DNA of 64,000 nucleotides from NCBI RefSeq assembly GCF_036227325.1, contig NZ_CP109467.1, forward strand, positions 1,922,001-1,986,000, given 5' to 3'. The notes beneath the pieces were generated by a model. It was not told the DNA's origin and searched no databases. It saw only the letters and a list, made by a program, of their open reading frames with translations. Shown in pieces: positions 1 through 64,000 of the stretch. Source of the DNA: Streptomyces sp. NBC_01465 (lineage in GTDB: Bacteria > Actinomycetota > Actinomycetes > Streptomycetales > Streptomycetaceae). Position 1 is the first letter of the stretch; each line of letters opens with the position of its first letter. Made by a program: the position numbers and the translations under genes.

Positions 1-226
1 CGACGGCCTTGATGGTGTTCTCGAGCGGTTCGACGACCTGCTTCTCGACCACATCGGGGGACGCACCCTGGTACGGGGCGATGACCGAGACCATCGGGAA
101 CTCGATGGTGGGCAGCAGCTGCTGCTTGAGCTGCGGGATCGCTATGGCGCCGAAGACGACGGCGACGATCGAGATCAGCCCGATCAGGGCCCGTTGCGCG
201 AGGCTGAATCTGGACAGCCAGGACAT
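1..226 (-). CDS. RND-family efflux permease, N-terminal fragment
   Basis: The first 75 residues of a leftward gene that runs off the left edge. It starts MSWLSRFSLAQRALIGLIS, followed by one hydrophobic helix (about residues 13-30), then IPQLKQQLLPTIEFPMVSV and QGASPDVVEKQVVEPLENTI. This is the standard start of AcrB/MMPL-type resistance-nodulation-division permeases: the first membrane helix, then the PTIEFP and EPLE segments of the porter domain. The family exports hydrophobic substrates using the proton gradient. The ATG at 226 fits the family N-terminus. The substrate cannot be inferred from the fragment. Confidence 0.85.
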   Translation of the reverse strand, partial: MSWLSRFSLAQRALIGLISIVAVVFGAIAIPQLKQQLLPTIEFPMVSVIAPYQGASPDVVEKQVVEPLENTIKAV

Positions 227-366
227 GGGGTCTCTCTTCTGTGGCGTACGAGGCAGGAGGGCACGGTCAGGTGCCCGCCTATACCTTCAGCCACGGAAGA
301 GGCCTCGTTCCTACCTCGCAGGTCCCTTCCTTATCCGGCGCATACAGCAGGTGCAGTACGCCGCCG

Positions 367-1050
367 CTACGCCCTTGGGTGGACCAGGCCCGATTCGTAG
401 GCGATTACCACCAATTGGGCCCGGTCGCGGGCCCCCAGCTTCGCCATCGCCCTGTTCACATGGGTCTTGACGGTCAGGGGGCTCACCGTGAGGCGCTCCG
501 CGATCTCGTCGTTGGAGTGACCGCCCGCGACCTGCACCAGGACCTCGCGCTCGCGGACGGTGAGCGCCTCCAGCCGTCCGGCGTACGCCTCGGGGTCGGG
601 GCCGCCCTCCGAACTGCCGCCCTGCGCGAGGAACTTGGCGATCAGGCCCTTGGTCGCGACCGGCGAGAGCAGCGCCTCACCGGCCGCCGCGATACGGATC
701 GCGTTGAGCAGTTCGTCCGGCTCCGCCCCTTTTCCGAGGAAGCCGGAGGCGCCGGCGCGGAGCGACTGGACGACGTACTCGTCCACCTCGAAGGTCGTGA
801 GCATCACGACGCGCACTGCGGCCAGTTCGGGGTCCGCGCTGATCAGGCGGGTGGCGGCGAGACCGTCCGTGCCGGGCATCCGGATGTCCATGAGGACGAC
901 GTCGGCGCGGGCCGAGCGGGCGAGCGCGACGGCTTCGGCGCCGTCCGCGGCTTCTCCGACGACCTCCATGTCGGGCTCGGAGTCCACCAGGACGCGGAAC
1001 GCACTGCGCAGGAGCGCCTGGTCGTCGGCGAGCAACACTCTGATCGTCAT
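367..1050 (-). CDS. NarL/LuxR-family response regulator
   Basis: A 227-residue two-component response regulator. The receiver domain (about 1-120) has the acidic pair D9-D10 and the phospho-acceptor D55 in VVLMDIRMPG. A LuxR-type helix-turn-helix occupies the C-terminal 65 residues (LTVREREVLVQVAGG ... SPLTVKTHVNRAMAKLG). Its ATG overlaps the stop of the upstream histidine kinase (1047-1050, ATGA), so the two are translationally coupled and form one two-component system. The next gene downstream (leftward) is the RND permease, a plausible but unproven target. The signal sensed is unknown. Confidence 0.93.
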   Translation of the reverse strand: MTIRVLLADDQALLRSAFRVLVDSEPDMEVVGEAADGAEAVALARSARADVVLMDIRMPGTDGLAATRLISADPELAAVRVVMLTTFEVDEYVVQSLRAGASGFLGKGAEPDELLNAIRIAAAGEALLSPVATKGLIAKFLAQGGSSEGGPDPEAYAGRLEALTVREREVLVQVAGGHSNDEIAERLTVSPLTVKTHVNRAMAKLGARDRAQLVVIAYESGLVHPRA

Positions 1051-2291
1051 GCGTTCTCCCCTGCCGCGGCCTTGACCGGAAGGATCGCATGCACGCGGAA
1101 ACCGCCGCCGTAGCGGGGGCCCGCCGAGCAGGACCCCGTCAGCGCGGTGGCGCGCTCGCGCATGCCGATGAGGCCGTGGCCGCCGCCCTCCTCGGGCGCC
1201 GGTGCGTCCTCCCGGCCCGCACCCGCACCGTCGTCGAGGACCGTGACCTCCACGCTGCGGCCCACTCGGACCACGCTGACCTCGGCCTTGGCGCCCTCAC
1301 CCGCGTGCTTCTGCACATTGGTCAGCGCCTCCTGGATGATCCGGTACGCCGCCAGGTCGACGGCGGCGGGGAGCCCGGCCGGTGCGTCGGTGCGGGCCAC
1401 CTCGACCGGGAGCCCGGCGTTGCGGAAGGTGTCGACCAGTTCGTCGAGTACAGCCAGACCGGGCGCCGGTTCGGTGGGGGCCTCGGGGTCGCCGGACTGG
1501 CGCAGGAGGCCGACCGTGGCGCGGAGTTCGTTCAGCGCGGACCGGCTGGCTTCCCGTACATGGGCGAGTGCTTCCTTGGCCTGGTCGGGGCGCTTGTCCA
1601 TGACGTGGGCCGCGACCCCCGCCTGGACGTTGACCAGGGCGATGTGGTGGGCGACGACGTCGTGCAGATCGCGGGCGATGCGCAGCCGCTCCTCGGCGAC
1701 GCGGCGGCCCGCCTCCTCCTCGCGGGTGCGCTCCGCGCGCTCGGCGCGCTCGCGGATGGCGTCGACGAAGGCGCGGCGGCTGCGTACGGCGTCCCCTGCG
1801 GCGGCGGCCATACCCGTCCAGGCGAAGATCCCGAGGTTCTCCTGCGAGTACCAGGGCGCCTCGCTGAAGCCCATCGCGAACCCCGTCAGCACGGCCATGG
1901 TGACCAGGCCGACCCGCCAGGTGGTGGGGCGGTCGGTGCGGGCTGCGATGGAGTAGAGCGCGATGACGGCGCTCATCGCGACGGGCGCGGGCGGTACGGC
2001 GAAGACCAGCTCCACGGCGGTGACGCTGCAGGTCACCGCGAGCACGGCCATCGGCGCGCGGCGCCGGAACACCAGGGCGCCGGCCCCGATGACGATCAGG
2101 AGGAGGCTGAGGGGCTCGGGGGTGCGGGTGACGAAGGTGTGGCCGTCGGGGCCTCGCGGATCGATGAAGGAGCCGAGGACCATGCAGACGAGGACGGCCA
2201 GGGCGAGGCCGGCGTCGAAGGCCAGGGGGTGGACCCGGAGCCAGGCGCGCAGGCGCGCGTAGCTGGGGGGCGCCTTCGACGGGGTACTCAC
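1047..2291 (-). CDS. Two-component sensor histidine kinase (HisKA_3 type)
   Basis: Membrane sensor kinase, partner of the adjoining response regulator. Four to five hydrophobic segments fill the N-terminal half. A HisKA_3 dimerisation domain follows, with the phospho-acceptor His (H210 from the chosen start) in RIARDLHDVVAHHIAL. The C-terminus is a HATPase_c domain with a DDGAGAG G1 box and GGGHGLIGMRER. I chose the GTG at 2291 (protein starts VSTPSKAPPSYARLRAWLR, 414 aa). An in-frame ATG at 2348 would add 19 residues rich in Pro and Gly. Neither start has a convincing ribosome-binding site. There is no extracellular sensor domain of note, so the stimulus is probably membrane-associated. Confidence 0.9.
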   Translation of the reverse strand: MSTPSKAPPSYARLRAWLRVHPLAFDAGLALAVLVCMVLGSFIDPRGPDGHTFVTRTPEPLSLLLIVIGAGALVFRRRAPMAVLAVTCSVTAVELVFAVPPAPVAMSAVIALYSIAARTDRPTTWRVGLVTMAVLTGFAMGFSEAPWYSQENLGIFAWTGMAAAAGDAVRSRRAFVDAIRERAERAERTREEEAGRRVAEERLRIARDLHDVVAHHIALVNVQAGVAAHVMDKRPDQAKEALAHVREASRSALNELRATVGLLRQSGDPEAPTEPAPGLAVLDELVDTFRNAGLPVEVARTDAPAGLPAAVDLAAYRIIQEALTNVQKHAGEGAKAEVSVVRVGRSVEVTVLDDGAGAGREDAPAPEEGGGHGLIGMRERATALTGSCSAGPRYGGGFRVHAILPVKAAAGENA

Positions 2292-2416
2292 GGGAAACAA
2301 CGGTACGGGTTGCGGGTGGGCGGGCGTACCAGCCGGGGATTTCCCCAATCCCGCCCCTTCCCGAAGCTGGGGGCGCCGCCCCGCAGACCCCTGCTGGGGC
2401 TCCGCCCCAGACCCCG

Positions 2417-2470
2417 GTCCTCAATCGCCGGACGGGCTGGATATATCCAGCCCGTCCGGCGATTGAGGAC
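2417..2470. repeat. Perfect 54-bp palindrome between kinase and psp operon
   Basis: A perfect inverted repeat of two 27-base arms with no spacer. Each arm carries the sequence CAATCGCCGGACGGGCTGGA in one orientation and its complement in the other. This CAATCGCCGGACGGGCT motif is, from memory, a widespread Streptomyces intergenic repeat. Here it lies between the PspAA gene, which reads toward it from the right, and the kinase gene start. It could act as a transcription terminator for the psp operon or be a mobile miniature repeat. The flanking GGGGCTCCGCCCC-like bases are typical of the same repeat context. Confidence 0.85.
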
Positions 2471-2488
2471 AAGCGGCCGAAGGTCGCT

Positions 2489-2767
2489 TCAGCCCGGGAT
2501 CAAACCGTCGTCGCTCAGCATCTCGCGGACCTCGTCCAGGCTCGCCTCCGCCGACGGCAGAATCAGCTCCGACGGCTGCAGGGCGTCGTCCGGGAGGGCC
2601 TCGCCCAGTTCCCGTACCTTGCCCAGCAGCGCGAGAAGCTTCCTGCGGAAGCCGGTCTCGTCACCGCTCTCCATCTCGGCGAGCAGTTCGTCGTCCAGCT
2701 TGTTCAGCTCGGTGAAGTGGCTGTCCGCCAGATCCACCTGGCCTTCCCCCATGATCCGTACGATCAT
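2489..2767 (-). CDS. PspA-associated protein PspAA
   Basis: A 92-residue acidic protein, MIVRIMGEGQVDLADSHFTELNKL and so on, matching the small PspAA domain proteins found next to PspA in actinobacteria. It has no membrane segment and no signal peptide. It follows pspA by 15 bases on the same strand, so the two form an operon. Its role is probably as a partner or modulator of PspA in the envelope-stress response. The assignment rests on the N-terminal sequence and the context. Confidence 0.8.
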   Translation of the reverse strand: MIVRIMGEGQVDLADSHFTELNKLDDELLAEMESGDETGFRRKLLALLGKVRELGEALPDDALQPSELILPSAEASLDEVREMLSDDGLIPG

Positions 2768-2782
2768 GTCGGCGCCCGTCCT

Positions 2783-3556
2783 TTACTGCTTGTCGAACTT
2801 CGGGGTCTGCTGGTCCTGGGGACCGCCCTCAATAGCCTGCTGCGAAGTCGGTCCGCCCGCCAGCTCGGCCTTCATCCGCTGCAGTTCCAGTTCGACGTCA
2901 CTGCCGCCGGAGATCCGGTCCAGCTCGGCCGTGAGGTCGTCCTTGGCCAGGCCGGACGAGTCGTCCAGCGCACCCGAGGCCAGGAGCTCGTCGATCGCGC
3001 CGGCACGGGCCTGCATCTGCGCGGTCTTGTCCTCGGCCCGCTGGATCGCGAGGCCGACGTCGCCCATCTCCTCGGAGATGCCCGAGAAGGCCTCGCCGAT
3101 ACGGGTCTGCGCCTGGGCCGCGGTGTACGTGGCCTTCAGCGTCTCCTTCTTCGTACGGAAGGCGTCGACCTTGGCCTGCAGGCGCTGGGCGGCGAGCGTG
3201 AGCTTCTCCTCCTCGCCCTGCAGCGTCTGGTGCTGCACCTCGAGGTCGGAGACCTGCTGCTGCAGCGCCGCACGGCGGGACAGCGCCTCGCGCGCCAGGT
3301 CCTCACGGCCGAGGGCGAGCGCCTTGCGGCCCTGGTCCTCCAGCTTGGTGGTCTGGCCCTGGAGCTGGTTGAGCTGCAGTTCCAGGCGCTTGCGGGACGT
3401 CGCCACGTCGGCGACCCCGCGACGCACCTTCTGCAGCAGTTCAAGCTGCTTCTGGTAGGAGTAATCGAGGACTTCGCGCGGGTCCTCAGCCCGGTCCAGG
3501 GCCTTGTTGGCCTTCGCGCGGAAGATCAACCCCATACGCTTCATGACACCGCTCAT
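2783..3556 (-). CDS. pspA: PspA/IM30 (Vipp1) family phage-shock protein
   Basis: A 257-residue protein of the PspA/IM30 family, a membrane-associated ESCRT-III-like scaffold that protects the envelope under stress. The N-terminus MSGVMKRMGLIFRAKANKALDRAEDP contains the family start (amphipathic helix, then DPREVLDYSYQKQLELLQKVRRGVADV). Almost all of the rest is predicted coiled coil rich in Gln, Glu and Lys, with a Pro/Gly-rich tail. AGAAGGGGG lies about 12 bases before the ATG at 3556. An internal Met at residue 5 is an alternative start. It is the first gene of the psp operon; the S. coelicolor orthologue is, from memory, SCO2168. Confidence 0.93.
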   Translation of the reverse strand: MSGVMKRMGLIFRAKANKALDRAEDPREVLDYSYQKQLELLQKVRRGVADVATSRKRLELQLNQLQGQTTKLEDQGRKALALGREDLAREALSRRAALQQQVSDLEVQHQTLQGEEEKLTLAAQRLQAKVDAFRTKKETLKATYTAAQAQTRIGEAFSGISEEMGDVGLAIQRAEDKTAQMQARAGAIDELLASGALDDSSGLAKDDLTAELDRISGGSDVELELQRMKAELAGGPTSQQAIEGGPQDQQTPKFDKQ

Positions 3557-3811
3557 GGGCTTCGCGCGCCCCCTTCTGTACGGACTTCAGCTCCAGCACT
3601 TGAACCCACAGTACGGGCCCTGTCTCTATTACCGCACTGTTCGGGAGCGGATGCGCTCCTCCCCAAGGACGACTGCTCCCCGATGCACTCCGGCGTAGGG
3701 AGTAGGTGACCGTAGGGGAAGCCCCTGGCAACCCACCGCCAAACCCACCGTTGCGGGATCGTTCCCCCTGAGGCTGGGGTCCATGCACGCCACCCCGTAC
3801 CCTTGGGCTTT

Positions 3812-4414
3812 GTGTTCCGAAGCCGCGCCAATGCCAATGAAGAGAAGGCCGCCACCAGCAAGGTGACGTCGGACCTCTCCCAGCAGACCCGTGACCCGCA
3901 GGCTCCCAAGGGCCGCCCCACTCCCAAGCGGAGCGAGGCGCAGACCCAGCGGCGCCGTGCCGTCACGCCGACGACCGACCGCAAGGAGGCCGCCAAGCGC
4001 CAGCGTGAGGTCCGCAGGACGGATCTCGCCAAGCAGCGCGAGGCCCTCGCCAGCGGCGACGAGCGTTACCTGCCCGCCCGCGACAAGGGCAAGGTCCGGC
4101 GCTTCGCCCGCGACTTCGTCGACTCGCGCTTCTGCATCGCGGAGTTCTTCCTCCCGATGGCAGTGATCATCCTGGTCCTGTCGATCGTCCAGGTTCCGGG
4201 CATCCAGAACATCGCGCTGCTGCTCTGGCTCTTCGTGATCGTCCTGATCGTCGTCGACTCGGTCGGCATCTGGTTCCGGCTGAAGAAGCAGATCAACCTG
4301 CGCTTCCCGGACGAGCCCAAGCGCGGCGCCGTCGCGTACGGACTGATGCGCACCCTCCAGATGCGCCGGATGCGGCTCCCGAAGCCGCAGGTCAAGCGCG
4401 GAGAGCGACCCTGA
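3812..4414 (+). CDS. DUF3043 membrane protein
   Basis: A 200-residue actinobacterial DUF3043 protein. The N-terminal half is highly charged, rich in Arg, Lys and Gln (VFRSRANANEEKAATSK ... QTQRRRAVTPTTDRKEAAKRQREVRR). Then come RDFVDSRFCIAEFFLPMAV and two membrane helices (about 110-155), ending in a basic tail. I chose the GTG at 3812, which gives the family-typical start [M]FRSR; a TTG at 3803 would add three residues. Divergent from pspA across 255 bases that must hold both promoters. Function unknown. The next gene follows by 17 bases. Confidence 0.85.
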   Translation: MFRSRANANEEKAATSKVTSDLSQQTRDPQAPKGRPTPKRSEAQTQRRRAVTPTTDRKEAAKRQREVRRTDLAKQREALASGDERYLPARDKGKVRRFARDFVDSRFCIAEFFLPMAVIILVLSIVQVPGIQNIALLLWLFVIVLIVVDSVGIWFRLKKQINLRFPDEPKRGAVAYGLMRTLQMRRMRLPKPQVKRGERP

Positions 4415-4431
4415 CCAGCAGCACGGAGCCC

Positions 4432-5214
4432 ATGGGCTTCGAAGGTGCGTCGTCCGTCTGGCTGAAGGGCCTGGGCGGGCTGCGCAACACCGTGCGCCAG
4501 GAGCTCGTCGCCCGTCAGGTCGACGAGCAGATAGCCGTACGTTTCCCGGTCGGCCAGCGGCTGCGGATCCTCGACGTCGGCATGGGCCAGGGCACCCAGG
4601 CCCTGCGCCTCGCCCGCGCCGGGCACTCGGTCACCGGCCTGGAGTCGGACGCCGAGATGCTCAAGGCGGCCCGTGACGCACTGGTCACCGAGCCCGAGGG
4701 CATCCGCGCACGGGTGCGCTTCCTGGAGGGCGACGGCCGGGAGACCGGCGTCCACTTCCTGCCGGGAAGTTTTGACGTGGTGCTCTGTCATGGAGTGCTG
4801 ATGTACGTGACCGATCCGGACGCCATGCTCGCGGGCCTGGCCCGGATGCTGGCCCCCGGCGGTCTGCTCTCGCTGCTCGTACGGAACGCGGACGCGCTCG
4901 CCATGCGCCCCGGGCTCGCCGGGGACTTCTCCGCCGCGCTGGCCGCGTTCGACACCGTCTCGTACACCAACCGGCTCGGCCTCGACGTCCGCGCCGACCG
5001 GCTGGAGGCGCTGACGGCGACCCTCGCGGGGATCGCCGCCCCGCTGCACACCTGGTACGGCGTGCGGGTCTTCACCGACCTCGTCGGCAACGACGAGGAG
5101 CTGCCGTCCGCCCAGGAGCTCGACCGGATCCTGACGGCCGAGGACCGGGCCGGGCGCACGGATCCGTACCGCCGGGTGGCCGCGCTTCTGCATCTCTGCG
5201 GCGTGCGGGGCTGA
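4432..5214 (+). CDS. Class I SAM-dependent methyltransferase
   Basis: 260 residues with a Rossmann methyltransferase core. Motif I is RILDVGMGQGTQALRLARAG (about 47-66). An acidic ribose-binding position follows at LESDAEML, then FDVVLCHGVLMYVTDPDAML and GGLLSLLVRNADALA. The VGMGQG motif and the FDVVLCHGVL segment resemble the CmoA/SmtA group, but the substrate cannot be assigned. It is probably co-transcribed with the DUF3043 gene (17-base gap). It ends 79 bases before the HtrA-like protease. Confidence 0.85.
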   Translation: MGFEGASSVWLKGLGGLRNTVRQELVARQVDEQIAVRFPVGQRLRILDVGMGQGTQALRLARAGHSVTGLESDAEMLKAARDALVTEPEGIRARVRFLEGDGRETGVHFLPGSFDVVLCHGVLMYVTDPDAMLAGLARMLAPGGLLSLLVRNADALAMRPGLAGDFSAALAAFDTVSYTNRLGLDVRADRLEALTATLAGIAAPLHTWYGVRVFTDLVGNDEELPSAQELDRILTAEDRAGRTDPYRRVAALLHLCGVRG

Positions 5215-5293
5215 TCCGCCCCGCCTCTCCCCCACCCCCTGATCGGCGGCGCACAGCAGGCCGAACCCAGGGGGCAAAAGAGACACTTCGGGC

Positions 5294-6373
5294 ATGTATG
5301 GATCACGTACCCGGCGGCTGCTGCTGCCCCTGAGCGCAGGCGTCTGCGCCATTGCCCTGGTCGGCGGCTGCTCCGACTCCAGCTCCGGTTCCGGCTCCGG
5401 TTCCTCCTCGCCCTCCGACTCCTCCTCTGCGGCCGCCTCCTCCGGGGACGGCAACGATCTGCAGAGCGACTACCAGTCGACGATCAAGAACGTGCTGCCC
5501 TCGGTCGTCCAGATCGTGGCCGAGGAGGACCTCGGCTCCGGCATCGTCTACGACGACAAGGGCCACATCGTCACCAACGCCCATGTGGTCGGCAGTGCGA
5601 AGACCTTCAAGGTCACCACGGCCACCGGCAGCGAGCAGCTGACGGCTTCGCTGGTCTACAGCTATCCCGACCAGGACCTCGCCGTCGTCAAGCTCGACAA
5701 GATCCCCGACGGGCTGAAGCCCGCGAAGTTCGCGGACTCCGCCAAGGTCGACATGGGCCAGATCGTGCTGGCGATGGGCTCGCCGCTGGGTCTCTCCAGC
5801 AGCGTCACCCAGGGCATCGTCTCCGCCACCGGGCGGACCGTGAGCGAGAGCCGCTCGGGCGGCGGCACCGGGGCCACCATCGGCAACATGGTGCAGACCT
5901 CGGCGGCGATCAACCCCGGCAACAGCGGCGGCGCGCTGGTCAACCTGAACGACCAGGTCATCGGCATCCCGACCCTGGCCGCGACCGACCCGGACCTGGG
6001 CGACAGCGCGGCTCCGGGCATCGGCTTCGCCATCCCCTCGTCGACGGTCACCAACATCGCCGACCAGATCATCAAGGACGGCAAGGTCACCGACTCGGGG
6101 CGGGCGGCGCTGGGCATCACCGCACGTACGGTCGTCGACGACAACTTCCAGCCGTCGGGTGTCGCGATCGTCTCCGTCACGGCCGGCGGGGCGGCGGACA
6201 AGGCGGGCCTGAAGGCCGGGGACATCATCACCAAGCTGGGCGACACCGACATCACCACGATGAACTCGCTGTCGACGGCGCTGGCTTCGGACAAGCCGGG
6301 CCAGAAGGTCCAGGTCACCTACGACCGGGACGGCGACAGCAAGACCGTTGAGGTCACGCTGGGCGAGATGTAG
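5294..6373 (+). CDS. HtrA/DegP-like lipoprotein serine protease (S1C) with PDZ domain
   Basis: A 359-residue secreted protease. A lipoprotein signal peptide ends in the lipobox LVGGC (Cys26), then a Ser/Gly-rich linker (27-55). The trypsin-like domain has the full triad: His97 in VTNAHVVG, Asp128 in PDQDLAVVKL and Ser211 in NPGNSGGALVNL. A C-terminal PDZ domain (about 270-359) contains GGAADKAGLKAGDIITKLGD. It is expected to be anchored on the outer face of the membrane and to degrade or chaperone misfolded envelope proteins, which fits the PspA neighbourhood. A copy of its last codons lies 134 bases downstream (see the repeat at 6482). Confidence 0.93.
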   Translation: MYGSRTRRLLLPLSAGVCAIALVGGCSDSSSGSGSGSSSPSDSSSAAASSGDGNDLQSDYQSTIKNVLPSVVQIVAEEDLGSGIVYDDKGHIVTNAHVVGSAKTFKVTTATGSEQLTASLVYSYPDQDLAVVKLDKIPDGLKPAKFADSAKVDMGQIVLAMGSPLGLSSSVTQGIVSATGRTVSESRSGGGTGATIGNMVQTSAAINPGNSGGALVNLNDQVIGIPTLAATDPDLGDSAAPGIGFAIPSSTVTNIADQIIKDGKVTDSGRAALGITARTVVDDNFQPSGVAIVSVTAGGAADKAGLKAGDIITKLGDTDITTMNSLSTALASDKPGQKVQVTYDRDGDSKTVEVTLGEM

Positions 6374-6383
6374 GCACGCTCCC

Positions 6384-6414
6384 GCGGCGGACCCCGGTGG
6401 ACGGAGTCCGCCGC
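6384..6414 (+). terminator. Hairpin just after the HtrA-like gene
   Basis: A 9-bp GC stem (GCGGCGGAC paired with GTCCGCCGC) with a 13-base loop, ten bases after the stop codon. No U-tract, as is usual in Streptomyces. It is plausibly the terminator of the protease gene, but a second and stronger hairpin lies 130 bases on. Confidence 0.45.
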
Positions 6415-6481
6415 AGCGGCGCGAAGCCCGTGAGGCGCCCCAGCGCCGCAGCGGCGCGAGCGGCGCGTCAAGAAGGGGCCG

Positions 6482-6508
6482 GTTGAGGTCACGCTCGGGG
6501 AGATGTAG
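6482..6508 (+). repeat. Duplicated 3' end of the HtrA-like gene
   Basis: The bases GTTGAGGTCACGCT, then a GGxGAGATGTAG ending with stop codon, occur at 6348-6373 as the true end of the protease gene and again here, with two base differences. The intervening 110 bases are low-complexity GC (repeats of CGCCGCAGCGGCGCG). Read in frame, the second copy also ends VEVTLGEM-stop, so it looks like the remnant of a tandem duplication of the gene end. Confidence 0.75.
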
Positions 6509-6521
6509 TCGCCCGTACGCA

Positions 6522-6563
6522 ACATGGCTGTGGCGGTGCCCTGGGGCACCGCCACAGCCATGT
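6522..6563. terminator. Strong bidirectional hairpin terminator
   Basis: A perfect 19-bp stem (ACATGGCTGTGGCGGTGCC and its complement) closed by the tetraloop CTGG. It sits between the rightward protease gene and the leftward small gene ending at 6577. It is therefore placed to terminate both convergent transcripts. Confidence 0.85.
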
Positions 6564-6576
6564 CCGGACCGGCTGG

Positions 6577-6786
6577 TTACGCCTGTTCGGCGTGGAGGCT
6601 CATCGGTCCGTAGATCTTCGTCGTGTCCTCGAAGAGGACCACCTGGTCCGCGCCGCCCTCGAGGAGTTCCTTCCAGGCCTCGCCGATCCAGGACTCCGCG
6701 TCGCCCTGCGTGGTGAAGTCCTCGGGCTGCACCGCCGGCTGCGTCTCTGTCCCGTCCGTCTTCTCGAACCGCCACGTCCACGCCAT
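6577..6786 (-). CDS. Small conserved Streptomyces protein, unknown function
   Basis: A 69-residue acidic protein, MAWTWRFEKTDGTETQPAVQ ... ending KIYGPMSLHAEQA. It has a high aromatic content, no signal peptide and no membrane helix. The ATG at 6786 is preceded by AGGAGG six bases upstream (reverse strand), a good ribosome-binding site that fixes the start. It diverges from cobU with 85 bases between. I recognise it only as a conserved hypothetical next to cobU in streptomycetes; function unknown. Confidence 0.8.
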   Translation of the reverse strand: MAWTWRFEKTDGTETQPAVQPEDFTTQGDAESWIGEAWKELLEGGADQVVLFEDTTKIYGPMSLHAEQA

Positions 6787-6871
6787 GTCAGCCTCCTGGA
6801 TTACGTCCCGATCTGCTGCTGGCAGCGTAGCCGGGCGCGCAGCACCTGCGGTGACAAGGGAGGATCGGCCT

Positions 6872-8077
6872 GTGGAACTGACTCTCCTCGGCACCGGCGC
6901 CCCCGACGGGCTGCCCCGCCCCGCCTGCCCCTGCGCCGCGTGCGCCGCGGCCCGCGGGGACCGGGCGCGCGCCGCGACCGCGCTCCTGCTGGACGGCACG
7001 CTGCTGCTCGACCTCACGCCGGGTGCGGCCTTCGCGGCCGCCCGCGCCGGGCATTCGCTCACGGGCGTGACGCAGGTCCTGCTCACCCACCCGCACGACG
7101 GCCCCGCCGTCGAACTGCCTCCGGGGCTGCCGCAGGCCGCCCGCATCCCCGACGGACGGGTGCTGTCGCTGCTCGACGGGCACCGGGTGCGGGCCGTGCC
7201 GATGGACTCCCCCGGCACGGGGTACGAGGTCACGTCCCCCGACGGCGACCGGCTCCTGTACCTCCCGCCCGGCGGCTCCCCCGCGGGTCTCACGGACGGC
7301 AGTCCCCACACGTACGACATGGTCGTCGCCGACGTGATCGGCCGGCCCGACGCGCTGGCCAGGCTGCGGGGCGCGGGCGCGATCGGCCCGACGACGGACA
7401 TCGTCGCCGTACACCTCGGCCACGACGCCCCGCCCGGGCCCGAACTCGACCGGCGGCTCGCCGCGGCCGGTGCGCGGGCGGTGCCGGACGGGACGACGCT
7501 GATCGTCGGCGAGTATCACGCGGTGCCCGATCTGCCGCGCCGCACCCTGGTGTTGGGCGGTGCGCGGTCGGGGAAGTCCGTAGAGGCCGAGCGGCGGCTG
7601 GAGGCGTTCCCCGAGGTCGTGTACGTGGCCACGGGCGGGACCCGCGACGACGACCCGGAGTGGGCGGCCCGGGTGGGGCTGCACCGCGAGCGCAGGCCGG
7701 GGTCGTGGCGTACCGAGGAGACGTGCGAACTGGTGCCGCTGCTCGCGGAGGACGACGGGCCCCCGCTGCTCGTCGACTGCCTCTCGCTCTGGCTGACCGA
7801 CGCGATGGACCGGGTCGGCGCCTGGGACGACGCCACGTGGGCCGCCGACGGGGAGCATGCGCTGCGGGAGCGGGTCGAGGAGCTGGTCGAGGCGGTACGG
7901 GCGACGCAGCGGACCCTGGTCGCCGTCTCCAACGAGGTCGGCAGCGGTGTCGTGCCCGCCACCGCGTCCGGCCGCCGCTTCCGCGACGAACTCGGCCGCC
8001 TCAACGCGGCGTTCGCGGCCGAGTGCGAGCACGTCCTGCTGGTCGTCGCCGGGCAGGCGCTTGCGCTGCGCGGGTGA
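6872..8077 (+). CDS. cobU: Adenosylcobinamide kinase / adenosylcobinamide-phosphate guanylyltransferase with N-terminal MBL-like domain
   Basis: 401 residues. The C-terminal part (about 220-401) is CobU: a P-loop GGARSGKSVEAE, then YVATGGTRDDDPEWAARVGLHRERR with the guanylylated-His region, and VLVVAGQALALRG near the end. It phosphorylates adenosylcobinamide and then transfers GMP in nucleotide-loop assembly of cobalamin. The N-terminal 210 residues resemble a metallo-beta-lactamase fold (ELTLLGTGAPDGLP, then LLTHPHDG), with an incomplete metal motif. GTG at 6872 with GGGAGG nine bases upstream. Works with CobS (29105) and CobT (24690), which here lie beyond the polyketide operon. Confidence 0.93.
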   Translation: MELTLLGTGAPDGLPRPACPCAACAAARGDRARAATALLLDGTLLLDLTPGAAFAAARAGHSLTGVTQVLLTHPHDGPAVELPPGLPQAARIPDGRVLSLLDGHRVRAVPMDSPGTGYEVTSPDGDRLLYLPPGGSPAGLTDGSPHTYDMVVADVIGRPDALARLRGAGAIGPTTDIVAVHLGHDAPPGPELDRRLAAAGARAVPDGTTLIVGEYHAVPDLPRRTLVLGGARSGKSVEAERRLEAFPEVVYVATGGTRDDDPEWAARVGLHRERRPGSWRTEETCELVPLLAEDDGPPLLVDCLSLWLTDAMDRVGAWDDATWAADGEHALRERVEELVEAVRATQRTLVAVSNEVGSGVVPATASGRRFRDELGRLNAAFAAECEHVLLVVAGQALALRG

Positions 8078-8129
8078 CTGTCCGCCGTGGCTGCTTGCGC
8101 CAGGGGTGCGAGCGGCTAGGGGTACTGCC

Positions 8130-8975
8130 ATGACCATCACCGCACAAGCAGACGAGAAGGTACGTCCCGAGCTCGACGGGGTCCCCGAGACCCTGCTCTG
8201 GACCCTCTACAACCGGGCCTGCGAGGCGAGGCGCCCGGATTCGGTGCTGCACGACCCGATGGCCGTCGAGCTCCTGGACGCGCTGGACTATCCCTTCGAG
8301 GAGCGTCTGGGGGCGCCCAGCGCGCTGTTCTCGCAGGTGCAGGGGTTGCGTTCACTGACGTACGACAGAGCCGTGCAGCGGTACATCGGGCAGAACCCGG
8401 AGGCGACCGTCATCGCGCTCGGCGAGGGTCTGGAGACCAGCTTCTGGCGGGTCGACAACGGGCGGCTGAAGTGGCTCTCGGTGGAGCTGCCCGAAGGGGC
8501 CGAGCTGCGGTCGCGGCTGCTGCCCGCGCACAGCAGGGCGCGGGTGCTCCCGGGGAGCGCCACCGATCTGCGGTGGCTGGACGAGGTCGCCGATCCGTCG
8601 AAGGGCGTGATCGTCACCGCGCAGGGGCTGATGATGTATCTGCGGCCGGGCGAGGTGCGGTCCATCCTCGCGGCGTGCGCCGAGCGGTTCCCCGGCGGGG
8701 CCATGGTGCTGGACTCGATGCCGCCGTGGGTGACCCGGCTGACCCGCAAGGGCGTCGTACGGATGAAGAACCTGCCCGTGCCGGCCATGAACTGGTCGAT
8801 GGCCGGGGAGCGGCGCGAGCTGCTGCGGACCGCGCACCCGGCGATCACGGAGGTGCACGCCCTGACCATGCCGCCGGGACGCGGGCTGCGGGGATCACTC
8901 ATCCACCACCAGCACCGCATCCCGGTGTTCCGCTCGATCTCGCCGGCCGTGACCCAACTGGGCTTCGCGGGCTGA
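8130..8975 (+). CDS. LCMT-family class I SAM methyltransferase
   Basis: 281 residues of the leucine carboxyl methyltransferase-like (PPM1/Tcmp-type) O-methyltransferase family. It starts DGVPETLLWTLYNRACEARRPDSVLHDPMAVELLDALDY, the family signature, then VIALGEGLETSFWRVDNG (SAM-binding motif I), VELPEGAELR and IVTAQGLMMYLRPGEV. Family members act on small metabolites and polyketides. It follows cobU by 52 bases on the same strand. Its stop codon directly abuts that of the convergent methyltransferase of the polyketide operon, so it may or may not belong to that cluster. Confidence 0.85.
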   Translation: MTITAQADEKVRPELDGVPETLLWTLYNRACEARRPDSVLHDPMAVELLDALDYPFEERLGAPSALFSQVQGLRSLTYDRAVQRYIGQNPEATVIALGEGLETSFWRVDNGRLKWLSVELPEGAELRSRLLPAHSRARVLPGSATDLRWLDEVADPSKGVIVTAQGLMMYLRPGEVRSILAACAERFPGGAMVLDSMPPWVTRLTRKGVVRMKNLPVPAMNWSMAGERRELLRTAHPAITEVHALTMPPGRGLRGSLIHHQHRIPVFRSISPAVTQLGFAG

Positions 8976-10043
8976 TCAGTTGCGGCGCGCGACGATGCGG
9001 TAGGCGTTGGAGAGCGAGGTGCGGCGCGCGAAGGGCGCGATCAGCCGGTCGATTCCGTACGCGACGAGGAAGGCCGGGATCGCGAGCCTGAACAGCGTCT
9101 CGCGCAGCCGCAGCCGGCTCGCGCTCGGCGTCTTCGCGAACCACGGGGCGTTGCCGCGCGGCACCTTCTCGCCGATCCACAGGGCGAGGGCGGCGACCAG
9201 GTCGGCGGGAATGTGCGGGCTGCGGCGCTCCACCGCGACGACGGTGAAGCCGAGCTCCTCCAGGGCCCGGCGGATGTTGCGGCGCGTGATGAAGTTCAGG
9301 TGCTGCGGCTGGAACCAGCAGATCCACCAGCGGCCGAGCACGTCGCCCATCCGTGACTCCGGGTCGGGCACATCGATGACGAGGTGCCCGCCCGGGGCCA
9401 ACGCCTCGTGGGCGGCGGCGAGTTCGGCGCGCGGGTCGATGGTGTGCTCCAGGTAGTGGAACATGCTGACCGCGTCGTACTGGCCGGGCATCGTGTCCGC
9501 GAGGTCGGGGAAGAAACCGCGGTGCGAGGTGTCGATGCGGCCCTCGCGCTGGGCGATCTCTACGCCGTCGCTGACGTCGAGGCCGTCGAAGACCGTGTCG
9601 GGGAGGACCTTCTTCGCCTCGACGCAGAAGTGGCCGTGTCCTGTGCCGACGTCGAGCCAGCGCTGGGGCTTGGCGAAGCGGGCCACGGAGGCGGCCCGGC
9701 CGCGGTAGGAGGTGGTGGAGCCGTTGCCGTTGAAGATCTTCGAGGTGGCTTCCTCGCCGAGGCCGTCGTAGCAGTCGCGGTAGTAGAACTCCAGGCCCTC
9801 CGGGGAGAGTTGGGGGTTCTGGAAGGAGTGGCCGCAGTCGTCGCAGCGGTCGATGACGAAGACCCCGGGCTTGTGCTGGACCAGGTCGGTGGTGCGGATG
9901 TGCTCGCTGAGGCGGGGCGAGGCGCACCAGGAGCAGGTGGTGCGGCGCGGCAGGAAGAAGCGGTCCAGGCCCTCGGCGAGGTCGGCCTGGTAGGCGGGGC
10001 GCAGGGCGGCGACCTTGCGGTGGAGGGAGGTGGTGGGGGACAT
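8976..10043 (-). CDS. Class I methyltransferase with N-terminal zinc-ribbon-like motif
   Basis: 355 residues and the last gene of the leftward polyketide operon. Four cysteines form a CxxC-x26-CxxC motif (C37, C40, C67, C70). They are followed by a Methyltransf_23-type SAM domain (WLDVGTGHGHFCVEAKKVLP about 120-140, YDAVSMFHYLEHTIDP and GGHLVIDVPDPESRMGDVLGRWW). A C-terminal region resembles hydrophobic amphipathic helices. Similar zinc-motif methyltransferases act on sugars or O-antigen-like glycans and on polyketides. It lies 31 bases after the glycosyltransferase, so it could methylate the sugar or the aglycone. Confidence 0.82.
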   Translation of the reverse strand: MSPTTSLHRKVAALRPAYQADLAEGLDRFFLPRRTTCSWCASPRLSEHIRTTDLVQHKPGVFVIDRCDDCGHSFQNPQLSPEGLEFYYRDCYDGLGEEATSKIFNGNGSTTSYRGRAASVARFAKPQRWLDVGTGHGHFCVEAKKVLPDTVFDGLDVSDGVEIAQREGRIDTSHRGFFPDLADTMPGQYDAVSMFHYLEHTIDPRAELAAAHEALAPGGHLVIDVPDPESRMGDVLGRWWICWFQPQHLNFITRRNIRRALEELGFTVVAVERRSPHIPADLVAALALWIGEKVPRGNAPWFAKTPSASRLRLRETLFRLAIPAFLVAYGIDRLIAPFARRTSLSNAYRIVARRN

Positions 10044-10074
10044 CGTTCCTGCTCTCGTGTGGGCCGTGCGGGCG

Positions 10075-11226
10075 TTAGACAGCGAGCTTTTCCAGGTGGG
10101 CCGCGGCGGCCGCGGCGCCTCCTGCCGTACGGAAGGAGTCGCGCACCCTTATGGCCGCCTCCCGGTACTGCGGTTCGTCGAGTACGGAGTCGAGCGCGGC
10201 CCCGATGACGGCGCGGTTGCTGCGCCCGAAGCGGACCCGGACCCCGGCGCCCGCCCCGGTGACCTGGGCGGCGACCACCGGCTGGTCGTCGCGGATGGGG
10301 GCGACGACGAGGGGGACGCCGTGCCAGAGGGACTCGGCCACCGTGTTGTGACCGGAGTGGCTGATCACGGCCTGCGTCCGTTCCAGGAGCGGGAGTTGGG
10401 GGACGCGCGGGACGATCAGAAGGTCGGCGTCGTGGGCCGGGTCGAGTACGCCGCCGGGGTCGACGATGACGGTCTGGACGCGGTCCGCCCGTTCGCGTAC
10501 GGCGGCCGTGCACTCGGTGAGGAAGCGGGCGCCCACGTCGGTGTTGGCCGTACCGAGGGAGACCAGGACGGTGTGCCGGTCCGGGTCGAGCCACTCCCAC
10601 GGGAAGGTGTCGGCGGCGGGGCGGCGGGTGAGGGCGGGGCCCACGAAGCGGACCTGGGGTCCTGCGGCCGCTTCGCCCGTCAGGGCGGTGGTGGTGAAGG
10701 CCAGGACCAGGTCGGGCGAGAAGCGCGGGTCGTGGGTGAGGCCGGGGTCGCCGATCCGGGCGCGCAGCCCGGTGAGGAGGTCGCGGATCCACTCGTCCAC
10801 CTTCGGCATCGAGGCCAGGGCGTCGGCGAATTCGGCGGAGGTGGTGGCGCTCGTCGCCCAGGGGACGCCCATGCGCTCCGCGACGAGTGCGCCGGCCAGG
10901 GTCTGCTGGTCGGCGACGACCACGTCGGGGCGGAAGTCGGTGATGGCCTCCTCGACGCCGGGGGCCATGGCCTCCGCGAGGGGTCCGAAGAACTCCTGCC
11001 AGAGGAACTGGAGGGCCGCCACTCCGCGCAGCTCGGGCGGGCGCTGGATCTCGGTCGGCGTCTCGCATGCGTAGATCTGCGCCTCGGGACCCGCCAACTC
11101 CTCGACGATGCGCGGGAGTCCGGCCCAGGCGACCCGGTGGCCGCGGGCGGTCAGCTCGGCGGCGACGGCGACCGCCGGGTTGATGTGGCCGACCAGCGGC
11201 GGCACGACGAAGAGGAAGCGGCTCAC
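10075..11226 (-). CDS. GT1-family (MGT/UGT-like) glycosyltransferase
   Basis: 383 residues. A GT-B fold starting SRFLFVVPPLVGHINPAVAVAAELTARGH, with the C-terminal nucleotide-sugar motif ISHSGHNTVAESLWHGVPLVVAPIRDDQPV (His-Ser-Gly-His-Asn in place of the common HGG). These enzymes glycosylate polyketides, lipids and macrolides from NDP-sugars. The GTG at 11226 overlaps the stop of the hydrolase gene by four bases (GTGA), showing translational coupling within the operon. The product of the operon is therefore probably a glycoside or glycolipid. Confidence 0.9.
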   Translation of the reverse strand: MSRFLFVVPPLVGHINPAVAVAAELTARGHRVAWAGLPRIVEELAGPEAQIYACETPTEIQRPPELRGVAALQFLWQEFFGPLAEAMAPGVEEAITDFRPDVVVADQQTLAGALVAERMGVPWATSATTSAEFADALASMPKVDEWIRDLLTGLRARIGDPGLTHDPRFSPDLVLAFTTTALTGEAAAGPQVRFVGPALTRRPAADTFPWEWLDPDRHTVLVSLGTANTDVGARFLTECTAAVRERADRVQTVIVDPGGVLDPAHDADLLIVPRVPQLPLLERTQAVISHSGHNTVAESLWHGVPLVVAPIRDDQPVVAAQVTGAGAGVRVRFGRSNRAVIGAALDSVLDEPQYREAAIRVRDSFRTAGGAAAAAAHLEKLAV

Positions 11227-12002
11227 GGGGCGCCCGCCGGGGCGACCTGGCGGTGTCCTTCGCGTACCCAGTCCAGGAGCAGCTCCCCCATCGTGTCCGC
11301 GGCGCCGACCAGGACCGAGTGGCCGTGGCCCTCGACTTCGAGGACCCGGCAGCGCGGGAGGAGGTTCTGCAGCCATGGGATCAGCTCCGTCATGTCGGAG
11401 GTGGCGCCGTACACCGCGAGGACGGGGACGTCGAGGGTGCGCCAGCTGTCCTCGTCGGGGATGCGGCTGGCCGCGATGTCCTCGGGGAGGGTGGTGCCTT
11501 GGAGGAGGCGGCTCGCCCAGCGGACGAGGCGCGCCTCGTGGCGGCCGTACTTCTCCTCGATCCACGGGAGGGTGCGCTCGTCCCGCAGTTGGTACGCGGA
11601 TCCGGCGAGCAGGCCGCTCATCTTCTTCGCCCAGGCGTCGGTGGCGGGCTCCGACTCGACCATCAGGACGCTCGCGACGCGGTCGGGGTGATGGAGGGCG
11701 TAGTCGAGGGCGACGGTGCCGCCGAAGGAGTTGCCGACGAGGTGGACGGGGCCCGTGATGTCCAGGTCGTCGATGAGGGCCGCCAGGTCGGCCGAGAAGT
11801 CCTCGAGGCGGTAGCCGGTGGCGGGGCGTTCGCTGCGGCCGTGGCCGCGCTGGTCGTACATGACGACGTCGTGGCCCGCGTCGGCGAACTTCGGGGCGAC
11901 GGTGAAGTAGTAGCTGGACAGGTTGTCGGTGGCGATGCCGTGCACGAGGACGACGGTCGGGCCTTCGGGGGTGCCCAGGCGCTGGACGTTGAGGCGGGTC
12001 AT
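11223..12002 (-). CDS. Alpha/beta-hydrolase (candidate thioesterase or esterase)
   Basis: 259 residues. HG oxyanion motif in VVLVHGIATDN, nucleophile Ser92 in GNSFGG, cap region with W-rich stretch, acid in LAVYGATSDMTEL and a C-terminal His in VEGHGHSVLVG. It starts with an ATGA overlap on the free ACP gene and ends with a GTGA overlap on the glycosyltransferase. The operon's two synthase proteins have no visible thioesterase domain, so this is the natural candidate for product release. A simple esterase role is equally consistent with the sequence. Confidence 0.85.
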   Translation of the reverse strand: MTRLNVQRLGTPEGPTVVLVHGIATDNLSSYYFTVAPKFADAGHDVVMYDQRGHGRSERPATGYRLEDFSADLAALIDDLDITGPVHLVGNSFGGTVALDYALHHPDRVASVLMVESEPATDAWAKKMSGLLAGSAYQLRDERTLPWIEEKYGRHEARLVRWASRLLQGTTLPEDIAASRIPDEDSWRTLDVPVLAVYGATSDMTELIPWLQNLLPRCRVLEVEGHGHSVLVGAADTMGELLLDWVREGHRQVAPAGAP

Positions 12003-12298
12003 TTCAGGCGTCCGGCGACGTAGCGGACCAGCTGGCCGACGGTGAGGCCGATGATCTCGGAGAGTTCGAGGGAGGCGAAGAAGGCGGGGAAGTCGACGCG
12101 GTCACCGTAGCGGGCGCGGAGTTCGCCGGTGAGCGTGACCAGGTCGATGGATTCCAGGTCGAGGTCCTCGACGAAGCGGGTGTCCATGGTGATGGGCTCG
12201 TCGGTGAGTTCGAGCTCGTCGAGTACGGACTGGAGGGCTTCGGTGATCTCGGCGAGGACGGCGGCCTCGGTCGTGCCGGTGGTGCTGGGACTGGTCAT
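11999..12298 (-). CDS. Free-standing acyl carrier protein
   Basis: 99 residues with an ACP fold. The phosphopantetheine site is Ser50 in EDLDLESIDLVTL, followed by an acidic helix. I chose the ATG at 12298 because it overlaps the stop of the upstream synthase (ATGA); an upstream in-frame start at 12325 would lie inside that gene. Its sequence differs clearly from the two ACPs embedded in the large synthase, whose motif is LSVDSIKR, so it may serve a separate loading or extension step. Confidence 0.92.
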   Translation of the reverse strand: MTSPSTTGTTEAAVLAEITEALQSVLDELELTDEPITMDTRFVEDLDLESIDLVTLTGELRARYGDRVDFPAFFASLELSEIIGLTVGQLVRYVAGRLK

Positions 12299-15200
12299 GT
12301 CTGGGGCTCCTGCTCCTCGGTCCAAGCGACGACGTAGGTCCTGGGCGGCAGGCCGGGAGGGTTCCCGACCTCGGTGAAGCGGATCTGGTGGGTGCGGCCG
12401 GTGGCGGTGCGGACTTCCGCCCAGTCCTGGCCGGCGCGGACGAGGGTGAAGTCGCGGGGGCGGCCCTGCATGCCCATGCCCTCCGCCTTGGCCGCGGCCT
12501 CCTTGGCGGCCCAGAAACGGGTGAGCCAGAGGGGGCCTGCGCCGAGTGAGGCGAAGAGTGCCTTCTCCGTGGGGGCGAGCACGGCGTCGTACGTCGACTC
12601 GGGGCGGTCGGTGACCTCCTCGATGTCGATGCCGACGGGGCGCGTGGGGTGCGTCAGGGCGACGGCCGCCTCCTGGCAGTGCGCCAACGACAGCTCCAGG
12701 GGCGGGAGTTGACGGCCGTGCACGCCTTCGGGGCGGGGGCGTCCTGAGGCTTCGTTACGGATCCTGACCTCGGCCGGGAAGACCGGGCCCTCGCCGCCGT
12801 CCCAGAGGTGGCGGCGTACCGCGTCCTTGGCCGCGATCCGGCCGAGGAACCACTGGCGGCGGCCGCGGGGCGGGTGGGCGGCGTACTGGGCCCGCTCCTC
12901 GCCCGCGAGCTGGTTGCGCATCATCAGGTCGCGGGAGGCCGGGTCGGGCCAGCGTTCGAAGACGAGCTGCCAGCCGCCGGGGCGGGGGGTGGAGAGGGTG
13001 GTCTCCTCCGGCTTGCGGCGGGCTCCGATGGTCTCGGGCGGGGAGTCGAAGCGGCGGTCCTGCCAGCCGCGGATCTCGGCCCAGACGGTGCCGTTGTGGA
13101 CGAGCTGGACGTCCGCCTCCAGGACCGTCTCGGTGAGGGCGGTGATGCGGATGTGGCAGTCGAGGTCGGTGCCGGGGGCCGGGTGCGGGCCGTGGAAGGT
13201 GGCGTGGCGGATGCCGACGGGGAAGACGACGGTGCGGTCGGTGTGGGTCGCGATCAGCCAGTAGCCGAGGAGCTGGCCCACGTTGTCGAGGAGGGCGCCG
13301 GGGGCGGGCGGGGCGGTGATCACGCCGCGGAGGTGGCGGTCGCCGAGGGCGGTGACGGAGGTGACGCCGCGGAAGAGGGGGCCGTGGAACATCCACCGCT
13401 CGTCGTACATCTGCCGGGCGGTGACCGTGGGGGCGGTCTCGGGGGCGTCCGGGGTCCAGGGGGCGGGGGGCGGGGCGTAGCCGGGGGCGGTCTCGATCTC
13501 GGCGCGGGCGAACCGGCCGAACTCGACGCTGTGGCGGTCCCCTTGGGTGGTGGTCACCACGTCGACGTCGGTCGCGGGCTCGGCGACGACCCATTCCTGG
13601 AAGCGGGCCTGGTGGACGGCGACGGGGGTGCCGTGGGCCGCGACGCCGTCCATCATCAGCTGGACGATGGTCGTGGCGGGGACGATGGGCCACCGGTCGG
13701 CGATGTCGGGCCAGTCGGGGCGCTGCGCGAAGAAACAGTGGTCGCGGAGGTGGGGCATGGTCGCGACGGAGACGTGGAGGGGGGCGGGGGTGGGGGGCGC
13801 CACGGGGGCCGGTGCGGGGGGTGTCGGCGCGGGGGTTGTCGGCGCGGGGGCCGCGAGTGTGGCGGTACGCGCCGGAGCCGCGGCCCGGGGCCCGGCCGGT
13901 ACACCCGTACGGTGCGCGGCGAAGAGGGCGGCCGCGGTGGCCGCGGTCTCGCCGAGCAGGGCGTCGAGTTCGGCGGCGGCGGGGATCGTGGCTGCGAGGG
14001 GCGCGAGCTGTGACGTACCGCCGCCGTGGCCGGCCGCGCCGCGGATCGTGACGCGGAGGCGGTCGCGGGTGGCGGGGTCCAGGGTGACGGGTCCGGCGCG
14101 GAGGTCGAGCCGGACGGCCCGGGTGGCGGGGGGCTTGTGCCCGGCGTCGACTCCTGCCGTGGCCGGGGAGCCCGGGGCCTGCTGCACGGCGTGCACGGGG
14201 TGCGCCTCGGAATTGCCGGGGGCCGGTCGTACGTTGCCGCGGCGCGGGTCGCCGACGGCATACCGGCCTGCGGCAACGTGGGCGCCCTTCGCCGGGGTAT
14301 CCGTGGCGGCTCGGGCGGCAGGTCGTGCCGCTGTCGCCGGGGCCAGGGCCCCGAAGTCCGGCTCCGCACCGTTGGCCCAGAGGCCCGCCGCCGTGCGCCT
14401 CAGCTGCGCCATCCCTTCGTGGCGTGGGGAGTTGGCGCTGATCGCCAGGTGGTCGTGGCCGTCCAGGGTGTCGCCGACCAGGGCCGGGAGCTGGCCCGTG
14501 CCGAGCTGGACGAAGGCGCGGAAGCCGGCGTCGTACAGCGACTGCGTGAGCCTGCGGAAGCGGACGGGCTCCAGGAGGTGGCGTACGAACAACTCGTGCA
14601 CCCCCTCCGCGTCCTCGGGGAACGGGGCCGCCGTCGTGCCCGACCAGACCGGGACCGTGGCCCGGTGCAGGGTGAAGCGGGCCGTGGCCTCCTCGATCGG
14701 GCCGAGGTACGGGGCCAGCATCGGGGTGTGGAAGCCGGACTCGAAGGGCAGCACCTGGCCCAGGACGCCCTCGGTACGGAGGTGCTCGGCGAGCGCCTCG
14801 ACCTGGTCGTGCGGGCCGCAGGCGACCGACTGGCGCGGGGCGTTGTCGTGGGACAGCACCACGCCTGGGAAGCGCGGGAGCGCTGCCTCGACCTGCGCGG
14901 CGGGGGCCCCGAAGGCGGCGAAGGCGAGGCCGGGGACGCGCAGGATCTCGGGGTCGAAGTCGGCGAGGAAGGCGTCGACCTCGTCGGCGGCGTACATCCC
15001 GCCGTCGGCCATCGCGGTCCACTCCCCCACGCTGTGGCCGGCGACCGCGTCGGGCGTGACGCCGATGCGGCGCAGGGCGGCGGCGAGGAGGCGCCCGACA
15101 CCGACGACGGCGGCCCCGTGCTCGGCGACGTCGCCGACGCGGGCGTCCTGCCAGTCGGGGACGGGGAGCCCGAAGTGGCGTGCGACGTCGGCGACTTGGG

Positions 15201-17211
15201 GTGCGAACTCGGCTTCGAGCCCGGGGAAGAGGAATACGGTGCGCCCACCGCCGGCCGCCCCGAGCAGCGGCTCGGGAGCGAACCAGACATCACTGCGCCC
15301 ACCCCAGGCCCGCCCGCGCGCGACGGCTTTACGGGCGAGGGCGATCCGCTTGGGGGTGGGGTCGGCGATGGAGAGGCGGGCGGTTCCGGGACCGGGCGCC
15401 CCGGCCGTACGGAGTGAGGCGTCGTCGGCGTCGAGCAGCGCGGCGAGGTCGCCGGGGCTGTCGGCGGCGAGGCGCAACAGCTGGTCCGGCTCGGTGACTT
15501 GGGCGACGGGGGCCGGTAGCGCAGCCTTACCAAGAACGGTGAGCCCTTCGGCGCCCGCCCCGTCGCGTGCGGGGCCCGCGCCGAAGGGTGCGGCGGCGAC
15601 GGCCGCGAGGAGCGGGCCGTCGAGCCGGGCGAGCGGGGCCGGCTCCGATGCACCGGCCTCCGGCGCCGAACCGGCGGCTGCGGTGGAAGGCTGCACGGGG
15701 TCCTCTCCGCCTGGCGCGCCGCCCGGCTGTACGGCGCCGCCTTCGGCTGCCGACCCCGTCACCGTCAGGTCCGCGGCCGAGTCGCGCAGCCCGTCGCGAC
15801 GGGTCGCGCCCGAGGGTGCAGGCAGCGGGGCCTCCTCGATCACCACGTGGGCGTTGATGCCGCCGAAGCCGAACGCGTTCACCGCCGCCCGGCGTGCCTG
15901 CGTACCCTCCTCCCACGGTCTCGCCGCTCCCGTCGGGCGGAACCTCGTCTCCAGCAGCGCCGGGTGCGGGTCCTCGCAGTGCAGTGTGGGGAGCAGGACC
16001 CTGCGGTGGACCGCCAGAGCCGCCTTGATCAGGCCCGCGATGCCCGCCGCCGGCATCGTGTGGCCGATCATCGACTTGACCGATCCGATCACCGCGTCGG
16101 GGGTCCCCCGGCCGCCGAACACCTCGGCCAGCGTGGCCATTTCGGCCCCGTCGCCATTCGGCGTGCCCGTGCCGTGCGCCTCCAGGAGGCCCAGCGCTCC
16201 GGGGGCCGTCGGGTCGAGGCCCGCCGCCTCCCAGGCCAGGCGGACCGCGCGCGCCTGGCCGCCCGGGTCCGGGTTGACCAGGGACGCCGCTCGGCCGTCG
16301 CCGGCCACGCCCGTGCCTCGTACGACCGCGTAGATGCGGTCCCCCGCCCGCTGCGCGTCCGCGAGGCGCTTGAGGACGATCACGCCCGTGCCCTCGCCCA
16401 TCAGCACCCCGTCCGCGTCCTTGTGGAAGGGGCGGATGCGCTGGGACGGGGACAGTGCGCGGAGCTGCGCGAAGACCGACCAGAGCGTGACGTCGTGGCA
16501 GTGGTGGACGCCGCCCGCGAGCATCACGTCGCAGCGGCCCGCCGCCAGTTCGGCGACCGCCTGGTCGACGGCGACGAGCGACGACGCGCAGGCCGCGTCG
16601 ACCGTGTACGCGGGGCCGCGCAGGTCCAGGCGGTTGGCGATGCGCGATGCGGCGAAGTTCGGGACCAGGCCGATGACCGCCTCGGGGGACGTCGGGCCGA
16701 GCGCGTCCGTGAAGGCCGTACGGACTTCTTCCAGGCGCGCGGCATCCAGGTCCGGCATCAACTCCCGTAGGGTGCGCACCAGTTGGTAGGAGGTGCGCAC
16801 TCTCTGGTCCAGGCGCGCCATTCCCGCCGTCAGGTAGCCGCCCCGGCCCAGTACGACACCCACCCGCGACGGGTCCGGCAGCGCACCGCCCGCGTCCGCG
16901 ATCGCCGCAGCCGCGGTGCGCAGCGCGATCAGCTGGTCCGGTTCGGTGGTCGGCACCGAGCCCGGCATGATTCCGTACGCCGTCGGGTCGAAGTCCGCCA
17001 GGTCGTCGACGAAGCCGCCGCGCCGGCAGTAGATCCCGTCGGGGCGCGCGCCATCGGGGTCGTACAGCGTCTCGTCGTCCCAACGCCCCTGCGGCACCTC
17101 GGAGATGGAGTCGGTGCCTTCGACCAGGTTGCGCCAGTACGTGTCGAGGTCGCCCGCGCCGGGAAGGGTCACCGCCATCCCGACGATGGCGACCGGTTCC
17201 TGTCGGTTCAT
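12295..17211 (-). CDS. PUFA-synthase-like polyketide synthase: KS-AT-DH-phosphopantetheinyl transferase
   Basis: 1638 residues. KS (about 1-450) has Cys208 in DAACASS, EAHGTG and the His of IGHTMPAAG, so it looks active rather than a chain-length factor. AT (about 640-960) has Ser727 in AGHSVGEW. A Pro/Ala-rich linker (about 990-1145) follows. The hot-dog dehydratase has His1158 in LRDHCFF and Asp in LLDNVGQ. A Sfp-type phosphopantetheinyl transferase ends the protein, with Asp1529 in VGIDIEEV and FWAAKEAAAK. It starts one base after the stop of the larger synthase. The fused transferase should activate the ACPs of this system. Product unknown. Confidence 0.92.
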   Translation of the reverse strand: MNRQEPVAIVGMAVTLPGAGDLDTYWRNLVEGTDSISEVPQGRWDDETLYDPDGARPDGIYCRRGGFVDDLADFDPTAYGIMPGSVPTTEPDQLIALRTAAAAIADAGGALPDPSRVGVVLGRGGYLTAGMARLDQRVRTSYQLVRTLRELMPDLDAARLEEVRTAFTDALGPTSPEAVIGLVPNFAASRIANRLDLRGPAYTVDAACASSLVAVDQAVAELAAGRCDVMLAGGVHHCHDVTLWSVFAQLRALSPSQRIRPFHKDADGVLMGEGTGVIVLKRLADAQRAGDRIYAVVRGTGVAGDGRAASLVNPDPGGQARAVRLAWEAAGLDPTAPGALGLLEAHGTGTPNGDGAEMATLAEVFGGRGTPDAVIGSVKSMIGHTMPAAGIAGLIKAALAVHRRVLLPTLHCEDPHPALLETRFRPTGAARPWEEGTQARRAAVNAFGFGGINAHVVIEEAPLPAPSGATRRDGLRDSAADLTVTGSAAEGGAVQPGGAPGGEDPVQPSTAAAGSAPEAGASEPAPLARLDGPLLAAVAAAPFGAGPARDGAGAEGLTVLGKAALPAPVAQVTEPDQLLRLAADSPGDLAALLDADDASLRTAGAPGPGTARLSIADPTPKRIALARKAVARGRAWGGRSDVWFAPEPLLGAAGGGRTVFLFPGLEAEFAPQVADVARHFGLPVPDWQDARVGDVAEHGAAVVGVGRLLAAALRRIGVTPDAVAGHSVGEWTAMADGGMYAADEVDAFLADFDPEILRVPGLAFAAFGAPAAQVEAALPRFPGVVLSHDNAPRQSVACGPHDQVEALAEHLRTEGVLGQVLPFESGFHTPMLAPYLGPIEEATARFTLHRATVPVWSGTTAAPFPEDAEGVHELFVRHLLEPVRFRRLTQSLYDAGFRAFVQLGTGQLPALVGDTLDGHDHLAISANSPRHEGMAQLRRTAAGLWANGAEPDFGALAPATAARPAARAATDTPAKGAHVAAGRYAVGDPRRGNVRPAPGNSEAHPVHAVQQAPGSPATAGVDAGHKPPATRAVRLDLRAGPVTLDPATRDRLRVTIRGAAGHGGGTSQLAPLAATIPAAAELDALLGETAATAAALFAAHRTGVPAGPRAAAPARTATLAAPAPTTPAPTPPAPAPVAPPTPAPLHVSVATMPHLRDHCFFAQRPDWPDIADRWPIVPATTIVQLMMDGVAAHGTPVAVHQARFQEWVVAEPATDVDVVTTTQGDRHSVEFGRFARAEIETAPGYAPPPAPWTPDAPETAPTVTARQMYDERWMFHGPLFRGVTSVTALGDRHLRGVITAPPAPGALLDNVGQLLGYWLIATHTDRTVVFPVGIRHATFHGPHPAPGTDLDCHIRITALTETVLEADVQLVHNGTVWAEIRGWQDRRFDSPPETIGARRKPEETTLSTPRPGGWQLVFERWPDPASRDLMMRNQLAGEERAQYAAHPPRGRRQWFLGRIAAKDAVRRHLWDGGEGPVFPAEVRIRNEASGRPRPEGVHGRQLPPLELSLAHCQEAAVALTHPTRPVGIDIEEVTDRPESTYDAVLAPTEKALFASLGAGPLWLTRFWAAKEAAAKAEGMGMQGRPRDFTLVRAGQDWAEVRTATGRTHQIRFTEVGNPPGLPPRTYVVAWTEEQEPQT

Positions 17212-17212
17212 G

Positions 17213-24499
<7,287 letters not shown>

Positions 24500-24689
24500 A
24501 GGAGAGGCTCCATCTCTGCGGATCTCTGCGGGCGGGAGACTGCAATACGACAATCCGATACAAAGGGGAACGTAAGGCACCATCCCCGAGCCTGCAATTA
24601 CTCCCCGCACACGAATCGGTCACTTGGCGTAACTGCACCCCGATTCCCCCTGATGTCCCGTCAGGAGGGCTGCCGGTACTGTTCGGCGA
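24500..24689. promoter_or_regulatory. Divergent intergenic region between polyketide operon and cobT
   Basis: 190 bases separating the leftward synthase operon from rightward cobT. The stretch 24540-24575 (TGCAATACGACAATCCGATAC) is clearly AT-richer than its surroundings. Both promoters must lie here, but I cannot define a convincing -35/-10 pair. I saw no cobalamin riboswitch (no B12-box-like GCCACTG with its paired arms). Confidence 0.4.
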
Positions 24690-25751
24690 ATGAGCGCGCT
24701 GAATCTCGACGACTTCTCCGATCTGATCGAACGCCCCGACAGCGGCGTACGGCGTGACGCCGAGGAACGCCGGGAGCGGATGGCCGTTCCCCCCGGTGCG
24801 CTCGGCCGCCTCGACGAGCTCGGCGAGTGGCTCGCGGTCGCCCAGGCCAGCGCTCCGGTCAGGCCCCTCGCCCAGCCCCGCGTGGTGCTGTTCGCGGGCG
24901 ACCACGGGGTCGCGGGACTCGACGTCTCGGCCCGGGCCGCCGGGAGCGCGCACGAACTCGTACGGTCCGTACTGGAGGGCGCCAGCCCCGTCTCGGTGCT
25001 GGCACGGCGTCTCGACGTACCGGTCCGGATCATCGACGCGGGCCTGGACTGCGACCCCGAACTGCTGCCCGAGGACGTCGTACGCCACCGGGTGCGGCGC
25101 GGCAGCGGCCGGATCGACATCGAGAACGCCCTCACCCTCGAGGAGGCCGAGCAGGCCGTCCGGCTCGGCATGAAGATCGCCGACGAGGAGGCCGACTCCG
25201 GCACCGACCTCGTCGTACTCGGCGATCTGAGCGTCGGCGGCACCACCGCGGCCGCCACCCTGATCGCGGCCCTCTGCGGTACGGACGCCTCGGTGGTCAC
25301 CGGACGCGGCGGCGCCCCCATCGACGACCTGGCCTGGATGCGCAAGTGCGCGGCCGTACGGGACGCCCTGCGCCGGGCCCGCCCGGTCCTCGGCGACCTC
25401 CTGGAGCTCCTCGCCACGGTCGGCGGCGCGGACCTGGCCGCGATCACCGGTTTCCTGCTGCAGAGCTCGGTGCGCCGGATGCCGGTGATCCTGGACGGGG
25501 TCGTCTCCTCGGCCTGCGCCCTGGTCGCCCAGCGGGCCGCCTTCCGCTCCCCCGACGCCTGGCTCGCGGGCCAGCTGACCGGCGAGCCCGCCCAGGCGAA
25601 GGCCCTGGACCGGATGGCGCTCAACCCCCTGCTCGACCACGGCGTCACTGTGGGAGAAGGAGCCGGGGCACTGCTCGCACTTCCGCTCGTCCAAGCCGCC
25701 GCCGCACTGGCGGCCGAGCTGCCCGAGCGCGCGGAGGAAAAGACGGTCTGA
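24690..25751 (+). CDS. cobT: Nicotinate-nucleotide-dimethylbenzimidazole phosphoribosyltransferase
   Basis: 353 residues. CobT makes alpha-ribazole phosphate, the lower ligand of cobalamin, from nicotinate mononucleotide and dimethylbenzimidazole. Recognised from PPGALGRLDELGEWLA near the N-terminus, VVLFAGDHGVAGLDVSARA, VVLGDLSVGGTTAAATLIAALC and the C-terminal GVTVGEGAGALLALPLV that carries the catalytic Glu. The length is normal for the family. It partners cobU (6872) and cobS (29105). It diverges from the polyketide operon. Confidence 0.95.
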   Translation: MSALNLDDFSDLIERPDSGVRRDAEERRERMAVPPGALGRLDELGEWLAVAQASAPVRPLAQPRVVLFAGDHGVAGLDVSARAAGSAHELVRSVLEGASPVSVLARRLDVPVRIIDAGLDCDPELLPEDVVRHRVRRGSGRIDIENALTLEEAEQAVRLGMKIADEEADSGTDLVVLGDLSVGGTTAAATLIAALCGTDASVVTGRGGAPIDDLAWMRKCAAVRDALRRARPVLGDLLELLATVGGADLAAITGFLLQSSVRRMPVILDGVVSSACALVAQRAAFRSPDAWLAGQLTGEPAQAKALDRMALNPLLDHGVTVGEGAGALLALPLVQAAAALAAELPERAEEKTV

Positions 25752-25834
25752 CACCGCACCTCACGGCCGGCGGGACACCACCGGCCGCGAGGTGGGACCG
25801 CCATGAAGCGCAATGCCCCATATCATCGCGTTTC

Positions 25835-27607
25835 ATGGGAGAAGTCCGTTTGTCCAGCGAGGGAGCATCCGACCGGTCCACGACGCTGTCCCGCAGAAGT
25901 GCGGGATTCGCCGTCTGGTACCTCCGCGTCGTCACGTTCATCAATCTGCTCAGCGCGGTCTGGGTCTCTTTCGGGCAGGACATCAAGCGGCACAACGTCG
26001 ACGACTACTTCACTCCGTACCTGCTGACGGCGGGCTTCGCCTCCGGCGCGTTCACGATGTTCCTGGCCATCACCATGCGCCGCCGCAAACGTGCCGCCTG
26101 GATCATGAACTCGGTCATCGGCTGGCTCTTCCTGCTGCTCTTCGCCTTCGCGATGGCCGTCGACGAATCGGTCCGCCGCTACGCCCAGAACTGGGTCTCG
26201 CTCGGTCTGACCGCCGCCTTCGTGGCCGCGCTGGTCCTGGGCAAGCGCGAGTTCTACGCCAAGGGAGACCGCTCCAACCCCAAGCTCGCCACGGCCGTGG
26301 CCGCCGGCGGACTGCTGGTCTGCTCCCTGCTCGCAGCCCTGCTCGTCTCCGCCACCAACAACCCGCGCGACGGTTACACCTCGGACTTCCTGGACCGCTG
26401 GCGCTACGGCGTGATGCGGCTGATCTCCCTGGTCCCCAACAGCTCCCACACCCACGGCATCACCACCCCCGGCTGGGTCGACGTCGTCATCAACATCGTC
26501 TCCACCCTGCTGCTGCTCGCCGTCCTGTACGCGGCCTTCCGCTCGCGCAAGGCCGTCGACCCGCTCAGCGAGGAGGACGAGGCGCAGCTGCGTACGCTCC
26601 TCGACAAGCACGGCGACCGCGACTCGCTCGGCTACTTCTCGCTGCGCCGCGAGAAGAGCGCCATCTGGTCGCCCACCGGCAAGGCGGCGGTCACCTACCG
26701 CGTCGTCGGCGGGGTCTCCCTCGCGTCCGGCGACCCGATCGGCGACCCGGAGGCCTGGCCGGGCGCGATCGACCCCTGGCTGGCCGAGGCGCGCGAGCAC
26801 GGCTGGATCCCCGCCGTCATGGGCGCCAGCGAGGAGGGCGGCACCGTCTTCGCCCGGCACGGGCTCAACGCACTCGAACTCGGCGACGAAGCGATCGTGG
26901 AGATCGCGGAGTTCACCCTGGAGGGGCGCGCGATGCGCACCGTCCGTCAGGCCTACAACCGGGTCAAGCGCGCCGGGTACACCGTCCGCATCCGCCGCCA
27001 CGAGGACATCCCCGCCGAGGAGATGGACCAGCTCCTGGCGCGCGCCGACGACTGGCGCGACGGAGCCACCGAACGCGGCTTCTCGATGGCGCTCGGCCGG
27101 CTCGGGGACCCTGGCGACGGACGCTGCGTCATGCTCGAATGCTCGGACGGGGAAGGGGAGTTGCGTGCCGTACTGAGCTTCGTGCCCTGGGGCCCCGAAG
27201 GCCTCTCCCTCGACCTGATGCGCCGTGACCGCGACTCCGAGAACGGCCTGATGGAGTTCATGGTCATCGAACTCCTGCAGCGCGCAAAGGAGATCGGGAT
27301 CACTCAGGTCTCACTGAACTTCGCGATGTTCAGGTCTGTCTTCGAACGTGGCTCGAAGCTCGGCGCCGGACCGGTGCTGAGGTTGTGGCGCTCCCTGCTC
27401 AGCTTCTTCTCCCGCTGGTGGCAGATCGAGTCCCTCTACCGCGCCAACGCCAAGTACCGGCCGATCTGGGAGCCACGATTCATGCTCTTCGAGAAGAGTG
27501 CGGACCTGCTGCGCATCGGGATCGCCTCGGCGCGCGCCGAGGGGTTCCTGGAGGCACCGGGCCTGCCCAAGTGGCTCCACCGCAGGCACCTGGGGTCCAA
27601 GAGATGA
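25835..27607 (+). CDS. MprF-like phosphatidylglycerol lysyltransferase (DUF2156) membrane protein
   Basis: 590 residues. Five or six hydrophobic segments fill the first 260 residues (VWYLRVVTFINLLSAVWVSF, TMFLAIT and others). A cytoplasmic C-terminal GNAT-like LPG-synthase domain follows, with VGGVSLASGDPIGDPEAWPGAI, RQAYNRVKRAGYTV, GFSMALGRLGDPGDGR and FAMFRSVFERG. The family transfers amino acids from tRNA to phosphatidylglycerol or moves aminoacyl lipids, changing surface charge. Start ATG 25835 (MGEVRLSSEG). TTG at 25850, six bases after GGAGAAG, is a serious alternative. A much longer ORF running back to 24827 is only cobT shadow. Overlaps the next gene by ATGA. Confidence 0.85.
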   Translation: MGEVRLSSEGASDRSTTLSRRSAGFAVWYLRVVTFINLLSAVWVSFGQDIKRHNVDDYFTPYLLTAGFASGAFTMFLAITMRRRKRAAWIMNSVIGWLFLLLFAFAMAVDESVRRYAQNWVSLGLTAAFVAALVLGKREFYAKGDRSNPKLATAVAAGGLLVCSLLAALLVSATNNPRDGYTSDFLDRWRYGVMRLISLVPNSSHTHGITTPGWVDVVINIVSTLLLLAVLYAAFRSRKAVDPLSEEDEAQLRTLLDKHGDRDSLGYFSLRREKSAIWSPTGKAAVTYRVVGGVSLASGDPIGDPEAWPGAIDPWLAEAREHGWIPAVMGASEEGGTVFARHGLNALELGDEAIVEIAEFTLEGRAMRTVRQAYNRVKRAGYTVRIRRHEDIPAEEMDQLLARADDWRDGATERGFSMALGRLGDPGDGRCVMLECSDGEGELRAVLSFVPWGPEGLSLDLMRRDRDSENGLMEFMVIELLQRAKEIGITQVSLNFAMFRSVFERGSKLGAGPVLRLWRSLLSFFSRWWQIESLYRANAKYRPIWEPRFMLFEKSADLLRIGIASARAEGFLEAPGLPKWLHRRHLGSKR

Positions 27608-28332
27608 GCCTTCGCCCGGTGCGCACCTTCGTGCGCCGCGAGTGGGGGCCCCTCTTCGGCACGGTGTGGGCGGTGCTCCGCGCCAGGAAGTGGCGGGCGA
27701 TCCCCGTGACCCTCGCGTCGGTCTGCCTCACCGCGCTCTTCCAGATCGTGCAGAACCAGGACTGGGGCTTCGAGCCCGTCCAGAACATCGGTTTCGTACG
27801 CGCCGAGGACCCGCTCTGGCTGGCCCTGCTCCGTACGCCGCTCTCGCTCTTCGTCCCCGCCCTCGACCTGCCCGTCTGGGGTGCGCTCGCCCAGATCCTG
27901 ATCGTCTTCGGGATCGCCGAGATCTGCATCGGCTGGAAGCAGACGCTGCTGATCGCCTACCTGACGACCCTCGCCGGGACGATGTACGCACGGATCGGCA
28001 TCGCGACAGGCCCCGACGGCCTCTTCGGCCTGCCCGCCTCCGACGCCCGGATCGTCGACACCGGCCCCTCGGCGGCGGTCGTGGGCCTCGCCGTGTACGT
28101 CTGCTGGCGCTACCGGGCCTACTGGACGGCCGGGTTGGTGATCGTGTCGATGGTCGTCGAGGTGATCATCAAGGACAACCTCGCGGGCAAGGAGCACCTC
28201 GCGGCGATCGCCGCCGTACTACTCGTGATCGCGTTCACCGCACGCTACGACCGCCGGCGTCAGCGCCGGTCGGTGAACGAGCCCCTGCCGCGCAGCGAGA
28301 CCCGGTCGGGGGCCCCGCCGATCAGGTCGTGA
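27604..28332 (+). CDS. Rhomboid-like integral membrane protein
   Basis: 242 residues with about six hydrophobic helices. The segment IVDTGPSAAVVGLAVYV resembles the rhomboid GxSx nucleophile helix and KEHLAAIAAVLLVIAF the His helix, so a Ser-His dyad is possible. Actinobacterial rhomboid-like proteins with this arrangement are common, but protease activity is not established for them. Its ATG overlaps the stop of the lysyltransferase gene, so the two are coupled. The last 73 bases overlap the end of the opposing membrane-protein gene. Confidence 0.75.
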   Translation: MSLRPVRTFVRREWGPLFGTVWAVLRARKWRAIPVTLASVCLTALFQIVQNQDWGFEPVQNIGFVRAEDPLWLALLRTPLSLFVPALDLPVWGALAQILIVFGIAEICIGWKQTLLIAYLTTLAGTMYARIGIATGPDGLFGLPASDARIVDTGPSAAVVGLAVYVCWRYRAYWTAGLVIVSMVVEVIIKDNLAGKEHLAAIAAVLLVIAFTARYDRRRQRRSVNEPLPRSETRSGAPPIRS

Positions 28333-29036
28333 AGCCTGCGCCGGGGCAGCACCCAGCGACGGTCGTGCCGGTAGGCGCGGCGCATCGCGCGGGCGCGGCG
28401 GCGCGGGCGGGGGTGGTAGAAGCGGCGGGCCCAGGGCGAGACCGGGCGGGCGAGGCGGATCGCACCGCCCAGTGCGACGAAGGGGACGACGACCCCGATG
28501 AGTGCGGTACGGGGCTTCCCCTTGGCCAGCGCGATGAGCGCGCAGACGAAGTTCAGCGCGGTGCTCGTCACGAGCAGACCCCGGCCGTGCTGCTCCTGCG
28601 GGGTGAGCTGGCTGACCCCGAACGGCAGGAATCCGCAGAGGACAAGACCGACCAGGGCGGCGGTGAGCACCACGATCTCGACGCTCTTGCGGCCCTGTTC
28701 GCTCCAGTAGACGTCGTCGAGATGGAGGAGCAGGGCGAACTCGTCGAGGACGAGCCCCGCGCCCGTACCGAAGATGACCGCGCAGACCGCGGCGCCCACT
28801 CCGGAGCGTCCGCTGGCGACGGCGCCGAAACCGCCGACGACGGTCAGGACGACGCCGGGCACGACGTGGTGGACGTGCAGCCCGCCCGGGGTGATGTTCC
28901 GGAAGGGGCCGCGGCCCGCCCTGATCAGCCGGGCGACGGTGCGCACCGCGACGAAGGACAGGACGAAGGAGACCAGGGCGAGGAGCAGCGGGAGCTTGCC
29001 CGGGTCGAGGATGTTCTGTTCCCACCAGTGACCCAT
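28260..29036 (-). CDS. Integral membrane protein, unknown function
   Basis: 258 residues with about five or six membrane helices. Polar motifs lie between helices: GGLHVHHVVPG, VLDEFALLLHLDDVYW and QLTPQEQHGRG. The C-terminal 65 residues are basic and Arg-rich (RPRRRARAMRRAYRHDRRW), probably cytoplasmic. Conserved His and Asp residues in HVHH and LDEFALLLHLDD suggest metal or lipid binding, which is only inference. Its 3' end overlaps the rhomboid-like gene antisense by 73 bases. I do not recognise the family. Confidence 0.78.
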   Translation of the reverse strand: MGHWWEQNILDPGKLPLLLALVSFVLSFVAVRTVARLIRAGRGPFRNITPGGLHVHHVVPGVVLTVVGGFGAVASGRSGVGAAVCAVIFGTGAGLVLDEFALLLHLDDVYWSEQGRKSVEIVVLTAALVGLVLCGFLPFGVSQLTPQEQHGRGLLVTSTALNFVCALIALAKGKPRTALIGVVVPFVALGGAIRLARPVSPWARRFYHPRPRRRARAMRRAYRHDRRWVLPRRRLHDLIGGAPDRVSLRGRGSFTDRR

Positions 29037-29104
29037 GACACCTGCTTCCGGTTTGCGCGTATTGCGTAACTTAGCGGCAGCCGACGGCGGATAACCTGCG
29101 CGCC

Positions 29105-29872
29105 ATGGACGGCATACGTTTCGCCTTCGGCACCCTCACGGTCCTCCCGGTCCGGGTGACCCGCTGGGACCGCGAGGCGGCCCGCTCGGGGATGCTCTGC
29201 GCGCCGCTGGCCGGGCTGGTCGTGGGGCTGTGCGCGGCCGCGGCCGGCGGGCTGTTGCTGCTGCTCGGCTCGGGCCCGCTGCTCGCCGCCGTCGCCTCGG
29301 CCGCCGTACCGGCCGCGCTCACCCGGGGGCTGCACCTCGACGGTCTCGCGGACGTCGCCGACGGGCTCGGCAGCGGCAAGCCGGCCGAGGACGCCCTGCG
29401 GATCATGAAGCAGTCGGACATCGGCCCGTTCGGCGTGATCTCCCTGCTCTTCGTCCTGATGGCCCAGACCGCCGTGCTCTTCCAGCTGTACGGGGAGAGC
29501 TGGGCGCACGGCGCGGTCGCGGCCGCCGTTTCCGCGGTCGCCGCCCGCCTCGCCCTCACCCTCGCATCCCGCGCGGGGGTGCCGGCGGCCCGCCCCGAGG
29601 GGCTGGGTGCGGCGGTCGCCGGGGTGGTGCCCGTACGGTCCGCACTGACCGTCGCGGCCTTGGCCATGGCCGCCTGTGCGGGGGCGGGCCTGACCTTCGG
29701 TCCGTACAGTGCGATCCAGCACGCACTGGCCGCTCTGGCAGGGCTCGCAGCGGCCCAACTCCTGCTCCGGCACTGCCTGAAGCGGTTCGGCGGGGTGACC
29801 GGTGACGTGTTCGGCGCGCTGGCCGAAACGGCGGCCACGGCGACGCTGGTCGTACTGGCGTGGAGCCTGTAG
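29105..29872 (+). CDS. cobS: Adenosylcobinamide-GDP ribazoletransferase (cobalamin synthase)
   Basis: 255 residues, polytopic. CobS joins adenosylcobinamide-GDP to alpha-ribazole, the last step of cobalamin assembly, in the membrane. Signature LTRGLHLDGLADVADGLGSGK, then ALRIMKQSDIGPFGVISLL, with hydrophobic helices over the rest. The N-terminus MDGIRFAFGTLTVLPVRV fits the family. The ribosome-binding site is weak. It stands 69 bases after the divergent membrane-protein start and is followed by pepA. Confidence 0.94.
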   Translation: MDGIRFAFGTLTVLPVRVTRWDREAARSGMLCAPLAGLVVGLCAAAAGGLLLLLGSGPLLAAVASAAVPAALTRGLHLDGLADVADGLGSGKPAEDALRIMKQSDIGPFGVISLLFVLMAQTAVLFQLYGESWAHGAVAAAVSAVAARLALTLASRAGVPAARPEGLGAAVAGVVPVRSALTVAALAMAACAGAGLTFGPYSAIQHALAALAGLAAAQLLLRHCLKRFGGVTGDVFGALAETAATATLVVLAWSL

Positions 29873-29964
29873 AAGCCCGCGGTCGTCACCGAGCGTAGGC
29901 TCTCGACGGGGCGGCCCCATCCGTCGGCCACCAACGAACTCAACGGAAGCGAGATTTCACCACC

Positions 29965-31476
29965 GTGACTGCTCTCACTCTCAGCACGGCCGGCGCGGCC
30001 ACCCTGCGCGCCGACGCCATCGTCGTCGGCATCGCCAAGGGCCCCAAGGGCCCTGTCGTCGCCCCGGGCGCGGAGGCCGTGGACAAGGCGTTCGACGGCA
30101 AGCTGGCCGCCGTCCTGGAGACCCTCGGTGCCTCGGGCGCCGAGGGCGAGACGACCAAGGTTCCCGCGGCCTCCGGCCTGAAGGCCCCGGTCGTGCTGGC
30201 CGTCGGCCTCGGCTCCGTACCGGAGAAGGACGAAACGTACGCCGAGGAGTCCCTGCGGCGTGCCGCCGGTGCCGCCTCCCGTGCGCTGCACGGCACCAAG
30301 AAGGCCGCGTTCGCGCTGCCCGTCGAGACCGCCGAGGACGTCCAGGCCATCGCCGAGGGCGCACTGCTCGGTGCGTACGCCTTCATCGCGTACCAGGAGC
30401 AGGCCAAGGACGCCAAGGGCGTGCTCGCCGACGTCGCGATCCTGGGCGCCAAGCCGCGGGACAAGGCCCACAAGGCCGCCGCCGAGCGCGCGATCGCCGT
30501 CGCCGAGGAGATCAACCGGGCGCGGGACCTCGTCAACACCCCGCCGAACGACCTCTACCCCGAGTCCTTCGCCGCCGTGGCCACCGCCGCCGGCAAGGAG
30601 CACGGCGTCAAGGTCCAGGTCATCGACGAGAAGGCGCTGATCAAGGGCGGCTTCGGCGGCATCCTGGGCGTCGGCCAGGGCTCGGAGCACGGGCCGCGCC
30701 TCGTGAAGCTCTCGTACACGCACCCCAAGGCCGAGAAGTCGCTCGCCTACATCGGCAAGGGCATCACCTACGACTCGGGCGGCATCTCCCTCAAGCCGGC
30801 CGGCCACAACGAGACGATGAAGTGCGACATGGCCGGTGCGGCCGCCGTCTTCGCCGCCGTGGTGTCCGCCGCGCGCCTGGGCCTGCAGGTCAACGTGACC
30901 GGCTGGCTGGCGCTCGCCGAGAACATGCCGTCGGGTTCCGCCACCCGCCCGGGTGACGTCCTGCGCATGTACAGCGGCAAGACGGTCGAGGTCCTCAACA
31001 CCGACGCCGAGGGCCGCCTCGTGCTGGCCGACGCGCTCGCCAAGGCCGCCGAGGAGAAGCCCGACGCGATCGTCGACGTGGCGACCCTGACCGGCGCCAT
31101 GATGATGGCGCTGGGCAACCGCACCTTCGGCATCATGGGCAACGACGAGTCGTTCCGTACCGCCATCCACGAGATCGCGGAGGAGGTCGGCGAGCAGTCC
31201 TGGCCGATGCCGCTCCCGAGCGACCTGCGCAAGGGCATGGACTCCCCCACCGCCGACATCGCCAACATGGGCGAGCGGATGGGCGGCGGCCTGGTCGCCG
31301 GTCTCTTCCTCCAGGAGTTCGTCCCCGACGACATCGCCTGGGCGCACCTGGACATCGCGGGCCCGGCCTTCAACGAGCAGGCCCCGTTCGGCTACACCCC
31401 CAAGGGCGGCACCGGCTCCGCGATCCGGACGCTGGTCCGTCTCGCCGAGCGCACCGCCGCGGGCGACCTGGGCTGA
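29965..31476 (+). CDS. pepA: Leucyl aminopeptidase (M17)
   Basis: 503 residues. Cytosolic di-metal aminopeptidase of family M17. Metal and active-site motifs: GKGITYDSGGISLKP (Lys and Asp), NETMKCDMAGAAAV, and the signature NTDAEGRLVLADAL. N-terminal macro-like domain (about 1-170), then the catalytic domain, including VNTPPNDLYPESFA. GTG start at 29965 after CGGAAGCGAGATTTCACCACC. It is followed by a strong terminator at 31493. It catalyses removal of N-terminal Leu and related residues in peptide turnover. Confidence 0.95.
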   Translation: MTALTLSTAGAATLRADAIVVGIAKGPKGPVVAPGAEAVDKAFDGKLAAVLETLGASGAEGETTKVPAASGLKAPVVLAVGLGSVPEKDETYAEESLRRAAGAASRALHGTKKAAFALPVETAEDVQAIAEGALLGAYAFIAYQEQAKDAKGVLADVAILGAKPRDKAHKAAAERAIAVAEEINRARDLVNTPPNDLYPESFAAVATAAGKEHGVKVQVIDEKALIKGGFGGILGVGQGSEHGPRLVKLSYTHPKAEKSLAYIGKGITYDSGGISLKPAGHNETMKCDMAGAAAVFAAVVSAARLGLQVNVTGWLALAENMPSGSATRPGDVLRMYSGKTVEVLNTDAEGRLVLADALAKAAEEKPDAIVDVATLTGAMMMALGNRTFGIMGNDESFRTAIHEIAEEVGEQSWPMPLPSDLRKGMDSPTADIANMGERMGGGLVAGLFLQEFVPDDIAWAHLDIAGPAFNEQAPFGYTPKGGTGSAIRTLVRLAERTAAGDLG

Positions 31477-31492
31477 CGTCCCGGTATCTCCG

Positions 31493-31530
31493 ACGCGTAC
31501 GGCCCCGGGTGCGCCCGGGGCCGTACGCGT
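31493..31530 (+). terminator. Terminator after pepA
   Basis: A perfect 17-bp stem (ACGCGTACGGCCCCGGG and its complement) with loop TGCG, 16 bases after the pepA stop codon. No U-tract. Confidence 0.85.
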
Positions 31531-31543
31531 TCATGCTGAACGC

Positions 31544-31756
31544 ATGTCATCGGACCTCGGGCCCGGCCTCGCGCCAGAAGAACAGGGATCGCGGCTGGCC
31601 GACAACATCGGCTGGATCGTCCTCGCGTGTGTGCTGCTGATGTGGTTCGCGGTCTGCAACCTCGTCGGCGGATGGCCGCGCTGGGCGATCGGGATCGGCC
31701 TCGCCGTCGCGCTCTGCCTGCTCGGGCGGTGGTTCCAGGGGCGTCTGCGCCGCTGA
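31544..31756 (+). CDS. Small two-helix membrane protein
   Basis: 70 residues: a soluble N-terminus (MSSDLGPGLAPEEQGSRLADN), then IGWIVLACVLLMWFAVCNLV and AIGIGLAVALCLLGRWF as two membrane helices separated by GGWPRW, and a basic tail. It lies alone between the pepA terminator and lpd. No recognised domain. The composition is fully consistent with a real small membrane protein of unknown role. Confidence 0.6.
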   Translation: MSSDLGPGLAPEEQGSRLADNIGWIVLACVLLMWFAVCNLVGGWPRWAIGIGLAVALCLLGRWFQGRLRR

Positions 31757-31982
31757 TCCCGGCCGTTCGCCCTCGACGAAATTCCTGCCTTCGCGCGGCT
31801 GTCACGGGCCTATGTGCTGTGCCACACTCCGGCCCCGCGTCTCGAACGCCGCCGACAAGTGCGAAGATGGGTTCTCGGCAGGACAGGGCCCCCACCACAG
31901 GGCCGAAGACACAAGCGGCCGTAGCCCGCCGCCGACCGGTCAGGGAAGACCGTGCCGGCGCACCATGCATGGAGGACGTGAC

Positions 31983-33371
31983 GTGGCGAACGACGCCAGC
32001 ACCGTTTTCGACCTAGTGATTCTCGGCGGCGGTAGCGGCGGTTACGCCGCGGCGCTGCGTGCATCGCAGCTGGGTCTGGACGTCGCCCTGATCGAGAAGA
32101 ACAAGCTCGGCGGCACCTGCCTGCACAACGGCTGCATCCCCACGAAGGCCCTGCTGCACGCGGGCGAGATCGCCGACCAGGCCCGCGAGAGCGAGCAGTT
32201 CGGCGTCAAGGCGACCTTCGAGGGCATCGACATCGCGGGCGTCCACAAGTACAAGGACGACGTGATCGCCGGCCTGTACAAGGGCCTGCAGGGCCTGGTC
32301 GCCTCCCGCAAGGTGACCTACATCGAGGGCGAGGGCCGTCTGTCGTCCCCGACCTCCGTGGACGTCAACGGCCAGCGCATCCAGGGCCGCCACGTCCTCC
32401 TCGCCACCGGCTCCGTACCGAAGTCGCTGCCGGGCCTGGAGATCGACGGCAACCGGATCATCTCCTCCGACCACGCGCTGGTCCTGGACCGCGTCCCGGA
32501 GTCGGCGATCATCCTCGGCGGCGGCGTCATCGGCGTCGAGTTCGCCTCGGCCTGGAAGTCCTTCGGGACCGACGTGACCATCGTCGAGGGCCTCAAGCAC
32601 CTCGTGCCGGTCGAGGACGAGAACTCCTCCAAGCTTCTTGAGCGCGCGTTCCGCAAGCGCGGCATCAAGTTCAACCTGGGCACCTTCTTCCAGAGCGCCG
32701 AGTACACCCAGAACGGTGTCAAGGTCACCCTCGCCGACGGCAAGACCTTCGAGGCCGAGGTGCTGCTGGTCGCGATCGGCCGCGGCCCGGTCTCGCAGGG
32801 TCTCGGTTACGAGGAGCAGGGCGTCGCGATGGACCGCGGCTATGTCGTCGTCGACGAGTACATGCGCACCAACGTCGAGACGATCTCGGCCGTCGGTGAC
32901 CTCGTCCCGACCCTCCAGCTCGCGCACGTCGGCTTCGCCGAGGGCATCCTGGTCGCAGAGCGTCTGGCCGGTCTCAAGACCGTCCCGATCGACTACGACG
33001 GCGTGCCGAAGGTGACGTACTGCCACCCCGAGGTCGCCTCCGTCGGTATCTCCGAGGCCAAGGCCAAGGAGATCTACGGTGCGGACAAGGTCGTCGCTCT
33101 GAAGTACAACCTCGCGGGCAACGGCAAGAGCAAGATCCTCAAGACCGCGGGCGAGATCAAGCTCGTCCAGGTCAAGGACGGTGCCGTGGTCGGCGTCCAC
33201 ATGGTCGGCGACCGCATGGGCGAGCAGGTCGGCGAAGCCCAGCTGATCTACAACTGGGAGGCCCTGCCTGCCGAGGTCGCGCAGCTCATCCACGCGCACC
33301 CGACGCAGAACGAGGCGCTCGGCGAGGCCCACCTGGCGCTGGCCGGGAAGCCGCTGCACTCCCACGACTAG
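31983..33371 (+). CDS. lpd: Dihydrolipoyl dehydrogenase (E3)
   Basis: 462 residues. Flavoprotein E3 that reoxidises dihydrolipoyl groups of the 2-oxoacid dehydrogenases. FAD Rossmann motif VILGGGSGGYAAALRA, redox disulfide Cys46/Cys51 in GGTCLHNGCIPTKALL, NAD motif ILGGGVIGVEFAS, and the C-terminal dimerisation His-Glu pair in HAHPTQNEALGEAH. GTG at 31983 follows GGAGGACGTGAC. An upstream in-frame extension to 31812 has no ribosome-binding site. It is followed by sucB (80-base gap), so both belong to one dehydrogenase operon. Confidence 0.96.
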   Translation: MANDASTVFDLVILGGGSGGYAAALRASQLGLDVALIEKNKLGGTCLHNGCIPTKALLHAGEIADQARESEQFGVKATFEGIDIAGVHKYKDDVIAGLYKGLQGLVASRKVTYIEGEGRLSSPTSVDVNGQRIQGRHVLLATGSVPKSLPGLEIDGNRIISSDHALVLDRVPESAIILGGGVIGVEFASAWKSFGTDVTIVEGLKHLVPVEDENSSKLLERAFRKRGIKFNLGTFFQSAEYTQNGVKVTLADGKTFEAEVLLVAIGRGPVSQGLGYEEQGVAMDRGYVVVDEYMRTNVETISAVGDLVPTLQLAHVGFAEGILVAERLAGLKTVPIDYDGVPKVTYCHPEVASVGISEAKAKEIYGADKVVALKYNLAGNGKSKILKTAGEIKLVQVKDGAVVGVHMVGDRMGEQVGEAQLIYNWEALPAEVAQLIHAHPTQNEALGEAHLALAGKPLHSHD

Positions 33372-33451
33372 CAGCGACCAGAAGCACCCGGTAGCCCTCG
33401 GGCTGCGACGACCACAGACTTCCGCACTTTCCGTTAGGAGCAACTGAAACC

Positions 33452-35203
33452 ATGTCGGTTTCCGTAACCCTGCCGGCGCTCGGCGAGAGCGTCACCGAGG
33501 GCACCGTCACCCGCTGGCTGAAGGCCGAGGGCGAGCGCGTCGAGGCCGACGAGCCGCTGCTCGAGGTCTCGACCGACAAGGTCGACACCGAGATCCCGGC
33601 GCCCGCGTCGGGCATCCTCGCGTCCATCAAGGTCGCCGAGGACGAGACCGTCGAGGTCGGCGCCGAGCTGGCCATCATCGACGACGGTACGGGCGCCCCG
33701 GCCCCGGCCGCCGCCCCCGCCGCCGAGGCGCCTGCCGCCCCGGCTCCGGCTGCCCCGGTTGCCGAGGCCCCCGCGGCCCCGGCCGCCGCTCCGGCCCCTG
33801 CTGCCGCCCCCGCGGGCGGCGCGTCCGGCACCGACGTCGTCCTTCCCGCGCTCGGCGAGAGCGTCACCGAGGGCACCGTCACCCGCTGGCTGAAGGAGGT
33901 CGGCGAGGAGGTTGCCGAGGACGAGCCGCTGCTCGAGGTCTCGACCGACAAGGTCGACACCGAGATCCCCGCGCCCGTCGCCGGTGTCCTGCTCGAGATC
34001 GTCGTCGCCGAGGACGAGACCGCCGAGGTCGGCGCCAAGCTCGCCGTCATCGGTGCCCCCGGTGCCGCGCCCGCCGCCGCTCCGGCTCCGGCCGCCCCGG
34101 CCCCCGCCGCTGCTCCGGCTCCGGCCGCCCCGGCTGCTCCCGCGCCCGCTCCGGCCGCGCCTGCCGCCCCGGCCCCCGTTGCCGCTCCCGCCCCGGTCGC
34201 GCCCGCCGCGCCCGCTCCGGTTGCCGCTCCGGCCCCCGTCACCCCGGCCCCGGCTCCCGCCGCGACCTCCGGTGACGACGGTGCGTACGTGACCCCGCTC
34301 GTCCGCAAGCTCGCCTCCGAGAACGGTGTGAACCTCTCCTCGGTCAAGGGCACGGGCGTCGGTGGCCGTATCCGCAAGCAGGACGTCATCGCCGCCGCGG
34401 AGGCCGCCAAGGCCGCCGCCCCGGCCCCGGCCGCCGCTGCCGCTCCCAAGGCGCAGGCGCCGAAGCTCGAGGTCTCCCCGCTGCGCGGTCAGACCGTCAA
34501 GATGACCCGCATGCGCAAGGTCATCGGCGACAACATGATGAAGGCCCTGCACGGCCAGGCGCAGCTGACCTCCGTGGTCGAGGTGGACATCACCAAGATC
34601 ATGAAGCTGCGCGCGGCCGCCAAGGACTCCTTCGCCGCCCGTGAGGGCGTCAAGCTGTCCCCGATGCCGTTCTTCGTCAAGGCCGCTGCCCAGGCGCTGA
34701 AGGCCCACCCGGTCGTCAACGCCCGGATCAACGAGGACGAGGGCACCATCACCTACTTCGACACCGAGAACATCGGTATCGCGGTGGACTCCGAGAAGGG
34801 TCTGATGACCCCGGTCATCAAGGGTGCGGGCGACCTCAACCTGGCCGGCATCTCGAAGAAGACCGCGGAGCTCGCGGGTGCGGTGCGCGCCAACAAGATC
34901 ACCCCGGACGAGCTGTCCGGTGCGACCTTCACGATCAGCAACACCGGTTCGCGCGGTGCGCTGTTCGACACGGTCATCGTGCCCCCGAACCAGGTCGGCA
35001 TCCTCGGTATCGGTGCGACCGTCAAGCGCCCGGTGGTCATCAACCACCCGGACCTCGGCGAGACCATCGCGATCCGCGACATGACGTACCTGGCCCTCTC
35101 CTACGACCACCGCCTGGTGGACGGCGCCGACGCGGCCCGTTACCTGACGGCCGTCAAGGCGATCCTGGAGGCCGGCGAGTTCGAGGTCGAGCTCGGCCTG
35201 TAA
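33452..35203 (+). CDS. sucB: 2-oxoacid dehydrogenase E2, dihydrolipoamide succinyltransferase
   Basis: 583 residues. Two lipoyl domains (1-78 and about 125-203) each carry the lipoylated Lys in STDKVDTEIPAP (K43 and K167). Ala/Pro linkers separate them from a peripheral subunit-binding domain (YVTPLVRKLASENGVNLSSVKGTGVGGRI) and from the catalytic domain, which ends with the His-Asp motif SYDHRLVDGADAA. It transfers acyl groups to CoA at the core of the complex. In actinobacteria this gene also serves as E2 for pyruvate dehydrogenase together with AceE. Preceded by GGAG-type ribosome-binding site; followed by a terminator. Confidence 0.95.
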   Translation: MSVSVTLPALGESVTEGTVTRWLKAEGERVEADEPLLEVSTDKVDTEIPAPASGILASIKVAEDETVEVGAELAIIDDGTGAPAPAAAPAAEAPAAPAPAAPVAEAPAAPAAAPAPAAAPAGGASGTDVVLPALGESVTEGTVTRWLKEVGEEVAEDEPLLEVSTDKVDTEIPAPVAGVLLEIVVAEDETAEVGAKLAVIGAPGAAPAAAPAPAAPAPAAAPAPAAPAAPAPAPAAPAAPAPVAAPAPVAPAAPAPVAAPAPVTPAPAPAATSGDDGAYVTPLVRKLASENGVNLSSVKGTGVGGRIRKQDVIAAAEAAKAAAPAPAAAAAPKAQAPKLEVSPLRGQTVKMTRMRKVIGDNMMKALHGQAQLTSVVEVDITKIMKLRAAAKDSFAAREGVKLSPMPFFVKAAAQALKAHPVVNARINEDEGTITYFDTENIGIAVDSEKGLMTPVIKGAGDLNLAGISKKTAELAGAVRANKITPDELSGATFTISNTGSRGALFDTVIVPPNQVGILGIGATVKRPVVINHPDLGETIAIRDMTYLALSYDHRLVDGADAARYLTAVKAILEAGEFEVELGL

Positions 35204-35218
35204 CCAGCCTCACCAGCG

Positions 35219-35253
35219 ACGCCCCCGCCCGGAGCTCCTCCGGGCGGGGGCGT
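35219..35253 (+). terminator. Terminator after sucB
   Basis: A 16-bp stem, CGCCCCCGCCCGGAG paired with its complement, with a 3-base loop (CTC), about 16 bases after the sucB stop. Confidence 0.85.
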
Positions 35254-35297
35254 CGCCGTATTGTCTATGGCGTCAACTAGCCACTGAGGAGCACGAC

Positions 35298-35921
35298 ATG
35301 ACTCCGCCCGTCGTCCACTCGCTGCGCGAGCAGATCCGCGAGCACATCGTCGAGGGGATCGTCAGCGGGCGCTGGAAGCCGGGCGAGCGGATCGTGGAGC
35401 GGCGTATCGCCGTCGAGCTGGAGGTCAGCCAGACGCCCGTACGCGAGGCGCTGCGGGAGCTGGAGACGCTGCGGCTCATCGAGTCGGCTCCCAACAAGGG
35501 TGTACGGGTACGGAATCTGACCGCCGCCGACCTGGAGGAGTCCTACCCGGTGCGGGCGGGCCTGGAGCAGATCGCCGCCGAGCTGGCCGTCGAGCGTCTC
35601 GCCGCCGACGTCTCCGTCCTGGAGCCCTCCGTGGCGGCCCTGTACGCGGCGGACGCGGCCGGGGACAGTGCCGGGCAGGTCCGGCACACCGTGGCCTTCC
35701 ACCGGGAGCTGGTGCGGGCGGCAGGCAATGGCGTACTCCTGCACACCTGGGAGTCGCTGGGCATCGAGGTGTTCACCGCGCTGTCGATCCGGTGGCTCGG
35801 GACGGTGCAGAAGTCGTACGCCGAAGAGCACGAAGCGCTGGTCGAAGCCTTTCGGCGGCGAGATCCGGAGATCGGTGCGCTGGTGAAGCTGCATGTGCTC
35901 GGATGTGCACCGCGGGCCTGA
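35298..35921 (+). CDS. GntR-family (FCD/FadR-type) transcriptional regulator
   Basis: 207 residues. An N-terminal winged helix-turn-helix (LREQIREHIVEGIVSGRWKPGERIVERRIAVELEVSQTPVREALRELETLRLIE) and a C-terminal helical FCD domain with metal- or ligand-binding residues (VRHTVAFHRELVRAAG, HEALVEAFRRRD). GGAG ribosome-binding site seven bases before the ATG. It sits between sucB and aceE, 214 bases before aceE, and a palindrome overlaps the aceE promoter. It is therefore the best candidate regulator of pyruvate dehydrogenase, analogous in position to PdhR. That role is inferred. Confidence 0.9.
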   Translation: MTPPVVHSLREQIREHIVEGIVSGRWKPGERIVERRIAVELEVSQTPVREALRELETLRLIESAPNKGVRVRNLTAADLEESYPVRAGLEQIAAELAVERLAADVSVLEPSVAALYAADAAGDSAGQVRHTVAFHRELVRAAGNGVLLHTWESLGIEVFTALSIRWLGTVQKSYAEEHEALVEAFRRRDPEIGALVKLHVLGCAPRA

Positions 35922-36021
35922 ACGGGCCCGAGTTGTACCGATTTGGGCGGGCATCGCGTGCCCCGATCTCTGGCACTGAGTGCCGATTTCTCTATGTTGA
36001 GAAGTTTTGCCCTTCAACCCT

Positions 36022-36051
36022 TTGATCGATCATCGATCAGGGGTTTACAGT
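36022..36051 (+). promoter_or_regulatory. aceE promoter with overlapping 17-bp palindromic operator
   Basis: TTGATC (36022-36027), an 18-base spacer and TACAGT (36046-36051) form a plausible housekeeping-sigma promoter. Within it, TGATCGATCATCGATCA (36023-36039) is a perfect 8-1-8 inverted repeat covering the -35 and spacer, a position that suits a repressor. The upstream GntR-family gene product is the obvious candidate to bind it. Confidence 0.6.
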
Positions 36052-36135
36052 CGACGACGGACTTCACCCAGTCCGTCGCCCTGTCCTGCCAGACCTGGGC
36101 AACCCCCTCCCCTTCGACTCCGGAAGGCGGCCTTC

Positions 36136-38832
36136 GTGACCGACCTCGCAGCCAAGTCTCCGAGCGAGCTCGACCAGCTCCCGGACCGTGACACCGAAGA
36201 GACCGCCGAATGGGCGGCCTCCCTCGATGCCGTCACCAAGGCCGCCGGCCCGCACCGCGCCGCGTACCTGATGCGCCGGACCCTCCAGCACGCCGAGGGC
36301 GCCGGTCTCGCGCTGCCCAAGCTGCTGGAGACCGACTACGTCAACACCATCCCCACCTCCGCCGAGCCGTCGATCGACGGTGACGAGGAGATGGAGCGCA
36401 GGATCACCGCGTGGAACCGCTGGAACGCGGCCGCGATGGTCACCCGCGGTGCCAAGCACGGTGTCGGCGGCCACATCGCGACGTTCGCGTCCGCGGCGTG
36501 GCTGTACGAGACCGGCTTCAACCACTTCTTCCGCGGGAAGGAGGGCGACGGCTCCGGCGACCAGCTCTACATCCAGGGCCACGCCTCGCCGGGCATCTAC
36601 GCCCGCGCCTTCCTCGACGGACGCCTCACCGAGCAGCACCTCGACAACTTCCGGCAGGAGGCGGGCGGCAACGGCCTCCCGTCGTACCCGCACCCGCGCC
36701 GTCTGCCGTGGCTCTGGGAGTTCCCGACCGTCTCCATGGGTCTGGGCCCGCTCTCGGCCATCTACCAGGCGCGCTTCAACCGCTACCTGACCAACCGCAA
36801 CATCAAGGACGTCTCGAACTCCCACGTCTGGGCGTTCCTCGGCGACGGCGAGATGGACGAGCCCGAGGCGACGGCGGCCCTCGGCCTCGCCGCCCGCGAA
36901 GGCCTCGACAACCTGACCTTCGTCATCAACTGCAACCTGCAGCGCCTCGACGGCCCGGTCCGCGCCAACTTCAAGATCGTGCAGGAGCTGGAGGGCCAGT
37001 TCCGCGGCGCCGGCTGGAACGTCGTCAAGTCGATGTGGGGCAACGCCTGGGACGAGCTCTTCCAGCTCGACACCACCGGCGCCCTGGTCCGCCGCCTCCG
37101 CGAGGTGCCGGACGCGCAGGTCCAGACGTACCAGACGCGTGACGCCGCCTACATCCGTGAGGACTTCTTCGGCAAGGACCCGGCGCTCGTCGCGATGGCA
37201 CAGCTGCTGACCGACGACAAGATCCTCGAGTGTTTCCACCTGTCGCGCGGCGGCCACGAGCCCCGCAAGGTGTACGCCGCATACAAGGCCGCCCTGGAGC
37301 ACAAGGGCGCGCCGACCGTCATCCTGGCGCAGACCGTCAAGGGCTTCACCCTCGGTGAGGGCTTCGCGTCGAAGAACGCGAACCACCAGATGAAGAAGCT
37401 CTCGGTGGACGAGTTCAAGAACATGCGTGACCTTCTCGAACTCCCCATCAGCGACAGCCAGTTCGTCGACGGCGTGGTCCCCTACGGACACCCCGGCGCC
37501 GACGCCCCCGAGGTCCGCTACCTCCAGGAGCGCCGCGCGGCCCTCGGCGGTCCCGCCCCGGCCCGCCGCTCGCAGCCCCTCGCGCCGCTGCCCGCCCCGG
37601 CGGACAAGGCCTTCGCCGCCTTCGACAAGGGCTCAGGCTCGCAGTCGATGGCGACGACGATGGCCTTCGTACGCCTGGTGAAGGACCTCATCCGCGACAA
37701 GGAGACCGGCAAGCGCTGGGTTCCGATCGTCCCGGACGAGGCCCGCACCTTCGGTATGGAGTCGCTGTTCCCGTCGCTCGGCATCTACTCGCCGAAGGGC
37801 CAGACGTACGAGCCGGTCGACCGCGACCAGCTGATGTACTACCGCGAGGCCACCAACGGCCAGATCCTCAACGAGGGCATCACCGAAGCCGGCTCGATGG
37901 CCGACTTCATCGCCGCCTCGTCCGCGTACTCCACGCACGGCGAAGCGATGATCCCCTTCTACATCTTCTACTCGATGTTCGGCTGGCAGCGGACCGCCGA
38001 CCAGATGTGGCAGCTCGGCGACCAGCTGGGCCGCGGCTTCCTGGTGGGCGCCACCGCAGGCCGTACGACGCTGACGGGTGAGGGTCTGCAGCACGCGGAC
38101 GGTCACTCGCCGATGATCGCGGCGACGAACCCGGCAGCGCTGAGTTACGACCCGGCCTTCGCGTACGAGATCGCCACGATCGTCAAGGAGGGTCTGCGCC
38201 GCATGTACGGCGAGGCGCTCCCGGACGAGGACCGCGACGTCTTCTACTACCTCACCGTCTACAACGAGCCGATGCCGCAGCCGGCGAAGCCCGCGGGCAT
38301 CGACGAGGGCATCATCAAGGGCCTTTACCGCTTCAACACGGCGGAGTCGGCCGGCCACACCACCCCCGCCAACGCCTCGCGCATCCAGCTGCTCGGTTCC
38401 GGCACCGCCATCCACTGGACCCTCAAGGCCCAGAAGATGCTGGCCGAGGAGTGGGGCGTCGCCGCCGACGTCTGGTCGGCGACCTCCTGGACCGAGCTGC
38501 GCCGGGACGCCCTGGAGGCGGACGCGGCACTGCTGCGCGGCGAGGAGCGAATTCCCTTCGTACGCAAGGCACTTGAGGGTGTGGACTCGCCGGTGCTGGC
38601 CGTCTCGGACTACATGCGCCAGGTCCCGGACCAGATCGCGCAGTGGGTCGAGCAGGACTACTCCTCGCTCGGCGCGGACGGCTTCGGCCTCTCCGACACC
38701 CGCGACGCGGCCCGCCGCCACTTCGGTGTCGACGCCGAGTCGATCGTGGTGGCCGCCCTCGCGCAGCTGGCGCGACGCGGTGCGGTGCCGGTCACGGCCG
38801 TGAAGGAGGCGCGCGAGCGCTACGGCCTGTAA
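36136..38832 (+). CDS. aceE: Pyruvate dehydrogenase E1, homodimeric type
   Basis: 898 residues, thiamine-diphosphate-dependent E1 that decarboxylates pyruvate and acetylates the E2 lipoyl domains. Recognised from HGVGGHIATFASAAWLYETGFNHFF, HASPGIYARAFLDGRL, WAFLGDGEMDEPE (the ThDP-binding GDG...E motif followed by FVINCNLQRLDGPV), and the C-terminal half with PDEARTFGMESLFPSLGIYSP and GATAGRTTLTGEGLQHADGHS. GTG at 36136 (VTDLAAKSPSELDQLPD) is the family-typical start; an upstream extension to 36007 runs through the promoter. Supplied with E2 by sucB and E3 by lpd just upstream. Confidence 0.96.
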   Translation: MTDLAAKSPSELDQLPDRDTEETAEWAASLDAVTKAAGPHRAAYLMRRTLQHAEGAGLALPKLLETDYVNTIPTSAEPSIDGDEEMERRITAWNRWNAAAMVTRGAKHGVGGHIATFASAAWLYETGFNHFFRGKEGDGSGDQLYIQGHASPGIYARAFLDGRLTEQHLDNFRQEAGGNGLPSYPHPRRLPWLWEFPTVSMGLGPLSAIYQARFNRYLTNRNIKDVSNSHVWAFLGDGEMDEPEATAALGLAAREGLDNLTFVINCNLQRLDGPVRANFKIVQELEGQFRGAGWNVVKSMWGNAWDELFQLDTTGALVRRLREVPDAQVQTYQTRDAAYIREDFFGKDPALVAMAQLLTDDKILECFHLSRGGHEPRKVYAAYKAALEHKGAPTVILAQTVKGFTLGEGFASKNANHQMKKLSVDEFKNMRDLLELPISDSQFVDGVVPYGHPGADAPEVRYLQERRAALGGPAPARRSQPLAPLPAPADKAFAAFDKGSGSQSMATTMAFVRLVKDLIRDKETGKRWVPIVPDEARTFGMESLFPSLGIYSPKGQTYEPVDRDQLMYYREATNGQILNEGITEAGSMADFIAASSAYSTHGEAMIPFYIFYSMFGWQRTADQMWQLGDQLGRGFLVGATAGRTTLTGEGLQHADGHSPMIAATNPAALSYDPAFAYEIATIVKEGLRRMYGEALPDEDRDVFYYLTVYNEPMPQPAKPAGIDEGIIKGLYRFNTAESAGHTTPANASRIQLLGSGTAIHWTLKAQKMLAEEWGVAADVWSATSWTELRRDALEADAALLRGEERIPFVRKALEGVDSPVLAVSDYMRQVPDQIAQWVEQDYSSLGADGFGLSDTRDAARRHFGVDAESIVVAALAQLARRGAVPVTAVKEARERYGL

Positions 38833-38848
38833 CACCCGTACGTCACGA

Positions 38849-38885
38849 CGTGCCCCGCCCCACCGGATTGCCGGGGCGGGGCACG
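38849..38885 (+). terminator. Terminator after aceE
   Basis: CGTGCCCCGCCCC paired with its complement GGGGCGGGGCACG: a 13-bp stem with an 11-base loop, 17 bases after the stop codon. Confidence 0.8.
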
Positions 38886-38941
38886 CGTGCGTGAATGGGA
38901 GGGTTTCCGGGGGCCGACACCTATGCCGTCAGGAGCCCACG

Positions 38942-39712
38942 ATGATCCTCCACAACAAGCCGTCCGCCCCCACCTGGGCCGACCTCTCCACGACGGACGT
39001 GGCCGCCGCGAAGGCCTTCTACTCCGGGCTCTTCGGCTGGACCCCGGCCGATGTCCCGATGGAGGACGCGGGCGGCTACGGGATGTGGATGAAGGGCGAG
39101 GAGTACGTCGGCGGGTACGGCCCCTGCATGGCGCCCGGCCAGCCGCCGGCCTGGATGGCGTACTTCGGCACGGCCGACATCGAGGCGACGACGGCGGCGG
39201 TGACCGCCAACGGCGGCACGGTGGTGGCGGGCCCGATGGACATCTACACCTCCGGCAAACTGGCCGCCTGCACGGACCCCGAGGGCGCCTACTTCGGGCT
39301 GTGGCAACCGCTGGAGCACAAGGGGTTCGGGCTGGTGGAGGAGCCGGGGACGGTGGCCTGGTTCGAGCTGCTGGTGCGGGACCCGGAGAAGGCGAAGGCG
39401 TTCTACACGGCGGTCTTCGGCTGGGACGAGGCGACGCATCCGTACGGGCCGACGTCGTACACGGAGTGGTCGGTGGGCGGCGAGAAGTTCAGCGGCATGA
39501 TGCCGATCGACAAGAACTTCCCGGCCGAGGTGCCCGCGCACTGGATGGTCTACATGGCGGTGGAGGACTGCGACGCGGCGGCGGCGAAGACCGGGGAGCT
39601 GGGCGGAAAGGTCCTGGTCCAGCCGACGACGATCCCGCCGGGCCGCTTCTCGGTGATCAGCGATCCGCAGGGGGCGCTGATCTCGGTGATCGCGCTGAGC
39701 GGCGACCGCTAG
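38942..39712 (+). CDS. Tandem VOC (glyoxalase-like) protein
   Basis: 256 residues made of two VOC beta-alpha-beta-beta-beta domains (about 9-122 and 136-250). Both start with the same pattern (ADLSTTDVAAAKAFYSGLFGWTP and FELLVRDPEKAKAFYTAVFGWDE). Both carry a Gly-rich GGTVVAGPMD or GGKVLVQPTT strand and a terminal DPEGAYFGLWQP or DPQGALISVI strand. AGGAG ribosome-binding site before the ATG at 38942. VOC proteins include glyoxalases, dioxygenases and drug-binding proteins. No metal triad is obvious, so the substrate is unknown. Convergent with the SDR gene (6-base gap). Confidence 0.88.
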   Translation: MILHNKPSAPTWADLSTTDVAAAKAFYSGLFGWTPADVPMEDAGGYGMWMKGEEYVGGYGPCMAPGQPPAWMAYFGTADIEATTAAVTANGGTVVAGPMDIYTSGKLAACTDPEGAYFGLWQPLEHKGFGLVEEPGTVAWFELLVRDPEKAKAFYTAVFGWDEATHPYGPTSYTEWSVGGEKFSGMMPIDKNFPAEVPAHWMVYMAVEDCDAAAAKTGELGGKVLVQPTTIPPGRFSVISDPQGALISVIALSGDR

Positions 39713-39718
39713 GGCGGC

Positions 39719-40651
39719 TCAGCGGTAGTCGGATGCGGGGGCCTGTTTGCCGCCCTTGACCACCTCGGTCATGTACGCGATCGCGTCCGGTGCCGAGCCG
39801 TCCGTGTCCGTGACGCCGTACGCCCTGGACAGATCGGCGCTGGAGAGCGACCTGCCGCCGAACCGCGCCACCCCGGGGTCCGCCGCCAGGGCCGCGACTC
39901 CGCGTGCCAGGTACTGCGGGGTCTCGGAGATCGCGAAGTGCGGGTCCTTGGCGATCGCGTCCTGCCAGGTCTCCTCGGTGACCTTGAAGGCGGTGTCCAG
40001 CATCGATTCGGAGCGCAGCCAGCCGGGGGTCACGCAGACCGCCGTACCCCCGTACTCCTTCAGCTCGTGGGTCAGCGCCCGCGCCATCCGCAGCGGGGCC
40101 GCCTTGGCAAGGTCGTAGAAAAAGGCCTCGCGGTAGTCGCGGTTGAACTCCTCGGTGCCGTCGGTGACTTCGACGACCAGGCCGCCCCGGTTGCGGATGA
40201 GGAGAGGGAGGGCGAAGTAGCTGGTGTTGATGTGCGTTTCGACTCCCAGGCGCAGCATGCGCATGCCCTCGCCGAGGTCCTGCTCCCAGAGCTTCTTCTC
40301 CCACTGGTTGACGAGGAGGTGGTCGGCGCCCCAGATGTCGTTCACCAGGATGTCGAGGCGGCCGTGATCCCGGTCGATGCGGTCGGTGAGCGCCTTCACC
40401 TGGGTGCGGTCCAGGTGGTCCGTGGGTACGGCGATGCCTGTGCCGCCCGCCGCGTCGATCAGTTCTGCTGTTTCCTCGATGGTTTCCGTCGTGCGGCCCA
40501 CCTCGCTGGCCTTCGCCCGCGTCGTACGGCCCGTCGCGTAGACCGTCGCTCCCGCGCGGCCCAGCTCCACCGCCATCGCGCGGCCCGCGCCCCGCGTGGC
40601 TCCGGCGACCAGGGCGATCTTGCCTTGCAGGGGGTGCTGTGAAGTGTTCAT
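39719..40651 (-). CDS. Short-chain dehydrogenase/reductase
   Basis: 310 residues. NAD(P) motif IALVAGATRGAGRAMAVELGRAG at the N-terminus, LDILVNDIWG in place of the usual NNAG, and the catalytic YDLAKAA (YxxxK) around residue 180. The usual catalytic Ser position reads VTDGTEEFN, where Thr may substitute. ATG 40651 was chosen (MNTSQHPLQGKIALVAG). An upstream in-frame ATG at 40672 with AGAAG nearby is possible. It diverges from a WYL regulator only about 50 bases away, a common arrangement in which the regulator controls the enzyme gene. Confidence 0.88.
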   Translation of the reverse strand: MNTSQHPLQGKIALVAGATRGAGRAMAVELGRAGATVYATGRTTRAKASEVGRTTETIEETAELIDAAGGTGIAVPTDHLDRTQVKALTDRIDRDHGRLDILVNDIWGADHLLVNQWEKKLWEQDLGEGMRMLRLGVETHINTSYFALPLLIRNRGGLVVEVTDGTEEFNRDYREAFFYDLAKAAPLRMARALTHELKEYGGTAVCVTPGWLRSESMLDTAFKVTEETWQDAIAKDPHFAISETPQYLARGVAALAADPGVARFGGRSLSSADLSRAYGVTDTDGSAPDAIAYMTEVVKGGKQAPASDYR

Positions 40652-40705
40652 GGAGTACAGGCTTGCAGCCATAGGCGACATCTTCTGTCGTGATTTCCTG
40701 GAGGT

Positions 40706-41674
40706 ATGCGTGCTGCCCGCCTCATCAAGATGGTTCTGCTCCTCCAGTCCCGGCCCATGATGACCGCCGCCGAGCTGGCCCAGGAGCTCGAAGTGTCCGA
40801 GCGCACCATCACGCGTGACGCCCAGGCGCTCAGCGAAGCCGGGGTCCCGGTCTACGCCGACCGGGGGCGCGCCGGCGGGTACCGGCTGATCGGCGGCTAC
40901 CGTACGCGGCTGACCGGGCTCGCCCGCAGCGAGGCCGAGGCCCTGTTCCTCTCCGGGCTGCCGGGCGCGCTGCGCGAGATGGGGCTGGAGGACGCCGCGT
41001 CGGCCGCCCGGCTCAAGGTCTCCGCCGCCCTGCTGCCCTCCCTGCGCGACGCCTCCGACTCCGCCGCCCAGCGCTTCCACCTGGACGCGCCCGGCTGGTA
41101 CCAGGAGCCCGAGACCCCTCCCCTGCTGCCCGCCCTGGCCGAGGCCGTCTGGGACGACCGCAGGGTCCGCGCCCACTACGGGCGGCGCGACGGGGCCGCC
41201 GTGGAGCGGGAGCTGGAGCCGTACGGCCTCGTGCTCAAGGCCGGCACCTGGTACGTGTGCGCCCGCGCCGACGGCGACTTCCGCGTCTACCGCATCGACC
41301 GCTTCACGGCCGTCTCGGTCACCGAGGAGCGCTTCGAGCGCGACGAGACCTTCGCTCTGCCCGCGTTCTGGGACGAGCGGGCGGCCGGGTTCGCGCGCTC
41401 GATCCTGCATACGGCCGTCGTCGTACGGGTGTCGCCCGACGGTGCCCGCCGGCTGCCGTACGTACTCGACCGTGCGGCCGTGGAGGAGGCTCTGGAGGCG
41501 GCGGGGGCGCCCGACGCGGACGGGTGGACGACGCTCACGCTGCCCGTCGAGAGCCTCGACATCGCCTACGGTCAACTGCTGGCACTGGGCCCGGAGTTGG
41601 AGTTGCTGGAGCCGCCCGAGCTGCGCGCCCGTTTCCGGGACGCGTCCGTCCGGGCGGCCCGCCTCTACGGCTGA
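40706..41674 (+). CDS. WYL-domain HTH transcriptional regulator
   Basis: 322 residues. N-terminal winged helix (RAARLIKMVLLLQSRPMMTAAELAQELEVSERTITRDAQALSEAG). A central WYL ligand-sensing domain follows (RVRAHYGRRDGAAVERELEPYGLVLKAGTWYVCARADGDFRVYRIDRF), then a WCX-like C-terminus. CTGGAGG lies immediately upstream of the ATG. The family binds nucleic acid or small ligands through the WYL domain. Likely regulates the divergent SDR gene. Its stop is three bases from the stop of the opposing gene. Confidence 0.9.
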   Translation: MRAARLIKMVLLLQSRPMMTAAELAQELEVSERTITRDAQALSEAGVPVYADRGRAGGYRLIGGYRTRLTGLARSEAEALFLSGLPGALREMGLEDAASAARLKVSAALLPSLRDASDSAAQRFHLDAPGWYQEPETPPLLPALAEAVWDDRRVRAHYGRRDGAAVERELEPYGLVLKAGTWYVCARADGDFRVYRIDRFTAVSVTEERFERDETFALPAFWDERAAGFARSILHTAVVVRVSPDGARRLPYVLDRAAVEEALEAAGAPDADGWTTLTLPVESLDIAYGQLLALGPELELLEPPELRARFRDASVRAARLYG

Positions 41675-41677
41675 GGC

Positions 41678-43600
41678 TCAGTCCAGCGCGGCCAGGGTGT
41701 CCCCCGTCGCCAGCTTCGCCTTCAGGTCCGCGTGGGCGCCCTTGGCCGCCCGTACCGCCATCGTCGTGCCGTTCGCCGTCGCCTTCACCCCGCCCGTCGC
41801 CTCGATGGAGCGGACGAGGCGGCTGCCCGCCGCGAGCAGGTACCACTGGCCCGACTTGGCCCGCCAGGTGGTGTCCGCCAGGACGTGCTGACCGAAGCGG
41901 CTGCACGCGGCGGTGTTCCGTGCGCGGGCCACCACCGGTGAACCGTCCGGGAGTTGGAGCTGAATGGAGACGTTGCCGGGGCCCTGCCAGGTGTCGGCCC
42001 TGGTGCACACCCAGGAGGCCTTGCCGCCGTTCTCGGGGAGCTGCTGCTGGGCGTACTCCCAGTTGTTGACCGACCGCACGCCCTGCCCGCGCATCTCCCC
42101 CAACTCGCAGGCGGTACGCGCCCAGTTGAGCAGCGCCGGGCCTCCGGTCGCCTCGCGCGGCTGGCGGGCCGGGGGGCCCGAGGCGGTGGGCGGCGGGGTG
42201 TAGGTGAGGTGGACGGGGGCCAGGTCGCCGAGGTCGGTCAGGAGGAAGGCGTGCTTCTCCACGATGCGAGTGGAGGAGCGGAGCTGCAGGGCGGGCCAGG
42301 TCTTGCAGCCTGCACCGCTGCTGTCGACCGGGTCCGTCACCCCGTCGTCCCCGACCTTCAACTCCTTTGCCGGGGTGTTGGGTTGGAGCAGGTCGCGGGT
42401 GGTGGACTCCGCGATCCAGGGGGCCAGCAGATAGCGGGCGCCGTCGTCGGTGCGGCTGACGACGAGCGCCGCCCCGGTGGTGACGTCCGCGTCGTCGGTC
42501 CGTACGAAATCGAGCGCGGGCGCACCCTTCCCGTCGGCGGGCTCCGTGTAGCGCACGACCCGCTGCCCCTCGTGCAGGAGCACCACGGCGGCCCCGCCGG
42601 ACTCCCCCGCGTACAACAGCCTCGGCGGCTTCTCCGGCGGTACGGTCCCAGTGCCCGGCGTCGCCGTGACGCGGACCGTGCGCGCCGGATTGGCCCAGAC
42701 CCGCAGCGCCCGGCCGAGCAGCGCCTGGTCGCCGGTGCGGGAGCCGCGCGCCGGCCACACCGTGTAGTCGACGCGGGAGGTGTCCGCCCACTCCTCGCCG
42801 GGGGCGCGCTCCAGGAGCGTGGGGTTCAGGGCGCGGGCGTTGGCCGTGGTGGGGACGGCGGGTCCGGTGGCCTCGGGGAAGGGGGCGGCCGGGGAGCCGT
42901 CGCCGCCCGCCGTGACGAGGACCGCGGCCAGTACGGCGGTCGCCGCGACCGCTCCCCAGACGAGGCGGGTGCGCTGCCTGCGGCGCAGGAGGTCGGTGGG
43001 GCGGGTGTGCACCAGGCAGGGGTCGAACTCGTCCGAGGCGAGCAGCGCCTCCGCACCCCCGTCGGCGACGGTACGGGCCAGCCGGTGCGCGGTGCGCACC
43101 GCGGAGCCGGTGTCGGACGCCCCGGCCTCGGCGAGCAGGGCCCGTACCGCAGGATCCTCCAGCCCTTCGACCCGGTGCAGTACGAGGGCCGCGCGGGCGG
43201 TGGCCGTGGTGCCCGACAGCGCCTGTTCCAGGGCGAGTTCGTCGGCGCCGCCGGAGCGGGGGAAGAGCCGCAGCCCGTGCACCAGGGGCAGCCCGGGGCG
43301 CAGGGCGCGCGGCGCGGGCAGCGCGTCCGGCCACCAGGTGGGCCTGCGGTCGTACGCCAGGACGGCGGTCAGCACCCTGAGCCTGAGCAGCGCGTACCCC
43401 GCGCCGGGACGGTCGGCCGAGCCGGGGGTCCGCTGCGCGGGCACGGGCGCACCGGAGCCCGGAAGGGCGCGCTGGACCGCGGCGTGCGCCGCCAGGACCC
43501 TGCGGTGGCGGCCGAGGGACGGCGGCAGGGTGATGTAGGCGAGCCGCACCAGGCGGGGATAGTGCTCGACCAGGGCCGCTTCTGCCTGTTCCAGGTCCAC
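41678..43600 (-). CDS. Large membrane-anchored protein with sigma-factor-like N-terminus
   Basis: 640 residues. The first about 210 residues resemble a degenerate ECF sigma-factor layout: LEQAEAALVEHYPRLVRLAYITLPPS at the start and, further on, DELALEQALSGTTATARAALVLHRVEGL. A single membrane helix follows near residue 215-230 (VWGAVAATAVLAAVLVTAGG), then a 400-residue extracytoplasmic part rich in beta-strands and Pro. Upstream bases include a run of low-GC sequence. I cannot name a family; conserved hypothetical proteins of this size and layout occur in streptomycetes. The N-terminal similarity is by eye and should be treated cautiously. Confidence 0.7.
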   Translation of the reverse strand: MDLEQAEAALVEHYPRLVRLAYITLPPSLGRHRRVLAAHAAVQRALPGSGAPVPAQRTPGSADRPGAGYALLRLRVLTAVLAYDRRPTWWPDALPAPRALRPGLPLVHGLRLFPRSGGADELALEQALSGTTATARAALVLHRVEGLEDPAVRALLAEAGASDTGSAVRTAHRLARTVADGGAEALLASDEFDPCLVHTRPTDLLRRRQRTRLVWGAVAATAVLAAVLVTAGGDGSPAAPFPEATGPAVPTTANARALNPTLLERAPGEEWADTSRVDYTVWPARGSRTGDQALLGRALRVWANPARTVRVTATPGTGTVPPEKPPRLLYAGESGGAAVVLLHEGQRVVRYTEPADGKGAPALDFVRTDDADVTTGAALVVSRTDDGARYLLAPWIAESTTRDLLQPNTPAKELKVGDDGVTDPVDSSGAGCKTWPALQLRSSTRIVEKHAFLLTDLGDLAPVHLTYTPPPTASGPPARQPREATGGPALLNWARTACELGEMRGQGVRSVNNWEYAQQQLPENGGKASWVCTRADTWQGPGNVSIQLQLPDGSPVVARARNTAACSRFGQHVLADTTWRAKSGQWYLLAAGSRLVRSIEATGGVKATANGTTMAVRAAKGAHADLKAKLATGDTLAALD

Positions 43601-43745
43601 ATGAGCCTCAGGGGTGAGTGATCGGAATCAGTACACCCTTCAAACGAGTGAATGATCCGACGGTCACACCGCCTGGTAACGAGAAAGGCACCGCTTCGGC
43701 GCTCCACGTGCGCCCCGCCCCCGCAACCACGATGCTTGACCCGTG

Positions 43746-44264
43746 ATGGACGAAACGGAGTTCTGGGAGATCATCGACAGCACCCGCGCGGCCGCCGACG
43801 GCGACCCCGAGGACCATGCCGACCTGCTCGTCGAACGGCTGGTGCAGCTCGATCCCGAATCCGTGCTGGATTTCGCCCGGCACTTCGAGGCCCGCTACAA
43901 CCGCGCCTACCGCTGGGATCTGTGGGGCGCGGCCGCCGTGCTGCTGGGCGGGGCGGGCGACGGCTCCTTCGACTACTTCCGGTGCTGGCTGATCGGCCAG
44001 GGCCGTGAGGTCTTCGAGGGCGCCGTGCACGACCCGGACGCGCTCGCCGGCCTCCTCGACGATTTCGACGAGGAGGTCGACGGGGACGGCGAGGAGCTGG
44101 GGTTCGCGGCCGACGAGGCGTACGAGCAGCTCACCGGGTCGGTCGCACCGGACCTGGGGATTCCGGCGCAGGCCCCGGAGCCGGAGGGAACGGCCCTCGA
44201 TCTCGAGGACGACGCGGCCCTGGCGGACCGCTATCCCCAACTCTGGGAGCGTTTCGGGGAGTAG
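43746..44264 (+). CDS. DUF4240 protein
   Basis: 172 residues, very acidic. Starts MDETEFWEIIDSTRAAADGDP with DPESVLDFARHFEARYNRAYRWDLWGAAAVLLGGAGDGSFDYFRCWLIGQGREVFEGAVHDPDAL, the DUF4240 signature. Function unknown; the family is widespread in streptomycetes and other soil bacteria. A GTG at 43743 directly before the ATG is also possible. It is convergent with the acetyltransferase gene (17 bases between stops). Confidence 0.85.
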   Translation: MDETEFWEIIDSTRAAADGDPEDHADLLVERLVQLDPESVLDFARHFEARYNRAYRWDLWGAAAVLLGGAGDGSFDYFRCWLIGQGREVFEGAVHDPDALAGLLDDFDEEVDGDGEELGFAADEAYEQLTGSVAPDLGIPAQAPEPEGTALDLEDDAALADRYPQLWERFGE

Positions 44265-44280
44265 CGCCCTCCCGGCCTGC

Positions 44281-44772
44281 TCAGAGGGCGCGCCCCATGA
44301 GGACGTCGTCGACGTACGTGCCGTCCAGGAGGAACTCTCCCGGCAGCACGCCCTCCACCGCGAAGCCCTCGGAACTGTAGAGGGCCCGGGCCGGGGCGTT
44401 GTGCCCCAGGACGCGCAGGGTGATGCGGGTGGCGCCCACCGCGCGGGCCGCGTCGAAAGCCGCCCGGATCAGCGCCCGGCCGACACCGCGTCCGCGTGCC
44501 TCGTCGGCGACCGCCAGTCCCTGGATCTGGCGTACGTGGTCGTTGCAGGCCAGCGGGGTGGAGTGGATCAGCCTGATGTAACCGAGGAGCTTCCCCTCCT
44601 CGTCCGCCGCGACCAGCAGGTCCGCGGGAAGGTGCCGGTCGTCGAAGAAGGGCGCGTACGGGGGCTGCGGCCTGGGCATCACCGCATGCAGCGGGGACCA
44701 GGTCTCCCGGTCGAGGAGGGCGAGCGCGGCGTCGTCCTCGATGCGGGCGGGGCGTATGTGGGGCGCGGACAT
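44281..44772 (-). CDS. GNAT-family N-acetyltransferase
   Basis: 163 residues. The GNAT core is visible as QGLAVADEARGRGVGRALIRAAFDAARAVGATRITLRVLGHNAPARALYSSEGF, with the acetyl-CoA pyrophosphate loop RGRGVG. The C-terminal GEFLLDGTYVDDVLM is typical of the family. Substrate unknown. The ATG at 44772 lacks a strong ribosome-binding site; it diverges from the TIGR01777 gene with 43 bases between. Confidence 0.88.
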   Translation of the reverse strand: MSAPHIRPARIEDDAALALLDRETWSPLHAVMPRPQPPYAPFFDDRHLPADLLVAADEEGKLLGYIRLIHSTPLACNDHVRQIQGLAVADEARGRGVGRALIRAAFDAARAVGATRITLRVLGHNAPARALYSSEGFAVEGVLPGEFLLDGTYVDDVLMGRAL

Positions 44773-44815
44773 GGGGCCACTGTGCCAGGCGGGGTTCTGC
44801 GGCAGGATGGGACGT

Positions 44816-45706
44816 ATGCGAATCGTGATCGCCGGGGCGTCAGGCCTCATCGGCAAGGCGCTCGTCCGCTCCCTGCGCACGGACGGCCACGACGTGGTGC
44901 GGCTGGTGCGGCGGAGCCCCGAAGGCCCGGACGAGGTCGAGTGGGATCCGCGCCGGCAGTACGTCGACACCGAGGGACTGGCGGGCTGCGACGCGGTGGT
45001 GAATCTGGCGGGGGCCGGGGTCGGCGACCATCGGTGGACGGCCGCGTACAAGAAGGAGCTGCGGGACAGCCGCGTCCTCGGTACGGCCGCGCTCGCCGAG
45101 GCCGTCGCCTCGCTCGATGTGCCGCCGCGGGTGTTCCTGTGCGGCAGCGCGCTCGGCTTCTACGGGGATACCGGCGACCGTGCGGTGGACGAGGACGCGC
45201 CGCCCGGGGACGGCTTCCTCGCCTCGCTCTGCGTGGAGTGGGAGGAGGCGGCGGGGGCGGCCGAAGAGGCGGGCGTACGGACGGCGTTCGCGCGGACCGG
45301 GCTGGTGGTGGCCCGCGAGGGCGGGGCCTGGGGCAAGCTCTTCCCGCTGTTCAGGGCGGGGCTCGGCGGGCGGCTCGGGGACGGGCGTCAGTACTGGAGC
45401 TTCATCGCACTGCACGACGAGGTCGCGGCCCTGCGCCACATCCTGGACACGGAGTCGCTGTCGGGGCCGGTGAATCTGACGGGTCCCGAGCCGGTCACCA
45501 ACCGCGAGGTCACGGCGGCGATGGGGCGCGCGCTGAAGCGGCCCACGCTCGCCGCCGCGCCCGCGTTCGCGCTGCGGATCGCGCTGGGCGAGTTCGCGGG
45601 CGACGTGCTGGGCAGCCAACGGGTGCTGCCGACACGGCTGTTGGAGTCGGGCTTCGACTTCGCGTTCCCGACGATCGACGGGGCGATCGGCGCGGCTCTG
45701 CACTGA
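44816..45706 (+). CDS. TIGR01777-family SDR (YfcH-like epimerase/oxidoreductase)
   Basis: 296 residues. NAD-binding motif MRIVIAGASGLIGKALVRSLRTDGH, family hallmarks VVRLVRRSPEGPDEVEWDPRR, VVNLAGAGVGDHRWT and LCGSALGFYGDTGDRAVDE, and the C-terminal GPVNLTGPEPVTNREVTAAMGRALKRPT. These extended-SDR proteins have no firmly known substrate; distant homologues were named cell-division inhibitor SulA. GCAGGATGGGAC precedes the ATG at 44816. It is followed by a convergent VOC gene. Confidence 0.9.
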   Translation: MRIVIAGASGLIGKALVRSLRTDGHDVVRLVRRSPEGPDEVEWDPRRQYVDTEGLAGCDAVVNLAGAGVGDHRWTAAYKKELRDSRVLGTAALAEAVASLDVPPRVFLCGSALGFYGDTGDRAVDEDAPPGDGFLASLCVEWEEAAGAAEEAGVRTAFARTGLVVAREGGAWGKLFPLFRAGLGGRLGDGRQYWSFIALHDEVAALRHILDTESLSGPVNLTGPEPVTNREVTAAMGRALKRPTLAAAPAFALRIALGEFAGDVLGSQRVLPTRLLESGFDFAFPTIDGAIGAALH

Positions 45707-45722
45707 GGAGACCTCGGGCGGC

Positions 45723-46172
45723 TCACTGCACGTCGAACTCGTTGCCCTCGGGGTCGGTCATCGTGACGTGCTTGCTGCCGTACTCCTCCACCACGCGCAG
45801 CACGCTCGCGCCGAGCCCCTCCAGGCGCTTCACCTCCGCGTCGCGCCGCTCCGGGCCGAAGTGCAGGTCGATGTGGAGCCGGTTCTTGCCCTGCTTGGGC
45901 TCGGGGACCTTGAGGAAGAGGATCCGCCGGCCGAGCCCCGTGCCGGTGGCCTCCTCGACCGGGTCGTCGGGGTGGCGTACGGCTGCCGCGTGGGCCCAGA
46001 CCTTGTGGCCGCCGGCCTCGTACCACTGCTCGTCGCCGATGGCTCCCACACCGATGAGCCTCTCGATGAGCGCGCTGTGGTCCTCGGTCTCGTAACCGAG
46101 GGCCTGCGACCAGAACCCGGCGATCGCGAGCGGGTCCGCGCAGTCGACCACGAGCTTCCATTCCACGGCCAT
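45723..46172 (-). CDS. VOC-family (glyoxalase-like) protein
   Basis: 149 residues, a single VOC module pair typical of the glyoxalase-superfamily proteins of actinobacteria: EWKLVVDCADPLAIAGFWSQALGYETE at the N-terminus, GRRILFLKVPEPKQGKNRLHIDLHFG in the middle, and VTMTDPEGNEFDV at the end. GGAGG seven bases before the ATG. It lacks the cofactor motifs that would identify a substrate. No operon partner. Confidence 0.87.
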   Translation of the reverse strand: MAVEWKLVVDCADPLAIAGFWSQALGYETEDHSALIERLIGVGAIGDEQWYEAGGHKVWAHAAAVRHPDDPVEEATGTGLGRRILFLKVPEPKQGKNRLHIDLHFGPERRDAEVKRLEGLGASVLRVVEEYGSKHVTMTDPEGNEFDVQ

Positions 46173-46401
46173 GAGGTCCTCCAGTGACGGTGTTCTCCGG
46201 GTGACGCGGGCTCTTCCGATCCTCTCAGTTCGCGTACGGATCCGCCGTGCGACCCCGTGCCTCCGTACCCGGTCGCGTGCGCGAGGGGCAGCGGAACCTC
46301 AGCTTCTTACCATCGTGCCGAACTCGGGTATTTCAGCGGGGAGTTGGGGAGGAGACCCTCACGACCCACACCCGCACCGCACCGACCTCGGGGAGGGGCA
46401 C

Positions 46402-47706
46402 GTGCTCAGCACCGCACACCACGCGGACGTCGTGATCGTCGGAGCCGGACTCGCAGGGCTCTCGGCGGCCCATCGGCTGACCAGCGCCGGGGTCACCGTC
46501 ACCGTTCTGGAGGCCGCCCCGGAACCCGGCGGCCGTATGTCCACCACATCTGCCGACGGCTTCCGGCTCGACCGCATCGGCCAGATCCTCTGCACCTCCT
46601 ACCCGGAGCTGCGGCACACCCCAGGACTGGGCGAGGTCGAGCTGCGCCCCTTCTCGCCGGGGGTCCTGGTGCACAGCGAGGGCCGGCAGTTCCGTACGGG
46701 CGAACCCGGTAGCGCGAGGGGCGCACTCACGGCGGCGCGCGCCCTGGCGAGCGCCCCGCGCGCCCCCATCAACAACACCCTCGACCGCGCCCGCCTGGGC
46801 ACCGCCCTCACCCGCCTCGCGGCCACCCCGCTCAGCCGTCTGCTGGCCCGCCCCGAACAGCCCGCCCTCGCCGCTCTGCGCGAGCGCGGACTCCCTCCCC
46901 GTACGATCGACGGCTTCCTCAGGCCGCTGCTGTCCGCGCTGCTCTGCGACCCCGCCCTCACCACCTCCAGCCGCTGCGCCGACCTCGCACTGCGCGGCTA
47001 CGCGCAGGGCCGCCTGGCCATCCCCGCGGGCGGCGCCGCGGTCCTCCCGGAGCGGCTCGCTGCGACGCTGCCGGCCGGCACCGTACGGACCGGGGTGCGC
47101 GTGAAGTCCGTCGCGATCAACTCCGTCGTCACCGAGGAGCACGGTGAACTCGCCTGCCGCGCCCTCCTGTTGGCGACCGGAGCCCGCGCCGCGGCCGAGC
47201 TCATGCCGGGCCTGCGCGTCCCCGCCTTCCACCCCGTGACGGTCCTCCACCACGCCGCCCCCGAGCCCCCGCCGACAGGCCCCGCGCTGCTCCTGGACGC
47301 CGACCGCACCAGCCCCGTCTCGCACACCGCCGTCGTCAGCGCGGTCGACCCCTCGCGCGCACCCGGCGACCGGGCGCTGATCTCCACCACGGTCCTCGGC
47401 ACACCCCCGGACGACCTGGACCGCACGGTCCGCGCCCGTCTCGCCACCCTGTACGGCACCCCCACCGACACGTGGGAACTCCTCGCCGTCCACCACGACC
47501 CCGAGGCGGTCCCCGCGATGAACCCGCCGCACGACCTCCGCCGCCCGGTCCGGGTCCTCGCGGGCCTGTACGTCTGCGGAGACCACCGCGACACCAGCAC
47601 GGTCCAGGGCGCCCTGTTCTCCGGCCGCCGGGCAGCCCTGGAGATCCTCCAGGACTTCGGCATCAAACCGGGCTACGGAGCGCTCCCCGTACCGGCGGCC
47701 GCCTAG
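46402..47706 (+). CDS. FAD-dependent amine-oxidase-like oxidoreductase
   Basis: 434 residues. Dinucleotide-binding motif VVIVGAGLAGLSAAHRLTSAGVTVTVLEAAPEPGGRMSTT, the amine-oxidase/phytoene-desaturase-type start, and C-terminal LYVCGDHRDTSTVQGALFSGRRAA that binds FAD. The middle is rich in Ala, Leu and Pro. GTG at 46402 follows GGGGAGGGGCAC, a strong ribosome-binding site that settles the start despite a longer upstream frame. Substrate unknown; candidates are polyamines, terpenoids or carotenoids. It ends three bases from the opposing regulator. Confidence 0.88.
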   Translation: MLSTAHHADVVIVGAGLAGLSAAHRLTSAGVTVTVLEAAPEPGGRMSTTSADGFRLDRIGQILCTSYPELRHTPGLGEVELRPFSPGVLVHSEGRQFRTGEPGSARGALTAARALASAPRAPINNTLDRARLGTALTRLAATPLSRLLARPEQPALAALRERGLPPRTIDGFLRPLLSALLCDPALTTSSRCADLALRGYAQGRLAIPAGGAAVLPERLAATLPAGTVRTGVRVKSVAINSVVTEEHGELACRALLLATGARAAAELMPGLRVPAFHPVTVLHHAAPEPPPTGPALLLDADRTSPVSHTAVVSAVDPSRAPGDRALISTTVLGTPPDDLDRTVRARLATLYGTPTDTWELLAVHHDPEAVPAMNPPHDLRRPVRVLAGLYVCGDHRDTSTVQGALFSGRRAALEILQDFGIKPGYGALPVPAAA

Positions 47707-47709
47707 CTT

Positions 47710-49164
47710 CTAGCCCAGCGCCGCGACGCGGTCGCGGTACCCCCGTACCGCCGCCGCGTCGCGATAGGGCTCCAGCCGCCGCTCGAAGTCCCGTACGTAC
47801 TCCACCGCGCGCGCCGACCGCATCTCCCCCGCCTGCTGCGCCGCCTCCGCCCCCAGCGTGCACGCCTGGTCGAGCTCGCCGAGGCCGAGACGGGCCGTGG
47901 CGAGGACCACCCGGCAGAAGAGCCGGGAGCGTGCGAACGCCGGCGAGCGCATCTGCAGCGAGCGCTCCGCGTACTGCGCGGCCATCCTGAACTGCTGCAG
48001 GTCCCGGTGGCAGTGGCCGAATTCGTCCGCCAGCTGCGCCTCGTCGAAGAACCGCGCCCAGTAAGGGACTTCGTCCCCCGGCCGCGCCGCCTCCATCGCC
48101 CGCTCGGCCCGTACGAGAGACGCCGTACAGGCCCGCACCTCGCCCAGCACCCCGTGCCCGCGCGCCTCCACCGAGTGCAGCAGCGCCTGGCAGACGGGCG
48201 GCGCCGAGGCCCCCACCCCCTGCTGGGCGACGCGCGCCAGCTGCACGGCCTCGCGCCCGTGCCCGAGGTAGACGGCCTGCCGGCTCATCGTCACCAGTAC
48301 GTACGAGCCATAGGCCCGGTCCCCCGCCGCCTGCGCGAGCCGCAGCGCCTGCACGAAGTAGCGCTGGGCGAGACCGTGGGCGGCGATGTCGTACGAGGTC
48401 CAGCCCGCCAGCCGGGTCAGATCGGCGGTGGCGGCGAAGAGCCTGCGCCCGGTCGCCTCCCCGTACGTGCCGCGCAGCATCGGCTCGGCCTCGTGTTCCA
48501 GGTAGCGCACCAGCGCCTGCCGGGCGTGCCCGCCGCCGTACGCATGGTCCAGCGAGCGGAACAGCTCCCCGACGGAGCGCAGCGCCGCGATGTCCCCCGC
48601 CCCGACCCGCTGCCCGGGACCGCGGTCGGTGGTCCGCTGGCGCGGCACGGACGGCGTGGGGGGCCGGCCCTGTACGGGGATCCGCACGCCGTTGACGACG
48701 GCCGGGTCCCCGCGCCCCACCCGGTCGTCGGCCCGCCCGATCAGCCAGTCCCTGCTGGGCACGACGAGCCCGGCGGGCGTGAACGCGATCTTCCGCAGCT
48801 CCGCATGGCTGCCCGAGTCCTTGCGCCAGAGGCCGCTGACGATGTCGACGGCTTCCTCCGGCGTACCGGCGAATTCCAGCCCCGCGTAGACGGGCGCGCA
48901 GGCGTCGAGCCCGAGGTCCTGCGCCGAGAGGCGGCGTCCGAGGCGCCGGGTGAACACCTCGGCGATCAGGGCGGGGGTGGTGCCGCGCGGCTGCTGGCCG
49001 CGGAGCCAGCGGGTCACCGAGGTCTTGTCGTACCGAAGGTCGAGGCCGTGTTCTAACCCGAGCTGGTCCACGCGCCGGGCGAGCCCGGCGTTGGAGAATC
49101 CGGCTTCGGCGATGAGCGCGGCGAGCTGGCGGTTGGGCGTGCGCTGCGGAGGTCGTTCCGACAT
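47710..49164 (-). CDS. HTH/TPR transcriptional regulator, NsdA-like
   Basis: 484 residues. An HTH-like N-terminus (RQLAALIAEAGFSNAGLARRVDQLGLEHGLDLRYDKTSVTRWLRGQQPRG), a charged linker, then about eight TPR-like helical repeats (for example DIAAHGLAQRYFVQALRLAQAAGD and YWARFFDEAQLADEFGHCHRDL). Streptomyces proteins of this kind include NsdA-type regulators of antibiotics and sporulation. The ATG at 49164 (MSERPPQRTPNRQL) follows AGGAG by 12 bases. An in-frame start upstream at 49209 is less likely. The C-terminal repeats resemble those of the regulator at 60349. Confidence 0.8.
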   Translation of the reverse strand: MSERPPQRTPNRQLAALIAEAGFSNAGLARRVDQLGLEHGLDLRYDKTSVTRWLRGQQPRGTTPALIAEVFTRRLGRRLSAQDLGLDACAPVYAGLEFAGTPEEAVDIVSGLWRKDSGSHAELRKIAFTPAGLVVPSRDWLIGRADDRVGRGDPAVVNGVRIPVQGRPPTPSVPRQRTTDRGPGQRVGAGDIAALRSVGELFRSLDHAYGGGHARQALVRYLEHEAEPMLRGTYGEATGRRLFAATADLTRLAGWTSYDIAAHGLAQRYFVQALRLAQAAGDRAYGSYVLVTMSRQAVYLGHGREAVQLARVAQQGVGASAPPVCQALLHSVEARGHGVLGEVRACTASLVRAERAMEAARPGDEVPYWARFFDEAQLADEFGHCHRDLQQFRMAAQYAERSLQMRSPAFARSRLFCRVVLATARLGLGELDQACTLGAEAAQQAGEMRSARAVEYVRDFERRLEPYRDAAAVRGYRDRVAALG

Positions 49165-49382
49165 CAGCTGTACGGTCTCCTGCCTTCCGGGCCAGGGATC
49201 AGCCCTCATGGAACGGCGTGAATTTAGCGGCCCTCACGGCTTCTTCCGCCCACTTCGTCCCACGTTCATCCGATCGTGTGAGGAGGTGTCGTTTCTGCCG
49301 CCCGTTCCTCCCCGGGAACAGGCTTGTTCGAAGCGGTCGTACAGTTGCTGAGGCGCGATATCTGCATGGATGAGGAGCTGCC

Positions 49383-50180
49383 GTGAGTGAGCTGCGGTTT
49401 GACCGGCTGGGATTCGGCGACTTCGCCGTCGAGTACCGGGAGGCCTGGCAGAAGCAGCGCGAGGTGCACGCGGCCCGGTTCGCGGACGAGGTCCCCGACA
49501 CCGTGCTGCTCCTGGAGCACCCGCCGGTCTACACGGCGGGCCGCCGTACCGCCGACAACGAGCGCCCCCTCGACGGCACCCCCGTCGTGGACGTCGACCG
49601 CGGCGGCAAGATCACCTGGCACGGCTACGGACAGCTCATCGGCTACCCGATCCAGAAGCTGCCCCGCCCCGTCGACGTCATCGCGCACCTGCGCCGCCTG
49701 GAGGAGGCCCTGATCCGGGTCTGCGCCGACTTCGGCGTCACCACCAGCCGAGTCGAGGGCCGGGCAGGCGTCTGGGTCCTGGGCGACCCGGTCGAGGAGC
49801 GCCCCGCGCTCGGCGGCCTCTCCCTGGACTTCGACCCGCGTCTGACGGACGACGAGTTCGACCCCCGGATGAACGGCCCCGAGTACGCGCCCTCCAACGC
49901 AGGACAGCGCCGCGAGGACCGCAAGATCGCCGCCATGGGCATCCGGGTCGCGAAGGGCGTGACGATGCACGGCTTCGCGCTCAACTGCAATCCGGACACG
50001 ACCTTCTTCGACAAGATCGTCCCGTGCGGGATCCGCGACGCGGGCGTGACATCGCTCTCGTACGAACTGGGCCGCGAGGTCCCGATCGCCGAGGTCCTCC
50101 CGTCGGTGGAGAAGCACCTGCGGGACGTACTGGAGAACGCGGACCTGGCACCGCGCACGGTCGCGCACACGCCTGCTTAG
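49383..50180 (+). CDS. lipB: Octanoyl-ACP:protein N-octanoyltransferase
   Basis: 265 residues. LipB moves octanoyl groups from ACP to the lipoyl domains of E2 and GcvH. Signatures: [35 protein letters not shown], the catalytic Lys in [13 protein letters not shown], and the catalytic Cys in [18 protein letters not shown] at 49383 after GAGGAGCTGCC. It works with lipA immediately downstream (104-base gap), and its targets include the sucB lipoyl domains at 33452. Confidence 0.96.
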
Positions 50181-50187
50181 GGAATGC

Positions 50188-50204
50188 CCCCTGCCGGGCA
50201 GGGG
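50188..50204 (+). terminator. Weak hairpin between lipB and lipA
   Basis: CCCCTG and CAGGGG form a 6-bp stem with loop CCGGG, eight bases after the lipB stop. Too short to be a sure terminator. It may only attenuate read-through into lipA. Confidence 0.3.
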
Positions 50205-50283
50205 TTGGCGAGATGTAACCCATACAAATATCGGGCGTACCCTGGGGTTCGCCGACGATTCGAAGCTGTAGAGGGAGCCGGAC

Positions 50284-51237
50284 GTGTCCGCAGTCGCACC
50301 CGACGGACGCAAGATGCTGCGTCTGGAGGTCCGGAACAGCCAGACCCCCATCGAGCGCAAGCCCGAGTGGATCAAGACCCGGGCGAAGATGGGCCCCGAG
50401 TACACCAAGATGCAGGCCCTGGTGAAGTCCGAGGGCCTCCACACGGTCTGCCAGGAGGCGGGCTGTCCCAACATCTACGAGTGCTGGGAAGACCGCGAGG
50501 CGACGTTCCTCATCGGCGGCGACCAGTGCACGAGGCGCTGCGACTTCTGCCAGATCGACACGGGCAAGCCCGCCGCCCTCGACCTGGACGAGCCGCGCCG
50601 CGTCGGTGAGTCGGTCGTCACGATGGACCTGAACTACGCCACGATCACCGGCGTCGCACGCGACGACCTCGAAGACGGCGGCGCGTGGCTGTATGCGGAG
50701 ACCGTGCGCCAGATCCACGCGATGACGGCGGAGCGAGCCGAGGGCCGCACCAAGGTCGAGCTCCTGATCCCCGACTTCAACGCGGTCCCCGAGCAGCTCG
50801 CCGAGGTCTTCTCCTCGCGCCCCGAGGTGCTCGCCCACAACGTCGAGACGGTGCCGCGCATCTTCAAGCGCATCCGCCCCGGCTTCCGCTACGAGCGCTC
50901 GCTCGAGGTCATCACGAAGGCCCGCGAGGCCGGTCTGGTCACCAAGTCGAACCTCATCCTGGGCATGGGCGAGGAGCGCGAGGAGATCAGCCAGGCGCTG
51001 CAGGACCTGCACGACGCGGGCTGCGAGCTCATCACGATCACCCAGTACCTGCGCCCCTCCGCGCGGCACCACCCCGTCGAGCGCTGGGTGAAGCCGGCCG
51101 AGTTCGTGGAGCTCAAGGAGGAGGCCGAGGAGATCGGCTACTCGGGCGTCATGTCGGGCCCGCTGGTCCGTTCCTCGTACCGCGCGGGCCGTCTCTTCCA
51201 GCAGGCCATGGAGCGCCGCGCGACGCTGGCCGTGTGA
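50284..51237 (+). CDS. lipA: Lipoyl synthase
   Basis: 317 residues, a radical SAM enzyme that inserts two sulfurs into protein-bound octanoate. The auxiliary [4Fe-4S] motif is [12 protein letters not shown] (C56, C61, C67). The SAM cluster is CTRRCDFC (C82, C86, C89). Also [45 protein letters not shown], and the C-terminal [12 protein letters not shown] with the conserved RSSY serine. GTG at 50284 with GAGGGAGCC upstream. Pairs with lipB. Confidence 0.97.
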
Positions 51238-51277
51238 ATCCGCGCACAAGCAGCTACTGCTGAGTAATGGCCGAGAA

Positions 51278-51327
51278 GACGCGGCCCGTACGGTCCCCGC
51301 AGGTGGGCGCTCCGGACGGGCCGCGTC
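51278..51327 (+). terminator. Terminator after lipA
   Basis: GACGCGGCCCGTACGG pairs with CCGGACGGGCCGCGTC at the far side, with one mismatch and an 18-base loop, 40 bases after the stop codon. Confidence 0.7.
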
Positions 51328-51383
51328 CGCCGTTTTCGGGGGTGCGTCAAGGTTTCATTCGCGTTTGACCGGCCGGACATGCC

Positions 51384-51412
51384 TTGGTAACACCAATCAG
51401 TGAGCCTAGGTT
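51384..51412 (+). promoter_or_regulatory. Housekeeping-type promoter upstream of the small gene at 51480
   Basis: TTGGTA (51384-51389), a spacer of exactly 17 bases and TAGGTT (51407-51412). Both hexamers fit the relaxed Streptomyces HrdB consensus (TTGnnn ... TAnnnT). It lies 67 bases before the start codon. Confidence 0.55.
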
Positions 51413-51479
51413 CACGCACAGCTGCACCCCAGCTGCACCCGCGTCGTATCCGCCGCCGTCCCGAGGGGGGACCCCACTC

Positions 51480-51686
51480 ATGCAGGCCGCGACCTCTTCC
51501 GTACGCGCCACCGCCATTCCGTCCGTGACCGACGCACTCCGCGCCGTCGAATCCGTTCTGCTGAGCCGCGGCCAGCGCACCGCGCGCCGCAACGCCTGGA
51601 CTTCCGTGCTCGAGGACCGCCGCCGGGCCAAGGACCGGACCGACGCCCAGCACGTGCTGGAGGCTGTGGCCACCCGCACGTCGTAG
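51480..51686 (+). CDS. Small conserved Streptomyces protein
   Basis: 68 residues: MQAATSSVRATAIPSVTDAL, RAVESVLLSRGQRTARRNAW and TSVLEDRRRAKDRTDAQHVL, mainly helical and basic. A GGGGGG ribosome-binding site lies eight bases upstream of the ATG. The small gene sits between lipA and DUF4191 in streptomycetes (from memory SCO2195). No recognised domain; function unknown. Confidence 0.75.
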   Translation: MQAATSSVRATAIPSVTDALRAVESVLLSRGQRTARRNAWTSVLEDRRRAKDRTDAQHVLEAVATRTS

Positions 51687-51717
51687 TTCACTGCGCGGGC
51701 CGCGTAAACTTCTGGCC

Positions 51718-52419
51718 ATGGCGAGGAAGGCAACAGCAGACGCAGAGTCTGAGAACCCCGGGCGACTCAAGCAGATCGCCCTGACCTACAAGATGACCCG
51801 CAAGGCCGACCCGAAGGTCGGTCTTATCGTCGGGGGCCTGGGCATCGTCGTGTTCGGCGTCCTCCTCGGCATCGGCTTCTTGATCGGTCACCCCATCTAC
51901 CTGGGCATCCTGGGCTTCCTGCTGGCCTTCCTCGCGATGGCGATCGTCTTCGGACGCCGCGCCGAGCGAGCGGCCTTCGGACAGATGGAGGGCCAGCCCG
52001 GTGCGGCGGCCGCAGTGCTCCAGAACGTGGGCCGCGGCTGGACGACGACCCCCGCGGTCGCGATGAACCGCAACCAGGACGTGGTGCACCGCGCGGTCGG
52101 CAAGGCCGGCATCGTGCTGGTGGCCGAGGGCAACCCGAACCGGGTCAAGACCCTCCTGGCGGCCGAGAAGAAGAAGATGAACCGCATCGTGGTCGACGTC
52201 CCGGTGCACGACATCATGGTCGGCAACGCAGAGGGCCAGGTCCCGCTGAAGAAGGTCCGCACCACGATGCTGAAGCTGCCCCGCGTGCTCACGGGCGCGC
52301 AGGTCACCGCGGCCAACGACCGGCTGCGCGCCATGGGCGACCTCATGTCGAACATGCCGCTGCCGAAGGGCCCCATGCCCAAGGGCGCGCGGATGCCGCG
52401 CGGCGGCAAGCAGGGCTGA
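51718..52419 (+). CDS. DUF4191 membrane protein
   Basis: 233 residues. A basic N-terminus (ARKATADAESENPGRLKQIALTYKMTRKADPKVGL), two membrane helices (IVGGLGIVVFGVLLGIGFLI and YLGILGFLLAFLAMAIVFG), then a soluble C-terminus (VGRGWTTTPAVAMNRNQDVVHRAVGKAGIVLVAEG, LLAAEKKKMNRIVVDVPVHDIMVGNAEGQVPL). This matches the actinobacterial DUF4191 family. Function unknown. Convergent with the RDD gene across a terminator. Confidence 0.88.
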   Translation: MARKATADAESENPGRLKQIALTYKMTRKADPKVGLIVGGLGIVVFGVLLGIGFLIGHPIYLGILGFLLAFLAMAIVFGRRAERAAFGQMEGQPGAAAAVLQNVGRGWTTTPAVAMNRNQDVVHRAVGKAGIVLVAEGNPNRVKTLLAAEKKKMNRIVVDVPVHDIMVGNAEGQVPLKKVRTTMLKLPRVLTGAQVTAANDRLRAMGDLMSNMPLPKGPMPKGARMPRGGKQG

Positions 52420-52443
52420 CGCCCTCTCTGTTACGTACGACAC

Positions 52444-52477
52444 AAGGCGGCCCGGACCAGATGGTCCGGGCCGCCTT
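52444..52477. terminator. Bidirectional terminator between DUF4191 and RDD genes
   Basis: AAGGCGGCCCGGACC and its complement form a perfect 15-bp stem around a 4-base loop, followed by TCTCTTT. It lies between two convergent genes and can serve both. Confidence 0.88.
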
Positions 52478-52493
52478 CTCTCTTTCCGTACGT

Positions 52494-52967
52494 CTAGCGC
52501 GTCCGCACCTGAACGGCGCGTGCGAGGCGGTCGTGGAGCCCGCGGCCGTCGCGGTCCCAGATCAGGGCCGGGACGGCGAGGCAGAGGAGCACGGAGCGCA
52601 CCAGGGCCCAGCCTGCGCCGAGGCGGCCGCCGCTCTCGGCGACGACGCGCAGTCCGAGGATGCGCTTGCCGGGCGTGAAGCCGACCGTGGAGACGGTCAG
52701 GACGCTCAGTACGAAGAAGACGAGCAGCGCCCAGTTACTGGCCGCATGCTGGTCACCGCGTGCGATCAGTCCGTATGCGATGAGCACGCACAGCGCCCAG
52801 TCGATGAAGATGGCGCCGAAGCGGCGGCCCAGGGGCGCGATGGCGCCCGGCCCCTCCTCGGGCAGCCCGAGGCGCTTGCCCCGGTACCCGAAGTCCCCGC
52901 CACCCATGTCCTTGGTGGCCTCGCCCGGCCCGGAGAGCCACGATCCGACTGCTTGCCTGTTGTCCAC
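52494..52967 (-). CDS. RDD-family membrane protein
   Basis: 157 residues. The RDD domain is seen in PLGRRFGAIFIDWALCVLIAYGLI, SNWALLVFFVLSVLTVSTVGFTPGKRILGLRVV and LVRSVLLCLAVPALIWDRDGRGLHDRLARAV. Three membrane helices with conserved Arg and Asp residues. GTG at 52967 (VDNRQAVGSWLSGP) was chosen; GTG at 52997 is an alternative with 10 more residues. Function of the family is unclear, perhaps transport-related. It diverges from glnA. Confidence 0.85.
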   Translation of the reverse strand: MDNRQAVGSWLSGPGEATKDMGGGDFGYRGKRLGLPEEGPGAIAPLGRRFGAIFIDWALCVLIAYGLIARGDQHAASNWALLVFFVLSVLTVSTVGFTPGKRILGLRVVAESGGRLGAGWALVRSVLLCLAVPALIWDRDGRGLHDRLARAVQVRTR

Positions 52968-53040
52968 CCGTCCACGGTACTGCGCCCCCTTTGGCACACT
53001 TGCGGGAGGGCCCCGGACGAGCCCGGTCCCGCCAGGGCGG

Positions 53041-53078
53041 TTAACTTCGCCGAAACAAATGGGTCACGCTTGAGAAAT
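53041..53078 (+). promoter_or_regulatory. GlnR-type nitrogen operator upstream of glnA
   Basis: Two consecutive GlnR boxes: TTAAC-6-GAAAC (53041-53056) and GTCAC-6-GAAAT (53063-53078), with six bases between. This matches the actinobacterial GlnR pattern gTnAc-n6-GaAAc repeated. It lies about 100 bases before the glnA start codon. Nitrogen-limited activation of glnA by GlnR would follow. Confidence 0.75.
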
Positions 53079-53179
53079 CACGCGTGCCTATGGTCGGGTC
53101 CAGCGTGTGCCACCGCACTGGCCGCATGCACCACGAGCTGCAACCCCGTCCCGCCCAGGACGGGAGTAGGAGGAGTTGG

Positions 53180-54589
53180 ATGTTCCAGAACGCCGACGAC
53201 GCGAAGAAGTTCATCGCCGACAACGATGTGAAGTTCGTCGATGTACGGTTCTGCGACCTGCCCGGAGTGATGCAGCACTTCACGATCCCGGCAGCGGCGT
53301 TCGACCCGAACGAGGAGCTCGCCTTCGACGGTTCGTCGATCCGCGGCTTCCAGGCCATCCACGAGTCCGACATGGCGCTGCGCGCGGACCTCTCGACGGC
53401 CCGTGTTGACCCCTTCCGCAAGGACAAGACGGTCAACATCAACTTCTTCATCCACGACCCGATCACGGGCGAGCAGTACAGCCGCGACCCGCGCAACATC
53501 GCCAAGAAGGCCGAGGCCTACCTCGCGTCGACCGGTATCGCGGACACCGCGTACTTCGGTCCCGAGGCCGAGTTCTACGTCTTCGACAACGTCCGCTTCC
53601 AGACGTCGGCGAACGAGAGCTTCTACCACATCGACTCCGAGGCCGGCGCCTGGAACAGCGGCTCCACGGAGAACAACCGCGGCTACAAGGTCCGCTACAA
53701 GGGCGGCTACTTCCCGGCCCCGCCGGTCGACCACTTCGCCGACCTGCGCGCCGAGATCTCCCTGGAGCTGGAGGCCTCCGGCCTGCAGGTCGAGCGCCAG
53801 CACCACGAGGTCGGCACGGCCGGCCAGGCGGAGATCAACTACAAGTTCAACACGCTGCTCGCCGCGGCCGACGACCTGATGCTCTTCAAGTACATCGTGA
53901 AGAACGTCGCCTGGCGCAACGGCAAGACCGCGACCTTCATGCCGAAGCCGATCTTCGGCGACAACGGCTCGGGCATGCACGTCCACCAGTCGCTGTGGCA
54001 GGGCGGCATCCCGCTCTTCTACGACGAGCAGGGTTACGCCGGCCTCTCGGACATCGCCCGCTACTACATCGGCGGCATCCTCAAGCACGCCCCGTCGCTG
54101 CTGGCGTTCACCAACCCGACGGTGAACTCGTACCACCGCCTGGTCCCCGGCTTCGAGGCCCCGGTCAACATGGTCTACTCGCAGCGCAACCGCTCGGCGG
54201 CCATGCGTATCCCGATCACGGGCTCGAACCCGAAGGCCAAGCGCGTCGAGTTCCGCGCCCCGGACCCGTCGTCCAACCCGTACCTCGCGTTCTCCGCGCT
54301 GATGATGGCGGGCCTGGACGGCATCAAGAACAAGATCGAGCCGGCCGAGCCGATCGACAAGGACCTCTACGAGCTGGCTCCCGAGGAGCACGCCAACGTC
54401 CAGCAGGTCCCGACGTCGCTCCCGGCCGTCCTCGACGCGCTCGAGGCGGACCACGAGTACCTCCTCGCGGGCGGCGTCTTCACGCCGGACCTGATCGAGA
54501 CGTGGATCGACTACAAGCGCACGAACGAGATCGCCCCGATCCAGCTGCGCCCGCACCCGCACGAGTTCGAGCTGTACTTCGACCTCTAA
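53180..54589 (+). CDS. glnA: Type I glutamine synthetase (GSI-beta)
   Basis: 469 residues. Ligates ammonia to glutamate with ATP, as a dodecamer. Motifs: FDGSSIRGF near the N-terminus, [30 protein letters not shown] (ATP and metal site) and NRSAAMRIP. Tyr397 in KDLYEL is the adenylylation site of GSI-beta, so covalent control by GlnE is expected. The ATG at 53180 follows GGAGGAG. Its last 16 bases are repeated at 56875. Confidence 0.97.
54573..54588 (+). repeat. Direct repeat, left copy (candidate attL, inside glnA)
   Basis: TGTACTTCGACCTCTA forms the last codons of glnA (LYFDL). The same 16 bases recur at 56875-56890. Insertion at this position leaves glnA intact, a habit of integrative elements. 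Confidence 0.75.
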
Positions 54590-54731
54590 AGATCAGGCCG
54601 GGGCGAGCTGGGAGGTTCCTGGAAACAAGCGTTGACCTGCGAACACACTGCTCAGCAGTGTCGCTGTTACCGCCTACTTTCCTCCCCCTTGTGCACCGCC
54701 GGACCGATCCCCTGACGCAGCGTCAGCAACA

Positions 54732-54767
54732 GTGAGGCCGTCACTCCCATCGGGGTGGCGGCCTCAC
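54732..54767 (+). terminator. Terminator-like hairpin downstream of glnA
   Basis: GTGAGGCCG ... CGGCCTCAC forms the base of a long stem with internal mismatches around a TCCCATCGGGG loop, 143 bases after the glnA stop. Probably terminates glnA in the present arrangement. Confidence 0.65.
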
Positions 54768-55199
54768 TCGTTTATGGCATCGCCCCACCCGAGGCCTACG
54801 CATCACGAGGGCTTGCAAGATCGTGACGGGTGATGCTTGGTGATCACGCCTGATCCCGTCCTGCGAAGTCAGAGACTTGCGGCTCGCACATGACGCCTCG
54901 TCCAATAGGTACTGCCCTGTCTGCTCACGCAGAAGAGGCCCAATGAACAGCCTGTAGCTGACGGAGCCGAAACGCGAGAGGCGCTCGGACGGGCGTGGCC
55001 AGATGCCTCGAAGCACCCAGAGCAGGAGTCCCTGGAGTAGTTCGTCGAATCTGGCGATGCACCATCACCTCTGGAGCGAGAATGGCCATACGGGCCAGGA
55101 AGGTCCACGACGTCCGCAGGGGGCGGAATTCTGCATAACAAGCCAGGCAGAAGCGGTCGGCCTGAGGATCACCAAGGCGCTGTCGTACGTGTGTGGGCA

Positions 55200-55404
55200 T
55201 CAAGACGACGCAGTGGTGGGTTGTTTGAGGCTGAGGGCCTGGTGGGCGGGGGCGCGCATCATCCAGGCAGCGCGACCGTTGGGGTCGGCTTCGCAGGCTA
55301 GTTGGTAGCCGACCTGGTAGAAGCGCTGGGCGGCGCCCTCTTGTCCGCTCGCGCAAGTCGGCAGGAAAGGCGAACTTCCCATTCACGCCTAGGCTTTCCT
55401 GCAA
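55200..55404 (-). pseudogene. Remnant of an unknown (perhaps TPR-type) regulator gene
   Basis: The reverse frame 55200-55382 reads GQEGAAQRFYQVGYQLACEADPNGRAAWMMRAPAHQALSLKQP. This looks like part of the helical C-terminal region of Streptomyces HTH/TPR-type regulators. The upstream part (KFAFPADLRERT) is in another frame, and I find neither an HTH region nor a plausible start codon. The fragment is therefore probably a frameshifted, truncated gene. Similarity is by eye. Confidence 0.4.
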
Positions 55405-55421
55405 CTCGACGCGAAGCTAGC

Positions 55422-55434
55422 TACACGTCGTGTA
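55422..55434. promoter_or_regulatory. 13-bp palindrome in the element, possible operator
   Basis: TACACGTCGTGTA is a perfect 6-1-6 inverted repeat, flanked by AGC and CGCT. It lies between the decayed reverse-strand gene and the rightward gene at 55613, 180 bases before that gene. Position and symmetry suit a regulator binding site. Confidence 0.3.
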
Positions 55435-55612
55435 CGCTCCGCCTAGTTGCCGGTCCGCGGAGGCCCGGTCGCCAGCAGAAGTATGTGAGCCCGGTACTCA
55501 CGGAAGCTGTGCAGGGTGTGGAGCACCTACTCCGCGACGTAGCAGACGACGACCTACGGTTTCACTAGGTATGTGGCCCTGATGCGCTGACCGGGCAGCG
55601 GTGAGGTGAAGC

Positions 55613-56479
55613 ATGCCCGAAAGCCAACGAAACTTGGCGGCCCGCACTCGTTCGCTGTACACCGGCGAGAAGTTCGCCGCCGCCAAAGCAGGCGTCGCCC
55701 GCGACCACTCCATCGGGCTGGATGCCTGTATCCCCGGGCAACGAAAGCTACGCGCACTACTCGCACTCGGTTTGCTGAACCGCGGGTACGACTACAGCAC
55801 CCCCGCGGGGTGGCGCATTGCGGCCCTCTCCGCATACACCATCACGGCGTCCCCGCGATTCAATCGCCTGGTCCTCATCACCGACGTTCCCCATAACGTG
55901 GTCGACTACCTCCTCCCAGAGCCCAACGGAGCAGGTGGCCTGCCAGGACTGCGAGTTGAGGAGCACCGTGGGTACGGCACTTACATCATGCGGCATCTGC
56001 CCACGGACGCACAGTTCGTAGTCACGGATAATCCATCAGGGAAACCTGTCGGTGCACGAAGCGACTCCTACGTCGACTTCTTCACCATGGCCACTCCACT
56101 CACACCTGACGAACTCGAACAGCTGGCCAGGGTGCCTCACATGACTGAGCACGCACAATGTCTGCTTGCTGGCCTCCTAAGTCGCATCTCAGCACGCGAC
56201 CCTCGCAGCAGGTGGGCAATCGGCAACTGGTTCCACGACCCCCTGCGACGCCGAGGCTGGTTCGACAGCGAGCGAAGTCTCGGCGAAATTCGAAAGCTTC
56301 ACGGGGCCGGTGATAGCTGGGAACTGCAATGGGACTCATACCCCTACCCGGACGACCTGGCCGCGTCGATGACAGATCCAGTCATCGGAATTCCTGGAAG
56401 CAAGACAGTGTCGGCACACGACCACCTCACCGTCACACTCGGAAACGCTTCGCTCCGCCTTCTCTCGCGACGCACCTAA
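55613..56479 (+). CDS. Unknown protein of the candidate element
   Basis: 288 residues. Mixed alpha/beta composition with no signal peptide or membrane helix. The N-terminal segment (AKAGVARDHSIGLDACIPGQRKLRALLALGLLNRGYDYSTPAGWRIAA) looks like a winged helix. GGTGAGG ribosome-binding site. I do not recognise a family. Placed in the atypical 54.6-56.9 kb segment, so probably horizontally acquired cargo. Confidence 0.75.
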   Translation: MPESQRNLAARTRSLYTGEKFAAAKAGVARDHSIGLDACIPGQRKLRALLALGLLNRGYDYSTPAGWRIAALSAYTITASPRFNRLVLITDVPHNVVDYLLPEPNGAGGLPGLRVEEHRGYGTYIMRHLPTDAQFVVTDNPSGKPVGARSDSYVDFFTMATPLTPDELEQLARVPHMTEHAQCLLAGLLSRISARDPRSRWAIGNWFHDPLRRRGWFDSERSLGEIRKLHGAGDSWELQWDSYPYPDDLAASMTDPVIGIPGSKTVSAHDHLTVTLGNASLRLLSRRT

Positions 56480-56531
56480 CCGATCCCACGTCGTTTATCT
56501 CTCTGCGTTGCCGACAGAAAGCACTCACGTC

Positions 56532-56798
56532 GTGATCGAGATCCTAGGGGCCTTGGTCTCTGGCCTGCCCTGGTGGGCAGCCTGCCTGATCATCGCATTC
56601 ACTACCCTCATCTACGTCTGTCTCCGGGCCCTTCGACTGCTCATGCCAGACAAGTCCAGTGATCGACTGGCATGGTGGATTGCCATCCTGGAGCACCGCC
56701 GCCATACCACCGGGGCCGGCGCACGAAAGCCGCGCACCACCAGGAAGCCCAGCCCACCGCAACCCCGAAACCGCAAGGGACGTAGTAACTCCGCCTGA
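56532..56798 (+). CDS. Small membrane protein of the candidate element
   Basis: 88 residues from GTG 56532 (an upstream TTG at 56508 adds 8). One or two hydrophobic helices (ILGALVSGLPWWAACLIIAFTTLIYVCLRALRLL) are followed by a basic, Pro-rich tail (TTRKPSPPQPRNRKGRSNSA). It lies 52 bases after the 288-residue gene, so the two are probably one operon. No recognised domain; small proteins like this occur in Streptomyces mobile elements. Confidence 0.55.
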   Translation: MIEILGALVSGLPWWAACLIIAFTTLIYVCLRALRLLMPDKSSDRLAWWIAILEHRRHTTGAGARKPRTTRKPSPPQPRNRKGRSNSA

Positions 56799-56874
56799 CA
56801 GTCATCTCGTGCACCCGTTGTGCACCGACCCGTCCGGCTGAAGGCATCTACCCAGGTCAGAAGGTCCGTCCGGA

Positions 56875-56890
56875 TGTACTTCGACCTCTA
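56875..56890 (+). repeat. Direct repeat, right copy (candidate attR)
   Basis: TGTACTTCGACCTCTA, identical to the end of glnA at 54573-54588. Here it is followed by a G and the native-looking terminator; no coding frame uses it. Confidence 0.75.
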
Positions 56891-56909
56891 GGCCGCGGAT
56901 TCCGCACGG

Positions 56910-56940
56910 AGGCCGCCACCCCGCTCCGGGGTGGCGGCCT
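56910..56940 (+). terminator. Probable original glnA terminator
   Basis: AGGCCGCCACCCC and its complement form a 13-bp stem with a 5-base loop, 20 bases after the right repeat. Its distance from the duplicated gene end is typical for a Streptomyces terminator. This supports the idea that glnA once ended here. Confidence 0.7.
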
Positions 56941-57127
56941 TCGCCGTGAGGGGCCATGGCCTCTGCGGATCAAGCTGGATGACTGGTCCAGCCGTACGAA
57001 CAGCCAGCCGAGGCGCGCTCTCTCTCTGTGTACGTGGAACGGGGCCAACTCCCCACCCCTGCCTGGCAAAACTCATTTGTGGTGTGCTCCTGGAGCACAG
57101 AGCATGGGCAGCAACCGGAGGAGGAAC

Positions 57128-57517
57128 ATGGGTCTGTGCCTGTACGCGCTCGACGGCGACGCCACGGGCCCAGATGCCTGCTGGTCCTACGGCTCCTTCG
57201 CAGAGTTCCGTCGGCGTCTGGCCGAGGCCGAGGGATTCGTGCTCGGCGACATGTGGGGATTTGGCGGTGACCGGCAGTGGGAGGAGATTTCTACCTCTCT
57301 GGAGCCGTTCCTGAACCACCCCGATGACCACAGCAAGGACATCGCTCCCGAGGACTGCGCCGCGATCCTGCCTCGGCTGGAGAACATTCTTGAGCAGTGG
57401 GTGTCCATGGCCGACTCTGAAGAGGACCTGGCGGACCGGCACATCGAGGATGCTCGGAACCTCGTGACGGTACTGCGAATCTGTGTCAGCAAGGGGGTCG
57501 TTCTTGCCTTCGGCTGA
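57128..57517 (+). CDS. Small acidic hypothetical protein
   Basis: 129 residues, MGLCLYALDGDATGPDACWSYGSFAEFRRRLAEAEG ... LLAFG-type end (KGVVLAFG). Acidic, soluble and helical. GGAGGAGGAAC precedes the ATG at 57128. Similar short Streptomyces proteins are known in pairs with immunity-like genes, but I recognise no domain. The 328-base gap to the left holds only the right repeat and the old glnA terminator. It converges on the aminoglycoside-phosphotransferase-like gene. Confidence 0.65.
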   Translation: MGLCLYALDGDATGPDACWSYGSFAEFRRRLAEAEGFVLGDMWGFGGDRQWEEISTSLEPFLNHPDDHSKDIAPEDCAAILPRLENILEQWVSMADSEEDLADRHIEDARNLVTVLRICVSKGVVLAFG

Positions 57518-57628
57518 CCGTTGGACCTCCGGATGCCACTCGGAGCTTCTCGACTACGGAAGGCCGGTCAACTACCTGAAGGGCGACTACTGTTGACGAG
57601 TAGGCGCCCTGGCCTGTCGGGGCTCCCG

Positions 57629-58432
57629 TCACTTGTTGCGATGACCGTCCCACTTTCGAGCTCCGGACTGAAGCTTGCCCGTCCAGGCATCCGGTGCGCG
57701 TCCAGCGATCTCGGTCCACAGTCTGGCGCTCGCTGCCGCGAATGCATTCACGCCCTCGACCGGCGCTTCATCCCATGCGGCGATCTTCGCAGCCTGAGCC
57801 TCGGCTTCTTCAGGTGTGTGGCCGGCGGCGATCAGCCAGATGATCCAGTGCGCAGGGTCGAGCCAGGCTGCTCCGCAGGTGGCCCAGCCCCAGTCGACGA
57901 GGTGTGCTCGGTCGTCCGCGACGAGGACGTTGTGGTTGTTCCAATCAGTGTGGAGCAGCGCATCCCCCTTGAACGCCTCTGCGTCCGCTGGGTTGTCGAC
58001 GTATCCGGACAGACGCTGCTCGGCTTGGCGAAGTTCGATGTCGGGGCACGGGACATCGCCGAGCCGGCGCATGGCCTCAATGACCTTGGGGAGGTCACGA
58101 GAGCCTCGTGAGTAGTTGGCGTGGCGGCCGTCGATGGCTTCGAAGCCGAGGATGTTCCAGCCATCAGCGATGACGTGGAAGAGCAAGCGTGGGGCTAGCG
58201 GCGTGACATACGGATTGATGTCTGCCTCGCGCTGCTGCGTCCAGACCCAACGATGGTCCGTTCGCAGTCCTTTGAGGAACGTGGTGCCACTGTCGGTGTA
58301 TGCGCGTGCGGAGAGGGAGCTGTTGAGGCCGGTGCTGATGTTCTCGATCTTCAGGATCTCTCCGATCTCGGCCTCGATGGCTGTGCGGACTTCGGAGGGG
58401 AGATCGTCGAAGGCGATGGGGGCTGCGGGCAT
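57629..58432 (-). CDS. Aminoglycoside-phosphotransferase-like protein in the RiPP locus
   Basis: 267 residues of the APH/choline-kinase fold. A likely ATP-binding Lys in TFLKGLRTDHRWVW, the catalytic loop LLHTDWNNHNVLVAD (HxDxxxxN type) and a metal-binding LVDWGWAT in place of DFG. It sits downstream of a radical SAM gene and a 44-residue precursor-like gene, separated by 78 bases and a hairpin. In that context it may phosphorylate or protect against the mature peptide. True antibiotic kinase function is equally possible. Confidence 0.85.
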   Translation of the reverse strand: MPAAPIAFDDLPSEVRTAIEAEIGEILKIENISTGLNSSLSARAYTDSGTTFLKGLRTDHRWVWTQQREADINPYVTPLAPRLLFHVIADGWNILGFEAIDGRHANYSRGSRDLPKVIEAMRRLGDVPCPDIELRQAEQRLSGYVDNPADAEAFKGDALLHTDWNNHNVLVADDRAHLVDWGWATCGAAWLDPAHWIIWLIAAGHTPEEAEAQAAKIAAWDEAPVEGVNAFAAASARLWTEIAGRAPDAWTGKLQSGARKWDGHRNK

Positions 58433-58464
58433 AGCGGTCAGGCTTCCAGATGCACGTGGCGACG

Positions 58465-58498
58465 GGGGCTTCCGGCGCGATGTGCCGCCGGAAGCCCC
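58465..58498 (-). terminator. Hairpin between precursor and phosphotransferase-like gene
   Basis: GGGGCTTCCGGCG pairs with CGCCGGAAGCCCC, a 13-bp stem with an 8-base loop. On the reverse strand it follows the precursor stop codon by 12 bases. Partial termination here would keep precursor transcript levels above those of the next gene, a common RiPP arrangement. Confidence 0.7.
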
Positions 58499-58510
58499 TG
58501 AGTTTGACGA

Positions 58511-58645
58511 TTAGTTGTAGGGGTTGTCGTCCCCGCAGCCGGAGGTTGTGGCTGTGGTGAAGGCGTCTACGTCCTCGATGAGGACGATCTCCTCATCGGT
58601 CTCGGACGGGCGGATGGGGGTGATCTCGATTGCTACTGCGGTCAT
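58511..58645 (-). CDS. Candidate RiPP precursor peptide (44 aa)
   Basis: A 44-residue gene too short for ordinary gene calling. The leader-like part is acidic (MTAVAIEITPIRPSETDEEI, then VLIEDVDAF). The C-terminus reads TTATTSGCGDDNPYN and carries the only Cys. AAGGAG lies eight bases before the ATG, an excellent ribosome-binding site inside the end of the radical SAM gene. It starts three bases after that gene's stop. Length, acidic leader, short Gly/Thr/Ser-rich tail with one Cys and an aromatic residue, and a radical SAM partner fit a RiPP substrate. The modification is not predicted; a Cys thioether or Tyr-based crosslink are possibilities. Confidence 0.75.
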   Translation of the reverse strand: MTAVAIEITPIRPSETDEEIVLIEDVDAFTTATTSGCGDDNPYN

Positions 58646-58648
58646 GGT

Positions 58649-59758
58649 TCAGCTCCTTGGTGTCGCGTGCTGGCAGTACCTGTCCAGTGGTGCCTTCGCC
58701 TCCTGGTAGACCTTGGCCAGCGGTCGGCATACCCGACAGGTGCCGGACAGCTGACAGCCGGTGCAGCCACCGGTGCGAAGCATCAGGGAGTCGGCGATGC
58801 CGCCGAGGCGGCTCAGGCCCTCGACTCCCGTGGTCATGAGGGGGATCGCATTGTCGCGGCCGACCTTGCAGATGGAGGCCATGCCGTGCGGGTCGACGTG
58901 GAAGAAGGTGTGGCCGGCGTTGCAGCCGTTGAAGGGTTCACGGTCGATGAGGTGGTCCGGGGCCTGAGAGGCGAGGGTCTCTGCTCCGCCGTAGATGGTC
59001 GGCGACATGTGGGTGTACTCGCGGTACGGCAGGCCGTATCGGTCGGCGAAAGCGCGCATCTGGTCCGCTTCATGGGCATTGTGCCGCGTGATGATCAGGG
59101 CCAGGTCCAGGGGTAGCCCGGCAGCGTGCGCAGCCTCCAGTCCCTTGAGGAACATGCGGAATGCACCCCGGCGGCGGGTCAGCCCGTCGTAGGACTCGGC
59201 GGTGGCCCCGTACAAGCTGAGCGTGATCCGGTTCGGCCGACGGCGCGTGAGTAGTGCAAGGTTCTTCGGTGCGGCGAGGCGGGATCCGTTGGTGAGGATC
59301 TCGACCATGAGGCCCAGCTCGTACGCCAGTTGGTACGTCTCTGGGAACAGCTTGTCGATCATCGGCTCGCCTCCCGTCAGCTGGAGCCAGAGAACACCGG
59401 CGTCCCTGATGGTGTGGAGAAGACGTTCGCGCTCGGGCCAGTCGAGGCCGGCGAACTGCTTGAGTCCCAGATAGCAGTGCTCGCAGTCGTAATTGCAGCC
59501 GAGGTTCAGTTCGTACGAAGCGCGTCCATAGCCGTACGGAGACCGGGTGCGCACAAGGACGATCTCGCGGAGTTCCCTGCCGCTCATCTCCAGGCCCCAT
59601 GCGTGTCGGGCCACATCCGTCAGCCAGGCAGGCGCTGCCGAGGTGGTCTGCGCACGCAGTTCTTCGTACCGGAGGGTCGGCAGACGCGCCGCCTTGGGGC
59701 TTCCCGGGCGTACAAGGAGGTGGTTGTCGAGGTACGGGGCGGCAATCAGCTCGTGCAT
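58649..59758 (-). CDS. Radical SAM/SPASM-like peptide-modifying enzyme
   Basis: 369 residues. Cluster motif CNYDCEHC (C88, C92, C95), then LQLTGGEPMIDKLFPETYQLA (GGE motif) and ILTNGSRL. The C-terminal Cys-rich region GCNAGHTFFHVDPHGMASICKVG and GGCTGCQLSGTCRVCRPL binds auxiliary clusters as in SPASM domains. An N-terminal 80-residue part ahead of the core might bind a leader peptide. The ATG at 59758 follows GGGGGAGACCAC and overlaps the upstream HATPase gene by 13 bases. The precursor-like peptide begins three bases after it. Substrate inferred from context. Confidence 0.92.
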   Translation of the reverse strand: MHELIAAPYLDNHLLVRPGSPKAARLPTLRYEELRAQTTSAAPAWLTDVARHAWGLEMSGRELREIVLVRTRSPYGYGRASYELNLGCNYDCEHCYLGLKQFAGLDWPERERLLHTIRDAGVLWLQLTGGEPMIDKLFPETYQLAYELGLMVEILTNGSRLAAPKNLALLTRRRPNRITLSLYGATAESYDGLTRRRGAFRMFLKGLEAAHAAGLPLDLALIITRHNAHEADQMRAFADRYGLPYREYTHMSPTIYGGAETLASQAPDHLIDREPFNGCNAGHTFFHVDPHGMASICKVGRDNAIPLMTTGVEGLSRLGGIADSLMLRTGGCTGCQLSGTCRVCRPLAKVYQEAKAPLDRYCQHATPRS

Positions 59759-60198
59759 GTGGTCTCCCCCTTGGGACTGTCGACGACGAGGCGGGCCCAT
59801 ACGGTCTTGCCGATCGGATTCCGGTCGTGGTGGCCGGTCTCCTCGGCGAGTGCCGTGACGAGGAGGAGACCGCGCCCGCCTTCGTCATCTTCTCGGGCCT
59901 CGACGAGTCGGGGTGGTGTGCGGTTGGCGTCCGACACCTCCACGAGGCAGTGCGAACCGTCGGCGGTAAGCCGGACTTCGAAGCGGTGTCCGCGTCTGCC
60001 GCCGTGCTCCACGGCATTGGCGGACAGTTCCCCGCAGACGAGCACCACCTTGTCGATGTCGTCCTGGCCGTATCCCCAGACGGTGAGCGTCTTGGCTACG
60101 AGGCTGCGGACGAGCGGGACGCACTTCCGTACTGAGCTGAACTGCATCTGCCACCGTTGGGCAGCGGCTTGTGGGTCGTGCGTGGTCATCGCGTGCAT
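59746..60198 (-). CDS. HATPase-domain protein (anti-sigma-factor-kinase-like)
   Basis: 150 residues. A small GHKL ATPase: N box CGELSANAVEHGG, G1 box VEVSDANRTPP and G2 box GGRGLLLVTALAEETG. Such stand-alone HATPases are common in Streptomyces next to HTH/TPR regulators and may act as RsbW-type kinases. The ATG at 60198 (MHAMTTHDPQ) follows GAGGGGACGCG. A start further upstream at 60240 would encode an unlikely His/Arg-rich tail. First gene of the RiPP-type operon and overlaps the radical SAM gene. Confidence 0.88.
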   Translation of the reverse strand: MHAMTTHDPQAAAQRWQMQFSSVRKCVPLVRSLVAKTLTVWGYGQDDIDKVVLVCGELSANAVEHGGRRGHRFEVRLTADGSHCLVEVSDANRTPPRLVEAREDDEGGRGLLLVTALAEETGHHDRNPIGKTVWARLVVDSPKGETTCTS

Positions 60199-60273
60199 CG
60201 CGTCCCCTCGTCGCGGGCGGGCTGTGGGATACGAGTGCACCGCTACGGGTGGTCACGGGATCAGGCCATCGTG

Positions 60274-60292
60274 ATTACCCAACGTGGGTAAT
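60274..60292. promoter_or_regulatory. Operator-like 8-3-8 perfect inverted repeat in the divergent RiPP promoter
   Basis: ATTACCCAACGTGGGTAAT is a perfect inverted repeat of 8-base arms around ACG. It lies between the divergent HATPase/radical SAM operon and the HTH/TPR regulator. Its right half (GGGTAAT) overlaps TAATAT, a plausible -10 for the regulator, 55 bases before its start codon. This is what an autoregulatory site of that regulator would look like. Confidence 0.6.
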
Positions 60293-60348
60293 ATTTCTGG
60301 AAGTTGGTATCGAGCTGTTCCGCCCGCACGGGTGAGTGAGGGGGACGG

Positions 60349-61659
60349 GTGACACGCCCAGAGGATCACCGGGCCCTCCCGCCCGAGTTGCTGGCCAGTG
60401 CGGAATGGCGGGAGGCCTGTCGCAGCAGGGACTTCGCCCGCGTGTTCCGGCTGGTCAAGATCAAGGCCGGGATCTACCCCTCTCGAATCGCCGCGCTGTG
60501 CGGTATGACGCCGAGTCGGGTGGGCGAGATCATGGCCGGGCGGCGCGCCTTGGCCCACATTGACGTGATCGAACGGGTCGCCGATGGCCTGCGTATCCCC
60601 GGCGCCATGCTCGGTCTCGCGCACCGGCCCTGGGAGATTCCTGTTCCGGCCCGCACCGAGGAAGGGCTGCCCGAGCCCGTCCCGCCCGTATCGGAACAGT
60701 CCCAACACACGGACCCCGCCAAAGATTTGGACAGTTTGCTTGCGCTGGTCGACGCTCCTGTCACCCGCTCCACTCTCACGGCCCTGCACTCCTCGGTCGA
60801 GGACTACTGGCGGCGTGACAACTCGCACGGCGGTGCGACCCTACGGCCCGCTGTCGTCGGCCATCTGCGCTACGTCGGCCAACTCCTCGACTCCGCCGAG
60901 AGCGGCTTACGACACGATCTCCAAGCGATCGCGGCCGAGTTGGCGCGCCTCTCTGGCTGGGCCTATTTCGACGCCCGTCAGTACAGCACCGCCCGCACCT
61001 ACTTCACCCAGGCGCTCAAGCTCTCCCACGGGCACGGCGACCGCCTGTTCATGGCCAACGTACTGTCCTGCATGAGCCTGCTGGCCACCTACGACGGCAA
61101 CCCGAACGACGCCGTCACCCTGGCCTGCCGCGCCCAGGACGCGGCCCGCGGCGCGGGTGATCAGCCCCTCGTCATGTCGATGCTGCACCTGCGCGAAGCG
61201 TTTGCCCACGCCGTCCTCCGCGACGCACGCTCCTGCCATCAGGCGGTGGACCGGTCTCGCGACCAGTACGAACGCTCACGCGGTCGTGAGGCCGAAGCAC
61301 CAAGCTGGGTGCGCTACTTCGACGAGACCAAGCTCCTCGTTGACACCGGCATTGCGTACGCTCGCCTCGGCGAAGCAGCCCGTGCCGAGCCCCTCATCGC
61401 CGAGGGCCTGCGCCGGGAGAAGGCCGACCAGCAGCGCGGCCGGGCTTTTCACGCGTACTGGCTGGCCAGCACCCAACTCCAGCAAGGCAAGCTCAACCAG
61501 GCGTGCACCAGTGCCGAACTCGCACTGAACTTGACCACGGCCATCGACTCCCCCCGAGTGAGCGGCCACGTACAGGAACTGCATCGCAGAATGCTGCCGT
61601 ACGCCGGCGAAGCCCCTGTTCTCGCCTTCGAGCAGCGCATGCGCGACTCCCTCGGCTGA
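60349..61659 (+). CDS. XRE-type HTH/TPR transcriptional regulator
   Basis: 436 residues. An XRE-like HTH (FRLVKIKAGIYPSRIAALCGMTPSRVGEIMAGRRALAHIDVIERVADGLRIPGAMLGLAHR) at about 30-90. A Pro/Glu-rich linker is followed by about seven TPR-like repeats (LARLSGWAYFDARQYSTARTYFTQALKLSHGHGD and others). GTG at 60349 with GAGGGGGACGG upstream. It diverges from the HATPase-radical SAM-peptide operon and probably binds the inverted repeat at 60274. A role in ligand- or peptide-responsive control of that operon is inferred. Confidence 0.88.
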   Translation: MTRPEDHRALPPELLASAEWREACRSRDFARVFRLVKIKAGIYPSRIAALCGMTPSRVGEIMAGRRALAHIDVIERVADGLRIPGAMLGLAHRPWEIPVPARTEEGLPEPVPPVSEQSQHTDPAKDLDSLLALVDAPVTRSTLTALHSSVEDYWRRDNSHGGATLRPAVVGHLRYVGQLLDSAESGLRHDLQAIAAELARLSGWAYFDARQYSTARTYFTQALKLSHGHGDRLFMANVLSCMSLLATYDGNPNDAVTLACRAQDAARGAGDQPLVMSMLHLREAFAHAVLRDARSCHQAVDRSRDQYERSRGREAEAPSWVRYFDETKLLVDTGIAYARLGEAARAEPLIAEGLRREKADQQRGRAFHAYWLASTQLQQGKLNQACTSAELALNLTTAIDSPRVSGHVQELHRRMLPYAGEAPVLAFEQRMRDSLG

Positions 61660-61663
61660 TCTT

Positions 61664-62203
61664 TCACACCCCGCCGGTCGCCTCGTCCAGCAGCAGGTAC
61701 AGCAAGCCGACCAGGCTGCCGCTGCTGACCACCTCACGCCGGTCGATCATGCCTCGGATCTCGGAGATGGGGATCCACTCGATCCGGTCGGATTCGTTCA
61801 ATTCCGTCGGCGGACCGGCGTACGAGGCCGCCTCCGCGCGGAATACGAAGTGCTCGGAGTCGGTGATGCCGTTCGCGGGCTGCGCGTACACCAGCGGCTT
61901 GACACCCTCCACCCGCCACCCGGTTTCCTCCTCGACCTCTCGGGCGGCCGCCTGCTCAGGGGTCTCGTCGGCCTCGATGAGGCCCATCGGGAGTTCCCAG
62001 CCCCAGGTGTCGGTGATGAACCGGTGACGCCACATCATCAGTACGCGCTTCTGCTCGTCGACCACGGCGGCCACAGCCAAGTGCCGCATTCGGACGACAT
62101 GGTGCTCCCACCGCCGCCCGTCGGGCTGCTGAACGTCCACAAGCCACAGGTTGACCCACGGATTGCTGTAGATCTGCCGCTCGCCATGGACGGTCCACTG
62201 CAT
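61664..62203 (-). CDS. NUDIX hydrolase
   Basis: 179 residues with a complete Nudix box GLIEADETPEQAAAREVEEETGW (Gx5Ex7REUxEExGU). It likely hydrolyses a nucleoside diphosphate derivative such as ADP-ribose or a damaged nucleotide. GGGAG nine bases before the ATG at 62203 settles the start; the upstream frame to 62239 is less likely. Convergent with the HTH/TPR regulator, whose stop is four bases away, so it may not belong to the RiPP operon. Confidence 0.88.
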   Translation of the reverse strand: MQWTVHGERQIYSNPWVNLWLVDVQQPDGRRWEHHVVRMRHLAVAAVVDEQKRVLMMWRHRFITDTWGWELPMGLIEADETPEQAAAREVEEETGWRVEGVKPLVYAQPANGITDSEHFVFRAEAASYAGPPTELNESDRIEWIPISEIRGMIDRREVVSSGSLVGLLYLLLDEATGGV

Positions 62204-62329
62204 GAGCCCAACTCCCTTGACTTGTGAGGACTTCAGCATGTCACTCTGACGAGAATCCGTCCGCCTGGTCTGGGCATCATTGTCCGCGCCGGTTGCCTGA
62301 GCCGAGCGGCAAGCGCTGAAGCGTGACCG

Positions 62330-62857
62330 TCAGAGCTGCGGCAGGCGGTCCGTGCGTGTCGGGGCACGCCGCTCGTCGAGCCAGAAGAGATAGGTCTGCA
62401 GATGGGCGGCCAACTCGCCATCGATGTAAGCCGCGTAATCACGCACAGCGGCGGCCGTACCCTGTCCGGACTTTTCGTCATCGGCCTCCCATTCGCCACG
62501 CCAATGCGCCAGGTACTCCTGGATCCGTGCTCTGTCGCGCCACCATTCCCGCACGGTTGCCGGCGTCCAGTGGTCGTCGCCATCACAGCCGTATCCGGAG
62601 AAGGGATCCGCCTCGGCAGCGTCGACCAGGTACTGGAGCTGCTCCCGCGTCCGAGGCTGGCGATAGACGTACTCAGCGAAGTATTCGGCTTCATAGAGCA
62701 CCAGTGCTGGTGCATGGAGTCGACCGGTGCCGCAGTTGTCAGTCTCGGCGCCGTAGAACGGTCCAGGCACATTGAGCCATTTCCGTTCACTCCACTGGCC
62801 TTGAAAGACCTCGCGCGCGTCGCCGAGCAGGGCCACCGGATCGAAGCTGAGCGTCAT
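62330..62857 (-). CDS. Unrecognised acidic protein
   Basis: 175 residues, rich in Trp, Glu, Asp and Tyr: MTLSFDPVALLGDAREVFQG then EYFAEYVYRQPRTREQLQYLVDAAEAD and WRDRARIQEYLAHWRGEWE. No signal peptide, membrane helix or known motif. It has a weak ribosome-binding site but uniform coding character. Similar orphan proteins are scattered in streptomycete accessory regions, possibly phage- or plasmid-linked. Function unknown. Confidence 0.65.
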   Translation of the reverse strand: MTLSFDPVALLGDAREVFQGQWSERKWLNVPGPFYGAETDNCGTGRLHAPALVLYEAEYFAEYVYRQPRTREQLQYLVDAAEADPFSGYGCDGDDHWTPATVREWWRDRARIQEYLAHWRGEWEADDEKSGQGTAAAVRDYAAYIDGELAAHLQTYLFWLDERRAPTRTDRLPQL

Positions 62858-62953
62858 GAAAGAAGGGTATCCAGGGGCCGGACGTAGACAGCGGACAGTC
62901 CCTCAGGACCGTAGCGCCTGGTCTTGCGCTCAGGGGTTCCGTATCTTGACGCA

Positions 62954-63709
62954 ATGGGTGAGGGAGAGCAGCCGAGGTTGTTCAGCAATCGATGGGCAGA
63001 CGCGGTGGGGCCGGGTGAGCGTGCCAGCGACCACGACCGGTGCGATTGCGTCGACCGGCGCGGACGGACTCAAGTCGACTTCCACACTGGGCAACAGGAC
63101 ACTGCGGCGCCTGGCTGGGTGCACCTGCTGGAGCTGATCGACGAAGCCGTGGCCGATGGCCGGGAGGTGTTCAAGCCGCTGGTCGAGCTGAGCCCGAGTG
63201 AGCGGCGCCAGGTCGTCACGCTTCCGTCGGCCATCGCCAGGCTGACCGAGGTCAAACAGTTCGTTCTGTACGGCAGCAATGTGACGCGAGTTCCACCCGA
63301 GATCGGGATGATGAAGAGCCTGGAGGAATTCAGCCCGTACACCTCACGTCGGCTGCACTGGTTCCCGTACGAAATCACCCGGTGCGCCAAGCTGCGCCAG
63401 AGCACTGTGAGTACGCGTGCCCTGTACGGCAACTTCAAGTACCGACCGCCCTTTCCTCTCGTCGACCACAGCCAAGAGCTCTGCGGGGAGGTTCCGATCG
63501 CGAGTTGCAGCGTCTGCGACGGTCCGGTGGAGGCCCGCCGTCTCCAGCGGGCGTGGATATCGCTCGGGGTCGCGACCGACGTACTGCCGCTGCTCGTCAA
63601 CGCGTGCTCGGCGGAGTGCATCGGCGCGCTCCCTACCCCTGCGGAGGGCTACGTCGCCGTACCGCACCACGGTCGGCCGGGACTGAGACAGCCTCCCCCA
63701 CGCCACTAG
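62954..63709 (+). CDS. Leucine-rich-repeat-like protein with Cys-rich C-terminus
   Basis: 251 residues. The region VVTLPSAIARLTEVKQFVLYGSNVTRVPPEIGMMKSLEEFSPY resembles two bacterial leucine-rich repeats. The C-terminal SCSVCDGPVEARRL ... ACSAECIGALP carries Cys pairs that could bind zinc. ATG 62954 (MGEGEQPRLFSNRW) was chosen. An in-frame ATG at 62924 is less likely. It converges with the next gene, whose stop overlaps by three bases. Could act in protein-protein recognition; function unknown. Confidence 0.6.
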   Translation: MGEGEQPRLFSNRWADAVGPGERASDHDRCDCVDRRGRTQVDFHTGQQDTAAPGWVHLLELIDEAVADGREVFKPLVELSPSERRQVVTLPSAIARLTEVKQFVLYGSNVTRVPPEIGMMKSLEEFSPYTSRRLHWFPYEITRCAKLRQSTVSTRALYGNFKYRPPFPLVDHSQELCGEVPIASCSVCDGPVEARRLQRAWISLGVATDVLPLLVNACSAECIGALPTPAEGYVAVPHHGRPGLRQPPPRH

Positions 63710-63999
63710 CCCCTCTCTGCCCTGGCCACCCGAATGGCCACGCTGCGTGACAGGGGCGGGGTGGTCGTCGTTGAGCGGGGACCTACGAGAGGCCGGAGGC
63801 CGCTTTGAGTACCGTTGCGCATGCGCCCCATCCCGAGCACACCCATCAGCACGGTGCCGGTTGCGGGCATGTTGCCGTGCCGCACGACGATCACGTCGAC
63901 TATGCGCACGACGGGCATCTGCATCGCGTGCACGGCGATCACGTCGACGAGTGCGAGGTCGAGGGGCACGCCGCTCATGACGGCCATGCTCATCAGCAC
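63706..63999 (-). CDS. Hypothetical protein, possibly partial
   Basis: 97 residues if started at the GTG at 63999; the gene may begin beyond the window. The first 60 residues are hydrophobic and Met/Val-rich (VLMSMAVMSGVPLDLALVDV, then HAMQMPVVRIVDVIVV), and the rest is Arg/Thr/Pro-rich. This kind of sequence appears in streptomycete databases as a conserved hypothetical, but its composition also fits a shadow frame. Low confidence. Confidence 0.35.
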   Translation of the reverse strand: MLMSMAVMSGVPLDLALVDVIAVHAMQMPVVRIVDVIVVRHGNMPATGTVLMGVLGMGRMRNGTQSGLRPLVGPRSTTTTPPLSRSVAIRVARAERG

Positions 64000-64000
64000 G

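Follow-up and report, generated by a model that had tools for sequence, protein, structure and literature searches.

Organization of the locus

The window analysed here is the 64,000-nt stretch of the genome of Streptomyces sp. NBC_01465 between positions 1,922,001 and 1,986,000 of contig NZ_CP109467.1. The initial annotation had placed four genes on its reverse strand, one of them coding for a 44-residue peptide that starts three bases past the stop codon of a radical SAM gene, and the ORF list of the window carries all four on the minus strand at the same coordinates. The features of the locus are the following:

57629..58432, minus strand: APH-fold small-molecule kinase, 267 aa, with K54, E69, H161-T-D163, N168 and D180 present
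58511..58645, minus strand: putative precursor peptide, 44 aa, with an acidic N-terminal half and a C-terminal core
58514..58540, minus strand: core GCGDDNPYN, residues 36-44 of the precursor, one-Cys class
58653..58658, minus strand: Shine-Dalgarno-like AAGGAG for the precursor gene, just 5' of the radical SAM stop codon, read from the sequence
58649..59758, minus strand: putative radical SAM/SPASM maturase, 369 aa, with an RRE-like region (about residues 1-70), a CX3CX2C core motif and a SPASM-type C-terminus
59746..60240, minus strand: HATPase_c_2 protein (Pfam PF13581, 59.7 bits)
60349..61659, plus strand: divergently oriented NsdA-family HTH/TPR protein, probable regulator (NCBIfam NF053720, 312 bits versus a cut-off of 75)

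The cassette runs from the radical SAM gene through the precursor gene to, in the window, the kinase gene. The precursor ATG lies 3 nt downstream of the radical SAM TGA and 7 nt from the AAGGAG, and the end of the HATPase gene overlaps the start of the radical SAM gene by 13 nt. The HATPase had been counted as part of the operon, but only 14 of 61 loci gave a match to it, which makes it a local neighbour outside the conserved cassette. The NsdA-family protein, whose family (F4) occurs in 16 of 62 loci (the 61 plus the window), is a probable local regulator. An ORF on the plus strand (58524-58709), antisense to the precursor gene and its neighbourhood, was taken as a shadow; its family (F10) occurs in 4 of 62.

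The radical SAM/SPASM enzyme

The SPASM-like Cys motifs reported for the enzyme were borne out: the CX3CX2C motif (C88, C92, C95) and seven further Cys (C279, C297, C332, C335, C341, C344, C362) do not vary among 47 aligned relatives. The best alignments of the structure model are those with the RiPP maturases SkfB and SuiB, and its N-terminal domain of three strands and three helices has an RRE-like fold, while no RRE or PqqD domain was found in a Pfam scan of the enzyme. The SkfB and SuiB alignments begin at residues 1-3, whereas few of the fold-comparison rows reach into the N-terminal domain and a fifth or more span residues 73-337 only. Judged by its model, the enzyme looks like a RiPP maturase.

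No NCBIfam model scored above its cut-off with the enzyme and no specific Pfam family was assigned. The best NCBIfam model was that of the mycofactocin maturase MftC (TIGR03962), with 70 bits versus a cut-off of 265, and PqqE (TIGR02109) reached 53.7 versus 381.35; both matches run through the radical SAM core, and with scores so far below the cut-offs, membership of the mycofactocin and PQQ families was rejected. The same holds for the sactipeptide maturases StsB (60.3 versus 625 bits) and AlbA (27.8 versus 850 bits). A viperin (pVip) match of 50.6 bits is confined to the radical SAM core (residues 82-230), and the four matches of a PDB sequence search were likewise all to this core.

Conservation of the precursor peptide

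A search for homologous short peptides beside homologous radical SAM enzymes, proposed along with the initial annotation, was carried out on 84 loci with a readable enzyme C-terminus, which came from a scan of close relatives and from the loci of further searches; seven loci with a cut enzyme had been excluded beforehand. Directly 3' of the enzyme gene, 83 of the 84 have a short ORF with this tail, of which 82 were found by script and one (L034, tail SDSQPY) by eye. In the 84th (L037) the frame holds GGCGDDNPYR but runs open to the contig end. Since two loci (L025 and L067) are identical in enzyme and peptide, the 82 peptides represent 81 distinct ones. A tight tail pattern matched 55 of the 6188 short ORFs of the loci, none of them outside the precursors.

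Two types of tail were observed among the 81 cores scored, a one-Cys type, GC[GN]DDNPYx (27 cores), and a two-Cys type, typically CxCxx[GS]DDxP[YFHN] (54 cores). Cys, present in all 81, and Pro are the residues invariant across both classes. In the one-Cys class Cys, the second Asp, Asn, Pro and Tyr are invariant (27/27), one additional C-terminal residue is found in 26 of the 27, and no Ser or Thr is conserved. In the 54 two-Cys cores the residue after Pro is Y (38), F (6), H (5) or N (5) and the one before it N (33), Q (18), A (2) or V (1). Of the conservation expected for Cys, Tyr and Asn, that of Cys therefore held, while Tyr and Asn are replaced in part of the two-Cys peptides. L026 has N and L034 has S in place of the second Asp, and N, S or E may replace the first.

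In the aligned precursors, conservation is much stronger in the core than in the leader. In the close clade of the window (7 sequences), pN/pS was 0.32 over the last 26 codons, versus 0.71 for codons 2-12, a weaker control, and 0.59 and 2.6 in the shifted frames of the last part of the gene. The core class follows the enzyme tree, where label shuffles ask solely if the core label clusters and near-copies favour clustering. No curated NCBIfam or Pfam family reached its cut-off with the precursor. Related peptides formed 763 clusters at E<=10; the best 120 of these, ranked by score, biased to the consensus and thus not used for frequencies, have no Pfam domain and, where named, are only called hypothetical or uncharacterized protein.

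Kinase and acetyltransferase partners

In all 82 script-scored loci a kinase of the window type, a GNAT acetyltransferase or both are encoded 3' of the precursor, as detected with queries drawn from the same loci after removal of self-hits. Kinase only and GNAT only refer to the sequence available at each locus, and since 30 of the 82 have less than 1800 nt after the precursor, loci with both may be undercounted. The partner type co-varies with the core sequence, and all 27 one-Cys cores pair with the kinase. This swap gives a handle on the modified site and on self-protection.

The description of the kinase as aminoglycoside phosphotransferase-like agrees with its AlphaFold model (pLDDT 96.0), whose best fold matches are homoserine kinase, the corramycin phosphotransferase and APHs, and with its catalytic residues: K54, E69, H161, N168 and D180 are invariant and D163 is conserved in at least 90% of 31 aligned kinase rows. 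By sequence, no Pfam or NCBIfam match was obtained at E<=0.01, PF01636 included, and a PDB search returned one match at E 0.97.

Relatives of the kinase occur also without the enzyme, and the kinase is thus not exclusive to the cassette; a kinase or GNAT persists beside an absent or remnant enzyme in loci such as L114, L117 and L126. Among the stand-alone kinase stretches, 16 hand-picked from 89 places listed, relatives were found 3' of three other radical SAM/SPASM genes (L127-L129) and of genes for three proteins of 154-156 aa (L118, L119, L130), all with Cys-rich C-terminal tails.

Distribution and genomic surroundings

The cassette occurs in many soil actinomycetes, with a wide but patchy distribution. 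A member of the family was found at E<=1e-40 in 30 of 199 genomes, that of the window included (hand count from the list), and at E<=1e-70 in 6 of 396 genomes of the phylum. On plasmids, a search for near-identical sequence was negative, while a protein search gave 8 plasmid records at 43-58% identity. In this group, heavily mined for natural products, the peptide family is yet unnamed in NCBIfam and Pfam. Within the PMC library covered, searching with the core motif as text gave papers with unrelated titles, and no report of the locus was among the papers listed by gene content.

The neighbour families present in at least 4 of 62 loci, delimited with a simple ORF caller, include no recognised protease or transporter, two of them (F9 and F11) carrying no annotation. 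The FxLD methyltransferase TIGR04364 was detected in L026 (501.9 bits versus a cut-off of 320), and L013 and L017 carry related ORFs. With a simple script, no precursor of the FxLD type was seen in these three loci, and the methyltransferase was absent from the 9 window proteins scanned with NCBIfam and Pfam. Neither Rfam at gathering scores (56500-62500) nor a sigma-70 promoter scan (57400-60500) gave a hit, and in the latter interval one terminator-like site was observed versus 1.2 expected.

Proposed pathway and alternative explanations

As in RiPP loci in general, a precursor with leader and core lies beside a putative peptide-modifying enzyme and the two are conserved together. With a maturase-like enzyme model and no curated family for the peptide or NCBIfam family for the enzyme, the locus most likely represents an undescribed radical-SAM RiPP family, as its first description had suggested, and we consider a dedicated three-gene cassette a likely arrangement. 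The enzyme very probably modifies the adjoining short peptide. From the gene set, its conservation, the enzyme-core co-variation and the predicted folds, all of them shown by the analysis, we infer the following route. The N-terminal RRE-like domain would bind the leader, and the enzyme would then use its SAM cluster and SPASM domain to modify the C-terminal core (C)xC..DDxP(Y), which is nearly fixed, by radical chemistry. Our best candidate, put forward tentatively, is a thioether that links the conserved Cys and a neighbouring Asp, other radical crosslinks being possible; since neither Asp is strictly invariant, a strict Cys-Asp link is not favoured. The downstream kinase, as in the window, or GNAT acetyltransferase would add a phosphoryl or acetyl group to the product, with self-protection and tailoring about equally likely as its role, and leader removal and export would be performed by enzymes coded elsewhere. 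With only three genes, a single co-expression and mass measurement could reveal a new radical modification.

High-GC DNA is rich in short ORFs, and the peptide might be a chance ORF 3' of a functionally unrelated radical SAM gene, but its presence in 83 of 84 loci, the absence of other matches among the 6188 ORFs and the pN/pS of 0.32 over the last 26 codons leave this reading with a negligible probability. It is also very improbable that the peptide serves the enzyme as a small partner protein, regulatory or structural, while the enzyme acts on something else; its C-terminal Cys and Asp could bind a metal instead, yet the RRE-like fold, the conserved core after a variable N-terminal half and a core class tracking the enzyme tree are hallmarks of enzyme and substrate. 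Less remote, though still unlikely, is a product that is no antibiotic and is a small conserved molecule, such as a redox cofactor, metal ligand or signal, cut, like PQQ or mycofactocin, from the peptide C-terminus and finished by the kinase or GNAT. An almost fixed core with a drifting leader, the opposite of diversifying antibiotics, would fit such a product, as would the lack of a recognised exporter or protease of its own among recurrent neighbour families and the mycofactocin maturase as best NCBIfam model, in spite of its low score. The patchy distribution (30/199 and 6/396 genomes), the residue that extends 26 of the 27 one-Cys cores at the C-terminus and the lack of a recognised partner oxidoreductase among annotated recurrent families argue against it.

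A closer competitor, which we regard as plausible though somewhat doubtful, concerns only the last gene: the kinase or GNAT might be a maturation enzyme and no resistance gene, acting on the peptide either ahead of the radical step or following it, with the core Tyr, a Ser/Thr or the new N-terminus as possible targets. Its presence in 82 of 82 loci, its co-variation with the core, the invariant Tyr of the kinase-paired one-Cys cores and the relatives 3' of other genes with Cys-rich tails all speak for this role. On the other hand, Ser and Thr are not conserved in the one-Cys cores, and retention of a kinase or GNAT where the enzyme is absent or remnant is a better fit to immunity. Returning to the RiPP cassette as a whole, we put forward, as a rather speculative extension, that it forms a new actinomycete radical-SAM RiPP class, in which a near-invariant core would give a small conserved product phosphorylated or acetylated by interchangeable partners, and that the kinase lineage may serve unrelated Cys-rich-tail systems and mark a wider hidden group of peptides.

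Relation to known systems

In three-residue cyclophane peptides (FxsB-like), the core aromatic residue is followed by two more residues. This type was rejected for the cassette: its conserved aromatic residue occupies the final or penultimate position, and 10 of 54 two-Cys cores have H or N there. SkfB and SuiB are radical SAM/SPASM RiPP maturases with an N-terminal RRE, to which the window enzyme is 17% and 13% identical, respectively; their precursors are others, and here the precursor gene lies 3' of the enzyme and the kinase or GNAT 3' of the precursor. Like mycofactocin and PQQ, the cassette has a short peptide with a fixed C-terminus, but no partner genes of either pathway were recognised among annotated recurrent neighbours. 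The cores also resemble freyrasin, a ranthipeptide with Cys-X3-Asp thioethers made by PapB, which accepts n = 0-6 (PMC9413430): Asp stands at X3 in two-Cys cores and at X1/X2 in one-Cys cores. Unlike the six motifs of freyrasin, there is one short motif at the extreme C-terminus, followed by xP(Y), and the comparison with PapB is one of core motifs.

An APH-like kinase within a Streptomyces RiPP locus has a parallel in class V lanthipeptide/thioamitide systems, for which PMC7794033 describes a PF01636 phosphotransferase and a HopA1 protein; in contrast to these, no HopA1-like gene was seen among annotated neighbour families, and the locus has a radical SAM enzyme instead. The fold and catalytic residues of the window kinase are shared with kinase-type self-resistance proteins such as corramycin ComG, amicoumacin AmiN and APHs, with 9-17% identity in the listed alignments and tied with homoserine, choline and other small-molecule kinases. 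Unlike theirs, the window kinase gene is tied to a peptide cassette, and its relatives 3' of other Cys-rich tails provide a new bait for further peptide systems.

Gene organisation in the window

The initial annotation had described an operon of a HATPase, a radical SAM enzyme, a peptide that begins 3 nt past the radical SAM stop codon and an aminoglycoside phosphotransferase (APH)-like protein, and these genes were all located on the minus strand between 60240 and 57629.

60240-59746, minus strand: HATPase
59758-58649, minus strand: radical SAM enzyme
58645-58511, minus strand: precursor peptide, 44 residues
58432-57629, minus strand: APH-fold kinase
from 60349, plus strand: divergent NsdA-family regulator

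Reading along the minus strand, the order is HATPase, radical SAM enzyme, peptide and kinase, with an overlap of 13 nt between the HATPase end and the enzyme start, the gap of 3 nt between the enzyme stop and the peptide start, and 78 nt between the peptide stop and the kinase start. In the source genome (9.1 Mb, single contig), the enzyme had a single full match and a weak one (32%, partial coverage). Radical SAM RiPPs are a known kind of system. As far as the sources searched go, the core, the gene order and the kinase/GNAT partner are undescribed: no specific curated family was found in Pfam or NCBIfam for either peptide or enzyme, and no description of the cassette was found in the literature searched.

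Conservation of the peptide gene

Searches for the enzyme covered a collection with one genome per species, which gave 61 loci, and 199 related genomes. Seven loci with a cut enzyme were left out first, and peptides were counted over the 84 loci (L-numbers) with a readable enzyme C-terminus. A short ORF with a like tail was found by script directly 3' of the enzyme in 82 of the 84, and the peptide of L034 (tail SDSQPY) was recognised by eye. The homologous peptides that the initial annotation had proposed to look for are thus present in 83/84 loci, and the tail also occurs in L037, where a frame beginning over the enzyme's end contains GGCGDDNPYR and runs open to the contig end. A tight tail pattern matched 55 of 6188 short ORFs of the loci, and all but one of these were already on the script's list, the exception being L034's own peptide. 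Four loci inspected later (L095, L108, L111 and L112) also carry the peptide. The source genome is Streptomyces-like, as L067, a "same genus" genome, and Streptomyces boncukensis (L025) share an identical enzyme.

Among seven sequences of the window's close clade, the last 26 codons had a pN/pS of 0.32 and codons 2-12 one of 0.71, and the two shifted frames of the last 26 codons gave 0.59 and 2.6. A peptide profile search returned 763 clusters (E<=10). None of the 120 listed had a Pfam domain, and those given a name were called 'hypothetical' or 'uncharacterized' protein. At about 4400-5060 of L006 (Streptomyces beijiangensis), the ORF caller's radical SAM frame is 541 aa long; a HATPase-enzyme fusion was rejected, since the HATPase lies in a different frame with its own stop and the extension is an open frame upstream.

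Two classes of core

Core statistics were obtained from 81 distinct peptides, 27 with one Cys and 54 with two. The one-Cys core reads [GR]-C-[GN]-[DNE]-D-N-P-Y, with one extra residue after Y in 26/27, and C, the second D, N, P and Y never vary. The two-Cys core has the typical form C-x-C-x-x-[GS]-D-D-x-P-[YFHN], in which both C and P are invariant, the second D is found in 53/54 and the first in 51/54. In the conservation test that the initial annotation had proposed for Cys, Tyr and Asn, Cys was present in every core and Tyr and Asn in all of the one-Cys class, but in the two-Cys class the Tyr position accepts Y, F, H or N and the Asn position is variable. Mean pairwise identity was 0.38 in the leader versus 0.91 in the core for one-Cys peptides, and 0.33 versus 0.73 for two-Cys peptides. 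On a tree of 75 enzymes, core class changed three times (at least two), compared with about 22 times with shuffled labels; therefore, core class tracks the enzyme but has switched more than once.

Kinase and GNAT partners

A kinase and/or GNAT acetyltransferase lies 3' of the peptide on the same strand in 82/82 loci, its first aligned base being <=157 nt from the peptide stop in 81 and 781 nt in L062. The partner was a kinase for all one-Cys cores (27/27), all DQP cores (18/18) and the three DAP/DVP cores, and DNP two-Cys cores had a GNAT (20), both (7) or a kinase (7); since <1800 nt of sequence 3' of the peptide was available in 30/82 rows, a more distant second partner can be missed. The GNAT assignment is based on a match to Pfam PF00583 in one representative (29.3 bits, cut-off 20.7) and on an alignment of 15. 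On the plasmid locus L112 (Streptomyces), an S66-family peptidase gene lies 3' of the GNAT (8804-9847). Microcin C systems are known to use S66 peptidases as well as acetyltransferases for immunity.

The APH active-site Lys, Glu, His, Asn and Asp are invariant in an alignment of 31 rows, with the catalytic Asp at >=90%. The kinase structure model was confident (pLDDT 96), and its best matches, tied or nearly tied, were small-molecule kinases of several kinds, including homoserine kinase, choline kinase and APHs. The corramycin phosphotransferase, by which a peptide antibiotic is inactivated (PMC10996006), was among these matches.

Kinase matches (E<=1e-15) were found in 64/199 genomes versus 30 for the enzyme (E<=1e-40, hand count). 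We selected by hand 19 stretches for which no adjacent full enzyme had been found: 16 of the 89 kinase places listed, judged by eye and tblastn, and 3 of the 15 listed for GNAT. The three GNAT stretches gave no enzyme match, and the stand-alone GNAT of L126 shares 83% identity with one from a cassette. L117 keeps a peptide tail, GCNDDNPYR, without the enzyme. In L114, a C-terminal enzyme remnant adjoins genes for two other proteins, an ATP-grasp peptide maturase that scored 376.9 bits (cut-off 350) and a grasp-type methyltransferase that scored 352.6 bits, under its cut-off of 380; these two genes (5058-7258) occupy the place of most of the radical SAM gene, with remnant and kinase kept. Eight of the 16 kinase stretches had neither peptide or enzyme trace nor a Cys-rich-tail partner. 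This retention of kinase or GNAT genes where the enzyme is absent suits a role in self-protection.

A role of the kinase in maturation is suited as well, by kinase relatives paired with other Cys-rich partners:

L127:5286-6476, minus strand: radical SAM/SPASM protein, Cys/Pro/Asp-rich C-terminal tail
L128:5475-6788, minus strand: same
L129:2849-4138, minus strand: same
L118:5374-5838, minus strand: 154-156 aa protein, Cys-rich tail
L119:4341-4808, plus strand: same
L130:5758-6228, minus strand: same

In three of the 16 stretches (L127-L129), the kinase directly follows a different radical SAM/SPASM protein and is about 40% identical to the window kinase; the protein's own tail is possibly a built-in substrate. 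In three others, it lies directly 3' of the 154-156 aa protein, whose tail is Cys-rich (e.g. NCSQCHNGCHNDPPPDPKK) and which had no Pfam or NCBIfam match at the limits used.

Proposed mechanism

We propose that the leader would be bound by a predicted RiPP recognition element-like N-terminal domain of the enzyme, that the radical SAM domain would modify the C-terminal core, and that the product would be capped by the kinase or GNAT. The most economical guess for the modification is a thioether from Cys to a nearby Asp, because Cys is present in every core with Asp close by. PapB forms such thioether links in CX3D motifs and accepts other spacings (PMC9413430). However, neither Asp position is fully invariant, which argues against a strict Cys-Asp link. 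Asn replaces the second Asp in just one of the 54 two-Cys cores scored, that of L026 (GDNNPY), where the following gene lies in the same operon, about 15 nt upstream of the radical SAM gene:

L026:3553-5001: FxLD-system methyltransferase, isoaspartate-methyltransferase-like

This pairing, a single case, hints at Asp chemistry.
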